NCBI RefSeq assembly: GCF_006335015.1
Contig: NZ_VDGT01000003.1
Coordinates: 1-64,000, forward strand
DNA length: 64,000 nucleotides
Direction of reading: 5' to 3'
Source of the DNA: Streptomyces sedi
GTDB lineage: Bacteria > Actinomycetota > Actinomycetes > Streptomycetales > Streptomycetaceae
Shown: positions 1-64,000 of the stretch, in pieces
How the letters are laid out: each line of letters starts with the position of its first letter
Numbering within the stretch: position 1 is the stretch's first letter
Program-made: the position numbers and the translations under genes
Notes under the pieces: generated by a model
Told to the model about the DNA's origin: nothing
The model's database searches: none
Seen by the model: only the letters and a program-made list of their open reading frames with translations

Positions 1-381
1 GATGTGTCGTGTCCTCAGGTGGTAGCCGGCGGGGAAGGGGGCGCGGGGAACTGCGCGGGCAAGCGGGTGTTCGGTGAGGCCGACTACCCACCTTGCCGGT
101 GCGGGACGGTGGTCGTCCCCTGCTCCGTTACTGATGTGTCGTGTCCTCAGGTGGTAGCCGGCGGGGAAGGGGGCGCGGGGAACTGCGCGGGCAAGCGGGT
201 GTTCGGTGAGGCCGACTACCCACCTTGCCGGTGCGGGACGGTGGTCGTCCCCTGCTCCGCCGCTGGTGCGTCGTGTCCTCAGGCGGTAGCCGGCGGGGAG
301 GGGGCGCGGGGAACTGCGCGGGCAAGCGGGTGTTCGGCGAGGCCGACTACCCACCTTGCCGGTGCGGGACGGTGGTCGTCT
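1..381. repeat. Three tandem copies of a 132-bp repeat
   Basis: Nearly identical units begin at 1, 133 and 265, with a period of exactly 132 bp; the first may extend beyond the window and the third diverges after about 381. Each unit carries the segment GCGCGGGGAACTGCGCG, a hairpin-forming element common in Streptomyces intergenic DNA, and ends near a gtggtcgtc stretch. Open frames read through the block, but they look like repeat artefacts rather than a protein. The block lies downstream of the lysE-type gene, so a terminator role is possible. Confidence 0.85.
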
Positions 382-471
382 GGCTCCCGGCCCGGAGGCA
401 CCGCGTCCCCGGGCCGCCTGCCGGCCGCCGTGATGAGGCCCCGCCTCGCGGGGGCGTCGGGAACCGGCCGG

Positions 472-1119
472 CTAGGCCGGACGCGTGGGGCGGTTGTTGT
501 CCAGCGCGAGGTGCACCGCGAGGGCGCCGAGGACGCCGCCCATCACGTAGCGCTGGGCCGCGAGCCAGCCGGGGCGCCGGCCGAGGAAGGCCGCGATCGC
601 GCCCGCGGCGAGCACGAACATCCCGTTGACCGCCACCCCGACCAGCACCTGGACGCCGCCGAGCAGAAATCCCTGCGCCATCACGTGACCCGCCTCCGGG
701 TCCACGAACTGCGGGATCAGCGAGAGATACATCAGCGCGATCTTCGGGTTGAGCAGGCAGGTCAACAGACCCATGCCGAAGAGCCGCCGCGCCGACTCGG
801 GCGGCAGGTCGCGGCGGGTGAACGCCGAGGTCCCGCCCGGGCGCAGCGTCCGCCAGGCCAGCCAGCCCAGATAGCAGGCGCCGGCGAGCTTGACCGCGAG
901 GTAGAGGCCGGGGACGACGGCGAAGACGACCGAGAGGCCGAGGTTGGCCGCCGTCAGGTAGATGAGAAAGCCCAGCGCCACCCCGCTCAGCGACACCAGA
1001 CCCGCCGTCCGCCCCTGGGTGAGGGAGCGCGACACGAGGTAGATCATGTTCGGCCCCGGGGTCAGCACCATCCCGAGCGCGACGGCGGCGACACCGGCCA
1101 CGGCTCCTGTTGTGATCAT
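472..1119 (-). CDS. LysE/RhtB family amino-acid or metabolite exporter
   Basis: A 215-residue integral membrane protein with about six hydrophobic segments. The N-terminal motif LTPGPNMIYLVSRS, near residues 16-30, is the family signature, and NPKIALMYLSLIPQFV in the middle is also typical. LysE/RhtB proteins export amino acids or related small molecules by proton exchange; the substrate cannot be read from sequence. The start is the ATG at 1119, because the longer reading frame has a non-family, Arg-rich extension. It is divergent from the FAH-family gene at 1314, with about 190 bp between them for promoters. Confidence 0.88.
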   Translation of the reverse strand: MITTGAVAGVAAVALGMVLTPGPNMIYLVSRSLTQGRTAGLVSLSGVALGFLIYLTAANLGLSVVFAVVPGLYLAVKLAGACYLGWLAWRTLRPGGTSAFTRRDLPPESARRLFGMGLLTCLLNPKIALMYLSLIPQFVDPEAGHVMAQGFLLGGVQVLVGVAVNGMFVLAAGAIAAFLGRRPGWLAAQRYVMGGVLGALAVHLALDNNRPTRPA

Positions 1120-1313
1120 GTGCTCAGAATCACCGACGAGCGGCTCAAAGCACCAGTGAAACCTTCTGTCGCCGACGTTCAAGCGCTGCTTAACTGCGGT
1201 CGAGGTGTCTGGCGACCGCCCTCCCGGGGAAGGTGAGCCGGGAGCCCGAGGGCACACCCGCACCGGGCGCCGAGCACGCAGCACCGAGCACGAAAGCCAG
1301 GGGAATCCACGCC

Positions 1314-2633
<1,320 letters not shown>

Positions 2634-2763
2634 CGCCCCGGGGCGGAGCGAGGCCGGGCGCCGTCATGACCTCCGAGGTCATCGACGTGGCGGCGCCCGC
2701 CGCACAGGATGGAGCCGTACCCGGGAGCGCCCCGGAGAACCGCACCACCACGGAGGCTCCGCC

Positions 2764-3117
2764 ATGACCGCCTACGCGATCGCCCATCTGCTCTCCGGCG
2801 AGCAGCACCCCGAGGTCGCCGAGTACATCGAGCGCGTTCAGGGCACCATGAAGCCCTTCGGCGGACGCTTTCTCGTCCACAACGCCCAGCACGAGACCGT
2901 CGAGGGCGTCTGGAACGGCGATGTGGTGATGATCGGCTTCCCCGACATGGAAGCCGCCCGCGCCTGGTACGCCTCCGACGCCTACCGGGAGATCCTGCCG
3001 CTGCGCACCGACCACCTCGGCGGCAACGTGATCCTCGTCCCCGGCGTCCCCGAGGGCTACGACGCCGCCCCCGCCGCCGCGAAGCTCCGCGCCGCGCTGG
3101 CTGCCGAGTCCTCCTGA
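2764..3117 (+). CDS. DUF1330 domain protein
   Basis: A 117-residue protein with the compact alpha/beta ferredoxin-like pattern of DUF1330. AYAIAHL at the start, GGRFLVHNAQHETVEG in the middle and FPDMEAARAWYASDAYRE are the conserved elements. Family members form small dimers similar to dimeric alpha/beta-barrel monooxygenases; no reaction has been settled for them. GGAGGCTCCGCC lies just before the ATG. The gene follows the FAH-family gene on the same strand with a 130-bp gap, so co-transcription is possible but not shown. Confidence 0.85.
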   Translation: MTAYAIAHLLSGEQHPEVAEYIERVQGTMKPFGGRFLVHNAQHETVEGVWNGDVVMIGFPDMEAARAWYASDAYREILPLRTDHLGGNVILVPGVPEGYDAAPAAAKLRAALAAESS

Positions 3118-3303
3118 GCGCGGCCGGCCACGGCCGCCCGACCGCCGGCCAGGGCTTCACGTTGGGTCCTCGACGGGGGAGCGCCCGTCCGCCCGTCATC
3201 CCGCCGGGACGGTGAGTGTCAGGCGAGCCTCCGCCGAAATCGGCCGGCGGGCCAGAAAGGTGGCGCCTCGTCAGCACTTCCCCACAGACGGGCGAACCTC
3301 TCG

Positions 3304-4899
3304 ATGGAACTCACGCGACGTCGTCTCCTCGGTCTGGCCGGCGCATCCCTGGGCGGAATCGCCCTGCACGGCGCGGGTTTCAGCGCCGGCTCCGCCTGGG
3401 CGGCACCCCGGTTCGCCGGCGACCCGTTCGCCTTCGGCGTCGCCTCCGGCGACCCGCTGCCGGACGGCGTCGTGCTGTGGACCCGCCTCGCCCCCGACCC
3501 CCTCGCGCTGGACGGCAGGGGCGGGATGCCGGAACGCGTGGTGACCGTCGACTGGGAGGTCGCCGAGGACGAACGGTTCACGCGGGGCGTGCGCCGGGGC
3601 GCGGAGCAGGCGACTCCCGAACTCGCGCACTCCGTCCACGCCGAGGTCTCCGGACTCGACGCGGGACGCGAGTACTTCTACCGCTTCCGCGCCGGCGCCG
3701 ACATCAGCCCCGTCGGCCGCACCCGCACCGCCCCCAGCGACCCCGCCCGCCTCAGGTTCGCGTTCGCCTCCTGCCAGTGCTGGTACGAGGGCTTCTACAC
3801 CGCCTACCGCCACATGGCGGACGAGGACCTGGACCTGGTGCTGCACCTGGGCGACTACCTCTACGAGTACGGCGTCGGCGAGAACGGCGGCGTGCGCGGC
3901 CTGGCGCTGGACGCCTCGTTCCAACGCGAGACGCTCAGCCTGGTCGACTACCGCAACCGCCACGCCCTCACCCGGCTCGACACCGATCTCCAGGCCGCGC
4001 ACCAGGCGTTCCCCTGGGTGTTGAGCTGGGACGACCACGAGGTCGAGAACAACTGGGCGGGGGACTTCGCCCAGTTGGACACCGACGGCTACCCCGACCA
4101 GGACCCGGAGGCGTGGCGCGCCCGCAAGGCCGCCGCGTTCCAGGCGTACTACGAGCACCTGCCGCTGCGGCTGCCGCAGCGCCCCCGGGGCGCGGAGGCC
4201 CGGATGTACCGGAGGCTCGCCTTCGGCCCGCTGCTGGACCTGCATGTCCTGGACACCCGCTCGCACCGCGACGACCAGGTCTGCGGCGACGGCACCAAGT
4301 CCGGCTGCGACGTGGAGCGTTCGGCGCCGGGTCGGCAGATGCTCGGGGAGGAGCAGGAACGGTGGCTGCTGGACGGCGCCGGCGGTTCGGGCGCGGTCTG
4401 GAACGTGCTCGCCAACCAGACCCTCATCGCCCAGGTCGACCAGAACCCCGACCCCGCGGTCCACACCTCCGGGCTCGACATGTGGGACGGCTATGTCGAC
4501 GCCCGTGACCGGCTCCTTCGCGGGCTGCGCGACCGGAACGTGGCCAACCCGGTGGTGGTCACCGGCGACATCCACCGCGCCGTGGTCGCCGACCTGACGC
4601 TGGACTTCGCGGACGCCGACGCTCCGGTGGTGGCCACGGAGTTCGCCGGCAGCTCGATCAGCTCGGGCAAGGACGGCTCGCCGACCGACGAGGTCGGCGC
4701 CGCCTGGATGGCGCCCGGGGTCAACCCGCATCTGAAGTGGCACAGCTCGCAGCGGGGTTACACCGTCGTCGAGGCCGACTCCGAGGCGATGACGGCCAGT
4801 TACCGGGTCACCCCGGTGGTCACCGTCCCCGGCTCAGGGATCTCGACCGTGGCCACCTTCCACGTGGAGGCCGGCCGCCCGGGTGCGCAGCCCGCCTGA
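3304..4899 (+). CDS. phoD: Secreted alkaline phosphatase/phosphodiesterase, PhoD family
   Basis: A 531-residue protein with an N-terminal twin-arginine signal (TRRRLLGLAGAS) followed by an Ala-rich hydrophobic stretch, so it should be exported folded by Tat. The PhoD metallophosphatase core is clear: HLGDYLYEYG and WDDHEVENNW carry metal ligands, and TGDIHRAVVADL holds the later His pair. PhoD enzymes hydrolyse phosphomonoesters and phosphodiesters outside the cell with Fe/Ca cofactors and are usually phosphate-regulated. I did not identify a clear PHO box in the short upstream region. Length and domain order are typical. Streptomyces often has several PhoD paralogues, so the symbol is only a family assignment. 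Confidence 0.9.
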   Translation: MELTRRRLLGLAGASLGGIALHGAGFSAGSAWAAPRFAGDPFAFGVASGDPLPDGVVLWTRLAPDPLALDGRGGMPERVVTVDWEVAEDERFTRGVRRGAEQATPELAHSVHAEVSGLDAGREYFYRFRAGADISPVGRTRTAPSDPARLRFAFASCQCWYEGFYTAYRHMADEDLDLVLHLGDYLYEYGVGENGGVRGLALDASFQRETLSLVDYRNRHALTRLDTDLQAAHQAFPWVLSWDDHEVENNWAGDFAQLDTDGYPDQDPEAWRARKAAAFQAYYEHLPLRLPQRPRGAEARMYRRLAFGPLLDLHVLDTRSHRDDQVCGDGTKSGCDVERSAPGRQMLGEEQERWLLDGAGGSGAVWNVLANQTLIAQVDQNPDPAVHTSGLDMWDGYVDARDRLLRGLRDRNVANPVVVTGDIHRAVVADLTLDFADADAPVVATEFAGSSISSGKDGSPTDEVGAAWMAPGVNPHLKWHSSQRGYTVVEADSEAMTASYRVTPVVTVPGSGISTVATFHVEAGRPGAQPA

Positions 4900-5025
4900 G
4901 CGGGGGCGTCGCCGCCCGCTGGGAGCGGAAAACGATTGCTCGCTGTCGAAGTCGTTCGCGAACGTGTCGAACGTTGTCGCTTCGGTTTCGGTGACATGTC
5001 CATGGGTAACGCCCAGGTCAACCGA

Positions 5026-5039
5026 TGGGAGCGCTCCCG
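5026..5039. promoter_or_regulatory. CebR-like operator upstream of the LPMO gene
   Basis: The sequence TGGGAGCGCTCCCG matches the 14-bp CebR palindrome TGGGAGCGCTCCCA at 13 of 14 positions. It lies 47 bp before the LPMO start codon. CebR is the LacI-family repressor of cellulose and cello-oligosaccharide use in Streptomyces and is released by cellobiose or cellotriose. The site therefore predicts induction of the LPMO by cellulose breakdown products. Confidence 0.75.
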
Positions 5040-5085
5040 CACTCCCTCGCGCACCCCCCCCACGACGGAAGGTGGCGACCAGAGG

Positions 5086-5772
5086 ATGAACCGAGAACGA
5101 GGCGGCGGCGCCGGAGCCCGGACCGGGCGACGTTGGGCGGCGCGCGTGGTGGGCATGGTCTCGGCCGTGGCGATGCTGCTGCTGGTCCCCTGGGCCGGCG
5201 GCGCCTCGGCGCACGGCTCGGTGATCGACCCGCCCTCGCGCAACTACGGCTGTTGGGACCGCTGGGGCGACGACTTCCAGAACCCGGCCATGGAGCAGGA
5301 GGACCCGATGTGCTGGGCGGCCTGGCAGGCCGACACCAACGCGATGTGGAACTGGAACGGCCTCTACCGCGAGGGCGTCGCCGGCGACCACCAGGGCGCC
5401 ATCCCCGACGGCCAGCTGTGCAGCGCCGGCCTGACCGGCGACGGCCGCTACGCCGCGATGGACACCCCGGGTGACTGGAAGACGACCGACGTCGGTACGG
5501 ACTTCACCGTCGACCTCCACGACCAGGCGCTGCACGGCGCCGACTACATGCTGGTCTACGTCACGGAGCAGGGCTTCGACCCGACCACCGAGGCGCTGGG
5601 CTGGGGCGACCTCGAACTGGTCGCCGAGACCGACCGCCTGGAGCCCAACTCCCACATGCTGGTCGACGTCTCGGCGCCGGGCCGCAGCGGCCACCACCTC
5701 GTGTACACGATCTGGCAGGCGTCGCACTCCGACCAGTCGTACTACATCTGCAGCGACGTGAACTTCGGCTGA
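5086..5772 (+). CDS. Secreted lytic polysaccharide monooxygenase, AA10 family
   Basis: A 228-residue protein with a signal peptide of about 42 residues (Arg-rich n-region, then VSAVAMLLLVPWAGG). Cleavage after ASA exposes HGSVIDPPSRNYGCW. The new N-terminal His is the first ligand of the copper histidine brace, as AA10 enzymes require. The rest is a single catalytic domain without a carbohydrate-binding module; it ends near YYICSDVNFG, typical of AA10. It oxidatively cleaves chitin or cellulose outside the cell. The CebR-like box upstream argues for cellulose as inducer and perhaps substrate. The ATG at 5086 is chosen because it begins directly at the signal peptide. Confidence 0.93.
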   Translation: MNRERGGGAGARTGRRWAARVVGMVSAVAMLLLVPWAGGASAHGSVIDPPSRNYGCWDRWGDDFQNPAMEQEDPMCWAAWQADTNAMWNWNGLYREGVAGDHQGAIPDGQLCSAGLTGDGRYAAMDTPGDWKTTDVGTDFTVDLHDQALHGADYMLVYVTEQGFDPTTEALGWGDLELVAETDRLEPNSHMLVDVSAPGRSGHHLVYTIWQASHSDQSYYICSDVNFG

Positions 5773-5804
5773 CCCCGTTCCGTTCCGTTCGCGCGCCCAT
5801 CCAC

Positions 5805-5848
5805 CCCGTCGCCTCGTCGGCCCGCCCCGGGTCCGGCGGGGCGACGGG
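5805..5848. terminator. Hairpin between the convergent LPMO and VOC genes
   Basis: Nine-base arms cccgtcgcc (5805-5813) and ggcgacggg (5840-5848) can pair in the gap between two genes that face each other. No T-tract follows, as is common in Streptomyces. It probably terminates in both directions. Confidence 0.5.
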
Positions 5849-5901
5849 TCCTTTCGGCGTGCTCCCGTGCCCCGTGCTTCCGTGCTCCCGTGCGCCCGTG
5901 C

Positions 5902-6312
5902 TCAGGGGCGGTACTGGGCGGCGAACTCGCCGGTGGGCGGGATCGGCGTGATGACGTCGATCAGCACGCCGTTCGGGTCGGCCACGATGAAGTGCCGCTG
6001 CCCGAACTCCTCGCTGCGCAGCGGCAGAACGGCCGGCAGCCCGGCGCCGACCACCAGTCGCTCCCACTCCGCGTCCACATCCTCGACCTCCATGTTCAGT
6101 AGCAGGCCGCGTGCGGTGGCGCGGTAGTCGGCGGGGAGCGTGGGGTGGGAGGGGTCCAGCAGCGCCAACTCGTGGCCGCCGTCCGGGTGGCGCAGGCTGA
6201 CGTACCAGTCCGCGTCGAAGGTCGTCTCAAAGCCGAACAGCCCGGTGTAGAAGTCCCGGGACTCGGCGGGTCGTTCCGTGCAGATCACGGCGTAAAGGCT
6301 GGTCAGGCCCAT
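5902..6312 (-). CDS. VOC (glyoxalase/bleomycin-resistance fold) protein
   Basis: A 136-residue single-domain protein with two beta-alpha-beta-beta-beta units. [20 protein letters not shown] opens the first and [18 protein letters not shown] closes the second. VOC proteins bind metals, or sequester or modify small electrophiles and drugs; this one's ligand is unknown. The ATG at 6312 has GAGAGGGG as ribosome binding site, and the longer frame reads through the operator. It is divergent from the TetR gene at 6412, and the shared operator between them suggests that the TetR protein represses it. Confidence 0.85.
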
Positions 6313-6331
6313 GAGGCAACCCCTCTCGATG

Positions 6332-6354
6332 TTGACATACCGTCGGTATGTCAA
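6332..6354. promoter_or_regulatory. Perfect TetR-type operator (11-1-11 palindrome)
   Basis: Arms TTGACATACCG and CGGTATGTCAA flank a single central base. The site lies 20 bp before the VOC start codon and upstream of the divergent TetR gene. Palindromes of this shape are typical operators of TetR-family repressors. Confidence 0.8.
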
Positions 6355-6372
6355 GTGGTGTCGGGAGCGTAT

Positions 6373-6395
6373 TCGGCGTACCGTCGGTATGTCAA
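6373..6395. promoter_or_regulatory. Second, half-degenerate copy of the TetR operator
   Basis: The right arm CGGTATGTCAA and the core TACCGTCGGTA are kept, while the left arm is altered. Its centre is 41 bp (about four helical turns) from that of the first copy. It overlaps the expected promoter of the TetR gene, which suggests autoregulation and perhaps cooperative binding. Confidence 0.7.
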
Positions 6396-6411
6396 AGGGG
6401 AGGGGAGAGCG

Positions 6412-7038
6412 ATGGCGCGGTCAGACGCGGGTGCGGGCGCGGGTGCGGGCGTCAGGGAACGGCAGCGGGAGCAGACGAGGCGGGCGCTGCTGCGCGAGGG
6501 CAGAACGCTGTTCGCCGGGCGCGGCTACGCGGACGTCGGCCTCGCGGAGCTGGTGGCCGCGGCCGGGGTGACCAAGGGGGCGCTGTACCATCACTTCCCC
6601 GGCGGCAAGACCGACCTCTTCCGGGCGGTGCTCGACGAGGTACAGCAGGAGGTGGGCGCACGGGTCGCCTCGGCGGCCGACGCCCACGACGACGAGTGGT
6701 CCCGACTGACGGTGGGCTGCCGGGAGTTCCTCGCCGCCGCCACCGCGCCGGGGATCGACCGGATCATGCTCGTCGACGGGCCGGCGGTGCTGGGCTGGAA
6801 CGCCTGGCGGGCGATGGACGAGGCGGCGTCGGCGCGGCATCTGGAGGAGTCGCTGGCCGCGCTGGTCGAGGAGGGAACGCTGGCACCGCAGCCCGTGCCG
6901 CCGCTGGCCCATCTGCTGTCGGGCGCGATGAACGAGGCGGCGCTGTGGCTCGCCTCCTCCGGCGAGGGCCCGGAGGCGCTGGAGGACACGACCGCGGCGC
7001 TGCTGCGCATGCTGGACGGGGTGCGGGCACACGGGTAG
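6412..7038 (+). CDS. TetR/AcrR family transcriptional repressor
   Basis: A 208-residue protein. The N-terminal helix-turn-helix (about residues 18-65) reads [15 protein letters not shown] then [18 protein letters not shown], the classic TetR recognition helix with YHHF. The C-terminal ligand-binding domain resembles TetR_C of the YcdC/LmrA type ([19 protein letters not shown]). GGGGAGGGGAGAGC precedes the ATG. It is divergent from the VOC gene and separated from it by two operator copies, so it probably represses both itself and the VOC gene until an unknown ligand binds. Confidence 0.92.
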
Positions 7039-7146
7039 CCGCTGGCGGCGGGTGGGTGGTCGGTGCGGCCCGGGCGGCCAGCCCTTTCGCGAGGGGCGGA
7101 ACGTCGGGTGGGGTCGTGGGGCGGGTCCCGCTCCTAGTCTGGGACG

Positions 7147-7608
7147 GTGAGCAGCAGCCGAGCACCCGAGCCGATCCGTGCCGACGACCGCCGCGTACGA
7201 CTGCGCCCGGTGCCGAACGAGCCCCGAGGGCCTCGAAGGACCGACGGGCCGCCCGTCCGCGAGCCGCTGTGGCGGGACCTCGTGGGCGACGTGCTGCGGC
7301 GCGAACGTCTCGCGCGCGGGCGGACGTTGAAGGACGTGGCGGACGCGGCGCGGATCTCGATGCCGTATCTCTCCGAGGTGGAGCGCGGACGCAAGGAGGC
7401 TTCGTCCGAGGTGCTGGCGGCGGCTGCCCGGGCGTTGGGCCTGGACCTCGCCGACCTGCTGGCGCTGGCGCAGCACCGGCTGGCCGGCGAACGGCCGGCC
7501 GCGGAGCGGCCGTCCGACGGCCGCGCCACCTCGCTGGCGGCCGTGCGCCGTGCGGCGCACGGCCGTGCGCCGCACGGGGACGGCGGGGCGTTGCTGCTCG
7601 CCGCGTAA
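7147..7608 (+). CDS. popR: PopR-like XRE regulator of the clpP3-clpP4 operon
   Basis: A 153-residue protein with a central helix-turn-helix (about residues 50-105: [27 protein letters not shown] in two overlapping pieces). It sits tail-to-tail with the clpP3/clpP4-like operon. In S. lividans, PopR activates that operon and is itself degraded by ClpP1/ClpP2 through its last two alanines. This protein ends LLLAA, the same ssrA-like tail, which supports the assignment. The GTG at 7147 gives an Arg-rich, probably disordered N-terminus; a start nearer the HTH is possible. When ClpP1/P2 activity drops, PopR would accumulate and turn on the backup protease. Confidence 0.82.
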
Positions 7609-8011
7609 CCCCTCCGGGGGGTGCGGGTGACCACGCGCCGTCGTTGTGGCGGGCCTTTTGTCGTCTGCTGCCTGGTGGTGGGTTGCTCGCGCAGTTCCCC
7701 GCGCCCCTGCACTGCCGTGGGCGGCTTGTTTGGGGGCGCGGGGAACGGCGCGGTGCATGTGTGGCGGGGGTTGGTCGACTACGGAGCTTGGTGGGTGGGT
7801 GGGTTGTCGGCGTGAGCCCGGTGGTGGGTTGCTCGCGCAGTTCCTCGCGCCCCTTGTGGGGGTGGGCGTTCGCCGTGAGGTGCGGGTTTCTTTGTCGGTG
7901 GGGTCGGGCCCCGTCAGGGGCGCGGGGAACTGCGCGGTGCATGGGTGGCGGGCCGCACGTGACTGTGGTCCGCACCGGTGAGGTGGGTTGCCGCGCAGCG
8001 GTCCCGTGGGG
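7609..8011. repeat. Two long inverted-repeat hairpins between convergent popR and clpP4
   Basis: No gene was found in these 400 bp. Two cassettes share the element GCGCAGTTCCCCGCGCCCC and its reverse complement. Cassette 1 has arms 7689-7707 and 7733-7751; cassette 2 has arms 7835-7853 and 7917-7935. Each 19-base arm pair has one mismatch. The same element recurs in the 132-bp repeats at the start of the window. Their position between two 3' ends suggests bidirectional terminators of a dispersed Streptomyces repeat family. Confidence 0.75.
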
Positions 8012-8602
8012 TCAGCGTGAGCGCAGGACGTGGTCGGCGAGGCCGTAGGAGACGGCCTCCTCGGCCGTGTAGACCTTGTCGCGGTCCATGTCGGCGCGGA
8101 GGGACTCCACGTCGTGGCCGGTGTGGCGGGACAGGACCTCCTCGACCTGGCGCCGGATGCGGAGCATCTCCTTCGCCTGGATGGCGAGGTCAGCGACCGT
8201 TCCCCGTTGCCCGCCGCTGGCCGGCTGGCCGAGGAGGACCCGCGCGTGTTCCAGCACCGCGCGCCGGCCGGGCGCCCCGGCCGCCAGCAGCACTGCCGCC
8301 GTCGAGCCGGCCTGGCCGACGCAGTAGGTCGCGATCGGCGCGTTGACGAACGACATGGTGTCGTAGATCGCCATCAGCGCGGTGGGCGATCCGCCGGGGG
8401 AGTTGAGGTAGATCGAGATCTCCCGCTCCGGGGCGGAGGACTCCAGGTGGAGAAGTTGCGCGATGACCACGTTGGCCACCCCGTCGTCGATCTCCGTGCC
8501 GAGGAAGATGACCCGGTCGGAGAGCAGTCGGCTGTAGACGTCGTAGGCGCGTTCCCCGTTGGGGGTGCGTTCGACCACGGTGGGAATCGTGTACTGGCCC
8601 AT
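8012..8602 (-). CDS. clpP4: ClpP4-like protease subunit lacking the catalytic histidine
   Basis: A 196-residue ClpP-fold protein, second gene of the operon. The nucleophile region [17 protein letters not shown] keeps Ser100 and the [12 protein letters not shown] region keeps the Asp (about 175). The usual IHQP or MHQP segment reads LLGQP, so the catalytic His is Gly125 (codon GGC). The subunit should not hydrolyse peptides alone; it could act as a structural ring in a mixed ClpP3/ClpP4 complex. The [14 protein letters not shown]-terminus is typical of ClpP. The start lies one base beyond the clpP3 stop codon, so translation is probably coupled. Calling it clpP4 rests on gene order. Confidence 0.88.
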
Positions 8603-8603
8603 C

Positions 8604-9230
8604 TCAGAACCCCGTCCTGCGCTGCGAGTCCGGCCGGATGTCGGCCAGCGAGGCCACCACCCGGTCGACCATCCCGTACTCCCTGGCCTCCTCGGCCGTG
8701 AACCAGCGGTCGCGGTCGCCGTCCCTGGCGATCGTCTCCTCGCTCTGGCCGGTGTGTTCGGCGGTGATCCGTTCGATCGTCCGCTTGGTGTGCTCCAGGT
8801 TCTCCGCCTGGATCGCGATGTCGGCCGTGGCGCCGCCGATGCCGGCGGACGGCTGGTGCATCATCACCCGCGCGTTCGGCAGCGCGTAGCGCTTGCCGCG
8901 CGCCCCCACGGTGAGCAGGAACTGGCCCATGCTGCCGGCCATTCCCAGGGCCAACGTGGCCACGTCGTTGGGGATGAGCCGCATCGTGTCGTAGATCGCC
9001 AGCCCGGCGGAGACCGAGCCTCCGGGGCTGTTGATGAAGAGCCTGATGTCGTTGCGCGGGTCCTCGGCGGACAGCAGCAGCAGCTGTGCGCAGACCCGGT
9101 TGGCCGAGACCTCGTCGACCTGCGTCCCGAGGAACACGACGCGCTGCGTCAGCAGCCGTGCGTTCAGGTCGTCGTCGAACCGCGTCGCCTGGGTCTCGCC
9201 CTCGGACGCGGTGACCGGTGCGGTCGTCAC
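8604..9230 (-). CDS. clpP3: ATP-dependent Clp protease proteolytic subunit, ClpP3-like
   Basis: A 208-residue serine protease subunit with the full triad: Ser100 in GMAGSMGQF, His125 in VMMHQPSAG and the Asp in [13 protein letters not shown]. It forms barrel-shaped rings that degrade unfolded proteins delivered by Clp ATPases. The GTG at 9230 is set by GAGGAGG eight bases upstream; the longer frame runs through intergenic DNA. It is the first gene of the clpP3-clpP4 pair, whose expression in Streptomyces depends on PopR, encoded convergently at 7147. Two palindromes upstream (9298-9357) are candidate control sites. Confidence 0.92.
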
Positions 9231-9297
9231 ACGGAACCTCCTCTTCCTCCGCTTCCCGCGACGCCGGCCGTCCCGCCGGCGTCGCCCTCGGGACCCA

Positions 9298-9357
9298 CCT
9301 TCCGCGGCGGCACCCCGCCGCGGAAGGAATCTCGGCCCGCGGCAGATCTGCCACGGG
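9298..9357. promoter_or_regulatory. Two palindromes upstream of clpP3 (candidate PopR sites)
   Basis: The first has perfect 13-base arms, CCTTCCGCGGCGG and its complement (9298-9310 and 9315-9327), around a 4-base centre. The second (9336-9357) is a near-perfect palindrome centred on GGCAGATCTGCC. Both lie 70-130 bp before the clpP3 start, in the gap after the upstream msrA. Binding by PopR is inferred from position only; the first could also be a hairpin terminator for msrA transcripts. Confidence 0.5.
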
Positions 9358-9448
9358 CAGAGCGGCCGGCGCGTGGGAGACGCGAGAGCCCCCGGCGGCC
9401 GGGTGGGGCCGGGCGGGGGCTCGGGGCGAGAAGAGGAACGGGGCCGGT

Positions 9449-10093
9449 TCAGTCGACGGGGAACGGCAGGCCCGTGCCGCCGAGGCCGCAGTAGCCGCGG
9501 GGGTGGCGGTCGAGGTACTGCTGGTGCCGTTCCTCGGCCGGGTAGAACGGGAAGTCGGCCTCGGCGACGATCTCCGTGGTGACCGGGCCGTAGCCGGCGT
9601 CGGCGAGGATCCTCCGGTAGGTGTCGCGGGTCTCCTCGGCCGCCTCGCGCTGGGCGGGGGAGCGGTGGAAGACCAACGAGCGGCAGTGCGTGCCGATGTC
9701 GTTGCCCTGGCGCATTCCCTGCGTCGGGTCGTGGCCCTCCCAGAAGACCCGCAGCAGGGCGCGGTAGGAGACCCGGGCCGGGTCGAAGACCACCCGCACC
9801 GTCTCCGCGTGACCGGTGCGGCCGGTGGCGACCTCCTCCGAGATGGGGTGCGGCGTCGGCCCGCCCTGGAAGCCGGTCAGCGTGGTCCACACCCCCTCGG
9901 TGCGCCAGAAGCGCCGCTCGGCGCCCCAGAAGCAGCCGAGCGCGAACTCCGCGATCTCGCACTCCGCCGGGTACGGGCCGAGCAGCGGCGTGCCGAGCAC
10001 CCGGTGCCGTTCGGGAACGGAGTACATCCGCTCGGTGCGTCCCGGCAGCGCCTCCTCGGGCGTCGGCAGGCGGTCGGTGAGGTCGGTCAGCAT
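9449..10093 (-). CDS. msrA: Peptide-methionine (S)-S-oxide reductase MsrA
   Basis: A 214-residue enzyme with the active-site motif GCFWGAE around residue 54, GHAETVRVVFDP, and the YCGLGGTGL tail found in actinobacterial MsrA. It reduces methionine-S-sulfoxide in oxidised proteins using thioredoxin-type reductants in the cytoplasm. This copy is complete and separate from the msrA carrying the integrative element at 41 kb. The two proteins share the same layout, including the [11 protein letters not shown] segment, so they are paralogues. Oxidative-stress repair fits its position next to a Clp protease operon, but a shared regulon is not shown. Confidence 0.95.
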   Translation of the reverse strand: MLTDLTDRLPTPEEALPGRTERMYSVPERHRVLGTPLLGPYPAECEIAEFALGCFWGAERRFWRTEGVWTTLTGFQGGPTPHPISEEVATGRTGHAETVRVVFDPARVSYRALLRVFWEGHDPTQGMRQGNDIGTHCRSLVFHRSPAQREAAEETRDTYRRILADAGYGPVTTEIVAEADFPFYPAEERHQQYLDRHPRGYCGLGGTGLPFPVD

Positions 10094-10169
10094 CGTCGGC
10101 TCATCCCCAACTTCTCGGCGGCGGTGGTCCGTTCACAAACGCCGGGGCGTTCGGGCCCCAAGGGACTGC

Positions 10170-11978
10170 CTACCCGCGCCCGCCGCCGGGCACCACCGCC
10201 TTTTCGGCCCCGCGCGGGGCGGGCGAGCCGGTCAGCCGCGCGTAGCCGCCGCGGGCCACCAGCTCCAGGTGGGTGCCGGCCTCCGCGACCCGCCCTTCGT
10301 CCAGCACCACGATCCGGTCGTCGGGCGCCATGGTGGGCAGCCGGTGGGCGACGAGCACCAGCGTCCGGTTCCGGCAGTGGGCGCGCAGCGCGGCGGTGAC
10401 CTGTTCGGCGGTCTCGTGGTCGAGGGAGCTGGTCATCTCGTCGGCGACCAGCACCCGGGCGTCGGCGAGCATCGCGCGGGCGACGGCGAGGCGTTGGCGT
10501 TCCCCGCCGGAGAGCCGCAGGCCCTCGGCGCCCAGCTGCGTGTCCAGCCCCTCGGGCAGCCGGGCGACCACGGTGTCCAGCCGGACGGCGGCCAGCACCC
10601 AGTCGAGCGCGGCCGGGGGGACGCCGTCGCGGGCGAAGAGCAGGTTCTCCCTGAGCGTCCCCTTGAGCAGCGCGGTCTGCTGCGGGATCAGGGTGACGGC
10701 CGCCCGGGGGTCGGTGCCGTCGTCGAGGGCGACGCTGCCCTCGTCGGGCGGCAGCAGCCCGGCGAGCAGCAGCGCCAGGGTGCTCTTGCCCGAGCCGCTG
10801 CGGCCCATCACCACCGTGGTCGAACCGGCGGGGAAGTCCAGGTCGACGGGGCCCAGCGCGCGCCGCCCGGCGCCGGGATAGCCGTGCGCGGCGCCGCGCA
10901 GCCGCACGGCCGGCGGCGCCCCCGCGCGCCTGGCGCCCGGCGCGGTGGGTTCCACCTCCCCGGCCGGCAGGTCGAGAAACTCCTGCACCCGTTCGAACAT
11001 CGCCAGCGACGCCTGGAACTGGCCGCTCAGCCGCAGCAGTTCCTGGATCTGCTGGGAGAGCCGCCCCTGGAGGATGATCAGCACCACCACGGAGCCGACG
11101 GTCACCCCGGAGCCCAGCGTCCCGGCGGCGAGGAAGATCAACGGCGGCAGGGCGGCGAACGACGACCCGATCAGCACCTGCGCGGACATCCCGGTGATCC
11201 GCTGGCGGTAGGTCACCTCGCGGATCTCCTCCGAGACGTCCAGGAACCGCGTCCGCTGCCAACGGGTGCGCCGCAGGGTCCGCCCCAGCAGCACCCCGGA
11301 GAGCGACAGATCCTCGGCCACGTGCCGCAGCACCGTGGTGAGCAGCCGCTGCCGGTCGCGCGCCAGCGCCCTGCGGCGGCGGGCGAAGCGGTTGTTGACC
11401 AGGCCCAGCCCCAGGGCCATCAGCACGCACAGCAGCGCCAGCCGCCACTCGACGACCAGCATGGCCCCACCGATCGCCAGCAGCGACAGCACCGTCGAGA
11501 GCCAGCGCTGCACCGTGCCGGTGAGGAACCGGTCCACCCCGTCCACGTCGTTGACCAGCCGGGCCTGGATCTCGCTCTGCCCCCGTTCGGTGTAGAACGG
11601 CAGCGGCTGGGAGCGGGCCCGGTCGTGGATCTCGGCGCGCAGCAGGGCGGTGACGCGCTGCCCGACCCAGTTGGCGAGGGCGGTCTGGGCCACCACCAGC
11701 ACGCTGGCGACCAGGCTGAGGGCGAGCATGACGCCGCACAGGGTGGCCAGCAGCGGGACGTCGCGCTCCGGCAGCGCCTCGTCGACGACGCGCCGCAGCA
11801 GCAGCGGTGACATCACGCTCAGCACGACGGCCACCAGGGCCAGGGCGAACATCCCGGCGCACCGCGCGCGGTACGGCCGGAACCTGCCCAGGAGTTGGCG
11901 CAGCACGGCCACCCCGGAGACACCGGGCTCGGCGGCCGAGGCGTTCGGGGCGGCCTGGGCGTTCGGGGGCGCCGTCAT
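10170..11978 (-). CDS. ABC exporter with fused membrane and ATPase domains (RiPP export)
   Basis: A 602-residue half-transporter. Residues about 25-320 hold six membrane spans of the type I exporter fold. The C-terminal ATPase has Walker A GRSGSGKST, signature LSGGERQRLAVARAM, Walker B VLVADEMTSSLD (DEMTSS replaces the usual DEPTSA) and the switch His in VAHRLPT. There is no N-terminal C39 peptidase domain, so any leader removal must be done elsewhere. It overlaps the upstream dehydrogenase gene by 4 bp (ATGA). As last gene of the RiPP operon it most likely exports the modified peptide or gives self-protection. Confidence 0.9.
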   Translation of the reverse strand: MTAPPNAQAAPNASAAEPGVSGVAVLRQLLGRFRPYRARCAGMFALALVAVVLSVMSPLLLRRVVDEALPERDVPLLATLCGVMLALSLVASVLVVAQTALANWVGQRVTALLRAEIHDRARSQPLPFYTERGQSEIQARLVNDVDGVDRFLTGTVQRWLSTVLSLLAIGGAMLVVEWRLALLCVLMALGLGLVNNRFARRRRALARDRQRLLTTVLRHVAEDLSLSGVLLGRTLRRTRWQRTRFLDVSEEIREVTYRQRITGMSAQVLIGSSFAALPPLIFLAAGTLGSGVTVGSVVVLIILQGRLSQQIQELLRLSGQFQASLAMFERVQEFLDLPAGEVEPTAPGARRAGAPPAVRLRGAAHGYPGAGRRALGPVDLDFPAGSTTVVMGRSGSGKSTLALLLAGLLPPDEGSVALDDGTDPRAAVTLIPQQTALLKGTLRENLLFARDGVPPAALDWVLAAVRLDTVVARLPEGLDTQLGAEGLRLSGGERQRLAVARAMLADARVLVADEMTSSLDHETAEQVTAALRAHCRNRTLVLVAHRLPTMAPDDRIVVLDEGRVAEAGTHLELVARGGYARLTGSPAPRGAEKAVVPGGGRG

Positions 11979-12610
11979 CGCGCCCGGTGGCCGACGGCGA
12001 CCGTGAACAGGTGCCGGGCGCCCGGCCTGGCGCGCGCGGCGACCCGCCGCACGCCGGCGTGCGCGGCGCCGTAGACGGAGCACTCCAGCCCCCGCGTCCT
12101 GGCGGCCAGCCAGACCGCGTACCCCAACGCCCCGGCGCGCACCAGCAGTTCGGGGGTGGCACGGGGCGCGTTCGCCGTGCCGCCGCCGCAGACGAACACG
12201 AGCGCCGGGGCGTCGGCGTAGTCCTCCGCGAGCCCGTCGGGCGCCTCGGCGAGCGGCGCGCCGTCGGGCGCCCCCTCGTACAACCCCTCGGCCACCCCCG
12301 TGACGCGTCGGGCCGCGACCAGCAGCCGCAGCCCCGCGTCGCCGTGGCGCGCGGCCGGCCACTGCCGGCGCTGGTCGGCGGCGGCCACCGCGAGCGCCTC
12401 CCACAGGGGCCCTGGCTCCAGCGGCGAGGGCCCGAACGCGCGGACCGAGCGGCGCCCGGCCAGCACCTCCGCCAGCCCCACGGCCCACCCGGCCGCCGGC
12501 GCGGGCGCGTTCTCCTCGCCGCCGCCCGCCGGCCGGGGCCCGACGGGGTCCCGGCGGCGCACCGCCTCGGTCAGCGCCTCGGCGGCCTGGGACGCGGGGA
12601 TCAGGGGCAC
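11975..12610 (-). CDS. SagB-type/nitroreductase-family dehydrogenase
   Basis: A 211-residue flavoprotein-like domain. LAGRRSVRAFGPSPLEP near residue 50 is the usual FMN-phosphate binding start of the nitroreductase fold. EDYADAPALVFVCGG and ALGYAVWLAARTRGL match the later strands and helix. In azole-forming RiPP clusters such enzymes oxidise azolines to azoles with FMN. The GTG at 12610 has GAGGAGGAGAACC before it and overlaps the upstream gene by 10 bp; the stop overlaps the ABC exporter start. A second nitroreductase-like half lies in the preceding protein, so the two may work as a pair. Confidence 0.8.
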   Translation of the reverse strand: MPLIPASQAAEALTEAVRRRDPVGPRPAGGGEENAPAPAAGWAVGLAEVLAGRRSVRAFGPSPLEPGPLWEALAVAAADQRRQWPAARHGDAGLRLLVAARRVTGVAEGLYEGAPDGAPLAEAPDGLAEDYADAPALVFVCGGGTANAPRATPELLVRAGALGYAVWLAARTRGLECSVYGAAHAGVRRVAARARPGARHLFTVAVGHRAR

Positions 12611-14256
12611 GGTTCTCCTCCTCGCAGGCCGGCGACGGCCGTCACGTACTGCCGGTCGGGGATCAGGTCGAGCAGCTCGGCCAGGCCCTCGGTCCAATGG
12701 GAGGCGAACCGCAGCCCCAGCCCGCGCGCCCCCGCGACCGCGGCGATCTGGGTGGTGGCGCAGCCGGCGTCGAGATGGCAGAGACCGTGCGCGAAGCCCT
12801 GGTACTTGAGCGCCACCCGGGCATGGGCGGCGACGCACACCAGCAGGGCCTCCGTGCCCTCCGCCGGCAGGTCGGTCTCCGCCAGCGGAACGGAGAGCGG
12901 CACGCCTTCGGCCCGCAGCGCGACCAGGGCGTGCCCGAGGTCGTCGTAGCGGAAGAGCGTCCCCGGCAGCTCCGGCAGGCCGAACGTCGCCGACGTCCCC
13001 GCCGTGGCCAGATACAGCTCCACCGAGCCGAGGTTCCCGCCGCTGGGCGTCCAGCGCGGCCCCGGCGGGTCGCCGGGCGCCTGCCGCCTCCCTGCCGCCC
13101 GCATCAGCAGGTCGGCCAGCACGGTGCCGTCCAGCCGGGCGCCGCCCTCGGGCCGTTCCGCGCCGAACGCCCCTGCGGGCAGCGGCAGTTCGGCGGTGGG
13201 AAACAGCCGCCTCGGCCGGTTGTGATAAGCCGGGCGCTCTCCGGTCAGCTCCCGCGCCAGCCGCCGGAAGGCGCGGGTCGGGGTCCCGGGGCGCAGCGCG
13301 GGTCCGGCGGCCGGGGTGGCCGCCCACAACTGCACGTCGACCAGGTCGGGTTCCGTTCCGGCGCCGCCGATGTCGTCGCACGGGCAGTCGGGCTCCGGAA
13401 CGGCGAGATGCCGCTCGATGGTGAAGGTGGCCAGATCGACGGTGGTCACCGCCATGGCCCGCTCCGCCGCCGCGCCGGCGGCCAGCGCCAGGGCCTCGGC
13501 CCCCACCAGCCCGACGAGCAGCTCGTCGGCGACCGGGTCCCCGCCGGCGTCCGGCGCGCGGCCCGCCGCCGCCCTGGCCCGCCGCAGACAGGCCGGGCAC
13601 GCGGCGTGCCCCGGCAGGAAGCGCGGACCGATCTCGACGCTCTCCGGGTAGGCGGCGGCCCGCAGCACGGGCACCCCGAGGGGCCCGCAGCGGGCGACGA
13701 CGCGTTCCGTCAGCTCCGGGTCGGCCGGGTCCTCGACGACGACGGCCAGCGCCCTGGACGCTTCGCGCAGCGCCGCGAGGGCCGGGCGGTCCACCGGTCC
13801 CGCCAGCGCCCGGAGCAGCCCGCTCTCCCGCAGGTCGGCGGCGATGCGCGGGGCGAGCGAGGGCGGTCCCACCACCCGCACCGCCACCTCGGCGAGGGCG
13901 CCCAGCAGCGCGCCGGTGCCGGGGTGGCCGCCGTTCCCGTCGAGGGACCCCGCGTGGTGATCGAGGACGGGGTCGGGCACGGACGCGTCGGCCGCCGCCG
14001 GCACCAGGTCGAGCAGCGAGCGGTCGCGCAGCGCCTCCAGCACACGGTCGACGTGCCGCTCCGGAACGCCCGATGCGTCGGCCAGCGCGGCGACGGAACG
14101 GGTCCCGTCCAGCAGCGGCAGCAGCCGGGGCAACAGGGTGGTCGCGGCCCGGCCCCGGAAGACATGGCGGCGGTCGGCCGCCCGCACGACGAGCCGTTCA
14201 CCGACGGGCAGCACCACGAGACCGCGGCACAGCGGCGGGACGGGGTCACCCGACAC
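12601..14256 (-). CDS. Leader-binding E1-like domain fused to SagB-type dehydrogenase domain
   Basis: A 551-residue two-part protein. Residues about 8-85 form a winged-helix-like leader-recognition segment (LVVLPVGERLVVRAAD then VAALADASGVPERHVDRVL). About 110-330 resembles the ThiF/E1-like part of TOMM cyclodehydratase partners, with Cys pairs CPACLRR and CPCDD that could bind zinc. About 330-551 is nitroreductase-like (PSGGNLGSVELYL, LDAGCATTQIAAVAGARGLGL). It probably binds the precursor leader for the YcaO enzyme and takes part in azoline oxidation. Starts and stops overlap both neighbours, so it belongs to a tight operon. The exact division of labour with the 217-residue partner is inference. 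Confidence 0.75.
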   Translation of the reverse strand: MSGDPVPPLCRGLVVLPVGERLVVRAADRRHVFRGRAATTLLPRLLPLLDGTRSVAALADASGVPERHVDRVLEALRDRSLLDLVPAAADASVPDPVLDHHAGSLDGNGGHPGTGALLGALAEVAVRVVGPPSLAPRIAADLRESGLLRALAGPVDRPALAALREASRALAVVVEDPADPELTERVVARCGPLGVPVLRAAAYPESVEIGPRFLPGHAACPACLRRARAAAGRAPDAGGDPVADELLVGLVGAEALALAAGAAAERAMAVTTVDLATFTIERHLAVPEPDCPCDDIGGAGTEPDLVDVQLWAATPAAGPALRPGTPTRAFRRLARELTGERPAYHNRPRRLFPTAELPLPAGAFGAERPEGGARLDGTVLADLLMRAAGRRQAPGDPPGPRWTPSGGNLGSVELYLATAGTSATFGLPELPGTLFRYDDLGHALVALRAEGVPLSVPLAETDLPAEGTEALLVCVAAHARVALKYQGFAHGLCHLDAGCATTQIAAVAGARGLGLRFASHWTEGLAELLDLIPDRQYVTAVAGLRGGEPCP

Positions 14257-14899
14257 CGGGCACCTCCCCCGCCGTCGGCGCCAGCGCCTCCGCGAGGGCG
14301 GACCGGCGCTCCGCGCGGTCGCAGCGCGGGCAGCCGTGCACGCCGAGCACCGTGTCGCGTCGCACGGCGCGCCGGTGCGTGGTGACGGTCAGCACCGAGC
14401 CGGCCGCGGCGGTGGGGCGGCGCAGCGCGGCGGCTGCCAACCCGGCGGCCGTGCGGGCCTGGTGGGGGAGGTGGCCGGGGGAACGGAGGGCGGGGTCGCG
14501 GTCCCACGCCGTGGCGACGGCCGCCGCCAGCGCGGGGTCCGGGTCGTGCTCGGCCGCGCGGACGGCGTAGCAGCGGTGGCAGGGACCCGCCCCCGGGAAG
14601 ATCACCGGTCCGACCCGTACGTGGTCGGGTTCGAGGACGACCGGTAGCCACGGCAGTCCGGACTGGTACGCCTGGTCGTCGAACGCCTCGATCAGCTCCG
14701 GCGCGGGGCGGTGCAGTGCGAGCACCACCGCCTCGTGGGCGCCGGCGAAGACGTCCGCCGGGTCGGAGTGGTCGGGCAGTCGGGTGCCGGTTCCCTGACG
14801 CTCCAGGTGCTCCACGACGCGCACGCCGAAGGGGCCGACCGAGAGCAGCGCGGCCCGGTACGACCGGCCGGTGGCAAGGGGGGACACGAAGGAGGACAT
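14246..14899 (-). CDS. TOMM leader-peptide-binding / cyclodehydratase partner protein
   Basis: A 217-residue protein with a short Rossmann-like pattern (RAALLSVGPFGVRVVEHLE) and two Cys pairs, CHRCYAV and CPRCD, that look like a structural zinc site. This matches the cut-down E1-like partners that recruit precursor peptides to YcaO enzymes in thiazole/oxazole-modified microcin clusters. The ATG at 14899 is chosen because the longer frame has no family-like sequence; GGATATC-rich DNA lies before it and no strong Shine-Dalgarno is obvious. It overlaps the next gene by 11 bp. The precursor gene lies just upstream on the same strand, separated by a hairpin. Confidence 0.72.
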   Translation of the reverse strand: MSSFVSPLATGRSYRAALLSVGPFGVRVVEHLERQGTGTRLPDHSDPADVFAGAHEAVVLALHRPAPELIEAFDDQAYQSGLPWLPVVLEPDHVRVGPVIFPGAGPCHRCYAVRAAEHDPDPALAAAVATAWDRDPALRSPGHLPHQARTAAGLAAAALRRPTAAAGSVLTVTTHRRAVRRDTVLGVHGCPRCDRAERRSALAEALAPTAGEVPGVG

Positions 14900-14984
14900 G
14901 TGGTTCTCCGGATATCCGCGCGGCACCCGGGGCGACGCGCTGTGCGGCGAACGGGAACAGGCGGGCACGGTGGGAAGGACCCGG

Positions 14985-15014
14985 CCCGGCCCGCCGCGGA
15001 TGCGGCGGGCCGGG
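14985..15014 (-). terminator. Strong hairpin between precursor gene and modification operon
   Basis: Perfect 13-base arms (14985-14997 and 15002-15014) with a 4-base loop lie between the precursor stop (15075) and the next start (14899). Such partial terminators in RiPP clusters keep precursor mRNA more abundant than enzyme mRNA. No T-tract follows. Confidence 0.7.
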
Positions 15015-15074
15015 GTGTCGCTGGTGAGCCGGCCCGGGGGCGCGGTTCACCGACGGGGGTTCACCGCGAGTGGT

Positions 15075-15206
15075 TCAGCCGCACTGGACGGAACCGCCGC
15101 CGCACATCGCGCAGTAGCTGTTACCGCACTGCGCGGCGTTGTCCTGCGTGCCGATCTCTTCGGTGTCGTCGATGTCGAGGTCCAGTTCGGTGTCGAACTC
15201 GGCCAT
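15075..15206 (-). CDS. Cys-rich RiPP precursor peptide (predicted azole/MNIO substrate)
   Basis: A 43-residue peptide. The acidic leader begins MAEFDTELDLDIDD, a pattern shared with thiopeptide and FxLD-type leaders. The C-terminal part after about residue 25 holds four Cys, two Ser and five Gly, ending CGGGSVQCG. Cys and Ser are the residues YcaO systems turn into thiazolines/oxazolines; Cys is also the MNIO target. GAGAGGAG precedes a tandem ATGATG; the second ATG (15206) has the better spacing. The gene is divergent from the YcaO gene and directly upstream of the leader-binding protein. The cleavage site and final product are unknown. Confidence 0.8.
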   Translation of the reverse strand: MAEFDTELDLDIDDTEEIGTQDNAAQCGNSYCAMCGGGSVQCG

Positions 15207-15209
15207 CAT

Positions 15210-15372
15210 GGGCTCCTCTCTGACGGGAACACTTGCGTTCCCCAGCCTGCGGCGGACGTCGGTCTCCCCCTGGTCCCTGATCGGTCGGACGCCGACCGCA
15301 TGGGGACCGGCGCGGGCGCGAGGCTGGAGCCCCACCCGCCCCGCGCCGAGCGGCAATCGGAGGACCAGCCCC
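15210..15372. promoter_or_regulatory. Divergent promoter region of precursor and YcaO genes
   Basis: The 160-bp gap must hold promoters for both directions. An inverted repeat, CGGTCGG/CCGACCG with a 3-base centre (15282-15298), lies in the middle and is a candidate site for one of the cluster's SARP regulators. No confident -10/-35 pair was assigned. Confidence 0.4.
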
Positions 15373-16686
15373 ATGACGCCACGCCAGCTGCCCGTGCCGC
15401 CCCGGGCCGACGTGACCTCCCTGGACGGGCTCGTCTCGCCACTGGGCCTGGTGAAACGCGTCGGGGAACTGCGCCACACCTGCCTGCCGGGTGGCTACCG
15501 CCTCTGGAAGGCGGAGGGCGGCCGGCCCGTTGGGGCGGGGCCGCTCGACGGCGGCGGCCGCACCTGGGACGACCCGGAGCTGGCCCGCTTCGTCGCCCTC
15601 GCCGAGGTGGCGGAACGCTACGCGGGACTCGACGTGCTCGGCGAGCCGCGCGTCGACGCCTCCTACGACGAACTGGTCCGGCAGCCCGGCATCGACTGCC
15701 TCGAACCGTGGCGCTACCCCGTCTGCACTCCCGAGGAGTACGCGCACCCGCGGGCGCAGGCCACCCCGTTCGATCCCGCGGCGCGCATCCGCTGGTCGTG
15801 CGGGTACGACCCGCTGACGCGACGGTCGGTCTGGCTGCCGTCCGTCATGGCCTGCTACCACATGGCCGACCTCCGGCCCGCCGAACGGTTCGCGCCCCGG
15901 ATCTCGACGGGGTACGCCGTCCACACCGACCCGGTAGAGGCCGCCGTGCGCGGGCTGCTGGAGTGCGTCGAACGCGACGCCAACGCCCTGACCTGGCAGC
16001 GCCGTCTGCCGTTGCCGCCGGTCGACCCCGCCGCGCTCGACACCCGCACGACCGACCTCGTGGGGTGGTGCCGATCGCGCTTCCTCGACGCCCGGCTCTT
16101 CGACGCCACCACCGACCTCGGCGTCCCCGTCGCCTACTGCCTGCTCACCGCGGAGCACGACCGGCGCGCGCACCGCGTGGTCGGCTCCGCCGCCGACCGC
16201 ACCCTGGCGGGCGCCGCCGGTAAGGCCCTCGGGGAGGCGATGTCCGCTCCGACGTTCGTCCACCACGTCGCTGAGGACGAACTGCCCGGGGCCGTCGCCG
16301 ACATGGCAACCGTCGGCGACACCGCGCGCTACATGGCCCGGGTCGAGCACGCCGAGGCGTTCGACTTCCTCCTCGACGGGCTCGCCGACCGTCCGCCGTC
16401 GTCCCGTGCCCCGCTGCCCGACGCGCCGCGCGCCGCGCTCGACGCGCTGCTGGAGCGGCTGGCCGAGGCGGGAATGCGGCCGGTGCTCGTGGACCGCACC
16501 ACCCGCGAGCTGGCGGAGGTCGGCCTCACCGCGGTGAACGCGGTCGTCCCCGACCTCCAGCCGATGTCCCTGCGCCCGCTCGCCACCTTCGGTGCGCATC
16601 GGCGCCTGTCCGAGGCCCCGAGGCGGATGGGGTACGTCACTCAGGCGGAGTCCGGGTTGAACCCGTGGCCTCAGCCGATGGGCTGA
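15373..16686 (+). CDS. YcaO-domain cyclodehydratase (TOMM/LAP biosynthesis)
   Basis: A 437-residue YcaO protein. The ATP/Mg-binding helix is visible as GLLECVERDANALTW, and ISTGYAVHTDPVEAAVRG precedes it as in the family. Its C-terminus NPWPQPMG resembles the proline-rich tail that YcaO cyclodehydratases need for activity. With ATP it converts Cys/Ser/Thr of the bound precursor into azoline rings, guided by the leader-binding partners encoded at 14246-14256. It is transcribed opposite to the rest of the operon from a shared promoter gap. Its last 50 bp overlap the end of the convergent SARP gene. GGACCAGCCCC before the ATG is a modest ribosome site. Confidence 0.88.
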   Translation: MTPRQLPVPPRADVTSLDGLVSPLGLVKRVGELRHTCLPGGYRLWKAEGGRPVGAGPLDGGGRTWDDPELARFVALAEVAERYAGLDVLGEPRVDASYDELVRQPGIDCLEPWRYPVCTPEEYAHPRAQATPFDPAARIRWSCGYDPLTRRSVWLPSVMACYHMADLRPAERFAPRISTGYAVHTDPVEAAVRGLLECVERDANALTWQRRLPLPPVDPAALDTRTTDLVGWCRSRFLDARLFDATTDLGVPVAYCLLTAEHDRRAHRVVGSAADRTLAGAAGKALGEAMSAPTFVHHVAEDELPGAVADMATVGDTARYMARVEHAEAFDFLLDGLADRPPSSRAPLPDAPRAALDALLERLAEAGMRPVLVDRTTRELAEVGLTAVNAVVPDLQPMSLRPLATFGAHRRLSEAPRRMGYVTQAESGLNPWPQPMG

Positions 16687-19600
16687 GCGAGCCGGCCTCC
16701 GGGGCGCGGCCGAGCAGTTCGTCGAGGAACCGCCGGACCCAGCCGGCGACCGCGCGCTCTCCGGACCGCTCGGCCAGGCTGAGCGCGGCCCTGGCCGCCT
16801 CCTCCGCCCGGGCGGAGGAGCCGAGGCGCGCCAGGGCCCGGGCCTGGAGCAACCGCAGCCGGGACAGCGCGAACCTGGCCCCCTCGTCCCCGATGCGCTC
16901 CGCTGACCGGACGCGGGCCAGGGCGCCGCTCGCGTCGTCCCGCGCCAGGAGCAGCTCGGCGTCGCAGAGCAGCACCATCATGCTCCCCGTCGCCTCCCCG
17001 GTCCGTTCGACGATTCCGCGTGCCTCGGCGAGCCGGCTCTGGGCCTCGTCGAGCCTGCCGGCGATGCGGGCGGTGTCCGACAGGCCCACCAGGCAGGTGG
17101 TTCGGCAGCTGTCGTTCTCGACGAGCGTGGCGAGCCCGAGGGCCTCGGTGAAGACCTCCTCGGCCCGTGCGGGCCGCCCCGCGTCCATGTGGACCAGCGC
17201 GACGGTCTCCGACGCCACGGCCCGCACATACGTGAGGCCGGCCTCCGTCGCCATGTGCTGTGCCTCGGCGAGGGTGTCGAGCGCCTCGTCGAGCCGGCCG
17301 AGCCGCAGCCGCACCAGCCCCTGGTTGACCAGCGCCATCGCGTGGGAGTGCGGCTTGCCGGAGGCGCGGGCGAGCGGCAGGTCCTCGTCGAGCGCCTCGC
17401 GGGCCTGTTCCAGCTCGCCCAGCGCCAGGTGCGCGGAGCCGATGTTGCCCAGCACATTCGCCATGTCCACGACCAATCCGGCCTCCCGGAAGCGCGTCAG
17501 CGCCCGCCGGTAGTACCCCAACGCCGCGCGCGGCCGCCCCAGTTGCTTGATGGCCACGCCCATGCCCTGGAGCGCGATGGCCTCGCCCTCCGGCCATCGC
17601 GCCTCGCGCGCCAGCTCCCTGGCCCGGCCGTACTCCGCCAGCGCCTCCGGCAGATTCGTGGCCCGCCAGTGCGCCAGGGCCAGGGAGAGCCGCACGGCCG
17701 CGCCGCCCAGCCGGTCGCCCGTCCGGTCGGCGACCCGCAGGGCCAACTCGGCGAGCCGGAGCCAGTCGGCGAGCGGCAGCTCGTGCGACAGCACGTCCGA
17801 GAGGCTGACGACGAGCTGCCACGCCTGGCGGCCCGGCCCGTGCTCCGCCGCGTGGGTGAGCACGGCGGTCAGGTCCTCCCACTCGCGGTGGACCCAGGCC
17901 AACGCCTCGGCGCGGTCGGCGAACTCCGGCACCTGGGCACCCGGCACGGGCGCCGTCAGCGGCAACCGGGACGGCACGAGCCGGCAGGCCGTCGCCACCC
18001 GTTCGGCGCCGTGCAGGTAGTGGTCCAGCAGCCGGATGACCGCCGCCTCGCGCCGCTCCGGCGACTCCTCCTCGCACAGCCGCTGGGCGGCGAACTCGTG
18101 CACCAGGTCGTGCCAGGTGAACCGGCCGTCGGCGGACTCCTCGACCAGGTGCACCCGGGCCGCGCCGCGCAGCGCTTCCTCCGCCACGGCGGGCTCCACC
18201 CCCGCTCCGGCCGCGGCCGCCCGCGCCGACCGGCCCGTTCCCCCGACCGCGCCCAGCGACCTGACCACGAGGCGTGCCGACTCGGGGAGCTTCGCGTAGC
18301 TGAGGTCGAGCGCCGCGCGGACCATGAGGGCGGAGTCCCCGTCGACCGCGAGCCGCGCCAGCCGGCCGCGCTCGGCCAACTCCTCGACGTAGTCCGCGAC
18401 CCGGGCGGCCGGCCGTTCGCCGATCCGGGAGGCCGCCACGCAGAGGGCGAGCGGCAGATGGTCGCAGAGCCGCGCGAGGCGGGCCGCCGCCTCGGGCTCG
18501 GCCGCGACGCGGTCGGCACCGACCGCGCGGGCCAGCAACGTCAGCGCGTCGGCCGGCGGCAGCGTCTCACAGACGACCCGGCGCGCGCCGTCCGCCGTCA
18601 CCAGCCCGCTGAGCCGATCCCTGCTGGTCACGAGCACCACGGACCGCGAGGGCCCGGGCAGCAACGGGCGGATCTGCGTGGCGTCGGCCGCGTCGTCCAG
18701 CACGATGAGGACGCACCGGTCGGCCAGCAGCGTGCGCAGCAGCGCCGCCTGCGCCTCCACGGTCACCGGCACCCGCGCCGCCGGGCAGCCGAGCCCCTGG
18801 AGCAGCACGGGCAGCGCCTCCGCCACCGGCATCGGTCCGGAACGGTCGAAGCCGCGCAGGTCGAGGCAGAGCTGCCCGTCGGGGAAGCGGTCGGCCGCCC
18901 GCCCCGCCCAGGCCAGCGCCATCGCCGTCTTCCCCGCCCCCGCCGGGCCCGTGACGGCGAGCAGCCGGCCCCCTTCCGCCCACGCGCTCTCAAGCTGGCC
19001 GAGTTCCGCGACGCGCCCGGTGAACAGCGGTGTCACGGCGGGGAGTTGGCGGGGAACGCCGAAGAGGCCACGCGTCGGCCGCGGGACGGCGTGGGGCTCC
19101 GGGGCCAGCAGCTCGCACTGGACGGCGGCAAGCTCGGCGGACGGCTCCACCGCCAGCTCGTCGACCAGCCGCCGCCGCAGGGCCGCGTACACCTCAAGCG
19201 CCTCCGCAGTCCTGCCCTCCGCGTGCAGCGCCCGCATCAGCAGGGCGTGCGGGCGTTCCCGCAGTGGATGCTCGCCGGTCAGCCGGGTGAGTTCGGCGAC
19301 GGCGGCTCCCCGTTCGCCGCGTTCCACGGCCGCCTCCCAGCGCCCTTCGGCGGCGGTCACCCGCAGTTCGAGCAGCCGCTGGCGCTCGGGTGCCGCGGGC
19401 AGGTCGGGAAGCGGGTCGCCCCGCCACAGCGCCAGGGCGCGCGCGTAGCGCTCGCCGGCGCTCGACCAGTCGCCGCCCGCGGCGAGCCGGTTGCCCTCGG
19501 CCACCAGGGACTCGAACACCGGCAGATCGCACCGGGACGGCTCGACACGGAGCAGATAGCCGGGGCTGTGGGTCTCCAGGGCGTCCGCCCGCGTCCCCAG

Positions 19601-19828
19601 CGCGCGCCGTACCTCGGTGACGAGAGAACGCAGCCTGGCGCCGGCCGCCGAGGGGGGCCGGTCGTTCCACAGCCGGTCCACGAGCTGTTCGACCCGAACC
19701 GGGCGGTTGGCGTCGAGGAGAAGGGCCGCGCACAGGGCCCGCTGGCGCCCGGTCAGCCGTATCCGACGGTCCCCGACGGTCACTTCCAGGGGCCCCAGCA
19801 ACCTGGCGGACAGCACATCGGGGGGCAC
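16637..19828 (-). CDS. AfsR/DnrI-type SARP regulator with NB-ARC and TPR domains
   Basis: A 1063-residue regulator. Residues about 1-95 are the OmpR-like winged helix (SARLLGPLEVTVGDRRIRL...), about 100-245 the BTAD domain, about 270-560 the NB-ARC ATPase (Walker A GPAGAGKTAMALAW, Walker B CVLIVLDDAAD) and about 650-1050 tetratricopeptide repeats such as ALGYYRRALTRFREAG. Large SARPs integrate a signal through ATP-driven oligomerisation and activate antibiotic genes by binding direct heptamer repeats. It is likely an activator of the RiPP locus. No Shine-Dalgarno precedes the GTG at 19828, but TATCAT lies 7 bp before it, so a leaderless mRNA is likely. A nearby GTG at 19816 is an alternative. 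Confidence 0.88.
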   Translation of the reverse strand: MPPDVLSARLLGPLEVTVGDRRIRLTGRQRALCAALLLDANRPVRVEQLVDRLWNDRPPSAAGARLRSLVTEVRRALGTRADALETHSPGYLLRVEPSRCDLPVFESLVAEGNRLAAGGDWSSAGERYARALALWRGDPLPDLPAAPERQRLLELRVTAAEGRWEAAVERGERGAAVAELTRLTGEHPLRERPHALLMRALHAEGRTAEALEVYAALRRRLVDELAVEPSAELAAVQCELLAPEPHAVPRPTRGLFGVPRQLPAVTPLFTGRVAELGQLESAWAEGGRLLAVTGPAGAGKTAMALAWAGRAADRFPDGQLCLDLRGFDRSGPMPVAEALPVLLQGLGCPAARVPVTVEAQAALLRTLLADRCVLIVLDDAADATQIRPLLPGPSRSVVLVTSRDRLSGLVTADGARRVVCETLPPADALTLLARAVGADRVAAEPEAAARLARLCDHLPLALCVAASRIGERPAARVADYVEELAERGRLARLAVDGDSALMVRAALDLSYAKLPESARLVVRSLGAVGGTGRSARAAAAGAGVEPAVAEEALRGAARVHLVEESADGRFTWHDLVHEFAAQRLCEEESPERREAAVIRLLDHYLHGAERVATACRLVPSRLPLTAPVPGAQVPEFADRAEALAWVHREWEDLTAVLTHAAEHGPGRQAWQLVVSLSDVLSHELPLADWLRLAELALRVADRTGDRLGGAAVRLSLALAHWRATNLPEALAEYGRARELAREARWPEGEAIALQGMGVAIKQLGRPRAALGYYRRALTRFREAGLVVDMANVLGNIGSAHLALGELEQAREALDEDLPLARASGKPHSHAMALVNQGLVRLRLGRLDEALDTLAEAQHMATEAGLTYVRAVASETVALVHMDAGRPARAEEVFTEALGLATLVENDSCRTTCLVGLSDTARIAGRLDEAQSRLAEARGIVERTGEATGSMMVLLCDAELLLARDDASGALARVRSAERIGDEGARFALSRLRLLQARALARLGSSARAEEAARAALSLAERSGERAVAGWVRRFLDELLGRAPEAGSLSPSAEATGSTRTPPE

Positions 19829-19835
19829 CGGCCAG

Positions 19836-19865
19836 ATGATAGGGGAGCCTGTTTGTTCCGTCCAA
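19836..19865 (-). promoter_or_regulatory. Predicted leaderless promoter of the large SARP gene
   Basis: On the minus strand, TTGGAC (19865-19860) and TATCAT (19841-19836) are separated by 18 bp. The GTG start at 19828 falls 7 bp after the -10, where transcription should begin. This explains the lack of a ribosome binding site. Confidence 0.6.
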
Positions 19866-19964
19866 GCGCTATCCGCGCACCACCCATGCACGGTCCATGC
19901 GGTAAACGCGCTTCGACTCCGCAAGGTGGTGCGAGCGCGACACGGAAGACACGGGGAGGGCGTT

Positions 19965-20717
19965 GTGCGAATCGACTTGTGGGGTGTGGTGTCCGTCACG
20001 GTGACGGGCGGGAGAGGGGCGCCGCCGGCGGGGCGGGCCGCCGACCTGCTGGCCTGCCTGGGGTGGCAGCCGGACGAGCTGGTCCGCGACGAGGTGCTGA
20101 TCGACCGGATCTGGGCCGACGAACTCCCCGACGACCCCAGGGACGCGCTGTACACGTGCGCCAAGCGGCTGCGCCGCGCGCTCACCTTGAGCGGTGCCGA
20201 CCCCGTCGTCCTGGAGCGGGGGCGCAGCGGTTACGCCCTGCGCGTGGCGCCCGAGCAGGTCGACGTGCACCGGTTCCGGGGGCTGACGCGCGACGCCAGG
20301 GACAGCGAGGAGCCGGCCCAGCGGGCCTTCCTGTACGGGAGGGCGATCAGGACGGCGCAGGGCACGCCCATGGCGGGGTTCGACTCGCCGTGGGCCGAGC
20401 GGGTCCGACAGGCCCTGAGCCGCGAACTGCTCGTCGCACAGCTCGGTTCGGCCTCGGCCTGGATGACGCTGGGCTGCCAACGCGAGCTGACCGCGACGCT
20501 GACCGAACTCACCGTCGAGCACCCGTTGAACGAGGCCGTGGCCGGGCTGCTCATGGAGGCGTTGGAGCGTGCCGGACAGCCGAACGAGGCGCTGAGGGAG
20601 TTCGCACGCATCCGCGAGGAGCTGCGGCAACGGCTGGGCGTCGCCCCGGGGCCCGAACTCCAGGCGCGCTTCGCCCAACTGCTCGCTGCGGCCCCGAGAA
20701 CCGGGGCCGCGGCGTAG
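19965..20717 (+). CDS. Small SARP-type regulator (OmpR-like wHTH plus BTAD)
   Basis: A 250-residue protein divergent from the large SARP. Residues about 1-95 give a winged-helix domain (LWGVVSVTVTGGRG, then VRDEVLIDRIWADELPDD and ALYTCAKRLRRALT), and about 100-245 the BTAD domain (RELTATLTELTVEHPLNEAV, GLLMEALERAGQPNEAL). It lacks NB-ARC and TPR regions, as in ActII-ORF4-like pathway regulators. GGGGAGGGCGTT precedes the GTG at 19965. Having a large and a small SARP back to back, next to the RiPP genes, suggests a two-step activation, but the order is not readable from sequence. Confidence 0.85.
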   Translation: MRIDLWGVVSVTVTGGRGAPPAGRAADLLACLGWQPDELVRDEVLIDRIWADELPDDPRDALYTCAKRLRRALTLSGADPVVLERGRSGYALRVAPEQVDVHRFRGLTRDARDSEEPAQRAFLYGRAIRTAQGTPMAGFDSPWAERVRQALSRELLVAQLGSASAWMTLGCQRELTATLTELTVEHPLNEAVAGLLMEALERAGQPNEALREFARIREELRQRLGVAPGPELQARFAQLLAAAPRTGAAA

Positions 20718-20784
20718 GTCCTGTCCGGTGGACAGGACCGAGTGAGGTGGGGTGTGCGTCGGGGGGCGCTCACCCCACCCCACG

Positions 20785-21594
20785 TCATTCCGGCCCGGCG
20801 GCGCGCCACGTGATCAGCCCTCTGCCGACCATCGTGCGCAGCGTCCGCTCCGCGGTCGGCTCCGGCAGTTCGGTGAGGGTGGCGAGTTCGGGCAGCCCGC
20901 GCGTCCCGTCGCAGTAGGTCAGCAGCCGCGCGAGCCGGGCCGGGAGCCGGTGGCAGCGGGTCCGTGGCGGCCGGGCCTCGGCGCGCAGCGCGTAGTGCCA
21001 GGGCCCTTCGTCGGCCGACTCCGCGGCGACTGCCGCCGCCAGCTCCGCCGGCGGGGTGCCGCCCAGCAGCAGCCGTCGGATGACGGGCAGCGGCCGGCCG
21101 GACGTCACGAAGAGAACCCCGGGCGCCGGCGCGGGCGGTCCCGGCACGCGCCCCGGGAGCGCCCGAGCCGAGGCCAACGCCTCCTCGCACAGCGTCTCGA
21201 ACTCGACCATCTCCGCCAGCAACGACACCCCGCCGCCCGCCTCGGGCGCCCACTCCGCCGCGGCCTTCGCCAGCAGCCGCCCCACCTCGACCGCCGCGGC
21301 GTCCCCGCCCCTGGAGAGCCGCGGATGGGTCAACGCGGAGCGCAGCAGGGCCTCCCGCTGCGCGCTGTCGGCCAGCGCGAACGTGGCGGGGAAGACCGTC
21401 GTGACCCGCAGGCGGCGCTCGTACTGGGTGATGCCCGTCGTCAACTCCATCCCCGGCTCCGGCAGCCCGGCGATTCGCCCGCACAGCGCCGGGTCCAGCC
21501 CATGGGCGCGGGCGAACGCCCCGGGGTCCGCCCGCAGCTCGGCGCGCAGCTCGGGCCGCACCAGCAGCTCGGCGAACAACCGCTGCCCGTTCAC
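20785..21594 (-). CDS. MNIO (DUF692) partner protein, predicted RiPP recognition subunit
   Basis: A 269-residue protein that overlaps the end of the DUF692 gene by 4 bp and follows it. DUF692 enzymes act with a partner that binds the precursor leader (as MbnC does for MbnB). The N-terminal part, LFAELLVRPELRAELRADPGAFARAHGL, and a helical middle fit the partner type seen in actinobacterial MNIO pairs, and the C-terminal 70 residues look like a winged helix (TYCDGTRGLPELATL, TERTLRTMVGRGLITW). I did not recognise a named family with certainty. The GTG at 21594 is set by the ATG/GTG overlap with the MNIO stop. Confidence 0.65.
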   Translation of the reverse strand: MNGQRLFAELLVRPELRAELRADPGAFARAHGLDPALCGRIAGLPEPGMELTTGITQYERRLRVTTVFPATFALADSAQREALLRSALTHPRLSRGGDAAAVEVGRLLAKAAAEWAPEAGGGVSLLAEMVEFETLCEEALASARALPGRVPGPPAPAPGVLFVTSGRPLPVIRRLLLGGTPPAELAAAVAAESADEGPWHYALRAEARPPRTRCHRLPARLARLLTYCDGTRGLPELATLTELPEPTAERTLRTMVGRGLITWRAAGPE

Positions 21595-22451
21595 CTCGCG
21601 CCGCCGCTCGCCGCGAGCACCTCGCGGGTACGGCGCAGCTCGTCGGCGATCTCGCCGAAGTCCTCGGGGAAGTTCTGGTCCCGCTCGATCATCACGGCCG
21701 GCAGGTCCACCCGGTCCGCCACGTACGCCAGCAGCGCGAACACGTCCTCCCCGACGGGTCCGTCGTGCCGGTCCGTCTCCATCCCCGTCGGGCCCGCGAG
21801 CAGCACGCCCTCGGGGGTGTTGCCCGCGAGATGGATCTGGCCGACGCGCTCCAGCGGCAGCGCGTCGAGGTAGGCGTACGGGTCGAAGCCGTGGTTGGCG
21901 GCGTTCACCGTGACGTTGTTGAGGTCGAGCAGCATCCCGCAGCCGGACCGCTCCATGACGGCGGTGAGGAACTCGGGCTCGGTCATCTCGCTCGGCGGAT
22001 CGACGTAGTAGGAGATGTTCTCCACCAGGAACGGCCTGCCCAGCCTCTCCTCCACCGCACGCACCCGGGCCGCCACCAGCTCGGCGTGCTCCGGGGTGCG
22101 GAAGACGGGGGTCAGGTTGTGCAGCGCGACGCCCTCCTCGCGGGTGAAGCAGAGATGGTCGCTGACCCACGGCGCGTCCACGGCGTCGGCGACTGCGGCG
22201 ACCGCCGCCAGATACTCCTCGTCCAGCGGCGCCCGCGACCCGATCGACATCTCCAACCCGTGGGCCACCAGCACGAACGACTCGCGAAGCGTCTCCAACA
22301 ACGGATTGTCCGGATCGTTCAGAAACTGATCCGTCACGATCTCCAACCACCCGATCCCGTCGCGGTGGGCCAGGATGCCGTCGTGCAGCTCCCTCCGGTA
22401 CCCGAGCCCCACCCCCAGCCGGGGCAGGTCGATCGGCGCCCTCGTCGGCAT
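21591..22451 (-). CDS. DUF692 multinuclear non-heme iron oxidase (MNIO) family
   Basis: A 286-residue TIM-barrel protein. LGVGLGYRRELHDGIL at the start, WLEIVTDQFL, GLEMSIGS, VSDHLCF, DLNNVTVNAANHG, IHLAGN and MIERDQNFPE are the iron-binding strand ends of DUF692. Known members (MbnB, TglH and relatives) use two or three irons and oxygen to rearrange Cys residues in RiPP precursors. The closest Cys-rich peptide is the precursor at 15.1 kb, but another substrate elsewhere cannot be excluded. GAGGGGGAGAAC precedes the ATG. It is the first gene of a two-gene operon with its partner. Confidence 0.88.
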   Translation of the reverse strand: MPTRAPIDLPRLGVGLGYRRELHDGILAHRDGIGWLEIVTDQFLNDPDNPLLETLRESFVLVAHGLEMSIGSRAPLDEEYLAAVAAVADAVDAPWVSDHLCFTREEGVALHNLTPVFRTPEHAELVAARVRAVEERLGRPFLVENISYYVDPPSEMTEPEFLTAVMERSGCGMLLDLNNVTVNAANHGFDPYAYLDALPLERVGQIHLAGNTPEGVLLAGPTGMETDRHDGPVGEDVFALLAYVADRVDLPAVMIERDQNFPEDFGEIADELRRTREVLAASGGAR

Positions 22452-22558
22452 GTTCTCCCCCTCGGGTAGGCGACGCCCCCACCCTCCCGCCCACCCCGGT
22501 CGGCCGTGGGTCAGGCCCCGGTCACGGGCTGACCGTGGGCGCCCCGCCCTGAGCCCCG

Positions 22559-22592
22559 GCGGGCGAACCCCGTGGTCGGGGGGTTCGCCCGC
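22559..22592. promoter_or_regulatory. Inverted repeat in the divergent gap MNIO / PQQ-like gene
   Basis: Perfect 13-base arms GCGGGCGAACCCC (22559-22571) and its complement (22580-22592) flank an 8-base centre. It sits 66 bp before the PQQ-like gene and upstream of the divergent MNIO gene, so a simple terminator role is unlikely; it may be an operator or an mRNA leader hairpin. Confidence 0.5.
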
Positions 22593-22658
22593 TGTCTAGG
22601 GTGGGGCAGGTCGTGGTGCGAACGCCGCCTCAGGACGCCGTTTCAGGGGGAGAGAGCG

Positions 22659-23984
22659 ATGGGGAAGCGGAAGGTGCTGCTCGCCGGTGCGGTCGCCGGC
22701 GTGCTCGTGGCGGCCGGCGCCGTGGCGCTGATGGTGGAGGGCGGCGAGGACGGTCCGCAGCCTTTGGAAGAACGCTGGGCCTCGGAGCCCGCTCTCCAGG
22801 CGCGGGAGGCCGAGGAGTCGCTGGCGACCTGGGTCGTGGACGACGCCGTCGTCGTGGTCACCGAGCGGGGCGGCTGGGCGTTCGAGACGGCGACCGGGGA
22901 GCAACGGTGGGCCATGACCGACGACGAGAGCCAGCTGTCACCGTGCGTGGTCTCCCCCGAGCCCAACGCGGCCGGGCTCGTGGCCATCGTCTTCGAGCCC
23001 GCGGGCGGCGGCCCGTGCGACGTGGTGGGCGCGGTGGACACCCGTACCGGCGCGTTGCTGTGGAGCCGTCGACTGCCGGAGCCGCTGGGCCCGACCGCGG
23101 GGAGGGAGATACCCGTCGCCACCGGGGACGAGGTGATCACGGTCGACGTGCGCCAGGCGGGAAGCCACCACCGCTTCTCCCCCGAGGGCGCGGAAATGCC
23201 GCTCCTCGACCCCCCGTCCGAGGGCTGCCAGGAGCGGCTGGAGTGGGTGCAGAGCGCGGAGTACACGCTGGCACGCTGCGGGGACACGCTCACCGCGTTC
23301 GCCACGGGCAGCGGAGAGGAGCTGTGGACCGAGCGCGCCGGCCCGCGACCGGTCGAGGCCATCGTCCCGGGCGCACCGCTGATGGTGATCGGCACACACA
23401 GCGTGACGTCCCTGGGGGACAACGGGGAGGTCACGGGCGAGGCCAGCTTCAAGGACCCGGTCGACGGCATACCTCTGCTGCTGGGAGAGTCACGGCTGGT
23501 GTCCCCGGTGCGGTGGTCCCCGGGGCTGAACCTCGGCGGCGCCGACCTTGCCCACTCCCCGAGCCCCTCGTGGCGGCAGGAGTTCGGTGACGGCGTGCTG
23601 GCCGGGGCGGGCGACGACCATGTGCTGGTGGTAGCGCCCGCCGACGAGGGGGACGCCGAGCAGGTCCTGCTGCGGGTGAACACGGAAGACGGAGAACGGA
23701 CCGAGGTGGGCGGCTTCTCCTCCGCCACCGTGCTGGCCGCCGCCGTCGACGGGGACACGCTCTACGCGATCACCGCGGGGGAGGACCCGGCCGAGCGCGG
23801 GAAAGCACGCGTGATCGCCTTCGACCGCCCAGCCGCACCGGCCAACACCGCACTCGCCGCCTGGCAACAAGCCGCCAACGCCGACCAGCGTCAGGTCAAC
23901 TGGCATAGCGACGATCCACCAGTACCACTCCCGCGCGCGAGTCACCTCGCTCATCAGGAGAAGTCAGATACTCCGATTCCGTAA
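22659..23984 (+). CDS. Membrane-anchored PQQ-like beta-propeller protein
   Basis: A 441-residue protein with one N-terminal hydrophobic anchor (VLLAGAVAGVLVAAGAVALM), then repeated beta-propeller blades such as GGWAFETATGEQRW, GAVDTRTGALLWSRRL and TAFATGSGEELWTE. This resembles PQQ-binding-like (BamB-type) repeats found in many Streptomyces surface proteins of unknown role. A catalytic site is not visible. GGGGGAGAGAGC precedes the ATG. The last 25 residues are hydrophilic and unlike the repeats, and the gene ends two bases before the next ATG, which may reflect a rearrangement next to the toxin-antitoxin remnant. Confidence 0.75.
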   Translation: MGKRKVLLAGAVAGVLVAAGAVALMVEGGEDGPQPLEERWASEPALQAREAEESLATWVVDDAVVVVTERGGWAFETATGEQRWAMTDDESQLSPCVVSPEPNAAGLVAIVFEPAGGGPCDVVGAVDTRTGALLWSRRLPEPLGPTAGREIPVATGDEVITVDVRQAGSHHRFSPEGAEMPLLDPPSEGCQERLEWVQSAEYTLARCGDTLTAFATGSGEELWTERAGPRPVEAIVPGAPLMVIGTHSVTSLGDNGEVTGEASFKDPVDGIPLLLGESRLVSPVRWSPGLNLGGADLAHSPSPSWRQEFGDGVLAGAGDDHVLVVAPADEGDAEQVLLRVNTEDGERTEVGGFSSATVLAAAVDGDTLYAITAGEDPAERGKARVIAFDRPAAPANTALAAWQQAANADQRQVNWHSDDPPVPLPRASHLAHQEKSDTPIP

Positions 23985-23986
23985 GG

Positions 23987-24355
23987 ATGATGACGGCGAC
24001 GGAGGTCGCACGCAATTTCGCCTCCGTGCTCGACAGAGCCGAACACGGAGAGACGATCGTGATCACCCGTGGTGGGCGACGGCTGGCGACGCTGGCTCCC
24101 ACGCCCGCCGGCAACGGCGCGGCGATCAAGGCGTTCCTGGAGTCGCACCCGGTGGACGAGGACTTAGCGCACGACGTGGCGCTCGTGCACGCGCGCCTGC
24201 TGGCGCATGTGCGCCGCGAGGGGAAGCCCCGCGGCGCCCACGACCTGATCATCGCGGCGACCGCCGCCGCCACGGCCAGGACGCTGCTGACCACCGACGG
24301 CAAGACGGCCTTCGACGACCTCCCCGGCGTGCACGCGGCCGTCATCCCAGCCTGA
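23987..24355 (+). CDS. Fused Phd/YefM antitoxin and truncated PIN-toxin remnant
   Basis: A 122-residue chimera. Residues 1-42 match a Phd/YefM antitoxin N-terminus (TATEVARNFASVLDRAE, then ITRGGRRLATLAP). From about residue 50 it matches only the C-terminal half of a VapC-type PIN RNase (LLAHVRREGKPRGAHDLIIA, then LLTTDGKTAFDDLPGV). The N-terminal PIN strand with the first catalytic Asp is missing, so a deletion probably joined an antitoxin to the tail of its toxin. It should have no RNase activity. A TTA codon lies at 24164. A second ATG at 23990 is an equal start candidate. It borders the left end of the integrative element. Confidence 0.72.
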   Translation: MMTATEVARNFASVLDRAEHGETIVITRGGRRLATLAPTPAGNGAAIKAFLESHPVDEDLAHDVALVHARLLAHVRREGKPRGAHDLIIAATAAATARTLLTTDGKTAFDDLPGVHAAVIPA

Positions 24356-24376
24356 GCCCGCCGGGCGAGGCGGCCC

Positions 24377-24469
24377 TCAGGCCCGCGCCACGCCCACCGG
24401 GCAGGACAGACCCGTGCCGCCGAGCCCGCAGTAGCCGGCCGGGTTCTTGTCCAGATACTGCTGGTGGTA
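24377..24469 (-). pseudogene. msrA: Orphan 3' end of msrA left by element integration
   Basis: Read on the minus strand from 24469, the frame gives YHQQYLD, then [19 protein letters not shown] and a stop at 24377: the C-terminal 30 or so residues of MsrA. Immediately upstream the frame runs into a stop in element DNA. The rest of this gene is now at 40.8-41.4 kb, where the element supplies a replacement 3' end. The fragment has no start and is not expected to be functional. Confidence 0.9.
24456..24469. other. Left attachment-site core (attL)
   Basis: TACTGCTGGTGGTA, identical to 40830-40843 and lying within the msrA codons for YHQQY. Sequence left of it is chromosomal msrA; sequence right of it belongs to the element and leads within 42 bp to the integrase start, the usual place for attP. 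Confidence 0.85.
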
Positions 24470-24510
24470 TCACTGCTCCAACAGCATATTTTCAGCCCGC
24501 AGGAGGAGCC

Positions 24511-25986
24511 GTGGTGGACCAGCCCTTACCCGTGATCTCGTACGCGCGGATCTCGTCGGACACCGAGAAGGACGAACACGGCGTCGAGGACCAGCACCGG
24601 ACCAACGCCGGCACCGCGCGGCGCCTCGGCTGGTCGGTCGTCGCGGAGATCACCGACAACGACCTGTCGGCGGCCAAGGCGGGCGTCACGCGCGACGGAT
24701 TCGAGGCGATGGTGCGCGCGCTGCGAGCCGGGCGGCTCCCGGACGGGGGCGCGGTGCGCGGCGCGGTGGTCGTGGCGGACGACCGGCTGGTGCGCCGGGC
24801 CGGTGACTACGAACGGTTCGTGGACGCGCTCACCTACGACGACGGCCGTGTCTACGCCGACGCGCGGGGCCCGAAGAACCTCTACAGCGAGGACGTCGAG
24901 GCCATGGGCCTGTTCGGCGTCGTGATCTCCAAGATCGAGGTCCGCAAGATCCAGCGCAGGTTGCGCGACAACCACCGCTCCCGCGCCGAGCGCGGCGTAC
25001 CGGTCGGCGGGACACGCCCGTTCGGCTGGAACGAGGACAAGCGCACACTCAACGAGGCGGAGGCGCCGTACGTGCGCCAGGCGATCCGGGACCTTCCCCA
25101 GGGGAAGTCGCTCACCGCCATCTGCGCCGAGTGGCGCGCGGCCGGACTCAGAACGTCACTCGGCAACGAGTGGACGCTGCGGTCCCTCAAGCTGACCCTC
25201 TGGAACCCCCGGGTGTGCGGCTGGCGCAACTACCGGGGCGAGATCCTGCGGGACGAGGAAGGCGCTCCCGTCGTCGGCCAGTGGGAGACCATCGTGACCC
25301 CGGCGGAGTGGGAGGCCGTGGACGCCGTCTTCCAGGCCCGCAGGGGCCGTAGCGTCGGCACCGGCCAGGAGATCGGCGACGTTCTTCCCGAGAACCACAG
25401 CCAGGCGCGGCACCTGCTGACGGGCGTGCTGCGGTGCGGACGCGTCCACGACGGGGAGATGTGCGGCACCGCGCTCCGGGTGTCCCGTCACAAGGACTGC
25501 AAGTCGCACCTGTACGTCTGCCCCTCGAAGGCCGCCGGAGGATGCGGCGGACTCGGACGCCGGGGCGACCTTGTCGAGGAGTACGTCACCGAGGCCGTGC
25601 TGGCCCGCTTGGAGGAGCGGCAGGCGCGGGCCGCGAGCGCGGAGCCCTGGGACGGGGAGGAGCGGCTGGCGCGCCTGGTGGCCAAGCGCTCCCGGCTGTC
25701 GGAGGAGTGGCAGAACGACGCGATCAGCGACGACGTCTACTTCCCCGGGGTGAAGAAGATCGAGGCCCAACTCAAGGAGCTACGAGCGGAACGGCACCGC
25801 CGCCAGGCCATGGCCGCGCGGGCGGGGGAGACGGAGGACGTGCGGAAACGCTGGAAGGGGCTGCATGTCTCGCAGCGCCGCGCGCTGATCTTCGAGGCCC
25901 TGCACGCGGTGATCGTCCACCCGGCGGGCAAGGGGCGGAAGCCGTTCAACCCCGATCTTCTCGTTCCGGTGTGGAAGGAGGAGTGA
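24511..25986 (+). CDS. int: Large serine recombinase (site-specific integrase)
   Basis: A 491-residue serine integrase. The catalytic N-terminal domain starts VISYARISSDTEKDEHG, with the nucleophilic Ser in ARISSD. A recombinase domain follows (VPVGGTRPFGWNEDKRTL), then a zinc-ribbon region with Cys residues (LRCGRVHDGEMCG, YVCPSKAAGGCGG) and a C-terminal coiled coil near residues 385-440. It joins attP to the chromosomal attB by cutting at the 2-bp centre of the core. The GTG at 24511 follows AGGAGGAGCC. The attL core lies 42 bp upstream. The sixth codon is TTA (24526), so full expression may need the bldA tRNA. Confidence 0.94.
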   Translation: MVDQPLPVISYARISSDTEKDEHGVEDQHRTNAGTARRLGWSVVAEITDNDLSAAKAGVTRDGFEAMVRALRAGRLPDGGAVRGAVVVADDRLVRRAGDYERFVDALTYDDGRVYADARGPKNLYSEDVEAMGLFGVVISKIEVRKIQRRLRDNHRSRAERGVPVGGTRPFGWNEDKRTLNEAEAPYVRQAIRDLPQGKSLTAICAEWRAAGLRTSLGNEWTLRSLKLTLWNPRVCGWRNYRGEILRDEEGAPVVGQWETIVTPAEWEAVDAVFQARRGRSVGTGQEIGDVLPENHSQARHLLTGVLRCGRVHDGEMCGTALRVSRHKDCKSHLYVCPSKAAGGCGGLGRRGDLVEEYVTEAVLARLEERQARAASAEPWDGEERLARLVAKRSRLSEEWQNDAISDDVYFPGVKKIEAQLKELRAERHRRQAMAARAGETEDVRKRWKGLHVSQRRALIFEALHAVIVHPAGKGRKPFNPDLLVPVWKEE

Positions 25987-26121
25987 GGCGGTCGCGGTGA
26001 GGAACCGTGCGCTGGCGCAGCTCCAGGCCGAGGATGCCGGATATCCGCCGCCACCGTTCCTCGCTCCACTCCGGCGCCCGGAGCGCCTGTGCGCGCCCCC
26101 ACTCCCGGGCGCTTGGGCGGC

Positions 26122-27561
26122 TCACTCGCCAGCCTCCCGGGCGCACTCCCGGTTCCGTGCCAGGTCCTCGGCGATACCCGCCGCGAGGAGGGCGGCGCCG
26201 GGGGTGTGGCCGGAGCCGGCGTAGCGCCAGTTGGCTTCGGTGACGGTGTGCGGGGCATCCTCTTCCTGCGGTCGGCGGTGCTGGGCGCGGGCGTCGCGGA
26301 GCGCGGCGTAAGTCGTCGAGTAGGCGCGGGACTTGGTGAGGATGTGACCCCGGTAGCCGAGGGTGTGGGCCCAGGCGCGGAGCCGTAGGGGCGCGAGTTC
26401 GGGCAGGGCGCCGAGGCGCCAGCAGGTGGCCATCAGCGCGCGGACGTGCGGGGTCACGCGAGCGGCGGCGATGTCGTCGGGGCCGGTGACGCGGCGGTCG
26501 AGGCCGGCTCCGGTGTCGGCGGCGCCCTTGCTCACGTACTTGGCGACGTAGGCCGCAACGGCGTCATCGGTGACGGTCGCGGTGCTCAGGGGCCGGACGT
26601 CGAGCTGTCGCCCCCAGCGCAGCGCGCGTTGCCCGAGCGCGGCGGTGTGCGGGGTGTCGAGGCGGACCGCAGCGGCGGCCGTCCGTACGCACGCGGCCAC
26701 GGTGTCCGCGTCGATGCCCTCGGGCGGTTGTGTCCCGTCGCGGCCGTCGAGGCGGAGGACGGCGTGCACGTGGACGGCGGCGCGGCGCTGGTACTCGGCG
26801 ACCTTGGCGTAGGAGAGGCGGACGGAACGGCGGAGCGCGGTCCGGGTGTGGCCGGTGTCGGCAGCGAGGTGGTGGTACAGGTTGTCGGTGAACGCCTTCC
26901 ACAGCCGCCCGGCGTTTGCGTGCCACAGGATGTGGCCGGGGTAGTCGTAGCAGTCCGGGCAGAGCGGTTGCCCGGTCAACGGGTCGTCGGGCGTGTGAGC
27001 GGCGCGGCAGTCGACGGGTCGTCCGTGGGGGCAGCGGCGGGACGCGCGGCGCGGTCGGCAGGGCTCACCGTTGGCCGTTCGGTGCACGGCTCCGAAGCTG
27101 GGCGCCGTCAGGGTGGCGAAGAGCCGGGGACGTTCGCCCACCTCGGCGGGGACGTTCTTGCCGCCGAGGAGACCGGCGCGGACCAGGTGGTAGGTGTCTC
27201 CGGCGTGGAGGCGGGAGCAGGCGGGGCAGACGGTGGCGCGGCGGTTGCGGCAGCGGACCAGCAGGCGTTCGCCGGGTTCGTCTGCGGTGTCGTAGCCGCG
27301 CAGTATCTCGCCGGTCGCCGGGTCGTAGGTGAGGGTGGAGCCGGTCAGTTGGACGGGGTGGGCACAGCCGCCGGTCGCGGTGACCTGTGCCAACCAGCGC
27401 CCGAAGCGGGGGTCGTTGGCGAGACGGATGACATCACGGTCGGTCTCAGGGAGCCGGGGAGGGCGCGCCGTTCGGTGGGGAGCGGCGCGCCCGCCGGTCG
27501 AGTCGCGGTGCGTGGGCGAGATGGGGCGGACTCCTTCCGGGGTGGGCCGCCGGGGCGGCAC
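26122..27561 (-). CDS. RepSA-like rolling-circle replication initiator
   Basis: A 479-residue protein matching the pSAM2 RepSA group. The HUH motif appears as AVHVHAVLRLDG, and a Tyr/Lys helix as VAAYVAKYVSKG, both needed for nicking at the origin. Cys-rich stretches (TVCPACSRLHAGD, CPDCYDYPGHILW) probably bind zinc. It would start replication of the excised circle before conjugation. The origin itself was not located. The GTG at 27561 has no clear ribosome site, and a start inside the Pro/Arg-rich N-terminus is equally possible. It is the most downstream gene of the left-pointing rep/spd/tra block. Confidence 0.85.
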   Translation of the reverse strand: MPPRRPTPEGVRPISPTHRDSTGGRAAPHRTARPPRLPETDRDVIRLANDPRFGRWLAQVTATGGCAHPVQLTGSTLTYDPATGEILRGYDTADEPGERLLVRCRNRRATVCPACSRLHAGDTYHLVRAGLLGGKNVPAEVGERPRLFATLTAPSFGAVHRTANGEPCRPRRASRRCPHGRPVDCRAAHTPDDPLTGQPLCPDCYDYPGHILWHANAGRLWKAFTDNLYHHLAADTGHTRTALRRSVRLSYAKVAEYQRRAAVHVHAVLRLDGRDGTQPPEGIDADTVAACVRTAAAAVRLDTPHTAALGQRALRWGRQLDVRPLSTATVTDDAVAAYVAKYVSKGAADTGAGLDRRVTGPDDIAAARVTPHVRALMATCWRLGALPELAPLRLRAWAHTLGYRGHILTKSRAYSTTYAALRDARAQHRRPQEEDAPHTVTEANWRYAGSGHTPGAALLAAGIAEDLARNRECAREAGE

Positions 27562-27620
27562 GGGTGGACGGGATGGGGTGGTGTCGGTCCATGGCGTTCA
27601 CTCCTCACGGGTTCAGCTGG

Positions 27621-27734
27621 TCAGCGGATGGTGCCGGTTCCCCGGCAGCAGCGGCAGCGGCGCTGTCGGCCGGTCCAGGTCGTCCGGGTGCGTTCGCCCT
27701 TACAGCGGGGGCAGGGGACGCGGCGCATGGGCAC
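27621..27734 (-). CDS. Small CxxC zinc-ribbon-like peptide of the transfer operon
   Basis: About 37 residues with two Cys pairs (CPRCKG and CRCC) and a DnaJ-like CxxCxGxG feel, ending RGTGTIR. Small proteins of this kind sit between spd and rep genes in Streptomyces AICEs; their role is unknown. GAGAGGAGG lies 11 bp before the GTG at 27734; an ATG two codons later (27728) is the alternative. Confidence 0.6.
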   Translation of the reverse strand: MPMRRVPCPRCKGERTRTTWTGRQRRCRCCRGTGTIR

Positions 27735-27781
27735 GGGTGGGTACACCTCCTCTCGGACTCTCTCGGCTCTCTCGTTGTCGG

Positions 27782-27976
27782 TCAGGTCTGGGCGAAGCCG
27801 CTGAACAGCCACTCGACGCTGACGAGCAGGGCGGGCCCGATGGGCGTCAGGGCGAGGTGGAACCCGAAGAGGGCGATCAGGGCCGCCTCCCAGCCGCGCA
27901 CGGACCGGCCGCGCACCAGCAGGAAGGTCATGGCGCCGAGGAGAACGACGAGCGGAATACTCAGGGCCGAGGTCAC
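27782..27976 (-). CDS. Small membrane protein, Spd-like
   Basis: A 64-residue protein with two hydrophobic segments (IPLVVLLGAMTFLLV and ALIALFGFHLALTPIGPALLV, here split at the limits of each span). It overlaps the tra stop by 4 bp (ATGA), so it is translationally coupled. In pSAM2-type elements such small membrane proteins help the plasmid spread within recipient mycelium. The family was not identified by name. Confidence 0.7.
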   Translation of the reverse strand: MTSALSIPLVVLLGAMTFLLVRGRSVRGWEAALIALFGFHLALTPIGPALLVSVEWLFSGFAQT

Positions 27977-29274
27977 GACTCCTCACCCGCCTCCACCGCC
28001 GTCTGAAGGGCGGGAAGGCTCGGGGTCGCGCACGCGTGGCGATGCGCGGTCTCCCGTGCGGCGTCGGGCTTCGTGAGGTGGGAACGGCCGCGGACCCAGC
28101 CGCCGGAGTCGGCCGCCAGGACGGCGACGCCCTGTTCGTGGGTGCCGATGGACTGGGCGACGGCGGCGGCGTCCTTGTTCAGGTCGCCCAGGGCCATCTC
28201 CGCCGTGCCGGGGTCGTTGACCCGGTGGCAGACGCGCCCGGCGAGCTGGGCGCGGAGCGCGGTGACCCCGGGGCCGAGGTCGGAGCCGACGCGCTGACCG
28301 GCCACCACCAGGTGCACGCCGAGGGCGGCGCCGAGTTGGGCCAGCCGCAGGAGGCTGGTCGAGCACTGCTCAGCCTCGGCACGGTCGGCGCGGCTGCCGT
28401 TGGTGAGATACAGCTCCGCCAACTCGTCCACCAGGACCACGATGGGGACGGGGCGTTCCTTCTCCGGCAGCTCCCAGACCGATCGGGCGCCGGCGGCGCG
28501 GCAGGCCCGCATCCGGTCGTGGACCTCGGCGACGAGCGCCGCCAGGACGTCCACGGCCTCCCGTCGGTTGCTCGCCAGCGTGGTGAACCGTTCGCGGAAC
28601 AGGCCGAGTTCCATTCCGCCCTTGCAGTCGATGCCGACCAGGGCGACGGGTTGTGGGGCGAGCTGGGACACGAGGCGGGCCAGCAGCGTGGACTTGCCGG
28701 AACGGGTCGCGCCGACGATCAGCCAGTGCGGCACCCGCCGGAAGTCCATGACCCAGTCGCGGCCGGTCTCCAGGACGCCGAGCACGGCGGTGAGCAGCGC
28801 CGCCGACTCCCGGGCGCCGTCCCGTGGTTCGGCCAGCGGATCGAACGCCGTGGCCGTGATCACCACGAGCCCGCGTTGCGGGGAGACGACCCGCACGGCG
28901 TGCGCCCGCCAGGCGTGGGCCAACGCGTCGGCGGCGTCCAGAAACGGCGCCGGGGTCTGCCCGGGACGCAGCCGCACGGTCAGCCGAAGCCCGCCGGGCA
29001 CGGGACGCGGCAGGCCGGCCCGGGGCGCGAGGCCGCGTAACGCCTCACCGCGCACGACGAGTTCGCCCAGGACGCGGCGGGTCGGTTGGTAGGAGACGGT
29101 CAGGTCGTTGACCTGTGCGACCTTGCGCCAGGTCAGCAGGACGCGCGCCGCCATGAGCGGGTAGCCGGTCAGGTACCACCGCCAGGTGGGGTGCCGGAGC
29201 GTGAACTCACGGCCGACGACCGCGCACCAGGCCAGCACGGCCAGGACCAGGGCGAGCACGTGGGAGCCGTCCAT
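27973..29274 (-). CDS. FtsK/SpoIIIE-type conjugative DNA translocase (Tra)
   Basis: A 433-residue protein with one N-terminal membrane span (LALVLAVLAWCAVVG) and a RecA-like motor domain. Walker A is GATRSGKST near residue 200 and Walker B is VVLVDELAEL near residue 285. In Streptomyces a single FtsK-like protein pumps double-stranded DNA between hyphae after recognising short repeats. It is flanked by a 112-residue gene upstream (1-bp overlap) and a Spd-like gene downstream (4-bp overlap), forming one operon. It is shorter than pTra proteins of free plasmids but normal for TraSA of integrative elements. Confidence 0.92.
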   Translation of the reverse strand: MDGSHVLALVLAVLAWCAVVGREFTLRHPTWRWYLTGYPLMAARVLLTWRKVAQVNDLTVSYQPTRRVLGELVVRGEALRGLAPRAGLPRPVPGGLRLTVRLRPGQTPAPFLDAADALAHAWRAHAVRVVSPQRGLVVITATAFDPLAEPRDGARESAALLTAVLGVLETGRDWVMDFRRVPHWLIVGATRSGKSTLLARLVSQLAPQPVALVGIDCKGGMELGLFRERFTTLASNRREAVDVLAALVAEVHDRMRACRAAGARSVWELPEKERPVPIVVLVDELAELYLTNGSRADRAEAEQCSTSLLRLAQLGAALGVHLVVAGQRVGSDLGPGVTALRAQLAGRVCHRVNDPGTAEMALGDLNKDAAAVAQSIGTHEQGVAVLAADSGGWVRGRSHLTKPDAARETAHRHACATPSLPALQTAVEAGEES

Positions 29275-29612
29275 CAGGCACCACCGCCCGTGCCCTTGGC
29301 CGGAACGGGGGTGATGGCCGAGGCGCGGAAGCTCACCCCGTGCCGGTCGCCCATGGCCCAGGCGAACGCCTCCAGGCCGGTGATCCGCACCTCGGTGCCC
29401 TCCGCGAGGCCCTTGGGCTCACCCGGCACCGCCACTTCGATGACCGAGACCCGCCGCCCGTCCTGCCTGACCATCACGGCCACGGTGTAGACGGTGTTGC
29501 CGTCTCGGTCCTTCTTCACCTCACCCCGCTCGTAGTCCGCGAGCTTGGGTTCAGGACCCACGGCGCACCGCAGTACGCCGAGCCGGGTCGTGTCCACGGG
29601 GATGGACTGCAT
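29274..29612 (-). CDS. Conserved AICE protein upstream of tra, function unknown
   Basis: A 112-residue protein with a beta-rich pattern (VYTVAVMVRQDGRRVSVIEV, VRITGLEAFAWAMGDRHG) that resembles an OB-like or single-domain beta protein. Similar genes precede tra in pSAM2-type elements, but no role is established to my knowledge. The ATG at 29612 follows GGAGGCGATACCTG. Its stop codon shares one base with the tra start, so the two are coupled. It is the first gene of the transfer operon and divergent from the GntR regulator. Confidence 0.7.
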   Translation of the reverse strand: MQSIPVDTTRLGVLRCAVGPEPKLADYERGEVKKDRDGNTVYTVAVMVRQDGRRVSVIEVAVPGEPKGLAEGTEVRITGLEAFAWAMGDRHGVSFRASAITPVPAKGTGGGA

Positions 29613-29776
29613 CAGGTATCGCCTCCAGACAAGACGTCTCATGACGTCACTCGTGCTTACGAGTTGAGAGTATGCGGCACCTTGACGGTCGGAGGCAAGT
29701 GCTTATGCTTACGAGTGACGTCACCACACGTCAGGATGCGTAACGAAACGTCAGCGAAGGGAAGAGGGCCCCGGCC
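29613..29776. promoter_or_regulatory. Divergent operator region of transfer operon and GntR regulator
   Basis: The 13-base sequence TGACGTCACTCGT (29642-29654) recurs inverted at 29711-29723. A short palindrome ACTCGT-gctt-ACGAGT spans 29649-29664, and TGCTTACGAGT recurs at 29706. This arrangement is expected for a KorSA-like GntR repressor controlling both directions. Confidence 0.65.
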
Positions 29777-30547
29777 ATGGGAGAGATCCAGCGCCCCGGA
29801 GCGCTGTACCAGCAGGTCGCAGCCGAGATCCGAAGCGGCATCGCGGCTGGTGAGTACCCACCGGGAGCGCTACTCCCCTCGGAAGCCCAGCTCATGGAGC
29901 GCTACCAGGTCAGCCGCCCGACAGTCCGCAAGGCCGTGGACCGCCTACGGTCGGAAGGGCTGATCGATGTCGTCCACGGCAAGGGCAGCTTCGTCCGCTC
30001 CCTCCCCACCCCATCGGTCACGATCGACCGCACCATCACCCGCGAGGGCGACACCTTCCGCACCGGCCTGTCCGACTGGGAGGAAGTCGAGCCCCCGACG
30101 GTCACGCGTGGGCACACGACGGCGACCACCGGGCCGCTGCTCGGCTTGGACGAGGGCGAGGCGGTCTTCATCGTTGACCGCCTCCTCGCCGAACCCTCCA
30201 CGGGCACCCGCGCCATGCACCGGATGGTGATCCCGTTGGCGACGGCGGCCGAGGTCGAGGAGTTGGAGCACCCGGACATCAGCCCGGACCAGGTCTATGC
30301 GGCTCTGGCAAAAGCCGGGTACCACCTCACGTGGCGAGAGACCGTCAGTGCCCGGATGCCACTTCCCGATGAACGTGTGGCACTTGCTATTCCCGACGCC
30401 GTTCCGATGCTTCAAGCGGTTCGTGTGACTCGTTCCACCGATGGTGCGCATTTGATTCAGGAAGTATGTTCTGTGGATGGGGATCGCGCTCGTGTAGCAT
30501 TTTTTATCGACGTAGAGGCGTTCGAAAAGGAGCATTCTCCCGGCTAG
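29777..30547 (+). CDS. GntR/HutC-family regulator, KorSA-like
   Basis: A 256-residue protein. The N-terminal winged helix covers about 8-75 (ALYQQVAAEIRSGIAAGEYPPG, shown here over its first two helices, and SRPTVRKAVDRLRSEG). The C-terminal UTRA ligand domain covers about 95-250. In pSAM2, KorSA of this family represses transfer-activation genes and keeps the element integrated. Its divergent position from the transfer operon fits this. GAAGGGAAGAGGGCC lies before the ATG. Toward the 3' end base composition falls, including an AT-rich stretch before 30547. Confidence 0.88.
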   Translation: MGEIQRPGALYQQVAAEIRSGIAAGEYPPGALLPSEAQLMERYQVSRPTVRKAVDRLRSEGLIDVVHGKGSFVRSLPTPSVTIDRTITREGDTFRTGLSDWEEVEPPTVTRGHTTATTGPLLGLDEGEAVFIVDRLLAEPSTGTRAMHRMVIPLATAAEVEELEHPDISPDQVYAALAKAGYHLTWRETVSARMPLPDERVALAIPDAVPMLQAVRVTRSTDGAHLIQEVCSVDGDRARVAFFIDVEAFEKEHSPG

Positions 30548-30712
30548 CCAATCTCCAGGTATGGCAGACAAACCCCTCGATGCTGTGTCGAAACCTGTCT
30601 CTACTTCCTCAAGTCTGGCGATGCGCCAGCTGGGCTCGCCGCGTTCGCCAGCTATCCTCAGGTTTTCCTCAAATTCCGAACGTGGGCAGCCGGTCCACTG
30701 CATACTGACGCC

Positions 30713-31186
30713 ATGGACCCTGGACCGTTGGCAACTTGGGCAACTGTTCCTATTAGCATCCTCGCGTTGATCGTGAGCGCGGCAACCTACCAGCGCGCAC
30801 GTGCACGTGACCGGCACGCCGAAGCCGTCAAGGTTGCCGTGAGCCAAGACAATATGGCTGTGTGCTGCGGAAACAAGAACGCTCCCACCTACAAGGTTGC
30901 CGTTGAGAATGGCACAGATCGGCCATTGGGCAGGGTGTGCCTGGCCACTGTTGAGCGCACAGTGCTGCTCTACGACGTCTTGCAGCCCCACACCAGCGAC
31001 CATGAGCACATCCCTGGCTACCGCCAGACCGGCGATTCGGCCATCGTCTGGCGCGATCAAGACGGCCGGTGGTGGGCTCGCGACCTGTACAGCCAGGCCG
31101 TCTATTGTGGTGGCCAAATTCCAGGAATCGGTCACATGCGACGAGTCGCAGCAAAGGCGGAACATGCCGTGTATCCGCCAGCTTGA
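30713..31186 (+). CDS. Hypothetical membrane-anchored protein
   Basis: A 157-residue protein with one N-terminal membrane span (TVPISILALIVSAATY), followed by a basic segment and a soluble domain with TYKVAVENGTDRPLGRV, a beta-sandwich-like pattern. Proteins of this general plan are common in Streptomyces, but I do not recognise a named family. The 165-bp gap before it could hold a promoter. Coding bias is weaker than in neighbours, so the call is moderate. Confidence 0.5.
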   Translation: MDPGPLATWATVPISILALIVSAATYQRARARDRHAEAVKVAVSQDNMAVCCGNKNAPTYKVAVENGTDRPLGRVCLATVERTVLLYDVLQPHTSDHEHIPGYRQTGDSAIVWRDQDGRWWARDLYSQAVYCGGQIPGIGHMRRVAAKAEHAVYPPA

Positions 31187-31490
31187 TCACCACCAGTCTG
31201 CGGTGAGGCTGGCCACTTCCGAATCGATTGCTGAAGCCGGCGGGCTGCCCCGGCCGGGCGTGCGGCCTGGCGGCCGGTCCCGTCCGGGCGCCCGCCGTCC
31301 CCGCCCAGGGTGAGCCGAGAACGCCACTCGACCATCGACTGACGGGCCGTGACGTGAAGAGCAGGGAGGAGTGGCACAGCCCGGTGGCCTGCTGAGGTGG
31401 CCCCCGCGCCCGAGTGGCCACACGGCGATTTCGTCGTGGTCGGCTTGTCGTGGCTGGGCTCTCAGTCCGTAGGAAAGATGCCACCGCCCC
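31187..31490. other. Gene-free stretch within the element
   Basis: About 300 bp with no frame that has convincing codon bias, ribosome site or family similarity. No repeats or strong hairpins stood out. It may hold the 3' ends or terminators of the genes on both sides. Confidence 0.5.
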
Positions 31491-31763
31491 TCACCCCGCC
31501 CGCCGCAGCCGGGCCGCCGTCACGCGGGTCAGCAGCGCGACGTTCCGTGCCGTCTCCGCCGAGCAGGTGAGCCGCACGAGCCCCGAGCCGTCGGGGGCGG
31601 CGTCCGCTCGCACCGTGACATCGTCACCGGCCAGGCCAACGCGGGCCAACGCGTCGGACAACTCCCGTGCCGCTCCCCGCGCCTCGCGCCACCCGCCGAC
31701 GTAGTCGACGCCCCGCACCCACAGCACGGCGTCCGGGTCGAACTCCTCGTTGAGTGGTCCCAT
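31491..31763 (-). CDS. Hypothetical protein
   Basis: A 90-residue protein beginning MGPLNEEFDPDAVLWVRG, with a compact alpha/beta pattern (ALARVGLAGDDVTVRADAA, GLVRLTCSAETARNVA). I do not recognise the family. Codon bias on this strand is good. The ATG at 31763 is chosen because it starts at the conserved-looking part; an upstream start at 31805 is possible. It lies downstream of the four-gene overlapping operon, with a 220-bp gap. Confidence 0.55.
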   Translation of the reverse strand: MGPLNEEFDPDAVLWVRGVDYVGGWREARGAARELSDALARVGLAGDDVTVRADAAPDGSGLVRLTCSAETARNVALLTRVTAARLRRAG

Positions 31764-31983
31764 CTCGTCATCCGGGCCGTGCACGGCCTCAACACCCCTT
31801 CTCACGCGCTGACTTGGAATGGCCTGAGGCGGTGCGTCGGCTTGATCGGCACGACCGCGGCCCCGATACCATCGGCATCGGGGTTCCGCGGAATCCCAGC
31901 CGGACCACCCGGTGCCTGCCAGGGTTCAGGGGTGGTCCGGCCTTGCTATGAGGTTGTGGGACGCGCCCGGCGGCGCGTCGGCG

Positions 31984-32085
31984 TCAGAGGAACGTCGATC
32001 GGCTCGGATCACTGATCACGACCAGCGGCCCCAGGACCGCCAGCCAGAAGACCCAGACTCCGGCGCACAACAGGCGTTGTCTCAC
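31984..32085 (-). CDS. Very small membrane peptide at the end of a coupled operon
   Basis: A 33-residue frame with a single hydrophobic span (LLCAGVWVFWLAVLGPLVVI). Its GTG start overlaps the stop of the preceding gene by 4 bp (GTGA), the same coupling used by the two genes before it, which is the main reason to accept so short a frame. No function can be assigned. Confidence 0.55.
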   Translation of the reverse strand: MRQRLLCAGVWVFWLAVLGPLVVISDPSRSTFL

Positions 32086-32360
32086 GGTGTGTTCTCCTTC
32101 TCCGTGTCGTGGAGTGGGTTGCCAGGCGCGGGATCGACGCGCAGGAACCACTCAGTGGTGAGCCGGAACTGCCGGTGGTCGGTGTGGAGGCTGGTGTGGC
32201 GGAGCGCCCACATCTCGACGGGATGTGACTCGTCGTCCACGACCCCGGATTCCGAGCCGCACGTCACGCACGTGACGACGAACGTGGCGCGAGGGGGCCC
32301 CTTGGCCGTCTCCTCGCTCAACGTCCACTGAGAGGTCTCGTTGATCGACCGGGGAGTCAT
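32082..32360 (-). CDS. Small zinc-binding-like protein (DUF7848-type)
   Basis: A 92-residue protein with one Cys pair (CVTCGSES) and ALRHTSLHTDHRQFRL, a His-rich segment. Similar small proteins are widespread in Streptomyces next to XRE/ATP-binding regulator genes and are grouped as DUF7848, as I recall; the Cys and His residues suggest one zinc site. It overlaps its upstream neighbour by 4 bp (ATGA) and its downstream neighbour by 4 bp (GTGA), so it is translated as part of a coupled set. Confidence 0.7.
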   Translation of the reverse strand: MTPRSINETSQWTLSEETAKGPPRATFVVTCVTCGSESGVVDDESHPVEMWALRHTSLHTDHRQFRLTTEWFLRVDPAPGNPLHDTEKENTP

Positions 32361-32557
32361 CGGAGTACACCGCCCGGCTCATGGCCTTGGGGCACCCCAC
32401 CGGGGACGGGGGAACCACGGTCGGCGGTCTCCCGGTGGGGTGCCCACCGCGTCGGAGTCTTGCGCTTCTCCGCGCGGTCCCCGGACGACCGTGCCGCCTT
32501 GCCGCCGTGAAGAGACGCAGGGCGATCGGTTGTCGCGGAGTCTTGGGTGTGGTTCAT
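32357..32557 (-). CDS. Small hydrophilic peptide in coupled operon
   Basis: A 66-residue, Arg/Gly/Pro-rich, probably disordered peptide without family similarity. It is accepted because both ends form 4-bp ATGA overlaps with the genes beside it, which is unlikely by chance. A strong inverted repeat (arms 32390-32404 and 32431-32445) lies inside it and may act as an mRNA hairpin affecting the genes downstream. Alternatively the region is only a translated spacer. Confidence 0.45.
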   Translation of the reverse strand: MNHTQDSATTDRPASLHGGKAARSSGDRAEKRKTPTRWAPHRETADRGSPVPGGVPQGHEPGGVLR

Positions 32558-33081
32558 CGCTCGGCCCGCACTTCCCCGCCCGTCAGGGCGAAGCGGCAGC
32601 AGACGCTCTTGCCGCCCCCGAAGCGCGGCGACCACCAGACGGCGTCGGCGAGCATTCGGACCAGGAAGAGGCCACGGCCGCCCTCGCTCAGGCTGATCGA
32701 GGGCGAGACGCCGTCGGCCAGCACCGGGGGAGTCGGGTCGTCGTCCGCCACCCCCACGAACAGATGACCGGGCCACACCTGGAACGAGACGAGGAGCCGA
32801 CGATCACGCGTCGAGCCCCACGAGTCGTCGGACGGCACCGCGTGATGCACGGCGTTGCCGACGAGTTCGGAGGTGCACAACACCACGTCGTCGACGGAGA
32901 CCGTCAACTCCCAGTCGCGTAGCGCCTCACGGGCCGCCTCGCGGGCTTCCCGGCAGGACTCGGGGGAGGACGCCGAGAGCATGACCGATCGCAGAAGCGC
33001 CTCGCACGCCAACGCCTCCGACGCGTGTTGCCAGGACACGCCGGCCCCGGGCAACCGCTCGACCACTTCAGCGCGCGCCAT
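32554..33081 (-). CDS. Anti-sigma-type ATP-binding protein (HATPase_c_2)
   Basis: A 175-residue protein of the RsbW/SpoIIAB-like group. The N-box appears as CTSELVGNAVHHAV, and the later glycine box as GGRGLFLVRMLADAVWW. Many Streptomyces carry dozens of such single-domain kinases near XRE regulators; some bind sigma factors, most are uncharacterised. The ATG at 33081 is preferred because the longer frame is Arg-rich and unlike the family. It is divergent from the XRE/TPR gene at 33300 and shares with it a gap full of GGGGTTC repeats. It heads the overlapping four-gene operon. Confidence 0.85.
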   Translation of the reverse strand: MARAEVVERLPGAGVSWQHASEALACEALLRSVMLSASSPESCREAREAAREALRDWELTVSVDDVVLCTSELVGNAVHHAVPSDDSWGSTRDRRLLVSFQVWPGHLFVGVADDDPTPPVLADGVSPSISLSEGGRGLFLVRMLADAVWWSPRFGGGKSVCCRFALTGGEVRAER

Positions 33082-33170
33082 CGTTTGGCCCCTTCCACGG
33101 AGGTCGCGGCGACCGTCCACCGCGTGGAGACCAGTGAAGAGGCACGGCAACGCAACCGGGAGCGTTCATC

Positions 33171-33237
33171 GGGGGGTTCGCACGCACACCGGGGGTTCGA
33201 GTGGGGAACGTGGGGGGTTCATCGGTGAACCCCCCAC
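33171..33237. promoter_or_regulatory. GGGGTTC repeats and perfect palindrome in a divergent promoter
   Basis: GGGGTTC occurs three times (ending 33179, 33198 and 33220). The third is the left arm of a perfect palindrome with 12-base arms, GTGGGGGGTTCA and its complement (33210-33221, 33226-33237). It lies between the ATP-binding gene and the XRE/TPR gene and is a good candidate operator for the latter. Confidence 0.65.
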
Positions 33238-33299
33238 GGTTGTCTGAACCGCGTGGCAGGATGAACACCAGCTGTTATCCCGCCAACGGCAGGGGGAGT

Positions 33300-34673
33300 A
33301 TGGCCAGGGAGCCCAACCACCGCTTGGCAGCCCTCATGAGAGAGGCAGGCGTCTCCAACAAGGGCCTCGCCAAGCGCGTCCAGGACGTCGCGCGACAACG
33401 CGGTACGCACCTCGGAACGACGCATGTCGCCGTCCAACGCTGGCTCAACGGCAGCGGAATCCAGCCACAGACGGCGGCGTTCCTCGCGAGCGCTCTGGGC
33501 GAGAAGCTGCGGCGCCGGCTCAGCCCCGCCGACCTCGGTTTCCCCGCCCTGTCCACGGCCCCCACACCGGCCACTCCGAGCGCCGGCTACGCCGACTCCC
33601 TGCCGGATGCCCTGGACGCCATGGAGGCGTTGAGCCATACCAGCCCGGACCCCGGGGAGGGCGGCTCGACGCTGCTCCCGGACGCCGAGGTGAACGCGGC
33701 GGCGCTCTCCTGGCTGGTGTCGCGGCCCGACGGCTTACGCCCGGCCGGGGAAGACGCCCGACGGGTCGGGATGCGCGACGTCGCGGCGGTGCGCACGGCC
33801 GCCGAGATGTTCATGCAGCTCGACTTCAAGTTCGGCGGCGGCCACGGACACCGCGCCCTGCGGCACTACTTCCGCGAGGACGTCCTTCCGCTGCTCCGCG
33901 CCCACTACAACGAGAAGGTGGGCAACGCCCTCTTCGGGGCCGCAGCCGAGATCGCCCAACTCCTCGCGTGGAGCGCCTACGACACGGGGAACCACGCGCT
34001 GGCCGACCGCTATCTGTTGGGCACGTTGCGGCTCACCCAGGTCGTGGACGACCGCATGATGGGCGCTCGCATCCTCACCAACATGAGCCACCAGGCCAAC
34101 TACCTCGGCCAGACCGACCGCGCCGTTCGCCTCGCTCGCGCGTCGGTTGAGGGAGGCAAGGGGAGGACGACGCCACGCGCCATGACCCTGTTCTCGGCGC
34201 ACGAGGCCCGCGCGCTCTCCACCGCCGGGGACGCCAGGGGCGCGGCCCGCGCGATGAACGAGGCCGAGCGCCACTTCGAGCGCGCCGAGACCGGCGAGGA
34301 CCCTGACTGGCTGGCCTACATGGACGAGGCCGAGATGATCGGCGAGTTCTGCCACTGCTTCCGGGACCTCGGCCAAGGCGCGGAAGCCGTGCGCTTCGCC
34401 GAACGCGCCGTCGCGCTCACCGACCCCAAGTACGCCCGCACGCTCGGCTTCTGTCGGCTTGTCCTCGCGCAGAGCCATCTCCTCAACGGCGAACTCGAAG
34501 CCGCCGCCACCACGGCGACCCTCGCCGTCGAGGCCGGTGACGCGCTCCAGTCATCCCGCTTCGTGCGCTACGTCAGGGACTTCCAGCGCGAGGTCTCGGC
34601 GCACGCGGCGAACCCGGTGGTCCGAGAGTTCAACGAGCGCGTGCACGTCGCCATGGTGGAGATGGACGAGTAA
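33300..34673 (+). CDS. XRE-type regulator with TPR-like C-terminal domain
   Basis: A 457-residue protein. Residues about 5-75 form a helix-turn-helix of the kind found in Streptomyces regulators (HRLAALMREAGVSNKGLAKR, then HVAVQRWLNGSG). From about 130 on it is all-helical with tetratricopeptide-like pairs such as NALFGAAAEIAQLLAWSAYD and TDRAVRLARASVEGG. Relatives respond to peptides or regulate development, but the ligand is unknown. AGGGGGAGT precedes the ATG at 33300. One TTA codon (33735) suggests bldA control. The divergent ATP-binding gene and the shared palindromes suggest that it regulates that operon. Confidence 0.82.
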   Translation: MAREPNHRLAALMREAGVSNKGLAKRVQDVARQRGTHLGTTHVAVQRWLNGSGIQPQTAAFLASALGEKLRRRLSPADLGFPALSTAPTPATPSAGYADSLPDALDAMEALSHTSPDPGEGGSTLLPDAEVNAAALSWLVSRPDGLRPAGEDARRVGMRDVAAVRTAAEMFMQLDFKFGGGHGHRALRHYFREDVLPLLRAHYNEKVGNALFGAAAEIAQLLAWSAYDTGNHALADRYLLGTLRLTQVVDDRMMGARILTNMSHQANYLGQTDRAVRLARASVEGGKGRTTPRAMTLFSAHEARALSTAGDARGAARAMNEAERHFERAETGEDPDWLAYMDEAEMIGEFCHCFRDLGQGAEAVRFAERAVALTDPKYARTLGFCRLVLAQSHLLNGELEAAATTATLAVEAGDALQSSRFVRYVRDFQREVSAHAANPVVREFNERVHVAMVEMDE

Positions 34674-34678
34674 CGGGC

Positions 34679-35596
34679 CTACCCCGGCTGCCAGTTCCGG
34701 GGCGCGTCGTCGTCCCGCAGCGAGGCGATCCGCCGTTCGTACTCGGCTGCCACGGCCGCACTCTCGCCGACGTTCTGCATGAGCCAGGTCGTCATGTGGA
34801 ACTCCTGGATGCCCCGCAGCACCGAGAACCCCTCCCAGTCGCCCAGGTCCCGCCCGTACGCGGCCACGAAGTCGGCGTACTGCTCGCGGGACTGCCAACC
34901 GAGGCTGTGGTGTTCGGTAGCGGTGACCATCAGGTCCCACTCGGGGTGGTCGAAGCTGAAGTTCTCGAAGTCGATCAGCAACACCGTGCCCGAGGTGTCC
35001 ACCATGAGGTTCTGCACATGGGCGTCCCCGTGCACCGGGCCCTTCCGCGAGGTGAACCGCAACCCGGCCAACCCCTCCCGCAACTCCCGCCCCCGGGCCC
35101 GCAGAAACTCCCGGTCGTCCTCAGGTATCCCGGTCACCCGCTCCACCCGCAGATCGGTACGCCCGAACGCCGGGTACGCAGCCAGTTCGAGAACATCTGG
35201 CGGCGTCAGCGCGTGCAGATCCCGCAGTACCCCGCCCAACTCCCTGTAGGTGGCCTTCCGATCCCCCTCCCGGATCAGATGCCAGAACGTCACCGGATGC
35301 CCGTCCACCACAACCGGCTGCTCCACGTCCTCCACCACCCGAGCCGCCGGGAACCCCTCCCGCGCCAACCACCGCGACACCCCCACCTCGGTCCGCACCG
35401 ACCCCAGGTAGTCAACCGACCGAGCCACCCGCACGATCACCGGATGCGCCGCCAACCGAAACAACGCGTTCTCCCCGAACCGCACCAGCTCGGCCCCGGC
35501 CCCGTCGAGCCCCACCGCCCTGCAAGCGGCTTGAGTTACCCGCTCCGCACCTGCGGACGAGAACCCGACGGACTGCCCAGTCTCGGCAGACCTCAT
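34679..35596 (-). CDS. Aminoglycoside phosphotransferase-fold kinase (APH family)
   Basis: A 305-residue kinase. The ATP-lobe start shows ELVRFGENALFRL, the catalytic loop is PVHGDAHVQNLMV with the Asp of HGD, and the metal-binding motif is LLIDFENFSFDHPEWD. APH-fold enzymes phosphorylate antibiotics, choline, homoserine or other small molecules; the substrate here is unknown and a resistance role is not implied by the fold alone. It starts at the ATG at 35596 and is convergent with the XRE/TPR gene, with only 5 bp between stops. It may protect or modify a metabolite as cargo of the element. Confidence 0.85.
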   Translation of the reverse strand: MRSAETGQSVGFSSAGAERVTQAACRAVGLDGAGAELVRFGENALFRLAAHPVIVRVARSVDYLGSVRTEVGVSRWLAREGFPAARVVEDVEQPVVVDGHPVTFWHLIREGDRKATYRELGGVLRDLHALTPPDVLELAAYPAFGRTDLRVERVTGIPEDDREFLRARGRELREGLAGLRFTSRKGPVHGDAHVQNLMVDTSGTVLLIDFENFSFDHPEWDLMVTATEHHSLGWQSREQYADFVAAYGRDLGDWEGFSVLRGIQEFHMTTWLMQNVGESAAVAAEYERRIASLRDDDAPRNWQPG

Positions 35597-36133
35597 GCCT
35601 AACCAACTCCCTCGAACGGCGGAGACCATCACGCGCCCCGAGCACTTTTCCGGTCGCGCACCAAGCACTAGAAACGACCGTACCCAGTGCGCTGAGGGCG
35701 GACCCTGTGCGCAGGCTTTGAGTCTGCGGTGCATCAAGAGGCCGGGGATATCGTTGACCGAGGGTTGGGGCACGGCTCAAGTCGCAGGTTGCCGCATTGA
35801 AGCACGGGTTGCACGCCGTGACGCGGAGCTCGCCAACCTCGCTGCCTTCAAGACGCTGGCGGTCTCCCGGCTGGCCGCCCAGCACCACGAGATCACGCGT
35901 CTGCGCGAGTAATCCCAAGCCGCAGGAAACGTCCATCGGCTGTCCAGCTCTCGCAAAGGAACTGCGCCGTACGGGGCGAGAGGTCGAAGCCGATCCACCC
36001 GATCGCGGCGAGGCTCGGTATTTATGCGCGGGCTTGGAGGGCCAATTTATTTTGAGAAGCGAAGCAGTCGATCTCGGAAATTTCGACCCGCCTCACTAAT
36101 ATTGCTGCGGATGGGCGTGGCCGCTAGCCCAAC
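35597..36133. other. Gene-poor stretch with a possible ORF remnant
   Basis: Only a short plus-strand frame near 35797-35912 resembles protein (ARVARRDAELANLAAFKTLA, a helical segment of the sort found at the end of recombinase-associated coiled-coil proteins). It lacks a start with a ribosome site and is probably a decayed fragment. From about 35.9 kb base composition becomes clearly poorer in GC, marking the start of the kinase/response-regulator segment. Confidence 0.45.
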
Positions 36134-37339
36134 TCAGAGAAACCATGGCGCCAGCGCTTGCCATGTAGTACCGGGGTGGTCGGCTGCTTTCATGTCTTCA
36201 CCGTCGTCGACCTTGGAGTACTGCAATAGAGAGTTAGAATCGAGATTACCCTTCGTGCGCTGCAGGCCGTCAAATTGGAAAATGCGCAATACTCCAGAAT
36301 GCTCTGCTTCTTGTGCAACAAACCAGGGGAATAGGTTAAGGGGTGCGGACTGCCCACTAAAAAGCATGACCTCGCCGGTGACTTGAGGGCGCTCAGTGCG
36401 CACTGTTCCGGGAATTGGTTTTCCGATCCCGGTGAAGGTGAGCACGCTGTGAGGGTATGTCGAGCCGTCATAAGTCATAGATGTGGGCACTGCCAGTGAA
36501 GAACGCCAAGACGAAGCCGCCCGGTGGGCAAAACTGCGGAGAAGGAGGTCAAGGCTGTCTCGGTGAGTGAGCGTCGCAGTAACCCTGCCATGAGCGATGC
36601 CATTGCGCAGTTCAATGAGGTCTTGCACCTGCTGTCGGTCAGCGCGTTCCGGCATGACCCAGGAGAGAATTTCGATGAAGGCGGAACAGCTGTCTGGGGT
36701 TTTTGCGAGGTCGTTGCAAAGGGTGAACCACGTGCCCATGCTGGGCTGCACGAGGCGCACTGGATTAACCCCGCGGAGTGAAGCTGGCGTGGGGTTACTC
36801 AGGCCCAGTGCGGCTGCGAAGCGGAGTACGGCCTCTAGCGTGTGCAGGCCTTCCAATACTTGTTTTTCCGGGTCGATGGTTCGCGCGTATCGGGCAAAGC
36901 GAGTAGCGAGGGGGCTGGGCAGGTGGGTGCTAGCGAGTTTAAGCGCTTGTTCTAGGCGGTCACGCAGGATACGAGCGCAGCGACCCAAAAGTTCCTCACC
37001 GGCGGCGTCCTTATCGATCCAGTCTGTCGATCCTAGCCGCAAGGCTTCAATGACCTGCTGTTTCGATCCTTCTCCGGAAAGCACCAGGGTCGGGATATTC
37101 CATCCGCCAAGGCTAAGTTGCCGCAGGAGCCATAGGCCGCCCCATTCTTCGGGCGGCATCTTCATATCTACGATGATAAGGTCGAAGGGGCGAGAGGCGG
37201 TCTCCGTCAGGGCGGCCTGGCCGTCTGGGGCGAAGCGAAGTTGTGCACCCGCTTTGCGTAACGGGCCGCACAGGGTTCGGGCCACGTCGGTCTGGTCGTC
37301 CGCCACAAGGATGCGCACCCCAGTCATCTCGTCGGTCAC
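36134..37339 (-). CDS. Response regulator with HEPN-like (Rx4H) output domain
   Basis: A 401-residue protein. Residues about 7-125 are a complete receiver: acidic pair in VADDQTD (14-15), phosphoacceptor Asp58 in IIVDMKMP, Ser88 in VLSGEG and Lys110 in WIDKDA. There is no DNA-binding domain. Residues about 150-275 are helical and contain ELRNGIAHG, where R245 and H250 give the Rx4H signature of HEPN RNases. About 285-400 is beta-rich (EVMLFSGQSAPLNLFPWF). I infer RNA cleavage as output, switched by phosphorylation; a non-catalytic HEPN is possible. The GTG at 37339 overlaps the kinase stop by 4 bp. Confidence 0.8.
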   Translation of the reverse strand: MTDEMTGVRILVADDQTDVARTLCGPLRKAGAQLRFAPDGQAALTETASRPFDLIIVDMKMPPEEWGGLWLLRQLSLGGWNIPTLVLSGEGSKQQVIEALRLGSTDWIDKDAAGEELLGRCARILRDRLEQALKLASTHLPSPLATRFARYARTIDPEKQVLEGLHTLEAVLRFAAALGLSNPTPASLRGVNPVRLVQPSMGTWFTLCNDLAKTPDSCSAFIEILSWVMPERADRQQVQDLIELRNGIAHGRVTATLTHRDSLDLLLRSFAHRAASSWRSSLAVPTSMTYDGSTYPHSVLTFTGIGKPIPGTVRTERPQVTGEVMLFSGQSAPLNLFPWFVAQEAEHSGVLRIFQFDGLQRTKGNLDSNSLLQYSKVDDGEDMKAADHPGTTWQALAPWFL

Positions 37340-40300
37340 AGGTGCTCCCGTATTGCTGTGGGGACGATCGGTAGGGTGACAAGCCAGGCGGTACCCGTCC
37401 CCGAGGGAGCCGGAACGTTCGCAAGTTCTCCACCGACGCGATTCAAGAGTGAGCGAACGCCCAGAAGGCCGAGGCCGTTGCCGCCAGGTTTGGTACTGCG
37501 CACGCGGTCTCCGGCTTCTAGGGCGGCAGAGACTTCGGGTGGTAGGCCCGGACCATCGTCGGTGATCTCGACGACAGCTTCATCGTCGTCTGCGGTCCAC
37601 TCCAGAGTGATCGACCCACCGTTACTGAGCGCTTCGATCGCGTTGCCCACGAGGTTGTCCAGGATGGCGGTCAGTCCGCCTTGGTCCAAGGCGACGCGAA
37701 CACTGTGCGTTGCATCGGGTATGGATAGGGAAATCCGGCCAGGGAGACGGGTGAGTACGCCGGCGGAATATTGGCGCAAGAAGGATCCGATATCCACGCT
37801 CTCAGTACCGGCGGGCCCTAGCAGTGAAGTGGTGGAGCGGAGCCGAGCGGTTAGAGCATGGGCCTGGTCCAGATGACGGCTCGCAGTGAGCTGTTGCTGG
37901 AGATGTGCGGTGCGCGTGTCGGCAGTAGTGCAACTGGCCAGTCTGGCAGCTACGAGCTGGTTCTTTAGGTCGTGCAGCAGGTCGGCCACCGCAGCCTGGT
38001 AGGGCAGGGCCGCTGGCTGCAATGCTGCTCTGGCCGCAGACGTAATGGGGCCTGCGGAGGCGGAGTCCGCTGTGGTGAAAATAGTGGCATCGATGCCGCA
38101 CTCGTTGGGCTCCAGGTTGGCCGTCCTGCACACGCCGGACCACAGTGTGCACATCCGTCTTACTGCAGTCAGGTCGAGCGGAGCGCCCGACAAAAAGCGA
38201 AGACGCAGCGGGTGAGAGCGCAAGACCTCGACTGACGCTTGAGTGTCGGGGGCAAGGACGGCTGAGACACCAGCGTCCAAGACAGCCCGTTCCCTTCCGG
38301 ACAAGCGCACGCTGGGAAGAAAGCGCGGGAGGAGAAGTCCATTTCGGTGCAGGAGTTGCCAGTCGTCGGCGAGCTCACGGAAGTCGACGCCGAGGTCATC
38401 ACTTCCCAGGCATCGGCAGAGTTCTGCCAGTTGCATGAGGCGCTGGAGCTGGTCGGTAGTTAGTGATTCCGGAGTGTGCAGCTGCTCCAAGATGTTCAGG
38501 AGAGCCGCCATTTCCGGCTCAACAGCATCCTGCGGGCTGCTAGCGAGTTCACTGGCTGCCCTGAAGGCATGCTCGACATTACTGACACTAGGATTGCATC
38601 CGGCGATTCCGGCAATGACCTCATCGGCTTCTTGAGCCCATGACAAGAGGTCCGCAGGGGAAGTCGCCCAGTGCATGCCGAATAATCTAGCGTCAACCCA
38701 GCGCCGAACTGGTGCTCGATTTGCTGCTAAGAACGCGACCTGATGAGCCAAAAGAAAGCGACCTACTGCGCGAAAGTTTTCGTTTTCGCTTCTGAGAGCT
38801 TTTGCAGGCTGGCGTTTGGCTAGCTGGTCAAGAATCTTCAGTACAGCCTGGGACGCTTGGTGTTTTGCCCTTGGCTTGCCAATTATCCACGTTCCTTCGA
38901 TACGCGTTTCGGCGCCCAGTTCTGCGCTACTCAGGATGGCGGTGGCGCGCTGCTGCATCGCATGCCCCGGGCCGGAAGAACGATAGCTGAAATCGAATGT
39001 CAGCTTCATGGCGGATGTCGCCCGCTGGAGAAGGGTGGTTGGATCCATCTCCCGTGGAATTTCCGAGGCAACCATTCGCCACACGGGTTCCCATTCTTGC
39101 GGCCACCGGGAGCGCAGCGATTCCGGAAAACCTGTGGCCGCGAATACCGCGCCGATCACAGCTTGGAACGCGTTGGAACCCGTCTCGGTCGAAATTCCTA
39201 TCGAAGCCTGACCTGCGCCCAACAACAGGCCGGATGCCAGGCCAGCGTGTCGGAAGGCATTTGCGTGAACCTCGTTTAGCGTGGTCAGGTTGGTAGCCGC
39301 GTCGGGAGGATTAAATAGCGCGTGGCGCGTTCCGGCTAGGGCATGTTCGTAATTCAATACTTGAGATCCTATAAACCCCAGGACCTGATTGTCCTGTTGG
39401 TGGCAGGCGCTCAGAACACCCCGGTGCTCGTATGCCCACGATGAATGGATCAGTGCCTGAGACAGCAACGGACAGGCAGTTGCTGGCAAAGAGAACAGCT
39501 TCTGTAGGCGACGTACCATCCGTGTATGCGCCTGATTGGTTGGGATCTCTGCGGCAGCGGCCCGGGCAACAGTGACCTTGCGCGTACTGAAGGCCTCTGG
39601 CACATGCCGCTGAAGGAAGTCCAGCGCAGCCTCCTGCGATGCGCGCTTCTTGTTTGGTCCAACACCAACACCGCAGCGCCCGCGATCGTCGGTTGCTACA
39701 GCGCGGAACGTTGCTCCGTGATCGGGACCTTCGCGCTGGTATTCATAAGATACCGAGCCATTCTTGAGTCGTTCTTGGAGCTCCGTCTTAGGATCTCCGA
39801 TACCCATGCTTTCATCCTCGACAGCGATCACTCGGCTAACCAGCGCTGCCGCAACTGCTGCCTCCCCAGCGAGACAAAGTACCCCGATGACCTGGTAGCA
39901 CAGGTCAGCCACCAACCGCTCAGGGAGTGGGCCGCCCTCAAGGCTTCGCCCGACCGAACACGATTGACTAATCCACTCCTGCTGCGTCGCCCAGGACTGA
40001 ACGCCTGACGGAACCCGGCTGACTTCCTTGCTCAGTGATCCCGCTGTCTGCGCCCCGCCGCGCCGGAAGATTTCAACCGCCGCCTGCTTCCTGACGTATT
40101 CCATGCCCAGTCTTTGGAGCGTGCTCAAGAGGCCGCGGGTAAGGCCGGGGAAAAGATCTTGATGCTCGTGCAGAAATGATCTATGGATTAGAGCCGCGCG
40201 CAGTCCGCCAAATAGTTCGGGCCCGGGATCCGACAATCCCAGAGAAAGTAAGGCATCTATCGCAATGTCTATCTTGCCTGGCCGACCCGCACCCAACCCC

Positions 40301-40356
40301 GCCAGTACGCCCAACCGGGGTTGGCCTGTTGGCGAGACAAAGTCGTCTGTACGCAT
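37336..40356 (-). CDS. Histidine kinase with tandem inactive RNase III-like and dsRNA-binding domains
   Basis: A protein of about 1006 residues. In order: RNase III-like fold (28-176), dsRNA-binding domain (188-252; GPDHGATFRAVA, GVGPNKKRASQEAAL), second RNase III-like fold (279-429), second dsRBD-like region (438-514), a helical linker, and a histidine kinase core with H795 in LLHDLKNQLV, N-box DNLVGNAIEAL, and ATP motifs DDGPGLP and GGNGLGL. The acidic RNase III residues are replaced (Ser78, Gln81, Met85, Tyr154; Gln324, Gly327, Ser331, Asn395, Gln398). It is soluble, with no membrane span. It probably senses structured RNA and phosphorylates the coupled regulator. TTA codons occur at 38683 and 38728. 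A GTG at 40383 is an alternative start. Confidence 0.85.
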   Translation of the reverse strand: MRTDDFVSPTGQPRLGVLAGLGAGRPGKIDIAIDALLSLGLSDPGPELFGGLRAALIHRSFLHEHQDLFPGLTRGLLSTLQRLGMEYVRKQAAVEIFRRGGAQTAGSLSKEVSRVPSGVQSWATQQEWISQSCSVGRSLEGGPLPERLVADLCYQVIGVLCLAGEAAVAAALVSRVIAVEDESMGIGDPKTELQERLKNGSVSYEYQREGPDHGATFRAVATDDRGRCGVGVGPNKKRASQEAALDFLQRHVPEAFSTRKVTVARAAAAEIPTNQAHTRMVRRLQKLFSLPATACPLLSQALIHSSWAYEHRGVLSACHQQDNQVLGFIGSQVLNYEHALAGTRHALFNPPDAATNLTTLNEVHANAFRHAGLASGLLLGAGQASIGISTETGSNAFQAVIGAVFAATGFPESLRSRWPQEWEPVWRMVASEIPREMDPTTLLQRATSAMKLTFDFSYRSSGPGHAMQQRATAILSSAELGAETRIEGTWIIGKPRAKHQASQAVLKILDQLAKRQPAKALRSENENFRAVGRFLLAHQVAFLAANRAPVRRWVDARLFGMHWATSPADLLSWAQEADEVIAGIAGCNPSVSNVEHAFRAASELASSPQDAVEPEMAALLNILEQLHTPESLTTDQLQRLMQLAELCRCLGSDDLGVDFRELADDWQLLHRNGLLLPRFLPSVRLSGRERAVLDAGVSAVLAPDTQASVEVLRSHPLRLRFLSGAPLDLTAVRRMCTLWSGVCRTANLEPNECGIDATIFTTADSASAGPITSAARAALQPAALPYQAAVADLLHDLKNQLVAARLASCTTADTRTAHLQQQLTASRHLDQAHALTARLRSTTSLLGPAGTESVDIGSFLRQYSAGVLTRLPGRISLSIPDATHSVRVALDQGGLTAILDNLVGNAIEALSNGGSITLEWTADDDEAVVEITDDGPGLPPEVSAALEAGDRVRSTKPGGNGLGLLGVRSLLNRVGGELANVPAPSGTGTAWLVTLPIVPTAIREHL

Positions 40357-40744
40357 CACCACGCGATGAAGCCCCCTCCGCACGCGTCGTCTGTGCCGCC
40401 CACGAGAGTCTAGCCGCGTCGGCTGGCCTCCGACCAGAGATCGCCGAGCTCCAGCGCGGCCGTCAAGCTGGGATTCCTACGTACGGCCTGTGTGGTCTGC
40501 GTCACGCCGACGCCCCCGAAAGTGACTGACGAACGCCGACACCCTCGGAGGGGTGCGGCGCGGCAACCCGCGCGCGTAAGTGGGCTTTGACGTTGGAGCC
40601 AGGTAGAGAGCACAAGAATGTTTCTTCTTGGATACGCGCCTGATGGTTGCGCGCCTGTCAGCCTCGCCGGCGATCCGCTCTTGCGAAAAGTGCTCGCCCC
40701 CGAGGCCAGTACACCCCGGGGGCAGTTGTTCTCGTCCGGCCAAC
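40357..40744. other. Right-end intergenic region of the element
   Basis: No convincing gene was found in these 390 bp. The region must hold the kinase promoter, which was not identified, and it abuts the element-supplied 3' end of msrA. A GC-rich hairpin-like stretch lies near 40695-40725. Confidence 0.5.
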
Positions 40745-41410
40745 TCACCGCTCCGCCGACGCCACCCCCACCGGGCAGCTCAGGCCGGTGCCGCCCAGGC
40801 CGCAGTACCCCGTCTTATTGCGGTCGAGGTACTGCTGGTGGTACCCCTCGGCCGCGTAGAACGGGCGGGGCTCGGCCGGGGCCAGTTCGGTGGTGATGGG
40901 GCCGTAGCCGGAGTCGGCCAGGACGCGCTGGTAGGCCTCGCGGGAACGTTCCGCCGTGTGCTGCTGCTCGGGGGAGTGGGTGTAGATCGCCGAGCGGTAC
41001 TGGGTGCCGACGTCGTTGCCCTGGCGCATCCCCTGCGTCGGGTCGTGGGACTCCCAGAAGACCCGCAGCAGCTCCTCGTAGGAGACCTTGGCCGGGTCGA
41101 AGACGACCCGCACCGCCTCGGTGTGCCCGGTCATGCCGCTGCACACCTCCTCGTAGGTGGGGTGCGCGGTGACGCCGCCCTGGTAGCCGACGAGGGTCGT
41201 CCAGACGCCGGGCGTCTGCCAGAAGCGCCGCTCAGCGCCCCAGAAGCAGCCGAGGCCGAAGTCGGCGACCTCAAGACCCTCCGGGTAGGGGCCGAGCAGC
41301 GGGTTGCCCAGGACGGTGTGGGTCGACGGCACGGCGAACGGGCGCTCCTCGCGGCCGGGGAGGGCCTCCTCGGCGGTGGGAAGCCGGTTCTTGAAGGTGG
41401 TGTACAGCAT
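40745..41410 (-). CDS. msrA: Peptide-methionine sulfoxide reductase MsrA, rebuilt by element integration
   Basis: A complete 221-residue MsrA with GCFWGAE near residue 58, [12 protein letters not shown] and [14 protein letters not shown] near the end. Coding sequence upstream of the 14-bp core at 40830-40843 is chromosomal. The last 28 or so codons (40745-40829) come from the element and replace the original 3' end, which is stranded at 24377-24469. Both ends encode nearly the same residues with different codons, so the enzyme should remain active. The ATG at 41410 follows GGAGATACGAGGAAC. Confidence 0.95.
40830..40843. other. Right attachment-site core (attR)
   Basis: TACTGCTGGTGGTA, identical to 24456-24469. 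Here it joins element DNA (left) to the 5' part of chromosomal msrA (right). Confidence 0.85.
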
Positions 41411-41455
41411 GTTCCTCGTATCTCCTCGCTCCTCGGGCGGGTCCCGCCCGGCTGG

Positions 41456-42595
41456 CTACCGGCCGGCGATGGCGATGGCCCGGTAGGCCGCGTACTCGGC
41501 GGCCGGCTTCTCGCCGTCGACCCAGGGGATCGCCCCCACATAACCGTCGATCGCCCTGACCTGTTCCGCCGCCTCCGGGTACCGCTCCGCGCGGACCAGG
41601 AAACACAGCAACAGATGGTGCACGTGCGGCTGCACGGGGTGGTCGTTCCGCACGTTGTTCAACGCGAACTGCGCCGCCTCGATCGCGTCCATCACCACCG
41701 CGCCCTGGTACATGCCGGGCGAGTGCTGGAGGTCGGGCAGGTGGTCGTAGACCGCGAACAGCGGCAGCGCCGGCAGCAGGCTGCCCGGCTTCGCCGCGCC
41801 CGCGGCAGCCGCCGCGAAGCCCTCGGCGTCCTTGCGTGAGCCGTGCCACTTCTCGGAGAAGTAGGGCAGGGCCGCCAGGTGCGCGCCCATGTGCTGCGGC
41901 TCGCGCTCGGTCACGCGACGCCACACGGCGTCGAACTCGTCGCGCGGGTAGTCGAGCCCGCGCGCGATGGCCAGCTCGACGATGTGCGGCACCGGGTCGT
42001 CGGGGGCGAGCCCCGCCGCCTCCTCGCAGACCGTGCGGGCCTCCTCCAGCACGATGCGGTACTCGGCCGCGCCCGGGTCCGCCATCGCCTGCCAGACCAG
42101 GAACTGGGCGTAGACCTGCGCGCCGCCCGGGTCGCTCGGCTCCTCGGTGCGCCAGTCGCGCAGCCAGCCGGCGCCCGGCTTGCCCTTCTCCGGGTCGCCG
42201 CCCGCCGCGCGCCACCGCGCCAGCTCCATCGCGGCGGCGCCGGCCAGCGACTGCACGCGCTGCCAGCGCAGCTCGCTGTCGTCGGTGAGCGCCAGCAGCT
42301 GCCCGGCGGGACGCCAGCCGCCCGTCGCGCGGACCTCGTCCAACGCCTCGACCAGCGCGTCGTCCGGCCCGGGCAGCCGGAGGTCGAGCTGGTCGACGGG
42401 GACGAGCCCGGCGCTCGGCCCCGCGGCGTCGCCCGCCTTGCCGAGGGAGATCCCGCCGCCGCCCGGACGGGTCGCGGCGTCGGCCTGGGCCGCGGCCCGC
42501 TCGAACTCCTGCCGCTCACGGCGGCGGCGCAACGCCGGCAGCACCAGCACGCCGAAGACGGCGGTCAGGGCGATCAGCAGGATCAGGGCTTCCAT
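41456..42595 (-). CDS. Membrane-anchored helical repeat protein, function unknown
   Basis: A 379-residue protein with one N-terminal hydrophobic anchor (LILLIALTAVFGVLVLPAL) and a basic stop-transfer. The rest is helical with Trp-rich pairs such as DPGAAEYRIVLEEARTVCEE and ERYPEAAEQVRAIDGYVG, resembling tetratricopeptide-like or Sel1-like packing. It carries PHIVELAIARGLDYPRDEFD, a segment conserved in a Streptomyces protein usually found beside msrA, as I recall; its role is unknown. The ATG at 42595 is placed right before the anchor, after GAGGGGGAGCG. Confidence 0.7.
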   Translation of the reverse strand: MEALILLIALTAVFGVLVLPALRRRRERQEFERAAAQADAATRPGGGGISLGKAGDAAGPSAGLVPVDQLDLRLPGPDDALVEALDEVRATGGWRPAGQLLALTDDSELRWQRVQSLAGAAAMELARWRAAGGDPEKGKPGAGWLRDWRTEEPSDPGGAQVYAQFLVWQAMADPGAAEYRIVLEEARTVCEEAAGLAPDDPVPHIVELAIARGLDYPRDEFDAVWRRVTEREPQHMGAHLAALPYFSEKWHGSRKDAEGFAAAAAGAAKPGSLLPALPLFAVYDHLPDLQHSPGMYQGAVVMDAIEAAQFALNNVRNDHPVQPHVHHLLLCFLVRAERYPEAAEQVRAIDGYVGAIPWVDGEKPAAEYAAYRAIAIAGR

Positions 42596-42819
42596 GGCGG
42601 AGTCGCTCCCCCTCGTGCGGAGTACGGCGGTGCTGCGGGTACTGCGTGTGCCCGCGGGCACCGCCGTGGCGCCGGCCGGTGCGGCCGGTGCGGACGGTGG
42701 CGCGGGTACCGAACGGGTGGTATCGGCGGACAGGGACACCCTATGCCGCCGGGGGACCGGGTGCCGCGAACGGGCGTTCGCTGTCCCTGACTCCACGGTA
42801 AGGCCACTACCGTGGGTCC

Positions 42820-43980
42820 ATGAACGAGCAGCATGTGGGGCGGCGCTTCGAGACGTTGGCCATCCACGCCGGCCAGGAGCCCGACGCGTTGACGGGGGCG
42901 GTGGTCCCGCCCATCCACCAGGTTTCCACCTACAAGCAGGACGGCGTCGGGGGGCTGCGCGGCGGCTACGAGTACAGCCGTTCCGCGAACCCGACGCGCA
43001 CCGCGCTGGAGGAGAACCTCGCCGCGCTGGAGGGCGGCACCCGCGGGCTGGCGTACGCCTCGGGGCTCGCGGCCGAGGACTGCCTGCTGCGCACGGTGCT
43101 CGGCCCGGGCGACCACCTGGTGATCCCGAACGACGCCTACGGCGGCACCTTCCGGCTGGTGGCCAAGGTCGTGGAGCGTTGGGGCGTCGACTGGTCGGTC
43201 GCCGACACCTCCGACCCGATGTCGGTGCGGGAGGCGATCCGCCCCGAGACCAAGCTGGTGTGGGTGGAGACGCCCTCCAACCCGCTGCTGGGGATCACCG
43301 ACATCGCGTTGGTCGCCGAGATCGCGCACACCGCCGGCGCGCGCCTGGTCGTGGACAACACCTTCGCGAGCCCCTATCTCCAGCAGCCGCTGGCGCTGGG
43401 CGCGGACGTGGTGGTGCACTCCACCACCAAGTACCTCGGCGGCCACTCCGACGTGGTCGGCGGCGCGCTGGTCACCTCGGACCAGGCGCTGGCCGACGAG
43501 CTGGCGTTCCACCAGAACGCGATGGGCGCGATCGCCGGGCCCTTCGACAGCTGGCTGGTGATGCGCGGGATCAAGACCCTCGCGGTGCGGATGGACCGGC
43601 ACAGCGCCAACGCGACGCGGATCGCCGAGATGCTGGCCGCGCACCCGAAGGTCGCCGACGTCCGCTACCCCGGGCTGCCCTCGCACCCGGGCCACGAGAC
43701 GGCGGGCAAGCAGATGCGGGACTTCGGCGGGATGGTGTCGTTCCGGGTCGCGGCGGGGGAGGAGGCGGCGGTCGCGGTCTGCGACCGGACCGAGGTCTTC
43801 ACGCTGGGCGAGTCGCTGGGCGGCGTCGAGTCACTGATCGAGCACCCGGGCCGGATGACCCACGCCTCTGCCGCCGGGTCGGCCCTTGAGGTGCCGGGCG
43901 ACCTGGTGCGGCTCTCGGTCGGCATCGAGTCGGCAGACGACCTGCTGGCGGACCTGCGGCAGGCGCTGAACTCGATCTGA
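42820..43980 (+). CDS. metB: Cystathionine gamma-synthase
   Basis: A 386-residue PLP enzyme of the Cys/Met metabolism family. The PLP lysine is in HSTTKYLGGHSDVVGG, and the substrate loop YEYSRSANPTRTALE and the RLSVGIES tail match cystathionine gamma-synthases. It joins O-succinyl- or O-acetyl-homoserine to cysteine in transsulfuration; a gamma-lyase role is also possible in actinobacteria. The gene lies alone, divergent from the 379-residue membrane protein, with threonine dehydratase further downstream on the same strand. Confidence 0.92.
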   Translation: MNEQHVGRRFETLAIHAGQEPDALTGAVVPPIHQVSTYKQDGVGGLRGGYEYSRSANPTRTALEENLAALEGGTRGLAYASGLAAEDCLLRTVLGPGDHLVIPNDAYGGTFRLVAKVVERWGVDWSVADTSDPMSVREAIRPETKLVWVETPSNPLLGITDIALVAEIAHTAGARLVVDNTFASPYLQQPLALGADVVVHSTTKYLGGHSDVVGGALVTSDQALADELAFHQNAMGAIAGPFDSWLVMRGIKTLAVRMDRHSANATRIAEMLAAHPKVADVRYPGLPSHPGHETAGKQMRDFGGMVSFRVAAGEEAAVAVCDRTEVFTLGESLGGVESLIEHPGRMTHASAAGSALEVPGDLVRLSVGIESADDLLADLRQALNSI

Positions 43981-44046
43981 ACGGCCGCCGTTTCCGTTCG
44001 CGGGCGCGGGCGCGGGCGCGGGCACGGGCACGGGACCTCGCCCCGT
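43981..44046. repeat. Short low-complexity repeat at the metB/marR convergence
   Basis: A run of about seven GGGCGC/GGGCAC hexamers lies between two 3' ends. It may stall or terminate transcription but is too simple to interpret further. Confidence 0.5.
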
Positions 44047-44598
44047 TCACGGGCGCGGGGCGAGGTCCCGGCCGTGGAAGCGGGCGATCGCCGCGTTGAA
44101 GCGGGACAGGAGCGCGTGGAAGTCCGCGCGCTCCTGCTCGTTCCAGTCGTCCGTGAGCAGCGCGATCAGCGCGCGCCTGGAGGCGCGCACCTCCTCCAGC
44201 CGCTCGCGCCCCGGGGGCGTGAGCTGCAACAGCACCGCGCGCCCGTCCTCCGGGTCGGGGGCGCGGCGGACCAGCCCCGCGTCGACCAGCGGCGCGACCT
44301 GGCGGGTCACCGTGGACGAGTCGATGCCCATGCCGCCCGCCAGTGCCTTGACGCCGAGGGGGCCGTCCGCCTCCAGCCGGCTGAGCAGCAGATAGGCGGC
44401 GCGGTCCATCGAGTTGCGGGCCGACCCCAGCCCGCCGAGCCGCGTCTGCTCGGCCCTGCGGCCGAAGACGGCGACCTCGTGCTGGAACGCGTCGAGCAGC
44501 GCGTCGCCGTGCGGCGGGTCGTGGTGTGGCGCCTCGGCGTTCCCGCCGGTCGCGGTCGGCGGCGGGGCGTGGGGAGGGGTGGGTTCAGGCGTCGTCAT
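44047..44598 (-). CDS. MarR family transcriptional regulator
   Basis: A 183-residue protein with a Pro/His-rich N-terminus of about 35 residues and a MarR winged helix (about 70-140): LGVKALAGGMGIDSSTVTR is the HTH and DPEDGRAVLLQLTPPGRE the wing. MarR dimers repress efflux or metabolic genes and release DNA on binding small phenolics or oxidants. It is divergent from the threonine dehydratase at 44747, but no clear palindrome was picked out in the gap. The ATG at 44598 was chosen because the longer frame is unlike the family. Confidence 0.88.
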   Translation of the reverse strand: MTTPEPTPPHAPPPTATGGNAEAPHHDPPHGDALLDAFQHEVAVFGRRAEQTRLGGLGSARNSMDRAAYLLLSRLEADGPLGVKALAGGMGIDSSTVTRQVAPLVDAGLVRRAPDPEDGRAVLLQLTPPGRERLEEVRASRRALIALLTDDWNEQERADFHALLSRFNAAIARFHGRDLAPRP

Positions 44599-44746
44599 GT
44601 CCGTCTGGTTCGCGGGGAGGAACGGGGCGGGAGCGGCTGCGGGGAACGGCGAGCGGTGCCGGCGCCCGAAGGGCACTCCAGCGTAGCGGCCTCCGGTGGC
44701 GGCGTCCCCGGGCGCCGGCGCGGGGGTGGCCTGCGAGACTGGTGCC

Positions 44747-45961
44747 ATGTCCACGCAACGCCGGCCCACCCTGGAGGACGTGCTCGCCGCCCAGAAGACG
44801 CTCTCCGGGGTGACCCGGGTGACCGCCCTCGAAGGCAGCAGGTACCTGAGTCGACTGGTCGGCGCGCCGGTCCTGTTGAAGTGCGAGAACCTGCAACGCA
44901 CCGGCTCGTTCAAGCTGCGCGGCGCGTACAACCGGATCGCCGCCCTCACCGCGGCCGACCGCGAGCGCGGGGTGGTCGCGGCGAGCGCGGGCAACCACGC
45001 GCAGGGCGTCGCGCTGGCCGCCTCGCTGCTCGGGGTCACCTCGACGGTCTTCATGCCGGTCGGCGCCCCGCTGCCGAAGGTGGCGGCGACCCGCGACTAC
45101 GGGGCGTCCGTGCGGCTGGTCGGGCAGGTCGTCGACGAGACGCTGGCCGCGGCGACCGCCTACGCCAGGGAGTCGGGCGCGGTCTTCATCCACCCCTTCG
45201 ACCACCCCGACGTGGTCGCCGGGCAGGGCACGTTGGGCCTCGAACTGCTGGAACAGTGCCCCGACGTGCGGACCGTGGTGATGAGCGTCGGCGGCGGCGG
45301 GCTGCTGGCCGGCGTGGCGCTGGCGATCAAGGCGCGCCGGCCCGACGTGCGGATCGTCGGCGTGCAGGCCGAGGGGGCCGCCGCCTACCCCAGGTCGCTG
45401 GCGGCCGGCCGGCCGCTGTCGCTGCCGGGGGCGGCCACCATGGCCGACGGCATCCGGGTGGGGCGGCCGGGCGACGTGCCGTTCGAGCTGGTGGCCGAGT
45501 TGGTCGACGACGTGCGGACCGTCTCCGAGAGCGCCCTCTCGGGCGCGCTGCTGCACTGTCTGGAACGCGCCAAGCTGGTCGTCGAGCCGGCGGGCGCCGC
45601 GCCGGTCGCGGCGCTGCTGGCGGAGCCGGACGCGTTCGAGGGCCCGGTCGTCGCGGTGCTCTCCGGCGGGAACGTGGACCCCGTCGTGATGGAACGAACC
45701 CTGCGCCACGGGATGGCCGCCGCCGGCCGCTACCTCTCGCTGCGGCTGCGGCTGCCCGACCACCCGGGCGCGCTGGCGGCGCTGCTCGGGGTGCTGTCGG
45801 AGGTCGACGCCAACGTGCTGGCGGTGCACCACGTGCGCACGGACCCGCGGCTGGGGGTGGCCGAGGCCGAGGTCGAGCTGTGGCTGGAGACGAAGGGTCC
45901 GCGCCACTGCGACGAGGTCGTCGTCGCGCTGCGCGAGTCGGGTTACGGCGTCCTGTCCTGA
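44747..45961 (+). CDS. ilvA: Threonine ammonia-lyase (threonine dehydratase) with ACT-like domain
   Basis: A 404-residue PLP enzyme. The PLP lysine is in GSFKLRGAYN, the phosphate loop is SVGGGGLLAG, and SAGNHAQGVAL is the usual family motif. From about residue 325 an ACT-type domain (LPDHPGALAALLGVLSEVD) is present, suggesting allosteric control. It deaminates threonine to 2-oxobutanoate, the first step of isoleucine synthesis, or acts in threonine breakdown. Length fits the single-ACT forms of actinobacteria. The gene is monocistronic here. Confidence 0.9.
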   Translation: MSTQRRPTLEDVLAAQKTLSGVTRVTALEGSRYLSRLVGAPVLLKCENLQRTGSFKLRGAYNRIAALTAADRERGVVAASAGNHAQGVALAASLLGVTSTVFMPVGAPLPKVAATRDYGASVRLVGQVVDETLAAATAYARESGAVFIHPFDHPDVVAGQGTLGLELLEQCPDVRTVVMSVGGGGLLAGVALAIKARRPDVRIVGVQAEGAAAYPRSLAAGRPLSLPGAATMADGIRVGRPGDVPFELVAELVDDVRTVSESALSGALLHCLERAKLVVEPAGAAPVAALLAEPDAFEGPVVAVLSGGNVDPVVMERTLRHGMAAAGRYLSLRLRLPDHPGALAALLGVLSEVDANVLAVHHVRTDPRLGVAEAEVELWLETKGPRHCDEVVVALRESGYGVLS

Positions 45962-46027
45962 GCGGCCCGGTTTCGCCGGTGTGGCCGGCTTCTGGGGGTG
46001 TGTCCCCCGTCGACTATCATCCTGTAC

Positions 46028-47020
46028 ATGGCAATTCGCACGGGGGAGCCTGCCGGAAGGCTGGCGAGACTTCGCAGGACATCGGGCAACGTGGCGGTCG
46101 TCGCCGTCGCCCCGTATCTGTTCATCAAGGTCCTCTGGGCCTTCGGGCTGTTCGTGCCCACGGAGGAGATGGGCGGCGCCGACTGGCGGGCCGCCAACGC
46201 CGCCACCGCGGTGCTCGCGGCCGTCGGGATCGTCCTGGCGTTGGCGTTCTCCCGTCCGTGGGGTGAGCGGCTGCCCGCGTGGCTGGTGGCCCTGCCGGTG
46301 TGGGTGGGCACCGGTCTGCTCGTTCCGATGCTGCTGCTGGCGCCGGTGCTGGGCCCCGCCGCGATGAACCGGGACCAGGACGCGGGGGCCCCGGACTTCT
46401 GGATCTACGAGCAGATCCTGGTGATGATCTCGCTCGTCGGGGCGGGCGTCGGCCTCCCCCTGGCGCTGCTCGGGTACGCCAGGGCGCGTTGGCCGGAGGC
46501 GCTCGGCGGGCCGCTGGACCGCGGGGAGCCGGCGGGGAGTTCGCGCGCGCTCCAGGCGACGGCCGCCAGGCTGCTCGCCGTCGGCTGCGTGCTGCTCGGC
46601 GCGGTCAAGGTCTACTGGGCGGCCGGCGGCACGCTCGGCATCGACCCGGACCGGCTGGACGGCCGCGACATCTGGTGGCACCTCCTCACGCTGAGCACGG
46701 GCGTGTGGGCGCTCGCCGGGGCGTGGGGGCTCGTGGTGCTGGCGACGCGCCGCGGAACGCGCTGGTTCCTTCCGCCGATGGGCGCGGCCTGGATCTCCTC
46801 CGGGATGCTCTTCTCCTACAGCGTCTACAACCTGCTCACCCTCACCGACATGCAGCAGCCCGCCCCCGAGCACCCGCTGGCCGCCGCGGCCACGCGGGAA
46901 GCCGGGGCCGTCCTCGGTGTGTTGATGGGGATGGTCGTCCTGCTGGTGCTGCACGACCGCCGACGGGCGCCGGGCGGTGACGGCGGGACGTCGGCGCCGG
47001 AGCGGGTGCGCGTGGGGTGA
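46028..47020 (+). CDS. Polytopic membrane protein, function unknown
   Basis: A 330-residue protein with about seven membrane spans (e.g. VAVVAVAPYLFIKVLWAFGL and LPAWLVALPVWVGTGLLV) and a short basic tail. Conserved Trp and Gly residues line the spans, but no transporter signature was recognised. TATCAT lies at 46015, about 8 bp before the ATG at 46028, with no Shine-Dalgarno, so the mRNA may be leaderless. An upstream in-frame ATG (45998) would overlap the promoter and is less likely. Confidence 0.7.
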   Translation: MAIRTGEPAGRLARLRRTSGNVAVVAVAPYLFIKVLWAFGLFVPTEEMGGADWRAANAATAVLAAVGIVLALAFSRPWGERLPAWLVALPVWVGTGLLVPMLLLAPVLGPAAMNRDQDAGAPDFWIYEQILVMISLVGAGVGLPLALLGYARARWPEALGGPLDRGEPAGSSRALQATAARLLAVGCVLLGAVKVYWAAGGTLGIDPDRLDGRDIWWHLLTLSTGVWALAGAWGLVVLATRRGTRWFLPPMGAAWISSGMLFSYSVYNLLTLTDMQQPAPEHPLAAAATREAGAVLGVLMGMVVLLVLHDRRRAPGGDGGTSAPERVRVG

Positions 47021-47089
47021 GGCGGGCGGCGGTCCTGGCGATCCGGTGGGGTGTCGCGCACCGTGCCGAACCGGCGTCCGCTTGAGAGC

Positions 47090-47106
47090 TATCGCGATAC
47101 ATCGCG
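47090..47106. promoter_or_regulatory. Candidate operator upstream of the DrrAB-type transporter
   Basis: TATCGCGATA is followed by a second ATCGCG, ten bases after the first. Sites of this form often bind PadR or TetR regulators of drug exporters in Streptomyces. No such regulator gene is adjacent. Confidence 0.45.
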
Positions 47107-47179
47107 TCTGTTCTAGAGTGGCGACCCTCCCACGTTCGGGCCACTCTGGCCGTCAGGACCTGATCGAGAGTGAGATCTC

Positions 47180-48175
47180 ATGCCAGCCGCCATCTACGCC
47201 GAGGGTCTGGTCAAGACCTTCGGCGACGTCCGCGCGTTGGACGGCGTGGACATCGAAGTACCCGAGGGGTCGGTCCTCGGCCTCCTCGGACCCAACGGCG
47301 CGGGCAAGACCACCGCCGTGCGGGTGCTCACCACCCTGCTGAGGCCGGACAGCGGTCGCGCGGAGGTCGCGGGCTTTGACGTCGTCACCCATCCGGGTGA
47401 GGTGCGCAGGTCCATCGGGCTTTCCGGCCAGTTCGCCGCCATCGACGACTATCTGACCGGCCGGGAGAACCTTCAGATGGTCGGCCAGCTCTACCAGCTC
47501 ACCGCGCGCGACGCCCGCCGCAGGGCGGACGCGCTGCTGGAGCGGTTCAACCTGGCGGACGCCGGCGACCGCACCGCGAAGACCTACTCGGGCGGGATGC
47601 GCCGCCGCCTGGACCTGGCGGCGGCGCTGGTGATCAGCCCGCCGGTGATGTTCATGGACGAGCCGACCACGGGCCTGGACCCGAGGAACCGCATGGCCCT
47701 CTGGGCGGTGATCGAGGAGCTGGTCGCCGGCGGCACCACCCTCCTCCTCACCACCCAGTACCTGGAGGAGGCCGACCATCTGGCCGACAGCATCGCCGTC
47801 GTCGACCACGGCCAGGTCATCGCGCGCGGCACCTCGGACGAGCTGAAGAGCCGCAGCGGCGGCGACGTGGTCGAGGTCGTCGTCCACGCCCGCGAGCATC
47901 TGCCGGTCGCGGAGCGGATCCTGCGGCGGCTGGGGGACGGCGACACCACGCTCGTCGAGCACACGCGCAAGCTCAGCGTCCCGGCGGCCGGCGGGGCCAA
48001 GCTCCTCGCCGAGGTGATCCGCGAACTGGACGGCGAGGGCGTGGAGATCGACGACATCGGGCTGCGCCGGCCCACGCTGGACGACGTGTTCATCTCGCTC
48101 ACCGGCCACGGTGCCGAGGAGGAGAACGGGACGCCCGCCACCGACGAGGCGACGGGCGAGGAGGGGGAGAAGTGA
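47180..48175 (+). CDS. ABC exporter ATPase, DrrA family
   Basis: A 331-residue ATPase with Walker A GPNGAGKTTAVR, signature YSGGMRRRLDLAAAL, Walker B FMDEPTTGLDPRNRM and the DrrA-type C-terminal domain (about 230-310). The downstream gene encodes the matching membrane subunit. Such pairs export hydrophobic drugs or lipids and give self-resistance in producers, though the substrate here is unknown. GAGATCTC sits before the ATG. The stop overlaps the permease start by 4 bp (GTGA). Confidence 0.92.
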   Translation: MPAAIYAEGLVKTFGDVRALDGVDIEVPEGSVLGLLGPNGAGKTTAVRVLTTLLRPDSGRAEVAGFDVVTHPGEVRRSIGLSGQFAAIDDYLTGRENLQMVGQLYQLTARDARRRADALLERFNLADAGDRTAKTYSGGMRRRLDLAAALVISPPVMFMDEPTTGLDPRNRMALWAVIEELVAGGTTLLLTTQYLEEADHLADSIAVVDHGQVIARGTSDELKSRSGGDVVEVVVHAREHLPVAERILRRLGDGDTTLVEHTRKLSVPAAGGAKLLAEVIRELDGEGVEIDDIGLRRPTLDDVFISLTGHGAEEENGTPATDEATGEEGEK

Positions 48176-49041
48176 GCATCACCGCCCAGGAGCCGAGTCC
48201 CAAGCCGATCCCGAGGCCGGGGGACCGGGTCTCGTTCCGCCAGAGCTGGCGTGACTCGATGGTCGTCGCCAAGCGCAACCTGCTGCGGATGCTGCGCATC
48301 CCCGAGGTCGTCATCTTCGGCCTGGTGCAGCCCATCATGTTCGTGGTGCTGTTCTCCTACGTCTTCGGCGGCTCCATCACGCTGCCGGGCGCGGGGAACG
48401 ACTCGGGCGCCTACCGTGAGTTCCTGATGGGCGGCATCTTCGCCCAGACGGTCACCTTCGCCACCGCCGGCGCCAGCGCCGGCATCGCGGAGGACATGCA
48501 GAAGGGCATCATCGACCGTTTCCGTTCGCTGCCCATGGCGCGCGGCGCGGTGCTCACCGGGCGGACCTTCGCCGACCTGGTGCAGACGGCGGTGATCCTG
48601 CTGGTGCTGGCGCTGGTCGCGCTGCTGGTCGGCTGGCGCATGAGGGAGGGCGTCGTCGACGCGGTCGCCGGCTTCGGCCTGCTGCTGCTCCTCGGGTACG
48701 CGTTCACCTGGATCGGCGCGCTGATCGGGCTGTCCGTGCGCACCCCGGAGGCGGCGACCTCCGGCGGGCTGGTGTGGCTGTTTCCGCTGACCTTCGTCTC
48801 GGTGGCGTTCGTCCCCTCGGAGAACATGCCGTCGGTGCTCCAACCCGTCGCCGAGTGGAACCCGTTCTCCGCGACCGTGCTCGCCGCCCGCGAGCTGTTC
48901 GGCAACCTCCCGCCGCACTACGAGGCGCCCGACGCCTGGCCGATGCAGCACCCGGCGCTGGCGTCGCTGCTGTGGTCGATCCTGATCATCGCGGTCTTCC
49001 GCACGCTGGCCGTCCGCAAGTACAAGCGCGCGGCCTCCTGA
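48172..49041 (+). CDS. ABC exporter permease, DrrB family
   Basis: A 289-residue ABC-2-type membrane protein with six spans. FGLVQPIMFVVLFSYVFGG and ASAGIAEDMQKGIIDRFRS (family hallmark) are near the N-terminal half, and FVPSENMPSVLQPVAEWNPF near the end. It forms the channel partner of the ATPase encoded at 47180 and is translationally coupled to it. Drug or lipid export from the cytoplasm across the membrane is the expected function. Confidence 0.92.
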   Translation: MSITAQEPSPKPIPRPGDRVSFRQSWRDSMVVAKRNLLRMLRIPEVVIFGLVQPIMFVVLFSYVFGGSITLPGAGNDSGAYREFLMGGIFAQTVTFATAGASAGIAEDMQKGIIDRFRSLPMARGAVLTGRTFADLVQTAVILLVLALVALLVGWRMREGVVDAVAGFGLLLLLGYAFTWIGALIGLSVRTPEAATSGGLVWLFPLTFVSVAFVPSENMPSVLQPVAEWNPFSATVLAARELFGNLPPHYEAPDAWPMQHPALASLLWSILIIAVFRTLAVRKYKRAAS

Positions 49042-49320
49042 CACACGCGCCCGGCGCGCCGCGGTGCGCCCGGGCGCCGGTCCCCGGCCGGCCACGGCGT
49101 TCCGCGCCGGCCGGGAGCCGTCCCCACTCCGCCACATACCGGTAACGACTTGGTCGAAATCGGCGTGAGCCCCCGTCAGCCGGGGCAGGCCAACTTCCCG
49201 GGCCGCTCCGAGCGTTGACCCGCCTTCAGGAGCGCTCCCACGCACCAGGCGGTGGCCGGGCCACAGCGCGGGAACCCCGCGCGCCCCGGCGGACGGGACG
49301 ACGACGGGGAGGGAACGCGT

Positions 49321-52300
49321 ATGGCGGTGGAGACGGCGACGCTGGAGGAGCGGCACCGCGCGGAGGTCGATCGGCTGCTGCGCGACGCGGCCAGGGAGGA
49401 GGAACGCCGCTCGGAGGGGCGGGTCTCGGCGGACCAGCTGCTGCGCCGCGCCGGCGGTTCGCTGGACGAGATCCTGCGCCCGGCGCGCGAGGAGTACGCG
49501 GCCTTCCGCGACGCCGAGCAGGAGAGCGCGCCGAGCCGGCTGGCCGACCGCTTCGCGCCCCGCTTCCTCGGCGGCCTCGCCGCGGCGGCGCTCTGCGCCG
49601 CGCTCGCCACGGTGCTGCTGGTCGGCTCGCTCAACGACTCGGCGGCCGTCGCCTTCTACGACGGCGTGCTGGTGGCGCTGGCCGCCGTGGCGGGCTTCAG
49701 CGCCCAGGCGCTGCTGGCCCACTTCTGGTCCTCCGAACGGCACGCCGGCAGCCGCCAACAGCCCGGCGGCGTCGAACAGCTGCGGCTGGCCTGGCTGACG
49801 GCCGTCGAGGTGCGCGGCATCCGCCCCTATCTGGAGCAGCAGCGCGCCGTGGCGCCCCGCCGCCGGCAGCTCGGCGGCGCCCGCGGCTCCGGCCGCGTCT
49901 CCCGCACCACGGACCGCTCGGGCCGCGCCCGCGGCCGTTCCGTCCTGGGGCGCTCCTTCGACCGGCTGGCCGACCTGGAGCGGCCCTTCATCGGCCGCCG
50001 CCGCCATCTCGGCCAGATCGTGCAGTGGGTCAACCGCGACCGCGCCGCCACCGAGACCCAGCCGACCGTCGTCGTGCTGCACGGCCCCTCGGGCTCGGGC
50101 CGCACCACGCTCGCCGGCTGGGCCGCGCAGGAGACCCGCGAGCTGTTCCGCGGCGCCTGCCTGGTGGACCTGCGCGGCCAGAGCCAGGACCCGCTGCCCA
50201 CCAGGGACGCCCTGCTGCACCTGATGAACCGGCTCGGCGCCCCCCGGGAGCAACTGCTCTTCCGCGAGGGCTCGGGCCGCGCCGCCGACGCCGGCCAGCT
50301 GTCCCGGCTCGCCGAGCGCTACCAGCAGCACCTCAGCGACCTGCCCGTGGTGATCATCCTCGACGACGCCACCGACGCCGAGCAGGTCTGCACCCTGATC
50401 CCCGCGCGCTCCCCCTCGCTGGTGCTGGTCACCGCGGCCGAGCCGCTCGACATCAGCCCCTCGTTCCCCGCCTCCGTCCACCAGCTGCCGATCGAGGCGC
50501 TGGACGACGACGCCGCCGAGGAACTGCTGCGCGCCTCCGTCGCCGACGGCGGCCGGATCGCGCCCGGCGCGCGCGACGAGAGCGGCTGGCGCGAGATCAA
50601 CGAGCTGTGCGCCGGCCGTCCGATCCTGCTGCGGCTGGTCGGCTCGGCGCTCGACGAACGCTCGCCCACCGCCCTCGCCGACGACCTCGCCGCCTGGGGC
50701 CCGGCCGGTGACGAGGCCGCCGACCCCGCCGAGCGCGCCCTGCGGATGCGTTACCACGACCTGGACCAGACCGCCCGCCGGCTGCTGCGCCGACTGGCGC
50801 TCGCCGGCCGCGCCAGCCTCGGCGCCCGCGCCGCCGCCGCGCTGCTGGACGTCGGTCAGCGCGAGGCGGCCGACCAGTTGGAGCGGCTGGCCCAGGCCGG
50901 CCTGCTCAGCCATGTCCGGGGCAACCGCTACCGCCTGCACGAGCTGGTCCGCAGGTTCGCGCGCGCCCGGATGTACGAGGAGGACAGCGACCGCCAGGTG
51001 TCGGCCGCCCAGGAGCGGCTGATCCGCAGCTACGCCGAGCTGGCCGACACGGTGATCCGGCTGGTCGACGGCAAGACCTCGACCCGCGCCGACATGCTGC
51101 CGGCCGCCGCCGGCGGCCACGGCTTCGCCTCGCTGGACGCCGCGCTGCGCTGGCTGGACGACGAGACCAGCTTCATCACCTCGACCCTGCGCTACGCCGA
51201 CGAGCGCGTCGACCGCCAGGCCGTCCAGCACCTGCTCGGCGCGCTGTGCGACTACTGCCTGCTCCGGGGCGACCTCTACCGCCTCGGCGAGCTGAACGAG
51301 CTGGCGGAGGCCGTCGACCAGGGGCTGCTGACGCGTTCCGTCCGCTGGCGGACCGGTGTCGCCGCCCGGCAGCTCGGCGAGCTGGACAAGTCGCGTTCCA
51401 CGCTGACCAGCGTCGTCACCCTCTACCAGCAGGCGCGCCACGAGGCCGGCACCGCCCGGGCGCTGCGGGACCTCGGCATCACCCTGCAACACCAGGGCCA
51501 GCTGCGGGAGTCCGTGGAGAAGCTGCGCCAGGCGCTGGACCTCCAGCAGGGCGAGGCGCTCGCCGGCGACCGCGCCTGGACGTTGCACGCCCTGGCCACC
51601 GCCGAACGCGAGTGCGGCCGGGTGCTCTCCGCCCGCCGGCTGCTCGCCGAGGCGCTGCCGCTGCACCAGGCGAGCGGCAGCGTGCACGGCGAGGCGTGGA
51701 CCCGTTTCCAGCTGGGGCAGACGCTGCTGTGGCAGGGCGAGATCGCCGAGGGCGAGCGGGAGCTGCGCCTCTCACTCGACCTGTACGAGCGCTCCCGCGA
51801 CGTGCGGGGCGTGGCCTGGGCCGCCAGCGAGCTGGGCCTGGCCCGCGTCTACGACGGGGACGCCTCGGCGGCCGTCGACCAGCTGCGCGCCGCGCTCGCC
51901 CGGCACCAGGAGACGGAGGACGCCCGCGGCGAGGCGTGGACCCTCTACTACCTGGGCCAGGCGCTGGAGGAGGCCGGCGACACCACGGCCGCCGTCCGCG
52001 CCCTGGAGCGCGCCCGCACCATGTTCAGCCGGATGCGGGACGTCTACGGGCTGGCCTGCACCCGGCAGCACTCGGCCCGCGTCACCAGGGACAGCCGGGC
52101 CGAGAAGACCGGCTCGCTGCGCAACAGCGGCTTCGCCCGCCAGCTGCTGACCGACGCCCGGCGCGACTACCAGCGGATCGGCGTCACCCACGGCGAGGCG
52201 TGGTCGGCCCTGGAGCTGGCCGTGATCGAGGCGGGCAACGAACGGCTCGGCCTCGCGCTGGAGTTGACCGACGAGGCGCTGGCCCTGTTCACCGCGGGCT

Positions 52301-52686
52301 ACGGCGACGGCGGCCCGGACCTGCGGGGCGCGGACTGGGCGCAGTTCCTGCGCTGCACGCTGCTGCCGCTGGCCTCGCCGGGCGGCTCGGAGGTGGGGCA
52401 GGCGGTGGCCCAGCAGGAGCTGGCCGAGCTGCTGCGCGCCGAGCACCCGGCGCGCGACCCGAGGCTCGCGGACGCCGCGCGCTCGCTGGCGTTGATGCTG
52501 GAACGCGAGCAGGGCCCGGAGGCGGGCTGGTCCGCCTGGCGCCTGGGCATGGTGCCCCGGCGCGCGGCCCGCGACATCGTGGGCGTGCTGCCCCCGGAGG
52601 GCGGCGCGACGGACGCCCCGGCGGGCGACCGCGCCCACGACGGCGTCGGCGACCCGGCCGGCGGCGACCCGGTGGACGGGCGCTGA
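49321..52686 (+). CDS. Membrane-linked NB-ARC/TPR (STAND-type) protein
   Basis: A 1121-residue protein. About 80-140 holds two hydrophobic spans (LGGLAAAALCAALATVLLVG). An NB-ARC-like ATPase follows (about 220-500): the Walker A reads HGPSGSGRTTLAG, with Arg in place of the usual Lys; Walker B is VVIILDDATDAE. From about 650 on, tetratricopeptide repeats such as TARALRDLGITLQHQGQLRE run to the end. There is no N-terminal DNA-binding or effector domain, unlike SARPs. Its neighbourhood (mca, greA) is a conserved Streptomyces one. A signalling or scaffold role is inferred. The ATG at 49321 follows GGGGAGGGAACGCGT. Confidence 0.8.
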   Translation: MAVETATLEERHRAEVDRLLRDAAREEERRSEGRVSADQLLRRAGGSLDEILRPAREEYAAFRDAEQESAPSRLADRFAPRFLGGLAAAALCAALATVLLVGSLNDSAAVAFYDGVLVALAAVAGFSAQALLAHFWSSERHAGSRQQPGGVEQLRLAWLTAVEVRGIRPYLEQQRAVAPRRRQLGGARGSGRVSRTTDRSGRARGRSVLGRSFDRLADLERPFIGRRRHLGQIVQWVNRDRAATETQPTVVVLHGPSGSGRTTLAGWAAQETRELFRGACLVDLRGQSQDPLPTRDALLHLMNRLGAPREQLLFREGSGRAADAGQLSRLAERYQQHLSDLPVVIILDDATDAEQVCTLIPARSPSLVLVTAAEPLDISPSFPASVHQLPIEALDDDAAEELLRASVADGGRIAPGARDESGWREINELCAGRPILLRLVGSALDERSPTALADDLAAWGPAGDEAADPAERALRMRYHDLDQTARRLLRRLALAGRASLGARAAAALLDVGQREAADQLERLAQAGLLSHVRGNRYRLHELVRRFARARMYEEDSDRQVSAAQERLIRSYAELADTVIRLVDGKTSTRADMLPAAAGGHGFASLDAALRWLDDETSFITSTLRYADERVDRQAVQHLLGALCDYCLLRGDLYRLGELNELAEAVDQGLLTRSVRWRTGVAARQLGELDKSRSTLTSVVTLYQQARHEAGTARALRDLGITLQHQGQLRESVEKLRQALDLQQGEALAGDRAWTLHALATAERECGRVLSARRLLAEALPLHQASGSVHGEAWTRFQLGQTLLWQGEIAEGERELRLSLDLYERSRDVRGVAWAASELGLARVYDGDASAAVDQLRAALARHQETEDARGEAWTLYYLGQALEEAGDTTAAVRALERARTMFSRMRDVYGLACTRQHSARVTRDSRAEKTGSLRNSGFARQLLTDARRDYQRIGVTHGEAWSALELAVIEAGNERLGLALELTDEALALFTAGYGDGGPDLRGADWAQFLRCTLLPLASPGGSEVGQAVAQQELAELLRAEHPARDPRLADAARSLALMLEREQGPEAGWSAWRLGMVPRRAARDIVGVLPPEGGATDAPAGDRAHDGVGDPAGGDPVDGR

Positions 52687-52710
52687 CCGGAGGGGGCCGG
52701 CGTCGGCCTC

Positions 52711-52742
52711 CCTCCTGAGTCCCGCGCGCGGGACTCAGGAGG
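52711..52742. terminator. Bidirectional hairpin terminator
   Basis: Perfect 14-base arms CCTCCTGAGTCCCG (52711-52724) and complement (52729-52742) with a 4-base loop lie between convergent genes. It overlaps the last codons of the small minus-strand gene. Confidence 0.8.
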
Positions 52743-52965
52743 TGGTCGCCGACCTGTCCTTCGACGCGGCCGTGTCGGCGGCGGGCTCGCCGCCCTCGCC
52801 GGCGGCGGCGCTCTCCTCGAAGTCGATCCTGCCCAGGTGGCTGCTCATCGACTTCAGCAGCACCCAGACCCCGACACCGAGCACGGCGAACACGACGAAG
52901 CCCAGCACCCCCGGCGTCACCGTGTACTCGGTCAGCTCCTTGGCGAGCGGAGTCACATCAGTCAT
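52735..52965 (-). CDS. Small single-span membrane protein downstream of mca
   Basis: A 76-residue protein with one membrane span (VLGFVVFAVLGVGVWVLLK) and an acidic, Ala-rich cytoplasmic tail. It starts 3 bp after the mca stop codon, so it is probably in its operon. A gene like this often accompanies mca in Streptomyces, but its role is unknown. Confidence 0.75.
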   Translation of the reverse strand: MTDVTPLAKELTEYTVTPGVLGFVVFAVLGVGVWVLLKSMSSHLGRIDFEESAAAGEGGEPAADTAASKDRSATTS

Positions 52966-52968
52966 GGG

Positions 52969-53841
52969 TCAATTGTCGCGGACTCCGGCGAACAGGTCCG
53001 ACTCGGGTAGCGAGGTGTCCACCAGGGACCGCGCCAGCTCGAAGTCCTCCGTCGGCCAGACCTCCTGCTGGACCTCCATCGGCACCCTGAACCAGCCGCC
53101 GTCCGGGTCGATCTGGGTGGCGTGCGCGATCAGCGCCTTGTCCCGCACCGGGTAGTACTCGCCGCACGGCACCCGCGTGGTCAACTGCCGCTCCGGCATG
53201 GACGAGTCTTCCCAGCGCTTGAGCCACTCCTCGTACGGCGACTCCAGGCCGCGCGCCAGCAGCCCCTCGTGCAGCGCGAGCGTGCGCGGCCTGTTGAAAC
53301 CCTGGTTGTAGTACAGCTTCGACGGCTGCCACGGCTCGCCCGAGTCCGGGTAGCGCTCCGGGTCGCCGGCCGCCTCGAAGGCGACCATCGAGATCTTGTG
53401 GGTCATGATGTGGTCCGGGTGCGGGTAGCCGCCGTTCTCGTCGTAGGTGGTGACCACCTGCGGACGGAACGAGCGGATCAGCCGCACCAGCGGCTCGGCG
53501 GCCTCCTCGACGTCCTGCAACGCGAAGCAGCCCTCCGGCAGCGGAGGCAGCGGGTCGCCCTCCGGCAGCCCGGAGTCGACGAAGCCGAGCCACTCCTGCC
53601 GGACGCCCAGGATCTCCCGCGCCTCGGCCATCTCCTTGGCCCGCACCTCGTGGATGTTCTGCTCGATGTAGGGGTCGCCCTGGAGCTTGGGGTTGAGGAT
53701 CGACCCCCGCTCACCCCCCGTGCACGTGGCGACGAGCACCTCCACGCCCTCGGCCACGTACTTCGCCATCGCGGCGGCGCCCTTGCTCGACTCGTCGTCC
53801 GGATGGGCGTGCACCGCCATGAGTCGCAGTTGCTCTGTCAA
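52969..53841 (-). CDS. mca: Mycothiol S-conjugate amidase
   Basis: A 290-residue zinc amidase of the PIG-L/LmbE family. The zinc motif AVHAHPDDESSKG is at residues 9-21 and a second His pair lies in YPHPDHIMTHK near 140. It cuts mycothiol conjugates into a mercapturic acid, which is exported, and GlcN-Ins, which is recycled, so it detoxifies electrophiles and antibiotics. Mycothiol is specific to actinobacteria. The start is a TTG at 53841, preceded by GACGAGGACC; the longer frame with an ATG at 53889 lacks this site and is unlike known Mca. Confidence 0.93.
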   Translation of the reverse strand: MTEQLRLMAVHAHPDDESSKGAAAMAKYVAEGVEVLVATCTGGERGSILNPKLQGDPYIEQNIHEVRAKEMAEAREILGVRQEWLGFVDSGLPEGDPLPPLPEGCFALQDVEEAAEPLVRLIRSFRPQVVTTYDENGGYPHPDHIMTHKISMVAFEAAGDPERYPDSGEPWQPSKLYYNQGFNRPRTLALHEGLLARGLESPYEEWLKRWEDSSMPERQLTTRVPCGEYYPVRDKALIAHATQIDPDGGWFRVPMEVQQEVWPTEDFELARSLVDTSLPESDLFAGVRDN

Positions 53842-53976
53842 CGCTCGGTCCTCGTCGTTCGGTACTGGTCGTCTCGGCCCCGGAGACACCGTTCTATAGT
53901 GACGGATGGAACGGACACCGGTATTCCCGGTCCGCGCCCCGAGAACGCCGTGCTGACGTCACCGAGAGGAGGAGCC

Positions 53977-54396
53977 GTGACCACAGCCCCCACCGGACCA
54001 CCGGCGGGCCGCTACGGCCGCGACGCCTCCGACGACGGGGCCCGTGACCGGCGGCTGAAGGTCGTCGGGCTCGTGCTGGGCGTCGCCCTGGTGGGCTTCG
54101 TCGCCTGGGCCGGCTTCTCCTACATCGGGGAGCAACGCGTCTCGGGCCAACTGACCGGCTTCGAGGTGATCTCCGACCAGGAGGTCGACGTCCATCTCGC
54201 GGTCCGCAAACCGGCCGACACCGAGGGTGTCTGTACGGTGCGGGCCCAGGCGGAGGACGGGTTGGAGGTCGGCAGGGCCGAGTTCCGCTTCGACCAGCCG
54301 GACGACAGCCTCCACGAGGCGGTCACCCTCCGCACCACGGCCCGCGCCACGGCGGCGGAGCTGATGGGTTGCTCGGCGGCCGGCCAGGAGGAGTAG
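53977..54396 (+). CDS. DUF4307 membrane protein
   Basis: A 139-residue protein with one membrane span (VVGLVLGVALVGFVAWAGF) and an extracytoplasmic beta domain (FEVISDQEVDVHLAVRKPA, then CTVRAQAEDGLEVG). It matches DUF4307, an actinobacterial family without known function that sits beside mca. GAGAGGAGGA precedes the GTG at 53977. It is divergent from mca. Confidence 0.88.
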   Translation: MTTAPTGPPAGRYGRDASDDGARDRRLKVVGLVLGVALVGFVAWAGFSYIGEQRVSGQLTGFEVISDQEVDVHLAVRKPADTEGVCTVRAQAEDGLEVGRAEFRFDQPDDSLHEAVTLRTTARATAAELMGCSAAGQEE

Positions 54397-54510
54397 CGGC
54401 CGACGCCCGGCGTCGGACCCACGCGAACCCCCGGTGACCTGCCACAACCCGTACCGGGTTTGTGGCGGAGCGCGAAGGGTAATCCTTCCGCACATCGACC
54501 GTTTCGTTGT

Positions 54511-54579
54511 TAGAGTCGATATTTCGATCGATGGCCCGCCCGCCCAGGAGCGCACTTGTCTGGGACGGGCCTTGTTTTT
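54511..54579 (+). promoter_or_regulatory. greA promoter and leader with an intrinsic terminator
   Basis: TAGAGT (54511-54516) is a likely -10. Downstream the RNA can form GCCCGCCCAG/CTGGGACGGGC (54538-54547 with 54560-54570, one bulged A), followed directly by CTTGTTTTTATC, a T-tract unusual in this GC-rich genome. This is a complete intrinsic terminator 30 bp before the greA start. No other promoter fits between it and greA, so greA should be controlled by read-through. Confidence 0.65.
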
Positions 54580-54607
54580 ATCCCCTCTTGCTACCCGAGG
54601 AGCACCT

Positions 54608-55108
54608 GTGACGCAGACCAGCGACACTGTCACCTGGCTGACCCAGGAGGCGTATGACCAGCTGAAGGCGGAGCTGGATCACTTGTCGGGTCCTGCCCGC
54701 GTCGAGATCGCGAAGAAGATCGAGGCGGCTCGCGAAGAGGGCGATCTCAAGGAGAACGCCGGCTACCACGCGGCCAAGGAGGAGCAGGGGAAGCAGGAGG
54801 CGCGCGTGCGCCAGCTGACCCAGCTCCTGGAGACCGCGCAGGTGGGGGAGGCGCCCGCCGACACCGGCGTGGTCGCCCCCGGCATGGTCGTGACCATCGC
54901 CTTCGACGGCGACAAGGACGACACGATGACGTTCCTGCTGGCGTCCCGCGAGTTCGCCACCTCGGACATCGACACCTACTCGCCCCAGTCCCCGCTGGGC
55001 GGCGCCGTGCTGGGCAAGAAGGTCGGCCAGGACGCCAGCTACGAGCTGCCCAACGGCAGCAGCGCCTCGGTCCAGGTCCTGGAGGCCAAGCCCTACCAGG
55101 CGTCCTGA
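54608..55108 (+). CDS. greA: Transcription elongation factor GreA
   Basis: A 166-residue protein with the N-terminal coiled coil (about 12-80; KKIEAAREEGDLKENAGYHAA has the acidic tip residues that enter the polymerase channel, shown here in one 20-residue-length stretch at most) and a C-terminal FKBP-like domain ending SPLGGAVLGKKVGQDASYEL. GreA stimulates RNA cleavage in backtracked RNA polymerase so that stalled complexes resume. The GTG at 54608 follows ACCCGAGGAGCACCT. The upstream intrinsic terminator suggests that GreA may control its own synthesis. Confidence 0.94.
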   Translation: MTQTSDTVTWLTQEAYDQLKAELDHLSGPARVEIAKKIEAAREEGDLKENAGYHAAKEEQGKQEARVRQLTQLLETAQVGEAPADTGVVAPGMVVTIAFDGDKDDTMTFLLASREFATSDIDTYSPQSPLGGAVLGKKVGQDASYELPNGSSASVQVLEAKPYQAS

Positions 55109-55235
55109 CCTCCCCGGCCCACGGCGGGGCCGCGAGCCGGGCGCCGCGTACCCCGCGCCCGCCGCAGGACGCCGATCCGGCCCGCGCCGGCGCGCACCAT
55201 GCCGCCGCCGCGGGCCCGTGTACGACGCGCCGCGT

Positions 55236-55385
55236 TCAGGGCCTCAACAGGGCCTTGACCGCGCGGCGTTCGTCCATCGCCCGGTAGCCCTCGGCGACCT
55301 GGTCGAGGGGCAGGGCGAGGTCGAAGACCCGGCCCGGGTCGATCCGGCCCGACAGCACCCGTTCGATCAGGTCCGGCGCCGCGGA
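55236..55385 (-). pseudogene. C-terminal remnant of a zinc-type alcohol dehydrogenase/quinone reductase
   Basis: About 50 codons on the minus strand read APDLIERVLSGRIDPGRVFD and LPLDQVAEGYRAMDERRAVK, then a stop. This is the tail of a medium-chain dehydrogenase. No frame or start exists upstream, so the gene is deleted. A plus-strand frame from about 55404 to 55614 (MDLLAEPGLSLTDHAAEPG) looks like another unidentified C-terminal remnant. Confidence 0.75.
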
Positions 55386-55609
55386 CCCCGCACCCCGGCC
55401 TGCGCTGGACGCCCGACGCCATCACCACGGTCCGGCGTACGTCAGCAACGGGCGCATGGACCTGCTCGCCGAGCCCGGCCTCAGCCTCACCGACCACGCG
55501 GCCGAGCCCGGCTCCGCCGACGAGGAACGTTTGCACCTGCTGGCCTCCTGGTCGGCGACGACTGCGGCTGCGGCTGCCGAGGCCGCCGTGCCGCGGGATG
55601 GGCCGCCGG

Positions 55610-55627
55610 TATAGCGATTGCTATACT
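55610..55627 (+). promoter_or_regulatory. Operator/promoter of the toxin-antitoxin operon
   Basis: Palindrome TATAGC-gatt-GCTATA (55610-55625) overlaps a -10 box TATACT (55622-55627). The GTG start at 55634 lies where transcription would begin, so the mRNA is probably leaderless. Binding by the antitoxin here would repress the operon. Confidence 0.65.
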
Positions 55628-55633
55628 CGGGCT

Positions 55634-55996
55634 GTGGATGGCGAGTGGGAGATCTTTCTCGTGGACGAGGTCCGCGAGTGGATCGACAATCTGGACGGAG
55701 CCGCCTTGGCTCGTGTGGTGCAGGCGCTCGACGCGCTTGCGGACGGGGGTCCCGGACTGGGGCGTCCGCTGGTCGATACCGTCCATGACTCGTCGATAGC
55801 CAACCTGAAGGAGCTGCGGCCGGGAACGGTGCGCATCCTCTTCGTCTTCGACCCGTGGCGCAGCAGCATTCTGCTGGTCGCGGGAGACAAGTCCGGTCGG
55901 TGGAACGAGTGGTACAGGGAAGCGATTCCGCTGGCCGAACAGCGCTACTCCGCGTATCTGAAGGAACGAGCTCGGGAAGAAGGTGGATCGACATGA
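55634..55996 (+). CDS. HigB/RelE-type toxin (phage Gp49-like family)
   Basis: A 120-residue protein whose core SSIANLKELRPGTVRILFVF and LLVAGDKSGRWNEWYREA match the Gp49-like HigB family, ribosome-dependent mRNA nucleases. The leaderless GTG at 55634 begins VDGEWEIFLVDEV. It overlaps the antitoxin gene by 4 bp (ATGA), toxin first, the usual HigBA order. It acts in the cytoplasm and is neutralised by the downstream protein. Confidence 0.85.
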   Translation: MDGEWEIFLVDEVREWIDNLDGAALARVVQALDALADGGPGLGRPLVDTVHDSSIANLKELRPGTVRILFVFDPWRSSILLVAGDKSGRWNEWYREAIPLAEQRYSAYLKERAREEGGST

Positions 55997-56310
55997 GTGG
56001 CTACAGCCGTTGGCAGGACATCCGTGCCGAGTACGTTGACCGTGCCGGTGGAGAGGACGCCGTACGGGAGGGCAGGGAGGCGCTGCTCGCGGAGATGACC
56101 GGGCGGCGGTTGGCGGAGCTGCGGCGGGCTCGTGGGTTGACGCAGCAGGACGTGGCCGACCGTATGGGCGTCACCAAGGGGCGCGTGTCTCAGATCGAAC
56201 GTGGCCACCTGTCCGGGCAGGACGTTCTCGCGCGGTTCGCCACCGCGCTCGGTGGCCGGCTGCATCAGGCCATCTACTTCGACGACGGCGACATCGCAGC
56301 CATCGCCTGA
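55993..56310 (+). CDS. HigA-type XRE antitoxin
   Basis: A 105-residue protein with a helix-turn-helix (about 40-85: LRRARGLTQQDVADRMGVTK, KGRVSQIERG). It partners the toxin encoded just before it and should bind the palindrome at 55610. The N-terminal 35 residues (SGYSRWQDIRAEYVDRAGG) probably wrap the toxin. The start codon overlaps the toxin stop. Confidence 0.88.
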   Translation: MSGYSRWQDIRAEYVDRAGGEDAVREGREALLAEMTGRRLAELRRARGLTQQDVADRMGVTKGRVSQIERGHLSGQDVLARFATALGGRLHQAIYFDDGDIAAIA

Positions 56311-56483
56311 CGCGCCGCGTTCGTCAGGAGGTCGGACAAACACTTTCGGGCGATTCTCCGTAGGGGTGTGCGGCGGCACGTCCTCGGTTTCTTTAACTTC
56401 CTGTAACGAGGCGACTACGAGACTGAGTTGTAGGCGCTACCCTGACCAGGGGTTTCGCGATGCCCTTCGATTGGGGGAAGTTG

Positions 56484-57323
56484 ATGGCCACCACCACCGC
56501 CGCAAAGCCGGAAGCCAAGCCCGCAGCTCCGGCCCGCAAGAGGTTCATGGACGAGTTGGCGAGACTCCGGGAGGAGTCCGGCCTGTCGCTCGGGGCGCTG
56601 TCCGAACGCGTCCGGTTCGACCGCTCGTACCTGAACAGACTCGAACGCGGCGAGCGCATCGGCGACTTGGAGACGGCCCGCAGGCTGGACGAGGTGTACG
56701 GGACGGGGCGCGGCCTTCAGAACCTGTGGTGGCTGGCGAAGGAAGAGGCGTATCCGGGGCGGTACCAGCGGTACATGGAGCTGGAGAGCATCGCCAGGGT
56801 GATCCAGCGATACGTACCACAGACGATTCCCGGCATCCTCCAGACCGAGGAGTACGCCAGGGAGCAGCTGTGGTCCGGCCCCCACCGCCCGGAGGAAGAG
56901 GTAGAGCTGGCGAACCAGTTGACGCTGCGGATCGGCCGCCAGGAGAAGGTGCGTCGTGAGGAGTCCCCGGTTCATGCGCGTTTCGTGCTGGACGAGTCCA
57001 TCTTCGGGCGGCGGTTGAGCGATCGAGCGGCCTGGCTCCGGCAGCTGCAACGGCTGATCGACGACGCCAAGCTGCCCAATGTGACGATTCAGGTGTTGCC
57101 CTTGAGTACCGGGCTGCACGATCTGCTGGGCGGCTCCGTTGCTCTTCTCTGGCTCCCGGACGGTACCTCCGCCGCCTACCAGGAGCACGCCAAGGGCGGC
57201 GAGGTGATCGAGGAGCCGGAGGAGGTGGAGCAGTTGAAGCTCTCCTACGATGAGATCAGCGCTCGTGCGCTATCCCCCTTGGACTCCCTGGAGTTCATCC
57301 GCACCCAGATGAAGGAAGGCTAG
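56484..57323 (+). CDS. XRE regulator with DUF5753 (WhiJ-type)
   Basis: A 279-residue protein. About 20-80 holds the helix-turn-helix (LREESGLSLGALSERVRFD, SYLNRLERGERIG) and about 95-275 DUF5753 (YVPQTIPGILQTEEYAREQL). Streptomyces has dozens of these WhiJ-like regulators, paired with small DUF397 proteins as here, some affecting development. The ATG at 56484 follows GGGGGAAGTTG; an ATG at 56460 lacks such a site. Two DUF397 genes follow on the same strand, the first only 5 bp away. Confidence 0.9.
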   Translation: MATTTAAKPEAKPAAPARKRFMDELARLREESGLSLGALSERVRFDRSYLNRLERGERIGDLETARRLDEVYGTGRGLQNLWWLAKEEAYPGRYQRYMELESIARVIQRYVPQTIPGILQTEEYAREQLWSGPHRPEEEVELANQLTLRIGRQEKVRREESPVHARFVLDESIFGRRLSDRAAWLRQLQRLIDDAKLPNVTIQVLPLSTGLHDLLGGSVALLWLPDGTSAAYQEHAKGGEVIEEPEEVEQLKLSYDEISARALSPLDSLEFIRTQMKEG

Positions 57324-57328
57324 AGACC

Positions 57329-57529
57329 ATGCGAGCCTCCCACCCCAACCTCGACGCCGCACGGTGGCGCAAGTCCAGCTACAGCAACGGTGGCGACAAC
57401 AACTGCGTGGAGGTGGCGGACGGTTTCCCGAGCGTGGTTCCCGTGCGTGACTCCAAGACCCCCGGTGGCGCGGCGCTGATCATCCCGGCCGCCGCCTGGG
57501 CGAGCTTCGTCGGGCACCTCGCCCGCTGA
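57329..57529 (+). CDS. DUF397 protein (first copy)
   Basis: A 66-residue protein with ARWRKSSYSNGGDNNCVEVA and VPVRDSKTPGGAALI, the DUF397 core. Such proteins pair with WhiJ-type XRE regulators and may bind or antagonise them. It follows the regulator gene by 5 bp. Confidence 0.92.
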   Translation: MRASHPNLDAARWRKSSYSNGGDNNCVEVADGFPSVVPVRDSKTPGGAALIIPAAAWASFVGHLAR

Positions 57530-57583
57530 CCGAAACCAGCGCGCGGCGTTCCGCCGCACCGTGACTCGGGAAGGCTGGAAGCT

Positions 57584-57787
57584 ATGCGAGCCTCACACCC
57601 CGATCCGAACACCGCGCGCTGGCGCAGGTCCAGCTACAGCAACGGCGGAAGCAACAACTGCGTGGAGGTGGCGGACGGTTACCCGGGCGTGGTTCCTGTT
57701 CGTGACTCCAAGACCCCCGGCGGCGCGGCGCTGATCATCCCGGCCGCCGCCGCCTGGGCGAGCTTCGTCGATCACCTCACCCGCTGA
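57584..57787 (+). CDS. DUF397 protein (tandem duplicate)
   Basis: A 67-residue protein nearly identical to the first copy (ARWRRSSYSNGGSNNCVEVA, VPVRDSKTPGGAALI), with one extra Ala near the end. The surrounding DNA is also repeated, so this is a recent tandem duplication. Confidence 0.9.
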   Translation: MRASHPDPNTARWRRSSYSNGGSNNCVEVADGYPGVVPVRDSKTPGGAALIIPAAAAWASFVDHLTR

Positions 57788-57887
57788 CCGGAACCAGCGC
57801 GGCGTGCCGCCGTACCGGGTCAGCGCCGGCGAAGGCGGTCTCGCAGCGAGCACCTGGCGGAGATCACGGGACCGGCGGCGCGCCGTT

Positions 57888-59028
57888 TTATGGGCGCGGC
57901 CATGTGACGGCCTGCCCCGCGGGGGTGACGGTGATCTCGAACCGTTCCAGCGGTGGTGAGCCGTCGCGCCGCCAGTGAGTGACGTGCTCCGCGACCGTGT
58001 CCCACAGCCGCGCCGGGCCTCCTTGCCGGACCGTCCAGGTGTCCCCGTGCTGCGCGAGCGCCGCCCAGGAGGCGGACTCCACGTCGATCAGGACGTGTTC
58101 GGTGCGGCCGTCGCGCTCCAGACTGATGCGCTGTGCCCGGGGGGTGGCCAGCTGGGCCACGAACCTGGTGTCCCAGTCGTCCAGGGCGTCCGCGCCGACC
58201 GAGGTCGGTTGTTCGTCCCCGCCGTCCAGGTCGGGCAGCATCCCCAGCGGCGGCGGTAGCTGGGGCCGGGCGAGCATGAACGACACCTGACCGCCGAGGA
58301 ACCGTCCGCGCGCGGTGCCGTCCTCGGCGACGGTCAGGCGGGCCAGCTCGGAGGAGTACATCCAGCCGCACAGCGTGGCGAGGATGATCCCGCCAGGCCG
58401 CGTCTGCTCCACCCAGGTGTAGGGCAGGCGGACAACACCGCAGGTGGCGATGGTCCGGTCACGCTGCCCGCCGTCCTTGTCGCCGGCGAGCCCGTTCCCC
58501 ACGATCAGGTTCGGGAAGTAGCCGGACGCCCCGAGCGCGACGCCGGCCGACGCGGACACGTCCTGATCCACCTCCACAGACGTGACCGCGTCGTCACCGC
58601 TCCGATGGCAGAGCAGGCCCGTGGAGTAACCGGTGCCGATCTCCAGCACGTTGTGGCCGTCCTCGACCTGGAGTTCTTCCAGCATCCTCACCACCAGGGA
58701 CGGCATGGTGCGCGACGACGTGGGCGCGCGCAGGATCGCCCCCCGCACGTCCCGGGGGGGCGATCGTCCCGGCGATCTGGGTCACCAGGGATTCGTCCGC
58801 GTAGCAGCGCGCCAGCCACCGGGGATCGTCCGGGAGCACCGGGGTCCAGGCGGTCGGCCCCGGCCCGTCCACGCGCTCGAAGTACCCGCCGCGCAGATAC
58901 TCGTGGCGGGGCACGTCCTCCACCGCCGTCCGCCACGGGACGGTCCGCAGGTGGCCGCCCTCGACCAACTGGTCGGCCAGGCGCAGACGGAGGGATTTGT
59001 CATCGGTCGGGTCGGTCGGGTCGGTCAC
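57888..59028 (-). pseudogene. Frameshifted PCMT-like methyltransferase
   Basis: The N-terminal part (59028 down to about 58755, VEGGHLRTVPWRTAVEDVPR, YADESLVTQIAG) and the C-terminal part (from about 58748 to 57888, TSSRTMPSLVVRMLEELQVE, VLEIGTGYSTGLLC) are in different frames. They join to one methyltransferase if one base is removed from the G7 run at 58754-58760. It resembles the L-isoaspartate methyltransferase-like enzymes of actinobacterial RiPP systems, as does its relative at 61183. Either a real frameshift or a sequencing error in the homopolymer is possible. Confidence 0.8.
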
Positions 59029-59105
59029 GTTGGTTTCCTCTCCGGCAGGTCGGCCATGGCCTGAACCGGGGTGTACGTCAGGCGGCTGTCATCGATGCGC
59101 CGCGG

Positions 59106-60335
59106 TCAGGCGATGGTCAGGCGGGTGCTGGGCTTCTTGATCACCACGCCGGTGCGCTGTTCGGGGGCGCCGCGCCGCCGCGCGTGGATGACGGGGTCGC
59201 CGTGGTGGCGGGCGGTCTTGTCCCAGCGGGTGAGGGCTTCGGCGAGGATGGTGCCGAGGTGTTCGTGGTCGGGGCCGTGGGCGATGACGCCGAGTTCGAA
59301 CTGGTCGGCGTGGTTGGGAGCTTGGCGCAGGGCGACGTAGGCGAGCGAGGTGTCGTTCCAGACCGTGGCCGCGCCGGTGCCCAGGACCCAGCCGACCAGG
59401 CCGCGTTCGGCGGCGGCCGGGGTCGCGCGGAGTCTTCCGTAGGGTGCGACCGCGCCGGCGAGCCAGACATCGAGGCGGGGCAGCAAGCCCTCGGAGCCGG
59501 TCAGCCGCACACCGGTCCACCGTTCGTGACGTGCCGTGGGGAACGCCGCCTGGAGCGCGGCCTCGTCGCAGTGCTGACCTTCGTCGACGGTGAGTCTGAC
59601 CTCGTCGTCGGCGAGCCGCACCACCCGGGGCCTGTCGGCGCTCTCCCCGCGCATGGAGAGGAACCCGGAGACGATCGTGGTGTAGCTCCGCAGCCGCTCG
59701 CCCTCCCGGGCGAAAGCCAGGGTGCGGGAGAGCCCGCGGAAGCGCAGGGGCACCACCAGTCTTCCGTCGGCGGCCAGCTGGTCGCACCACGTCTCGGGAA
59801 GGTCCGCGGAACCGGCGGTCACGATGATCCGGTCCCACCCGCCTGCCGGGGCGTCGGCCACCGGCAGCGCGCCATCACCCGTGAGAACTCGGACATGCCG
59901 ATACCCGGTCTCGTCCAGGAGGCGGCGCGCGCGGCCGGTGATATCGGCGTCGATGTCGAGACTGGTCACCGTGCCCGTCGGGCCGACGAGTTCGGCCAGC
60001 AGAGCGGCGTTGCAGCCACCGGAACCGATCTCCCACACCCGCATCCCCGGCGCCACTCGGGCCGCCTCCAGCATCCGCGCGTACAGCCACGGAGCCGAGA
60101 GCGAACTGACCGCTCGCCCGCCCTCGGCGCGCTTGGTGAAGATCGCCTCCGGCGCCCCGTACACATCCCCCGGGGGTACTTCGGGCGCGAAGCGGTGGCG
60201 CGGCACCGCGCGGAACGCCGCCTCGACGGCCCGGGACACGATCGCGCCACGCTCCACCAAATCCCGGACCATCCGTTCCCGAAGGCCCTCGATGCTTGTC
60301 TCTGTCTCTGTCTCTGTCTCTGTCTCAGCCGTCAT
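59106..60335 (-). CDS. Methyltransferase, FxLD-system type
   Basis: A 409-residue SAM enzyme. It opens with an acidic (Glu-Thr)5 tract, then LRERMVRDLVERGAIVSRAV, PRHRFAPEVPPGDVYGAPEA, and SAM motif VWEIGSGGCNAALLAEL. The C-terminal half is a separate alpha/beta region. Enzymes of this kind are annotated with FxLD lanthipeptide systems, but no lanthionine synthetase or FxLD precursor was found nearby. The (ET) tract comes from a TGTCTC hexamer repeat and may vary in length. Confidence 0.8.
   Translation of the reverse strand: MTAETETETETETSIEGLRERMVRDLVERGAIVSRAVEAAFRAVPRHRFAPEVPPGDVYGAPEAIFTKRAEGGRAVSSLSAPWLYARMLEAARVAPGMRVWEIGSGGCNAALLAELVGPTGTVTSLDIDADITGRARRLLDETGYRHVRVLTGDGALPVADAPAGGWDRIIVTAGSADLPETWCDQLAADGRLVVPLRFRGLSRTLAFAREGERLRSYTTIVSGFLSMRGESADRPRVVRLADDEVRLTVDEGQHCDEAALQAAFPTARHERWTGVRLTGSEGLLPRLDVWLAGAVAPYGRLRATPAAAERGLVGWVLGTGAATVWNDTSLAYVALRQAPNHADQFELGVIAHGPDHEHLGTILAEALTRWDKTARHHGDPVIHARRRGAPEQRTGVVIKKPSTRLTIA
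60297..60326. repeat. TGTCTC hexanucleotide microsatellite
   Basis: Five consecutive TGTCTC-like units lie within the first codons of the methyltransferase gene and encode alternating Glu and Thr. Unit gain or loss would keep the frame. Confidence 0.75.
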
Positions 60336-60451
60336 GTCGTCTCTCTCGCTCGCGTCTCGCCGCGCGTTTCGCTGTGCCCTCTGGCGGAGTGGCCCGGCTG
60401 CTCCACCAGGGCGCCGACCATCACGAGCCACGGGCCCGCGCCGCGAAGGGG

Positions 60452-61138
60452 CTACTTGTCGGCGAGGTCTTCGCCGAAGGTGATGTCCAGTTCGGCGGTG
60501 AGGGCGTCGGCCAGTTGGAGTGTCTGGGCATGGTCGATGACGACCTTTCTGAGGGAGGCCAGGCCCCGGAGCTGGGAGAGGTCGTTGCCTCGGAGGTCCA
60601 GGCCGCGGTAGGTGCCGCCGTCGAACTCGGTCAGCCGCAGATCGCAGTCGTCGAGCAGAACGGCGCCGAGGTCGGCGCCGGCGAAGGTGGTCTCGCGTAG
60701 TGAGCACCCGGCGAGGATCACGGGGCCGGCGGCCCGGACGCGGGTGAGGGTGCCGTAGTCGAACTTGCAGTTCTCGAACAGGACGTTGTCGAGCGTGACG
60801 TCTTCGAGGGCGGCGCCCATGAGCTTGCAGTCGCGGAAGGCGGCACGGGAGATCCTGCTGTCGGTCCACCGCGGGGAGCCCAGGTCGCAGCCGGTGAACT
60901 CCACGGAGTCGACGCGGAGTTGCTCCAGGTGGGTGCGTCGGATTCTGAGGCCGGTGATCCGTCCGTCGATCAGGTGGGTGTCGGCCAGGTCGAGGTCCCG
61001 CAGGTCCGCGTCCGCGTAGTGGAACTCCGCGACCCGGCCGCGACCGCCCTCCAGCGACGTGACGTGGGAGAGGTAGCGGCCCGGCTCGTTCAGGTCGGGG
61101 AGCGTGACGCTCGTGCGGCGGATCGTGCGGGTTTTCAT
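60452..61138 (-). CDS. Pentapeptide-like repeat protein
   Basis: A 228-residue protein with repeats such as ADADLRDLDLADTHLIDG, FRDCKLMGAALEDVTL and FAGADLGAVLLDDCDL, with the A(D/N)LxX spacing of pentapeptide proteins that fold as a four-sided helix. Such proteins can mimic DNA and protect gyrase, or act as effectors. It lies between FxLD-type methyltransferase genes on the same strand. AAAGGCAG precedes the ATG at 61138. Confidence 0.8.
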   Translation of the reverse strand: MKTRTIRRTSVTLPDLNEPGRYLSHVTSLEGGRGRVAEFHYADADLRDLDLADTHLIDGRITGLRIRRTHLEQLRVDSVEFTGCDLGSPRWTDSRISRAAFRDCKLMGAALEDVTLDNVLFENCKFDYGTLTRVRAAGPVILAGCSLRETTFAGADLGAVLLDDCDLRLTEFDGGTYRGLDLRGNDLSQLRGLASLRKVVIDHAQTLQLADALTAELDITFGEDLADK

Positions 61139-61182
61139 CGACTGCCTTTCAACGGCGCGGCGGGGTCCCCCCGGGGGCGCGC

Positions 61183-62331
61183 TCAGACTGTCCAGTCGGC
61201 CGGGGCGTTGCCGTCGCGGCGGAGGGTGTGGTCGCCGGATCGGGTGACACGCAGGGTGTAGGCGTCGGGTCCCGGGCTGCCGGCGGCGAGCCATCGCGTG
61301 GCGAACCGGAGGCGTTCGTCCCACAGGTCACGTGGACCGGAGTGCTCGACGTGGGCCCGCCGACCGGGCTGGGGCGTGATCCGGGCCCATGACCCGGTGG
61401 GTGGGTGGATCAGCCCGTGCGTGGTGCCGGAGTCGGGGTCGGACAGGCTGAGGGCGAGCACGTCGTGGTGGGCCAAGCAGGTCTCCATGGCGGTGGCGAA
61501 GACCAGCTCCCGGTAGAACGCGTCCTCGTCGACCTCGGCCGGCAGGGCGGCGGCGCGGCGCCGGCCGGTGGCGGTTCCGGTGGCGACGAGTTCGGCGTAC
61601 TGCCGCGCGGCGGGCGCGACATGGCCGGTGTCGGGGCGGGCGCGCATGAACATGGCCGGGGCCGGCAGAAAGCGACCGTGCGCGGAGCCGTCGTCGGCGA
61701 CCGTGAGGCGTGCGATGCCGTTGCTGATGTTGGTGACGACGAGGCCGCCGGGCCTGACCTGCTCCAGCCACGCGGTCGGAACGCGGTGCACGCCGCAGGT
61801 GGCGAGGATGCCGTCGTAGGGCGCGCCTTCGGGGTGGCCGGCGGTGCCGTCGCCGGTGACGACGTGCGGATGGTGGCCGGCGGCGGCCAGGCGTTCGGCG
61901 GCGACGGTGGTGAGGGCGGGGTCGATGTCGATCGTGGTGACGCGGGTGTCGCCGAGGTGGTGGCACAGCAGCGCGGTGTTGTAGCCGGTGCCGGTGCCGA
62001 TCTCCAGGACGCGGGCGCCGGCGGGCATGTCGAACGCGTGGAGCATGCGGGCCATCAACGACGGTTCGCTGCTGGAGCTGACGGCGGTGCCGGCGGCGTC
62101 CCAGCGGGTGACGAGGCTGGTGTCGGCGTAGACGTCCTCCAGGTAACCCGGGTCGCCGGCGGCGAGCACCAGGCGGGCGCCGTCGCGCCGGATCGTGAAG
62201 CGCGGCACGAACATCTCGCGCGGCACCGCGGTGAACGCGGCGGTCCAACCGGGGTGGGCGAGCGAGCCGTTGGCGGTGAGGGCGTCGACGAGGGCGTGGC
62301 GGGCCTCGTCAGCGGTCACGTCGGTGGTCAC
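61183..62331 (-). CDS. PCMT-like methyltransferase of FxLD/ATP-grasp RiPP type
   Basis: A 382-residue protein with the SAM motif VLEIGTGTGYNTALLCHHLG and ATCGVHRVPTAWLEQVRPGG, as in L-isoaspartate O-methyltransferase relatives encoded in ATP-grasp or FxLD RiPP loci. N-terminal PREMFVPRFTIRRDG and SSSSEPSLMARMLHA are also conserved with the frameshifted gene at 57888. No precursor peptide was recognised nearby; the substrate is unknown. Confidence 0.82.
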   Translation of the reverse strand: MTTDVTADEARHALVDALTANGSLAHPGWTAAFTAVPREMFVPRFTIRRDGARLVLAAGDPGYLEDVYADTSLVTRWDAAGTAVSSSSEPSLMARMLHAFDMPAGARVLEIGTGTGYNTALLCHHLGDTRVTTIDIDPALTTVAAERLAAAGHHPHVVTGDGTAGHPEGAPYDGILATCGVHRVPTAWLEQVRPGGLVVTNISNGIARLTVADDGSAHGRFLPAPAMFMRARPDTGHVAPAARQYAELVATGTATGRRRAAALPAEVDEDAFYRELVFATAMETCLAHHDVLALSLSDPDSGTTHGLIHPPTGSWARITPQPGRRAHVEHSGPRDLWDERLRFATRWLAAGSPGPDAYTLRVTRSGDHTLRRDGNAPADWTV

Positions 62332-62495
62332 GGGGCGACTCCCTGGAGGGTGACGGCGAGGGCCCCGGGGTGAACGGGGCTCGCGGCTCGGGAATGTGCC
62401 CTGCCTAACGAGAAGCCCGGTGTGACGTGGCGCCGTCGCGCCGGATCAGGCGGTCACACCGCACGGTCACCCGCGCGCGCTGTTCCCGCTCGGCG

Positions 62496-63152
62496 TCATC
62501 CCGCCGTCGTCTCCTCCCGCACCAGGGCCGCGATGCGCACGTCGCGGGTGCGTTCGAGGTGGGTGCGGAGGAGGGTGCGGGCGCGGTCCTGGTCGCCTTC
62601 GGCGATGGCGTCGAGGATCTCGGCGTGCTCGTCGTCTGAGGAGTCCAGGTTGGGGTTGCGGGACATGTCGGCGCTGTCGTAGAGCGCCAGTTGCAGTGCC
62701 AGCCGGTCCAGGACGTCGGTGATGGTGCGGTTGTGGCAGGCGCGTCGCAGGACCTCGTGCCACTTGCCGTGCAGGGCGCGGATCTCGTCGGGGTCCTCGC
62801 TCTGGCGGGCCTCGTCGTGCACGTGGCGGAGCCGCGCGAGGTCGAGGGCCGAGCGGTGGGCAGCCGCCGAGGCGGCGGCCTCGGACTCCAGGGCGATGCG
62901 GGCCTGGTAGATCTCCACGACCTCGGTCGCCGTCAACGTTCTGACCTGCGGGCTTCGGCTGCCCCTGACGACGAGGCCGTCCCACTCCAGGTGTTGGATC
63001 GCCTCCCGCACCGGTGCCCTGCCGACGCCGAGCCGGGTCGCGAGGGCGGTCTCCAGCAGCGGTTCGCCCGGGGGGAGCGCGCCGCCCACGATCTCGTCGC
63101 GGAGTACCTGGTAGGGCGGGACGCCCGCACCGCTCTGTGGGGGAAGCGCCAC
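62496..63152 (-). CDS. GntR/FadR family regulator (FCD type)
   Basis: A 218-residue protein with a winged helix (about 12-75: VLRDEIVGGALPPGEPLLE, VGRAPVREAIQHLEWDGLV) and an all-helical FCD ligand domain (EIYQARIALESEAAASAAA, LHGKWHEVLRRACHNRT). The GTG at 63152 follows AAGGAGCGATCC. It is divergent from the DapA-family gene, so it may control it in response to a small acid. Confidence 0.9.
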   Translation of the reverse strand: MALPPQSGAGVPPYQVLRDEIVGGALPPGEPLLETALATRLGVGRAPVREAIQHLEWDGLVVRGSRSPQVRTLTATEVVEIYQARIALESEAAASAAAHRSALDLARLRHVHDEARQSEDPDEIRALHGKWHEVLRRACHNRTITDVLDRLALQLALYDSADMSRNPNLDSSDDEHAEILDAIAEGDQDRARTLLRTHLERTRDVRIAALVREETTAG

Positions 63153-63709
63153 GGATCGCTCCTTCGCTGTGACGGGTGGCTGAGCGGCAGCAACTCTACG
63201 CCACGTGTGCGCACGCACAGAGACGTGTGCGGACTGACTGCTTGTCAGTGTCCACATGTGGAGACGCGTGTCTACACGTGCTTGCGCGACGGTGGGAGTT
63301 CCGTTTACGGTCTTTCTCGTCCGCCTCTGACAGGCACCGGGCCTGGCAGGCATCGGCGGGGTGAGCCGAGAGGAGTGCGCCCGTGCGTTTCGTTTCGCAG
63401 CGCGATGTCCTCTCCCACCCGCGTGACACCCGCGGTGCCCGCGGCTGCCACAGCTGTCGCCGCTGCCTTCGCGCCGTCTGACCCTCGGCGCCGTCCGCCC
63501 GCGCTGACCCGCGTTCCTTCGCCTCGCGCCGGCGTTCCCCGCCCCGTTTTCCCGCGTTTCCCCGTTTTCCCCGCGTTTTCCGTGTTCCCCGCCGTTCCCC
63601 GTTCCCTCGGTGGGCCGCCCGGCCCTCCCCTGACGGCGGACGTTCCGCCGCGCCGCGCCGCGGCCCGTCGAAAGCAACGAGAGCCAAGAGAGCAACGAGA
63701 GGTGTCGGC
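63153..63709. promoter_or_regulatory. Divergent intergenic region with candidate operators
   Basis: No gene was found in this 550-bp gap. TCCACATGTGGA (63251-63262) is a perfect palindrome, and ACGTGTGCG recurs at 63203 and 63223, 20 bp apart. These are candidate sites for the GntR regulator. A pyrimidine-rich stretch of CCCCGTTTTCCCG-like repeats fills 63530-63610. Confidence 0.5.
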
Positions 63710-64000
63710 ATGTCGGCTGAGCAGGTGCTGCGTCGTGGTCTGGTGGTGGCCGCGCTGACCCCGTTCGTCCGGGACGGCACGCGTGTCGACCGGGGCAGGT
63801 TCGCCGCCCAGATCGAGGCGCTCGGCCGCGCCCGGCCGGTCGCGGTGACCGTCGGGGCCGTCGAGAGCCAGGAGTTCCAGGTGCTGGGCCGCGCCGCGCG
63901 GCTCGGACTGGTCGACGCCGCCGTCGCCGCGCTGCCCGCCGGCACGCCGGTGGTGGCCGGGGTCTCCAGCCCCTCGCTGCGGGAGTCGGTCGCCCTCGCG
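63710..64000 (+). CDS. DapA-family aldolase/dehydratase (cut by window end)
   Basis: The first 97 residues of a TIM-barrel enzyme: VVAALTPFVRDGTRVDRGRF is the usual DapA start and VAVTVGAVESQEFQ replaces the TTGE loop. The Schiff-base Lys lies beyond the window. Dihydrodipicolinate synthase relatives act on many 2-oxo acids; the GntR regulator beside it suggests a catabolic one. GAGAGGTGTCGGC precedes the ATG. Confidence 0.82.
   Translation, partial: MSAEQVLRRGLVVAALTPFVRDGTRVDRGRFAAQIEALGRARPVAVTVGAVESQEFQVLGRAARLGLVDAAVAALPAGTPVVAGVSSPSLRESVALA

What the first reader, a model, noticed from the sequence alone, without database searches (positions are those of the whole stretch)
36134..40356. 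Two-component system with a double RNase III-like/dsRBD sensor kinase
The kinase joins two RNase III-like folds, two dsRNA-binding domains and a histidine kinase core, and is coupled by a 4-bp overlap to a response regulator. I know of no described system with this architecture. The two RNase III-like folds in one chain could pair as in Dicer-type enzymes, giving a soluble sensor of structured RNA. Its place as cargo at the end of an integrative element fits a role in defence or conflict.
Basis: partly seen in the sequence, partly recalled or inferred. Interest (0 to 1): 0.95.

Follow-up and report, generated by a model that had tools for sequence, protein, structure and literature searches.

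The report
Dicer-like RNA-sensing kinase and HEPN regulator
This bacterial gene pair couples a histidine kinase that carries a predicted Dicer-like RNA-binding fold, in which the RNA-cutting residues are missing, to a response regulator with a likely RNA-cutting (HEPN) domain, so that it would probably sense double-stranded RNA during phage attack and shut the cell down.

The parts
37336..40383 (-). Kinase gene, 1015 aa (GTG start; ATG at 40356 also possible)
39814..40290 (-). RNase III-like fold 1 (residues ~32-190), catalytic residues lost
39610..39792 (-). dsRBD 1 (residues 198-258), GPDH and KK motifs kept
39064..39534 (-). RNase III-like fold 2 (residues ~284-440), NERLEFLGD replaced by NQVLGFIGS, ADTLEA by SNAFQA
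38821..39045 (-). dsRBD 2 (residues ~447-521), GPxH kept
38074..38808 (-). Helical linker and small alpha/beta part (residues ~526-770), no Pfam family found
37819..38004 (-). Dimerisation/phosphotransfer helices (residues ~794-855) with H804 of HDLKN (codon 37974-37972), invariant in 40 of 40
37366..37686 (-). HATPase_c catalytic domain (residues 900-1006); N, G1 and G2 box residues invariant in 40 of 40
36134..37339 (-). Response regulator gene, 401 aa, 4-bp overlap with kinase
36983..37312 (-). Receiver domain (residues 10-119); D58 and K110 invariant in 73 of 73
36509..36871 (-). HEPN-like helical domain (residues ~157-277)
36590..36607 (-). R245-x4-H250 motif (RNGIAH); R and H invariant in 73 of 73
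36212..36499 (-). C-terminal beta domain of the regulator (residues 281-376), no relative found
24511..25986 (+). Serine recombinase of the integrative element
24381..24474 (.). Displaced 3' end of msrA: left end of the element (77% to 40755-40848)
40755..40848 (.). 3' end of the intact msrA (40745-41410): right end of the element, 372 bp from the kinase start
27973..29274 (-). FtsK/SpoIIIE-type transfer protein of the element
29777..30547 (+). GntR-type regulator of the element

Best explanation
This gene pair is a two-component system whose kinase carries a predicted Dicer-like RNA-reading module with its cutting residues missing and whose regulator ends in a likely HEPN RNase, so it would probably act as a phage-triggered shutdown switch. 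Steps. (1) Shown by sequence: kinase and regulator travel as one overlapping unit; the RNase III catalytic residues are gone and the dsRBD contact residues mostly kept; kinase core and receiver are complete; R-x4-H is invariant in the regulator. (2) Predicted: the two RNase III folds pair within one chain as in Dicer, making one dsRNA-binding valley flanked by two dsRBDs. (3) Inferred: dsRNA or long structured RNA that builds up during phage infection (overlapping convergent transcripts, or dsRNA spared when RNase III is swamped or blocked) lies across this valley, changes the kinase dimer and starts autophosphorylation on H804. (4) Inferred: the phosphate goes to D58 of the regulator, receivers dimerise, and two HEPN domains come together to form one composite RNase site. 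(5) Inferred: the RNase cuts host and/or phage RNA, giving dormancy or death before phage release. It is cargo of a mobile element.
Against: No RNA binding, phosphotransfer, RNase activity or phage protection is shown. HEPN Pfam models stay below their cut-offs; profile comparison to Swt1-type HEPN is weak (prob 3.5); a PDB profile search with the region found only two primase chains at E 1; the regulator's fold searches were filled by response regulators, so the HEPN fold is untested. PADLOC has no hit for the kinase at E <= 0.01. Known defence genes were traced near 2 of 15 kinase loci (L020, L047); of ten large neighbours from five loci only the four in L020 hit. In dsRBD 2 the second Lys of the KK motif is mostly lost (Lys in 1 of 40). 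The regulator's beta domain and kinase residues ~526-770 are unexplained. Mobile elements carry many non-defence genes, and the control for the neighbourhood scan was chromosomal, not mobile, DNA.
Confidence: 0.5

Rival explanations
1. Guard by RNA loss: ordinary cellular structured RNA (tRNA, rRNA precursors) sits in the Dicer-like module all the time and holds the kinase off; phage-driven RNA degradation frees it and the HEPN regulator fires.
For: Same sequence evidence; a receptor that binds but cannot cut can report absence as well as presence.
Against: dsRBDs bind duplexes with little sequence preference (established knowledge), which favours an abundance sensor; nothing here decides the sign.
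Confidence: 0.15
2. The Dicer-like module is a scaffold that is recognised by a phage protein (for example a phage dsRNA-binding protein or an RNase III inhibitor), and RNA is not the signal.
For: Bacterial immunity proteins that sense phage proteins are known (PMC11578894, start of abstract seen).
Against: RNA-contact residues of both dsRBDs are mostly kept while the catalytic residues are not.
Confidence: 0.12
3. The pair serves the mobile element's own life (copying, transfer, exclusion of rivals), set off by RNA from its excised or incoming form, and the HEPN-like domain binds RNA rather than cutting it.
For: Carried at the edge of an integrative element; a second locus (L009) shares three transfer/replication gene clusters and a GntR cluster with the window's element.
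Against: Also found on large plasmids and at loci where no such genes were called; R-x4-H invariant, as expected of a catalytic site; sister modules sit in defence loci.
Confidence: 0.13
4. An ordinary gene-regulatory two-component system with an unusual input domain and an RNA-binding or protein-binding output.
For: Complete kinase and receiver.
Against: No DNA-binding domain found in the regulator; rare and patchy (3 of 394 genomes of the class); low GC (0.59-0.60 against 0.73-0.74 in the flanks).
Confidence: 0.1

Closest known systems
Detocs (phage-defence two-component system; its features are recalled, the founding paper is not in the held library)
   Same: Would work alike: histidine kinase sensor, receiver fused to a toxic effector, on mobile DNA.
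   Different: Recalled: Detocs has a TPR-type sensor, a third receiver-only protein and a nucleoside-phosphorylase effector. Here: Dicer-like RNA module, a two-gene overlapping unit, HEPN-like effector.
Dicer / Drosha (eukaryotic RNase III enzymes)
   Different: No helicase or PAZ domain found by Pfam; acidic active sites lost; fused to a histidine kinase; a dsRBD also lies between the two folds.
PKR (eukaryotic dsRNA-activated kinase; recalled)
   Same: Two dsRBDs drive a kinase that halts the cell on viral dsRNA.
   Different: Histidine kinase plus receiver instead of Ser/Thr kinase and eIF2alpha; PKR has no Dicer-like folds. Analogy only.
HEPN + RNase III + dsRBD 'two-headed' RNase of Lyngbya (PMC3710099, passages seen)
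   Same: Joins HEPN with RNase III/dsRBD in a defence setting.
   Different: One protein, both RNase parts predicted active; here two proteins, degenerate RNase III, a phosphorelay between them.
Schlafen RNase fused to a minimal histidine kinase in BREX loci (PMC12839542, passages seen)
   Same: RNase and histidine-kinase domains in BREX-linked defence.
   Different: Other RNase fold; the paper's text does not hold the words RNase III, dsRBD or double-stranded RNA.

Membership tests
Two-component system | H-box, N, G1, G2 boxes in the kinase | tested here: met
   H804, D805, K807, N808, N910, N914, D942, G944, G946, G968, G970, G972 invariant in 40 of 40; HATPase_c 7.8e-17
Two-component system | Receiver with phospho-acceptor Asp and Lys | tested here: met
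   D58 and K110 invariant in 73 of 73; Response_reg in 73 of 73
Two-component system | Phosphotransfer between the two | not testable with these tools
   inferred from 13 of 13 overlapping pairs and r 0.97
RNase III enzymes | Conserved acidic catalytic residues | tested here: not met
   No module in any of 40 proteins keeps more than one of four
RNase III enzymes | RNase III fold followed by dsRBD | tested here: met
   Twice
Dicer | Tandem RNase III folds paired within one chain | tested here: met
Dicer | Dicing activity / acidic sites | tested here: not met
   acidic sites lost; activity not tested
HEPN RNase | R-x4-6-H motif (recalled) | tested here: met
   R and H in 73 of 73; P0169 has R-x5-H
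HEPN RNase | HEPN fold / family score | tested here: inconclusive
   Below Pfam cut-offs; hhalign prob 85 to RiboL-PSP-type HEPN, 3.5 to Swt1-type; fold not searched alone
Detocs (features recalled) | TPR-type sensor and nucleoside-phosphorylase effector | tested here: not met
   Pfam finds RNase III/dsRBD in the kinase and no phosphorylase domain among the families listed for 73 regulators
Detocs (features recalled) | Third, receiver-only protein | tested here: inconclusive
   No neighbour besides the regulator is shared by the kinase loci; neighbours were not searched for lone receivers; whether the PADLOC copy holds Detocs models was not checked
Phage-defence system | Protection against phage | not testable with these tools
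   only neighbourhood and mobility evidence

The most novel reading that the evidence does not exclude
Actinobacteria own a family of catalytically dead, Dicer-like dsRNA receptors; in one branch the receptor drives a phosphorelay to a HEPN RNase, making a bacterial counterpart of PKR: the first two-component immune system that senses double-stranded RNA.
Probability: 0.45. Interest if true: 0.96.

Novelty: new variant of a known kind. Interest (0 to 1): 0.9.

Why it matters
If true, bacteria sense viral dsRNA with a Dicer-shaped receptor that has given up cutting, wired to a two-component relay: a parallel to animal PKR and to Dicer immunity. It would make the question whether bacteria have dsRNA-based innate immunity directly testable with one operon, would give a histidine kinase with a nucleic-acid input, and would offer a phosphorylation-switchable RNase. 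The kinase-less sister proteins in BREX, Argonaute, type III R-M and DISARM neighbourhoods suggest a wider, unnamed receptor family.

Tried and rejected
Rejected: active Dicer-like RNase (acidic residues missing); transcription-factor regulator (no DNA-binding domain found); core housekeeping gene (rare, mobile, low GC); phage gene (of 50,697 phage records 9 match, all nine at the kinase core only); PADLOC-listed defence protein (no hit for the kinase at E <= 0.01).

Led nowhere: PDB search with the HEPN region; the first 50 rows of Foldseek and VIA for the regulator are response regulators matched mainly by the receiver, so nothing follows for residues 130-401; a NucC search in the eleven genomes behind L008-L013, L015-L018 and L020 rang nowhere, a second in G432 and the sources of L069 and L014 found it in G432 near the kinase; a phylum-wide sample of 396 gave the own genome, one sister and four matches to the kinase core; the 22 genomes of G432's family gave G432 alone. 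In one search the RiboL-PSP set held three poor rows (L055-L057, phmmer E 0.05-9.9; prob 61, controls 0.1-1.3); one search repeated it with the four good ones (prob 85).

Rows left out: A1 holds the window's protein and 39 of the 66 hits, picked by eye for spread; full-length, near-identical and short ones and the four kinase-core hits were left out. A3 holds the window's protein and 72 of the 120 regulators listed (of 155), picked likewise. L013 and L074 carry pairs of equal identity to the query, probably the same, so the 13 loci are about 12 independent ones. L020 (broken kinase and regulator) and L047 (divergent) were not in the overlap test; L048 runs off its contig. Neighbour scan: 108 of 114 called neighbours of 15 kinase loci (six in L074 that repeat L013 left out; the window's own neighbours not included), 99 called neighbours of the sister loci plus the L019 partner, 94 of 188 control genes (8 of 16 random stretches from four chromosomes). 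PADLOC counts are models, not genes; many models match one gene, and 25 models at most are listed per call. My gene calls were crude.

Full report
WHAT IS THERE. On the minus strand, 37336-40383 encodes a 1015-aa protein and 36134-37339 a 401-aa protein; the second starts inside the first's stop (GTGA). Pfam finds dsrm (198-258), Ribonucleas_3_3 (306-420) and HATPase_c (900-1006) in the first, and a receiver (10-119) in the second. A profile of 40 homologues finds solved RNase III proteins for each half of the sensor (2a11 at profile 50-245, 1o0w at 276-448) and a solved dsRBD protein at 447-516. I saw no membrane segment in the sequence, but ran no predictor for one.

CUTTING RESIDUES GONE, RNA CONTACTS KEPT. 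The genome has one ordinary RNase III (L049) with NERLEFLGD and LADTLEA. Aligned to it, module 2 of the window's protein reads NQVLGFIGS and SNAFQA. Over 40 proteins, module 2 has Gly or Ala for the second Glu (40 of 40), Ser or Ala for the Asp of NERLEFLGD (40 of 40), Asn (28), Asp (7) or Thr (5) for the next Asp, and Gln for the last Glu (40 of 40). Module 1 is more varied and its first box aligns only with a gap: second Glu position never Glu, the Asp of NERLEFLGD is Asp in 5 of 40, the next Asp is Asp in 11 of 40, last Glu never Glu. Of the four metal-site residues module 1 keeps none in 24 proteins and one in 16; module 2 none in 33 and one in 7. Yet the Gly of GPxH is kept in 40 of 40 in both dsRBDs, the Pro in 38 and 39, the His in 39 and 38, the first Lys of the lysine motif in 40 and 36; the second Lys is kept in 38 of 40 in dsRBD 1 but in 1 of 40 in dsRBD 2. 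This is the pattern of a protein that still reads dsRNA and no longer cuts it (inference).

THE REGULATOR'S OUTPUT. No DNA-binding domain was found. The model has mean pLDDT 92.5: receiver, helices between 110 and 277, then a beta domain 281-376. R245 and H250 are two of only 14 columns invariant in 73 homologues. That R-x4-6-H is the HEPN RNase motif is recalled; [quoted passage not shown] Pfam HEPN models ring at this spot but below cut-off (E <= 1: RiboL-PSP 34 of 73, MAE_28990 11, Swt1 6, Apea 2). hhalign of 12 regulator fragments against RiboL-PSP-type HEPN proteins of other genomes gives probability 61 with three poor rows in the set (reversed and helical controls 0.1-1.3) and 85, E 6.6e-6, without them (reversed control 0.3). 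Against Swt1-type HEPN it is 3.5, but the two real HEPN sets against each other give only 1.3 to 2.6. I take HEPN as likely (about 0.8), not proven; a PDB profile search with the region found nothing useful.

ONE UNIT. In 13 of 13 loci tested (two of them probably the same pair) the regulator starts exactly 4 bases inside the kinase's end; over 14 pairs the two distance matrices correlate at r 0.97, reached in 0 of 5000 permutations. A divergent pair (G432/L047: regulator 31%, sensor 27%, kinase core 43% identical) keeps the gene order.

WHERE IT LIVES. Of 394 sampled genomes of the family, 11 match the kinase profile at E <= 1e-30: the own genome with an intact kinase, one with a copy split over two frames at a contig end (G141), and nine with kinase-less sisters. 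The regulator is in 3 of 394 genomes of the class at E <= 1e-25. Named hits are actinobacterial (Streptomyces, Kitasatospora, Streptomonospora, Sphaerimonospora, Micromonospora, Amycolatopsis, Actinomadura; Actinokineospora, Phytohabitans), apart from one MAG labelled Acidobacteria whose protein lacks the kinase (P0063/L019); many hits are unnamed metagenomic proteins. Two Streptomyces plasmids carry the pair, one of them between integrase genes and next to a CHAT-domain protein. In the window a serine recombinase (24511-25986) starts next to a displaced msrA 3' end (24381-24474) whose 77%-identical counterpart is the 3' end of the intact msrA (40755-40848). The two genes have GC 0.60 and 0.59 against 0.74 and 0.73 in the window's flanks.

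DEFENCE LINK. PADLOC models at E <= 1e-15: 70 over 108 neighbours of 15 kinase loci, 155 over 100 neighbours of 13 sister loci, 8 over 94 genes from random chromosomal stretches. The kinase-locus hits that I traced lie in L020 (DrmB, DrmC, a GmrSD/Orf5-type protein, a type I methyltransferase) and L047 (NucC): 2 of 15 loci; a TRIP13 hit was not traced. For the rest the context is mobile rather than defence-rich: among the 108 neighbours six Phage_integrase and five DDE_Tnp_1 proteins. The sister loci are richer: BrxC, PglW, Argonaute, Hma, type III R-M, DrmC, DrmD, Cas3 (first 25 of 155 models). On annotated plasmids one sister is followed by a BREX operon, another by a DNA methylase/DEAD-box helicase pair and a DUF262 gene, another lies near a type ISP enzyme. 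A search with one sister gave 76 proteins (the query's own among them), those named mostly from Streptomyces. In the alignment the last catalytic Glu of module 2 is Gln in 14 of 14 (13 sisters and L047).

MECHANISM. See Best explanation. Shown: architecture, pairing, residue losses and retentions, mobility. Predicted: Dicer-like pairing, HEPN fold. Inferred: dsRNA trigger, relay direction, receiver-driven HEPN dimer, RNA cleavage, abortive infection. The link from receiver dimerisation to HEPN activity is attractive because HEPN RNases typically work as dimers and receivers often dimerise on phosphorylation (established knowledge).

NOVELTY. Ten library searches listed no paper that, by title, abstract start or the passages I read, describes a histidine kinase with RNase III or dsRBD input or a prokaryotic tandem RNase III receptor. 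I read passages of PMC13092281, PMC8195603, PMC3710099, PMC12839542 and PMC7159879; the rest I saw as listings. The library lacks most subscription papers. Two-component phage defence as such is known (Detocs, recalled), so I rate the whole a new variant of a known kind; for the receptor I found no precedent.

Noticed in passing
L038-L045, L070-L073: Kinase-less sister proteins with the same degenerate double RNase III/dsRBD module; as a set their neighbourhoods are rich in BREX, type III R-M, Argonaute, DISARM and DUF262 genes: an unnamed, defence-associated family.
   Followed up: partly
L019:477-7215: In a MAG labelled Acidobacteria, a 639-aa double RNase III-like protein directly follows, with overlap, a 1610-aa TPR/WD40 protein: another possible partner for the module.
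   Followed up: partly
window 24381-24474 and 40755-40848: Serine-recombinase element inserted at the 3' end of msrA, leaving a displaced 3' end at its far side.
   Followed up: yes
window 9449-10093: A second gene that looks like msrA by its sequence, about 31 kb from the one carrying the element.
   Followed up: no
L020:10001-14623: In Phytohabitans suffuscus the kinase and regulator genes are broken into several frames although they sit in a defence-rich stretch.
   Followed up: partly
window 34679-35773: APH-type phosphotransferase gene next to the regulator inside the element, with a weak, below-cut-off match to a conflict-system domain (TCAD9).
   Followed up: no
L073:9172-10731: Rhodococcus plasmid sister, annotated as 519 aa, that seems to keep only the second RNase III-like fold and dsRBD.
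   Followed up: no
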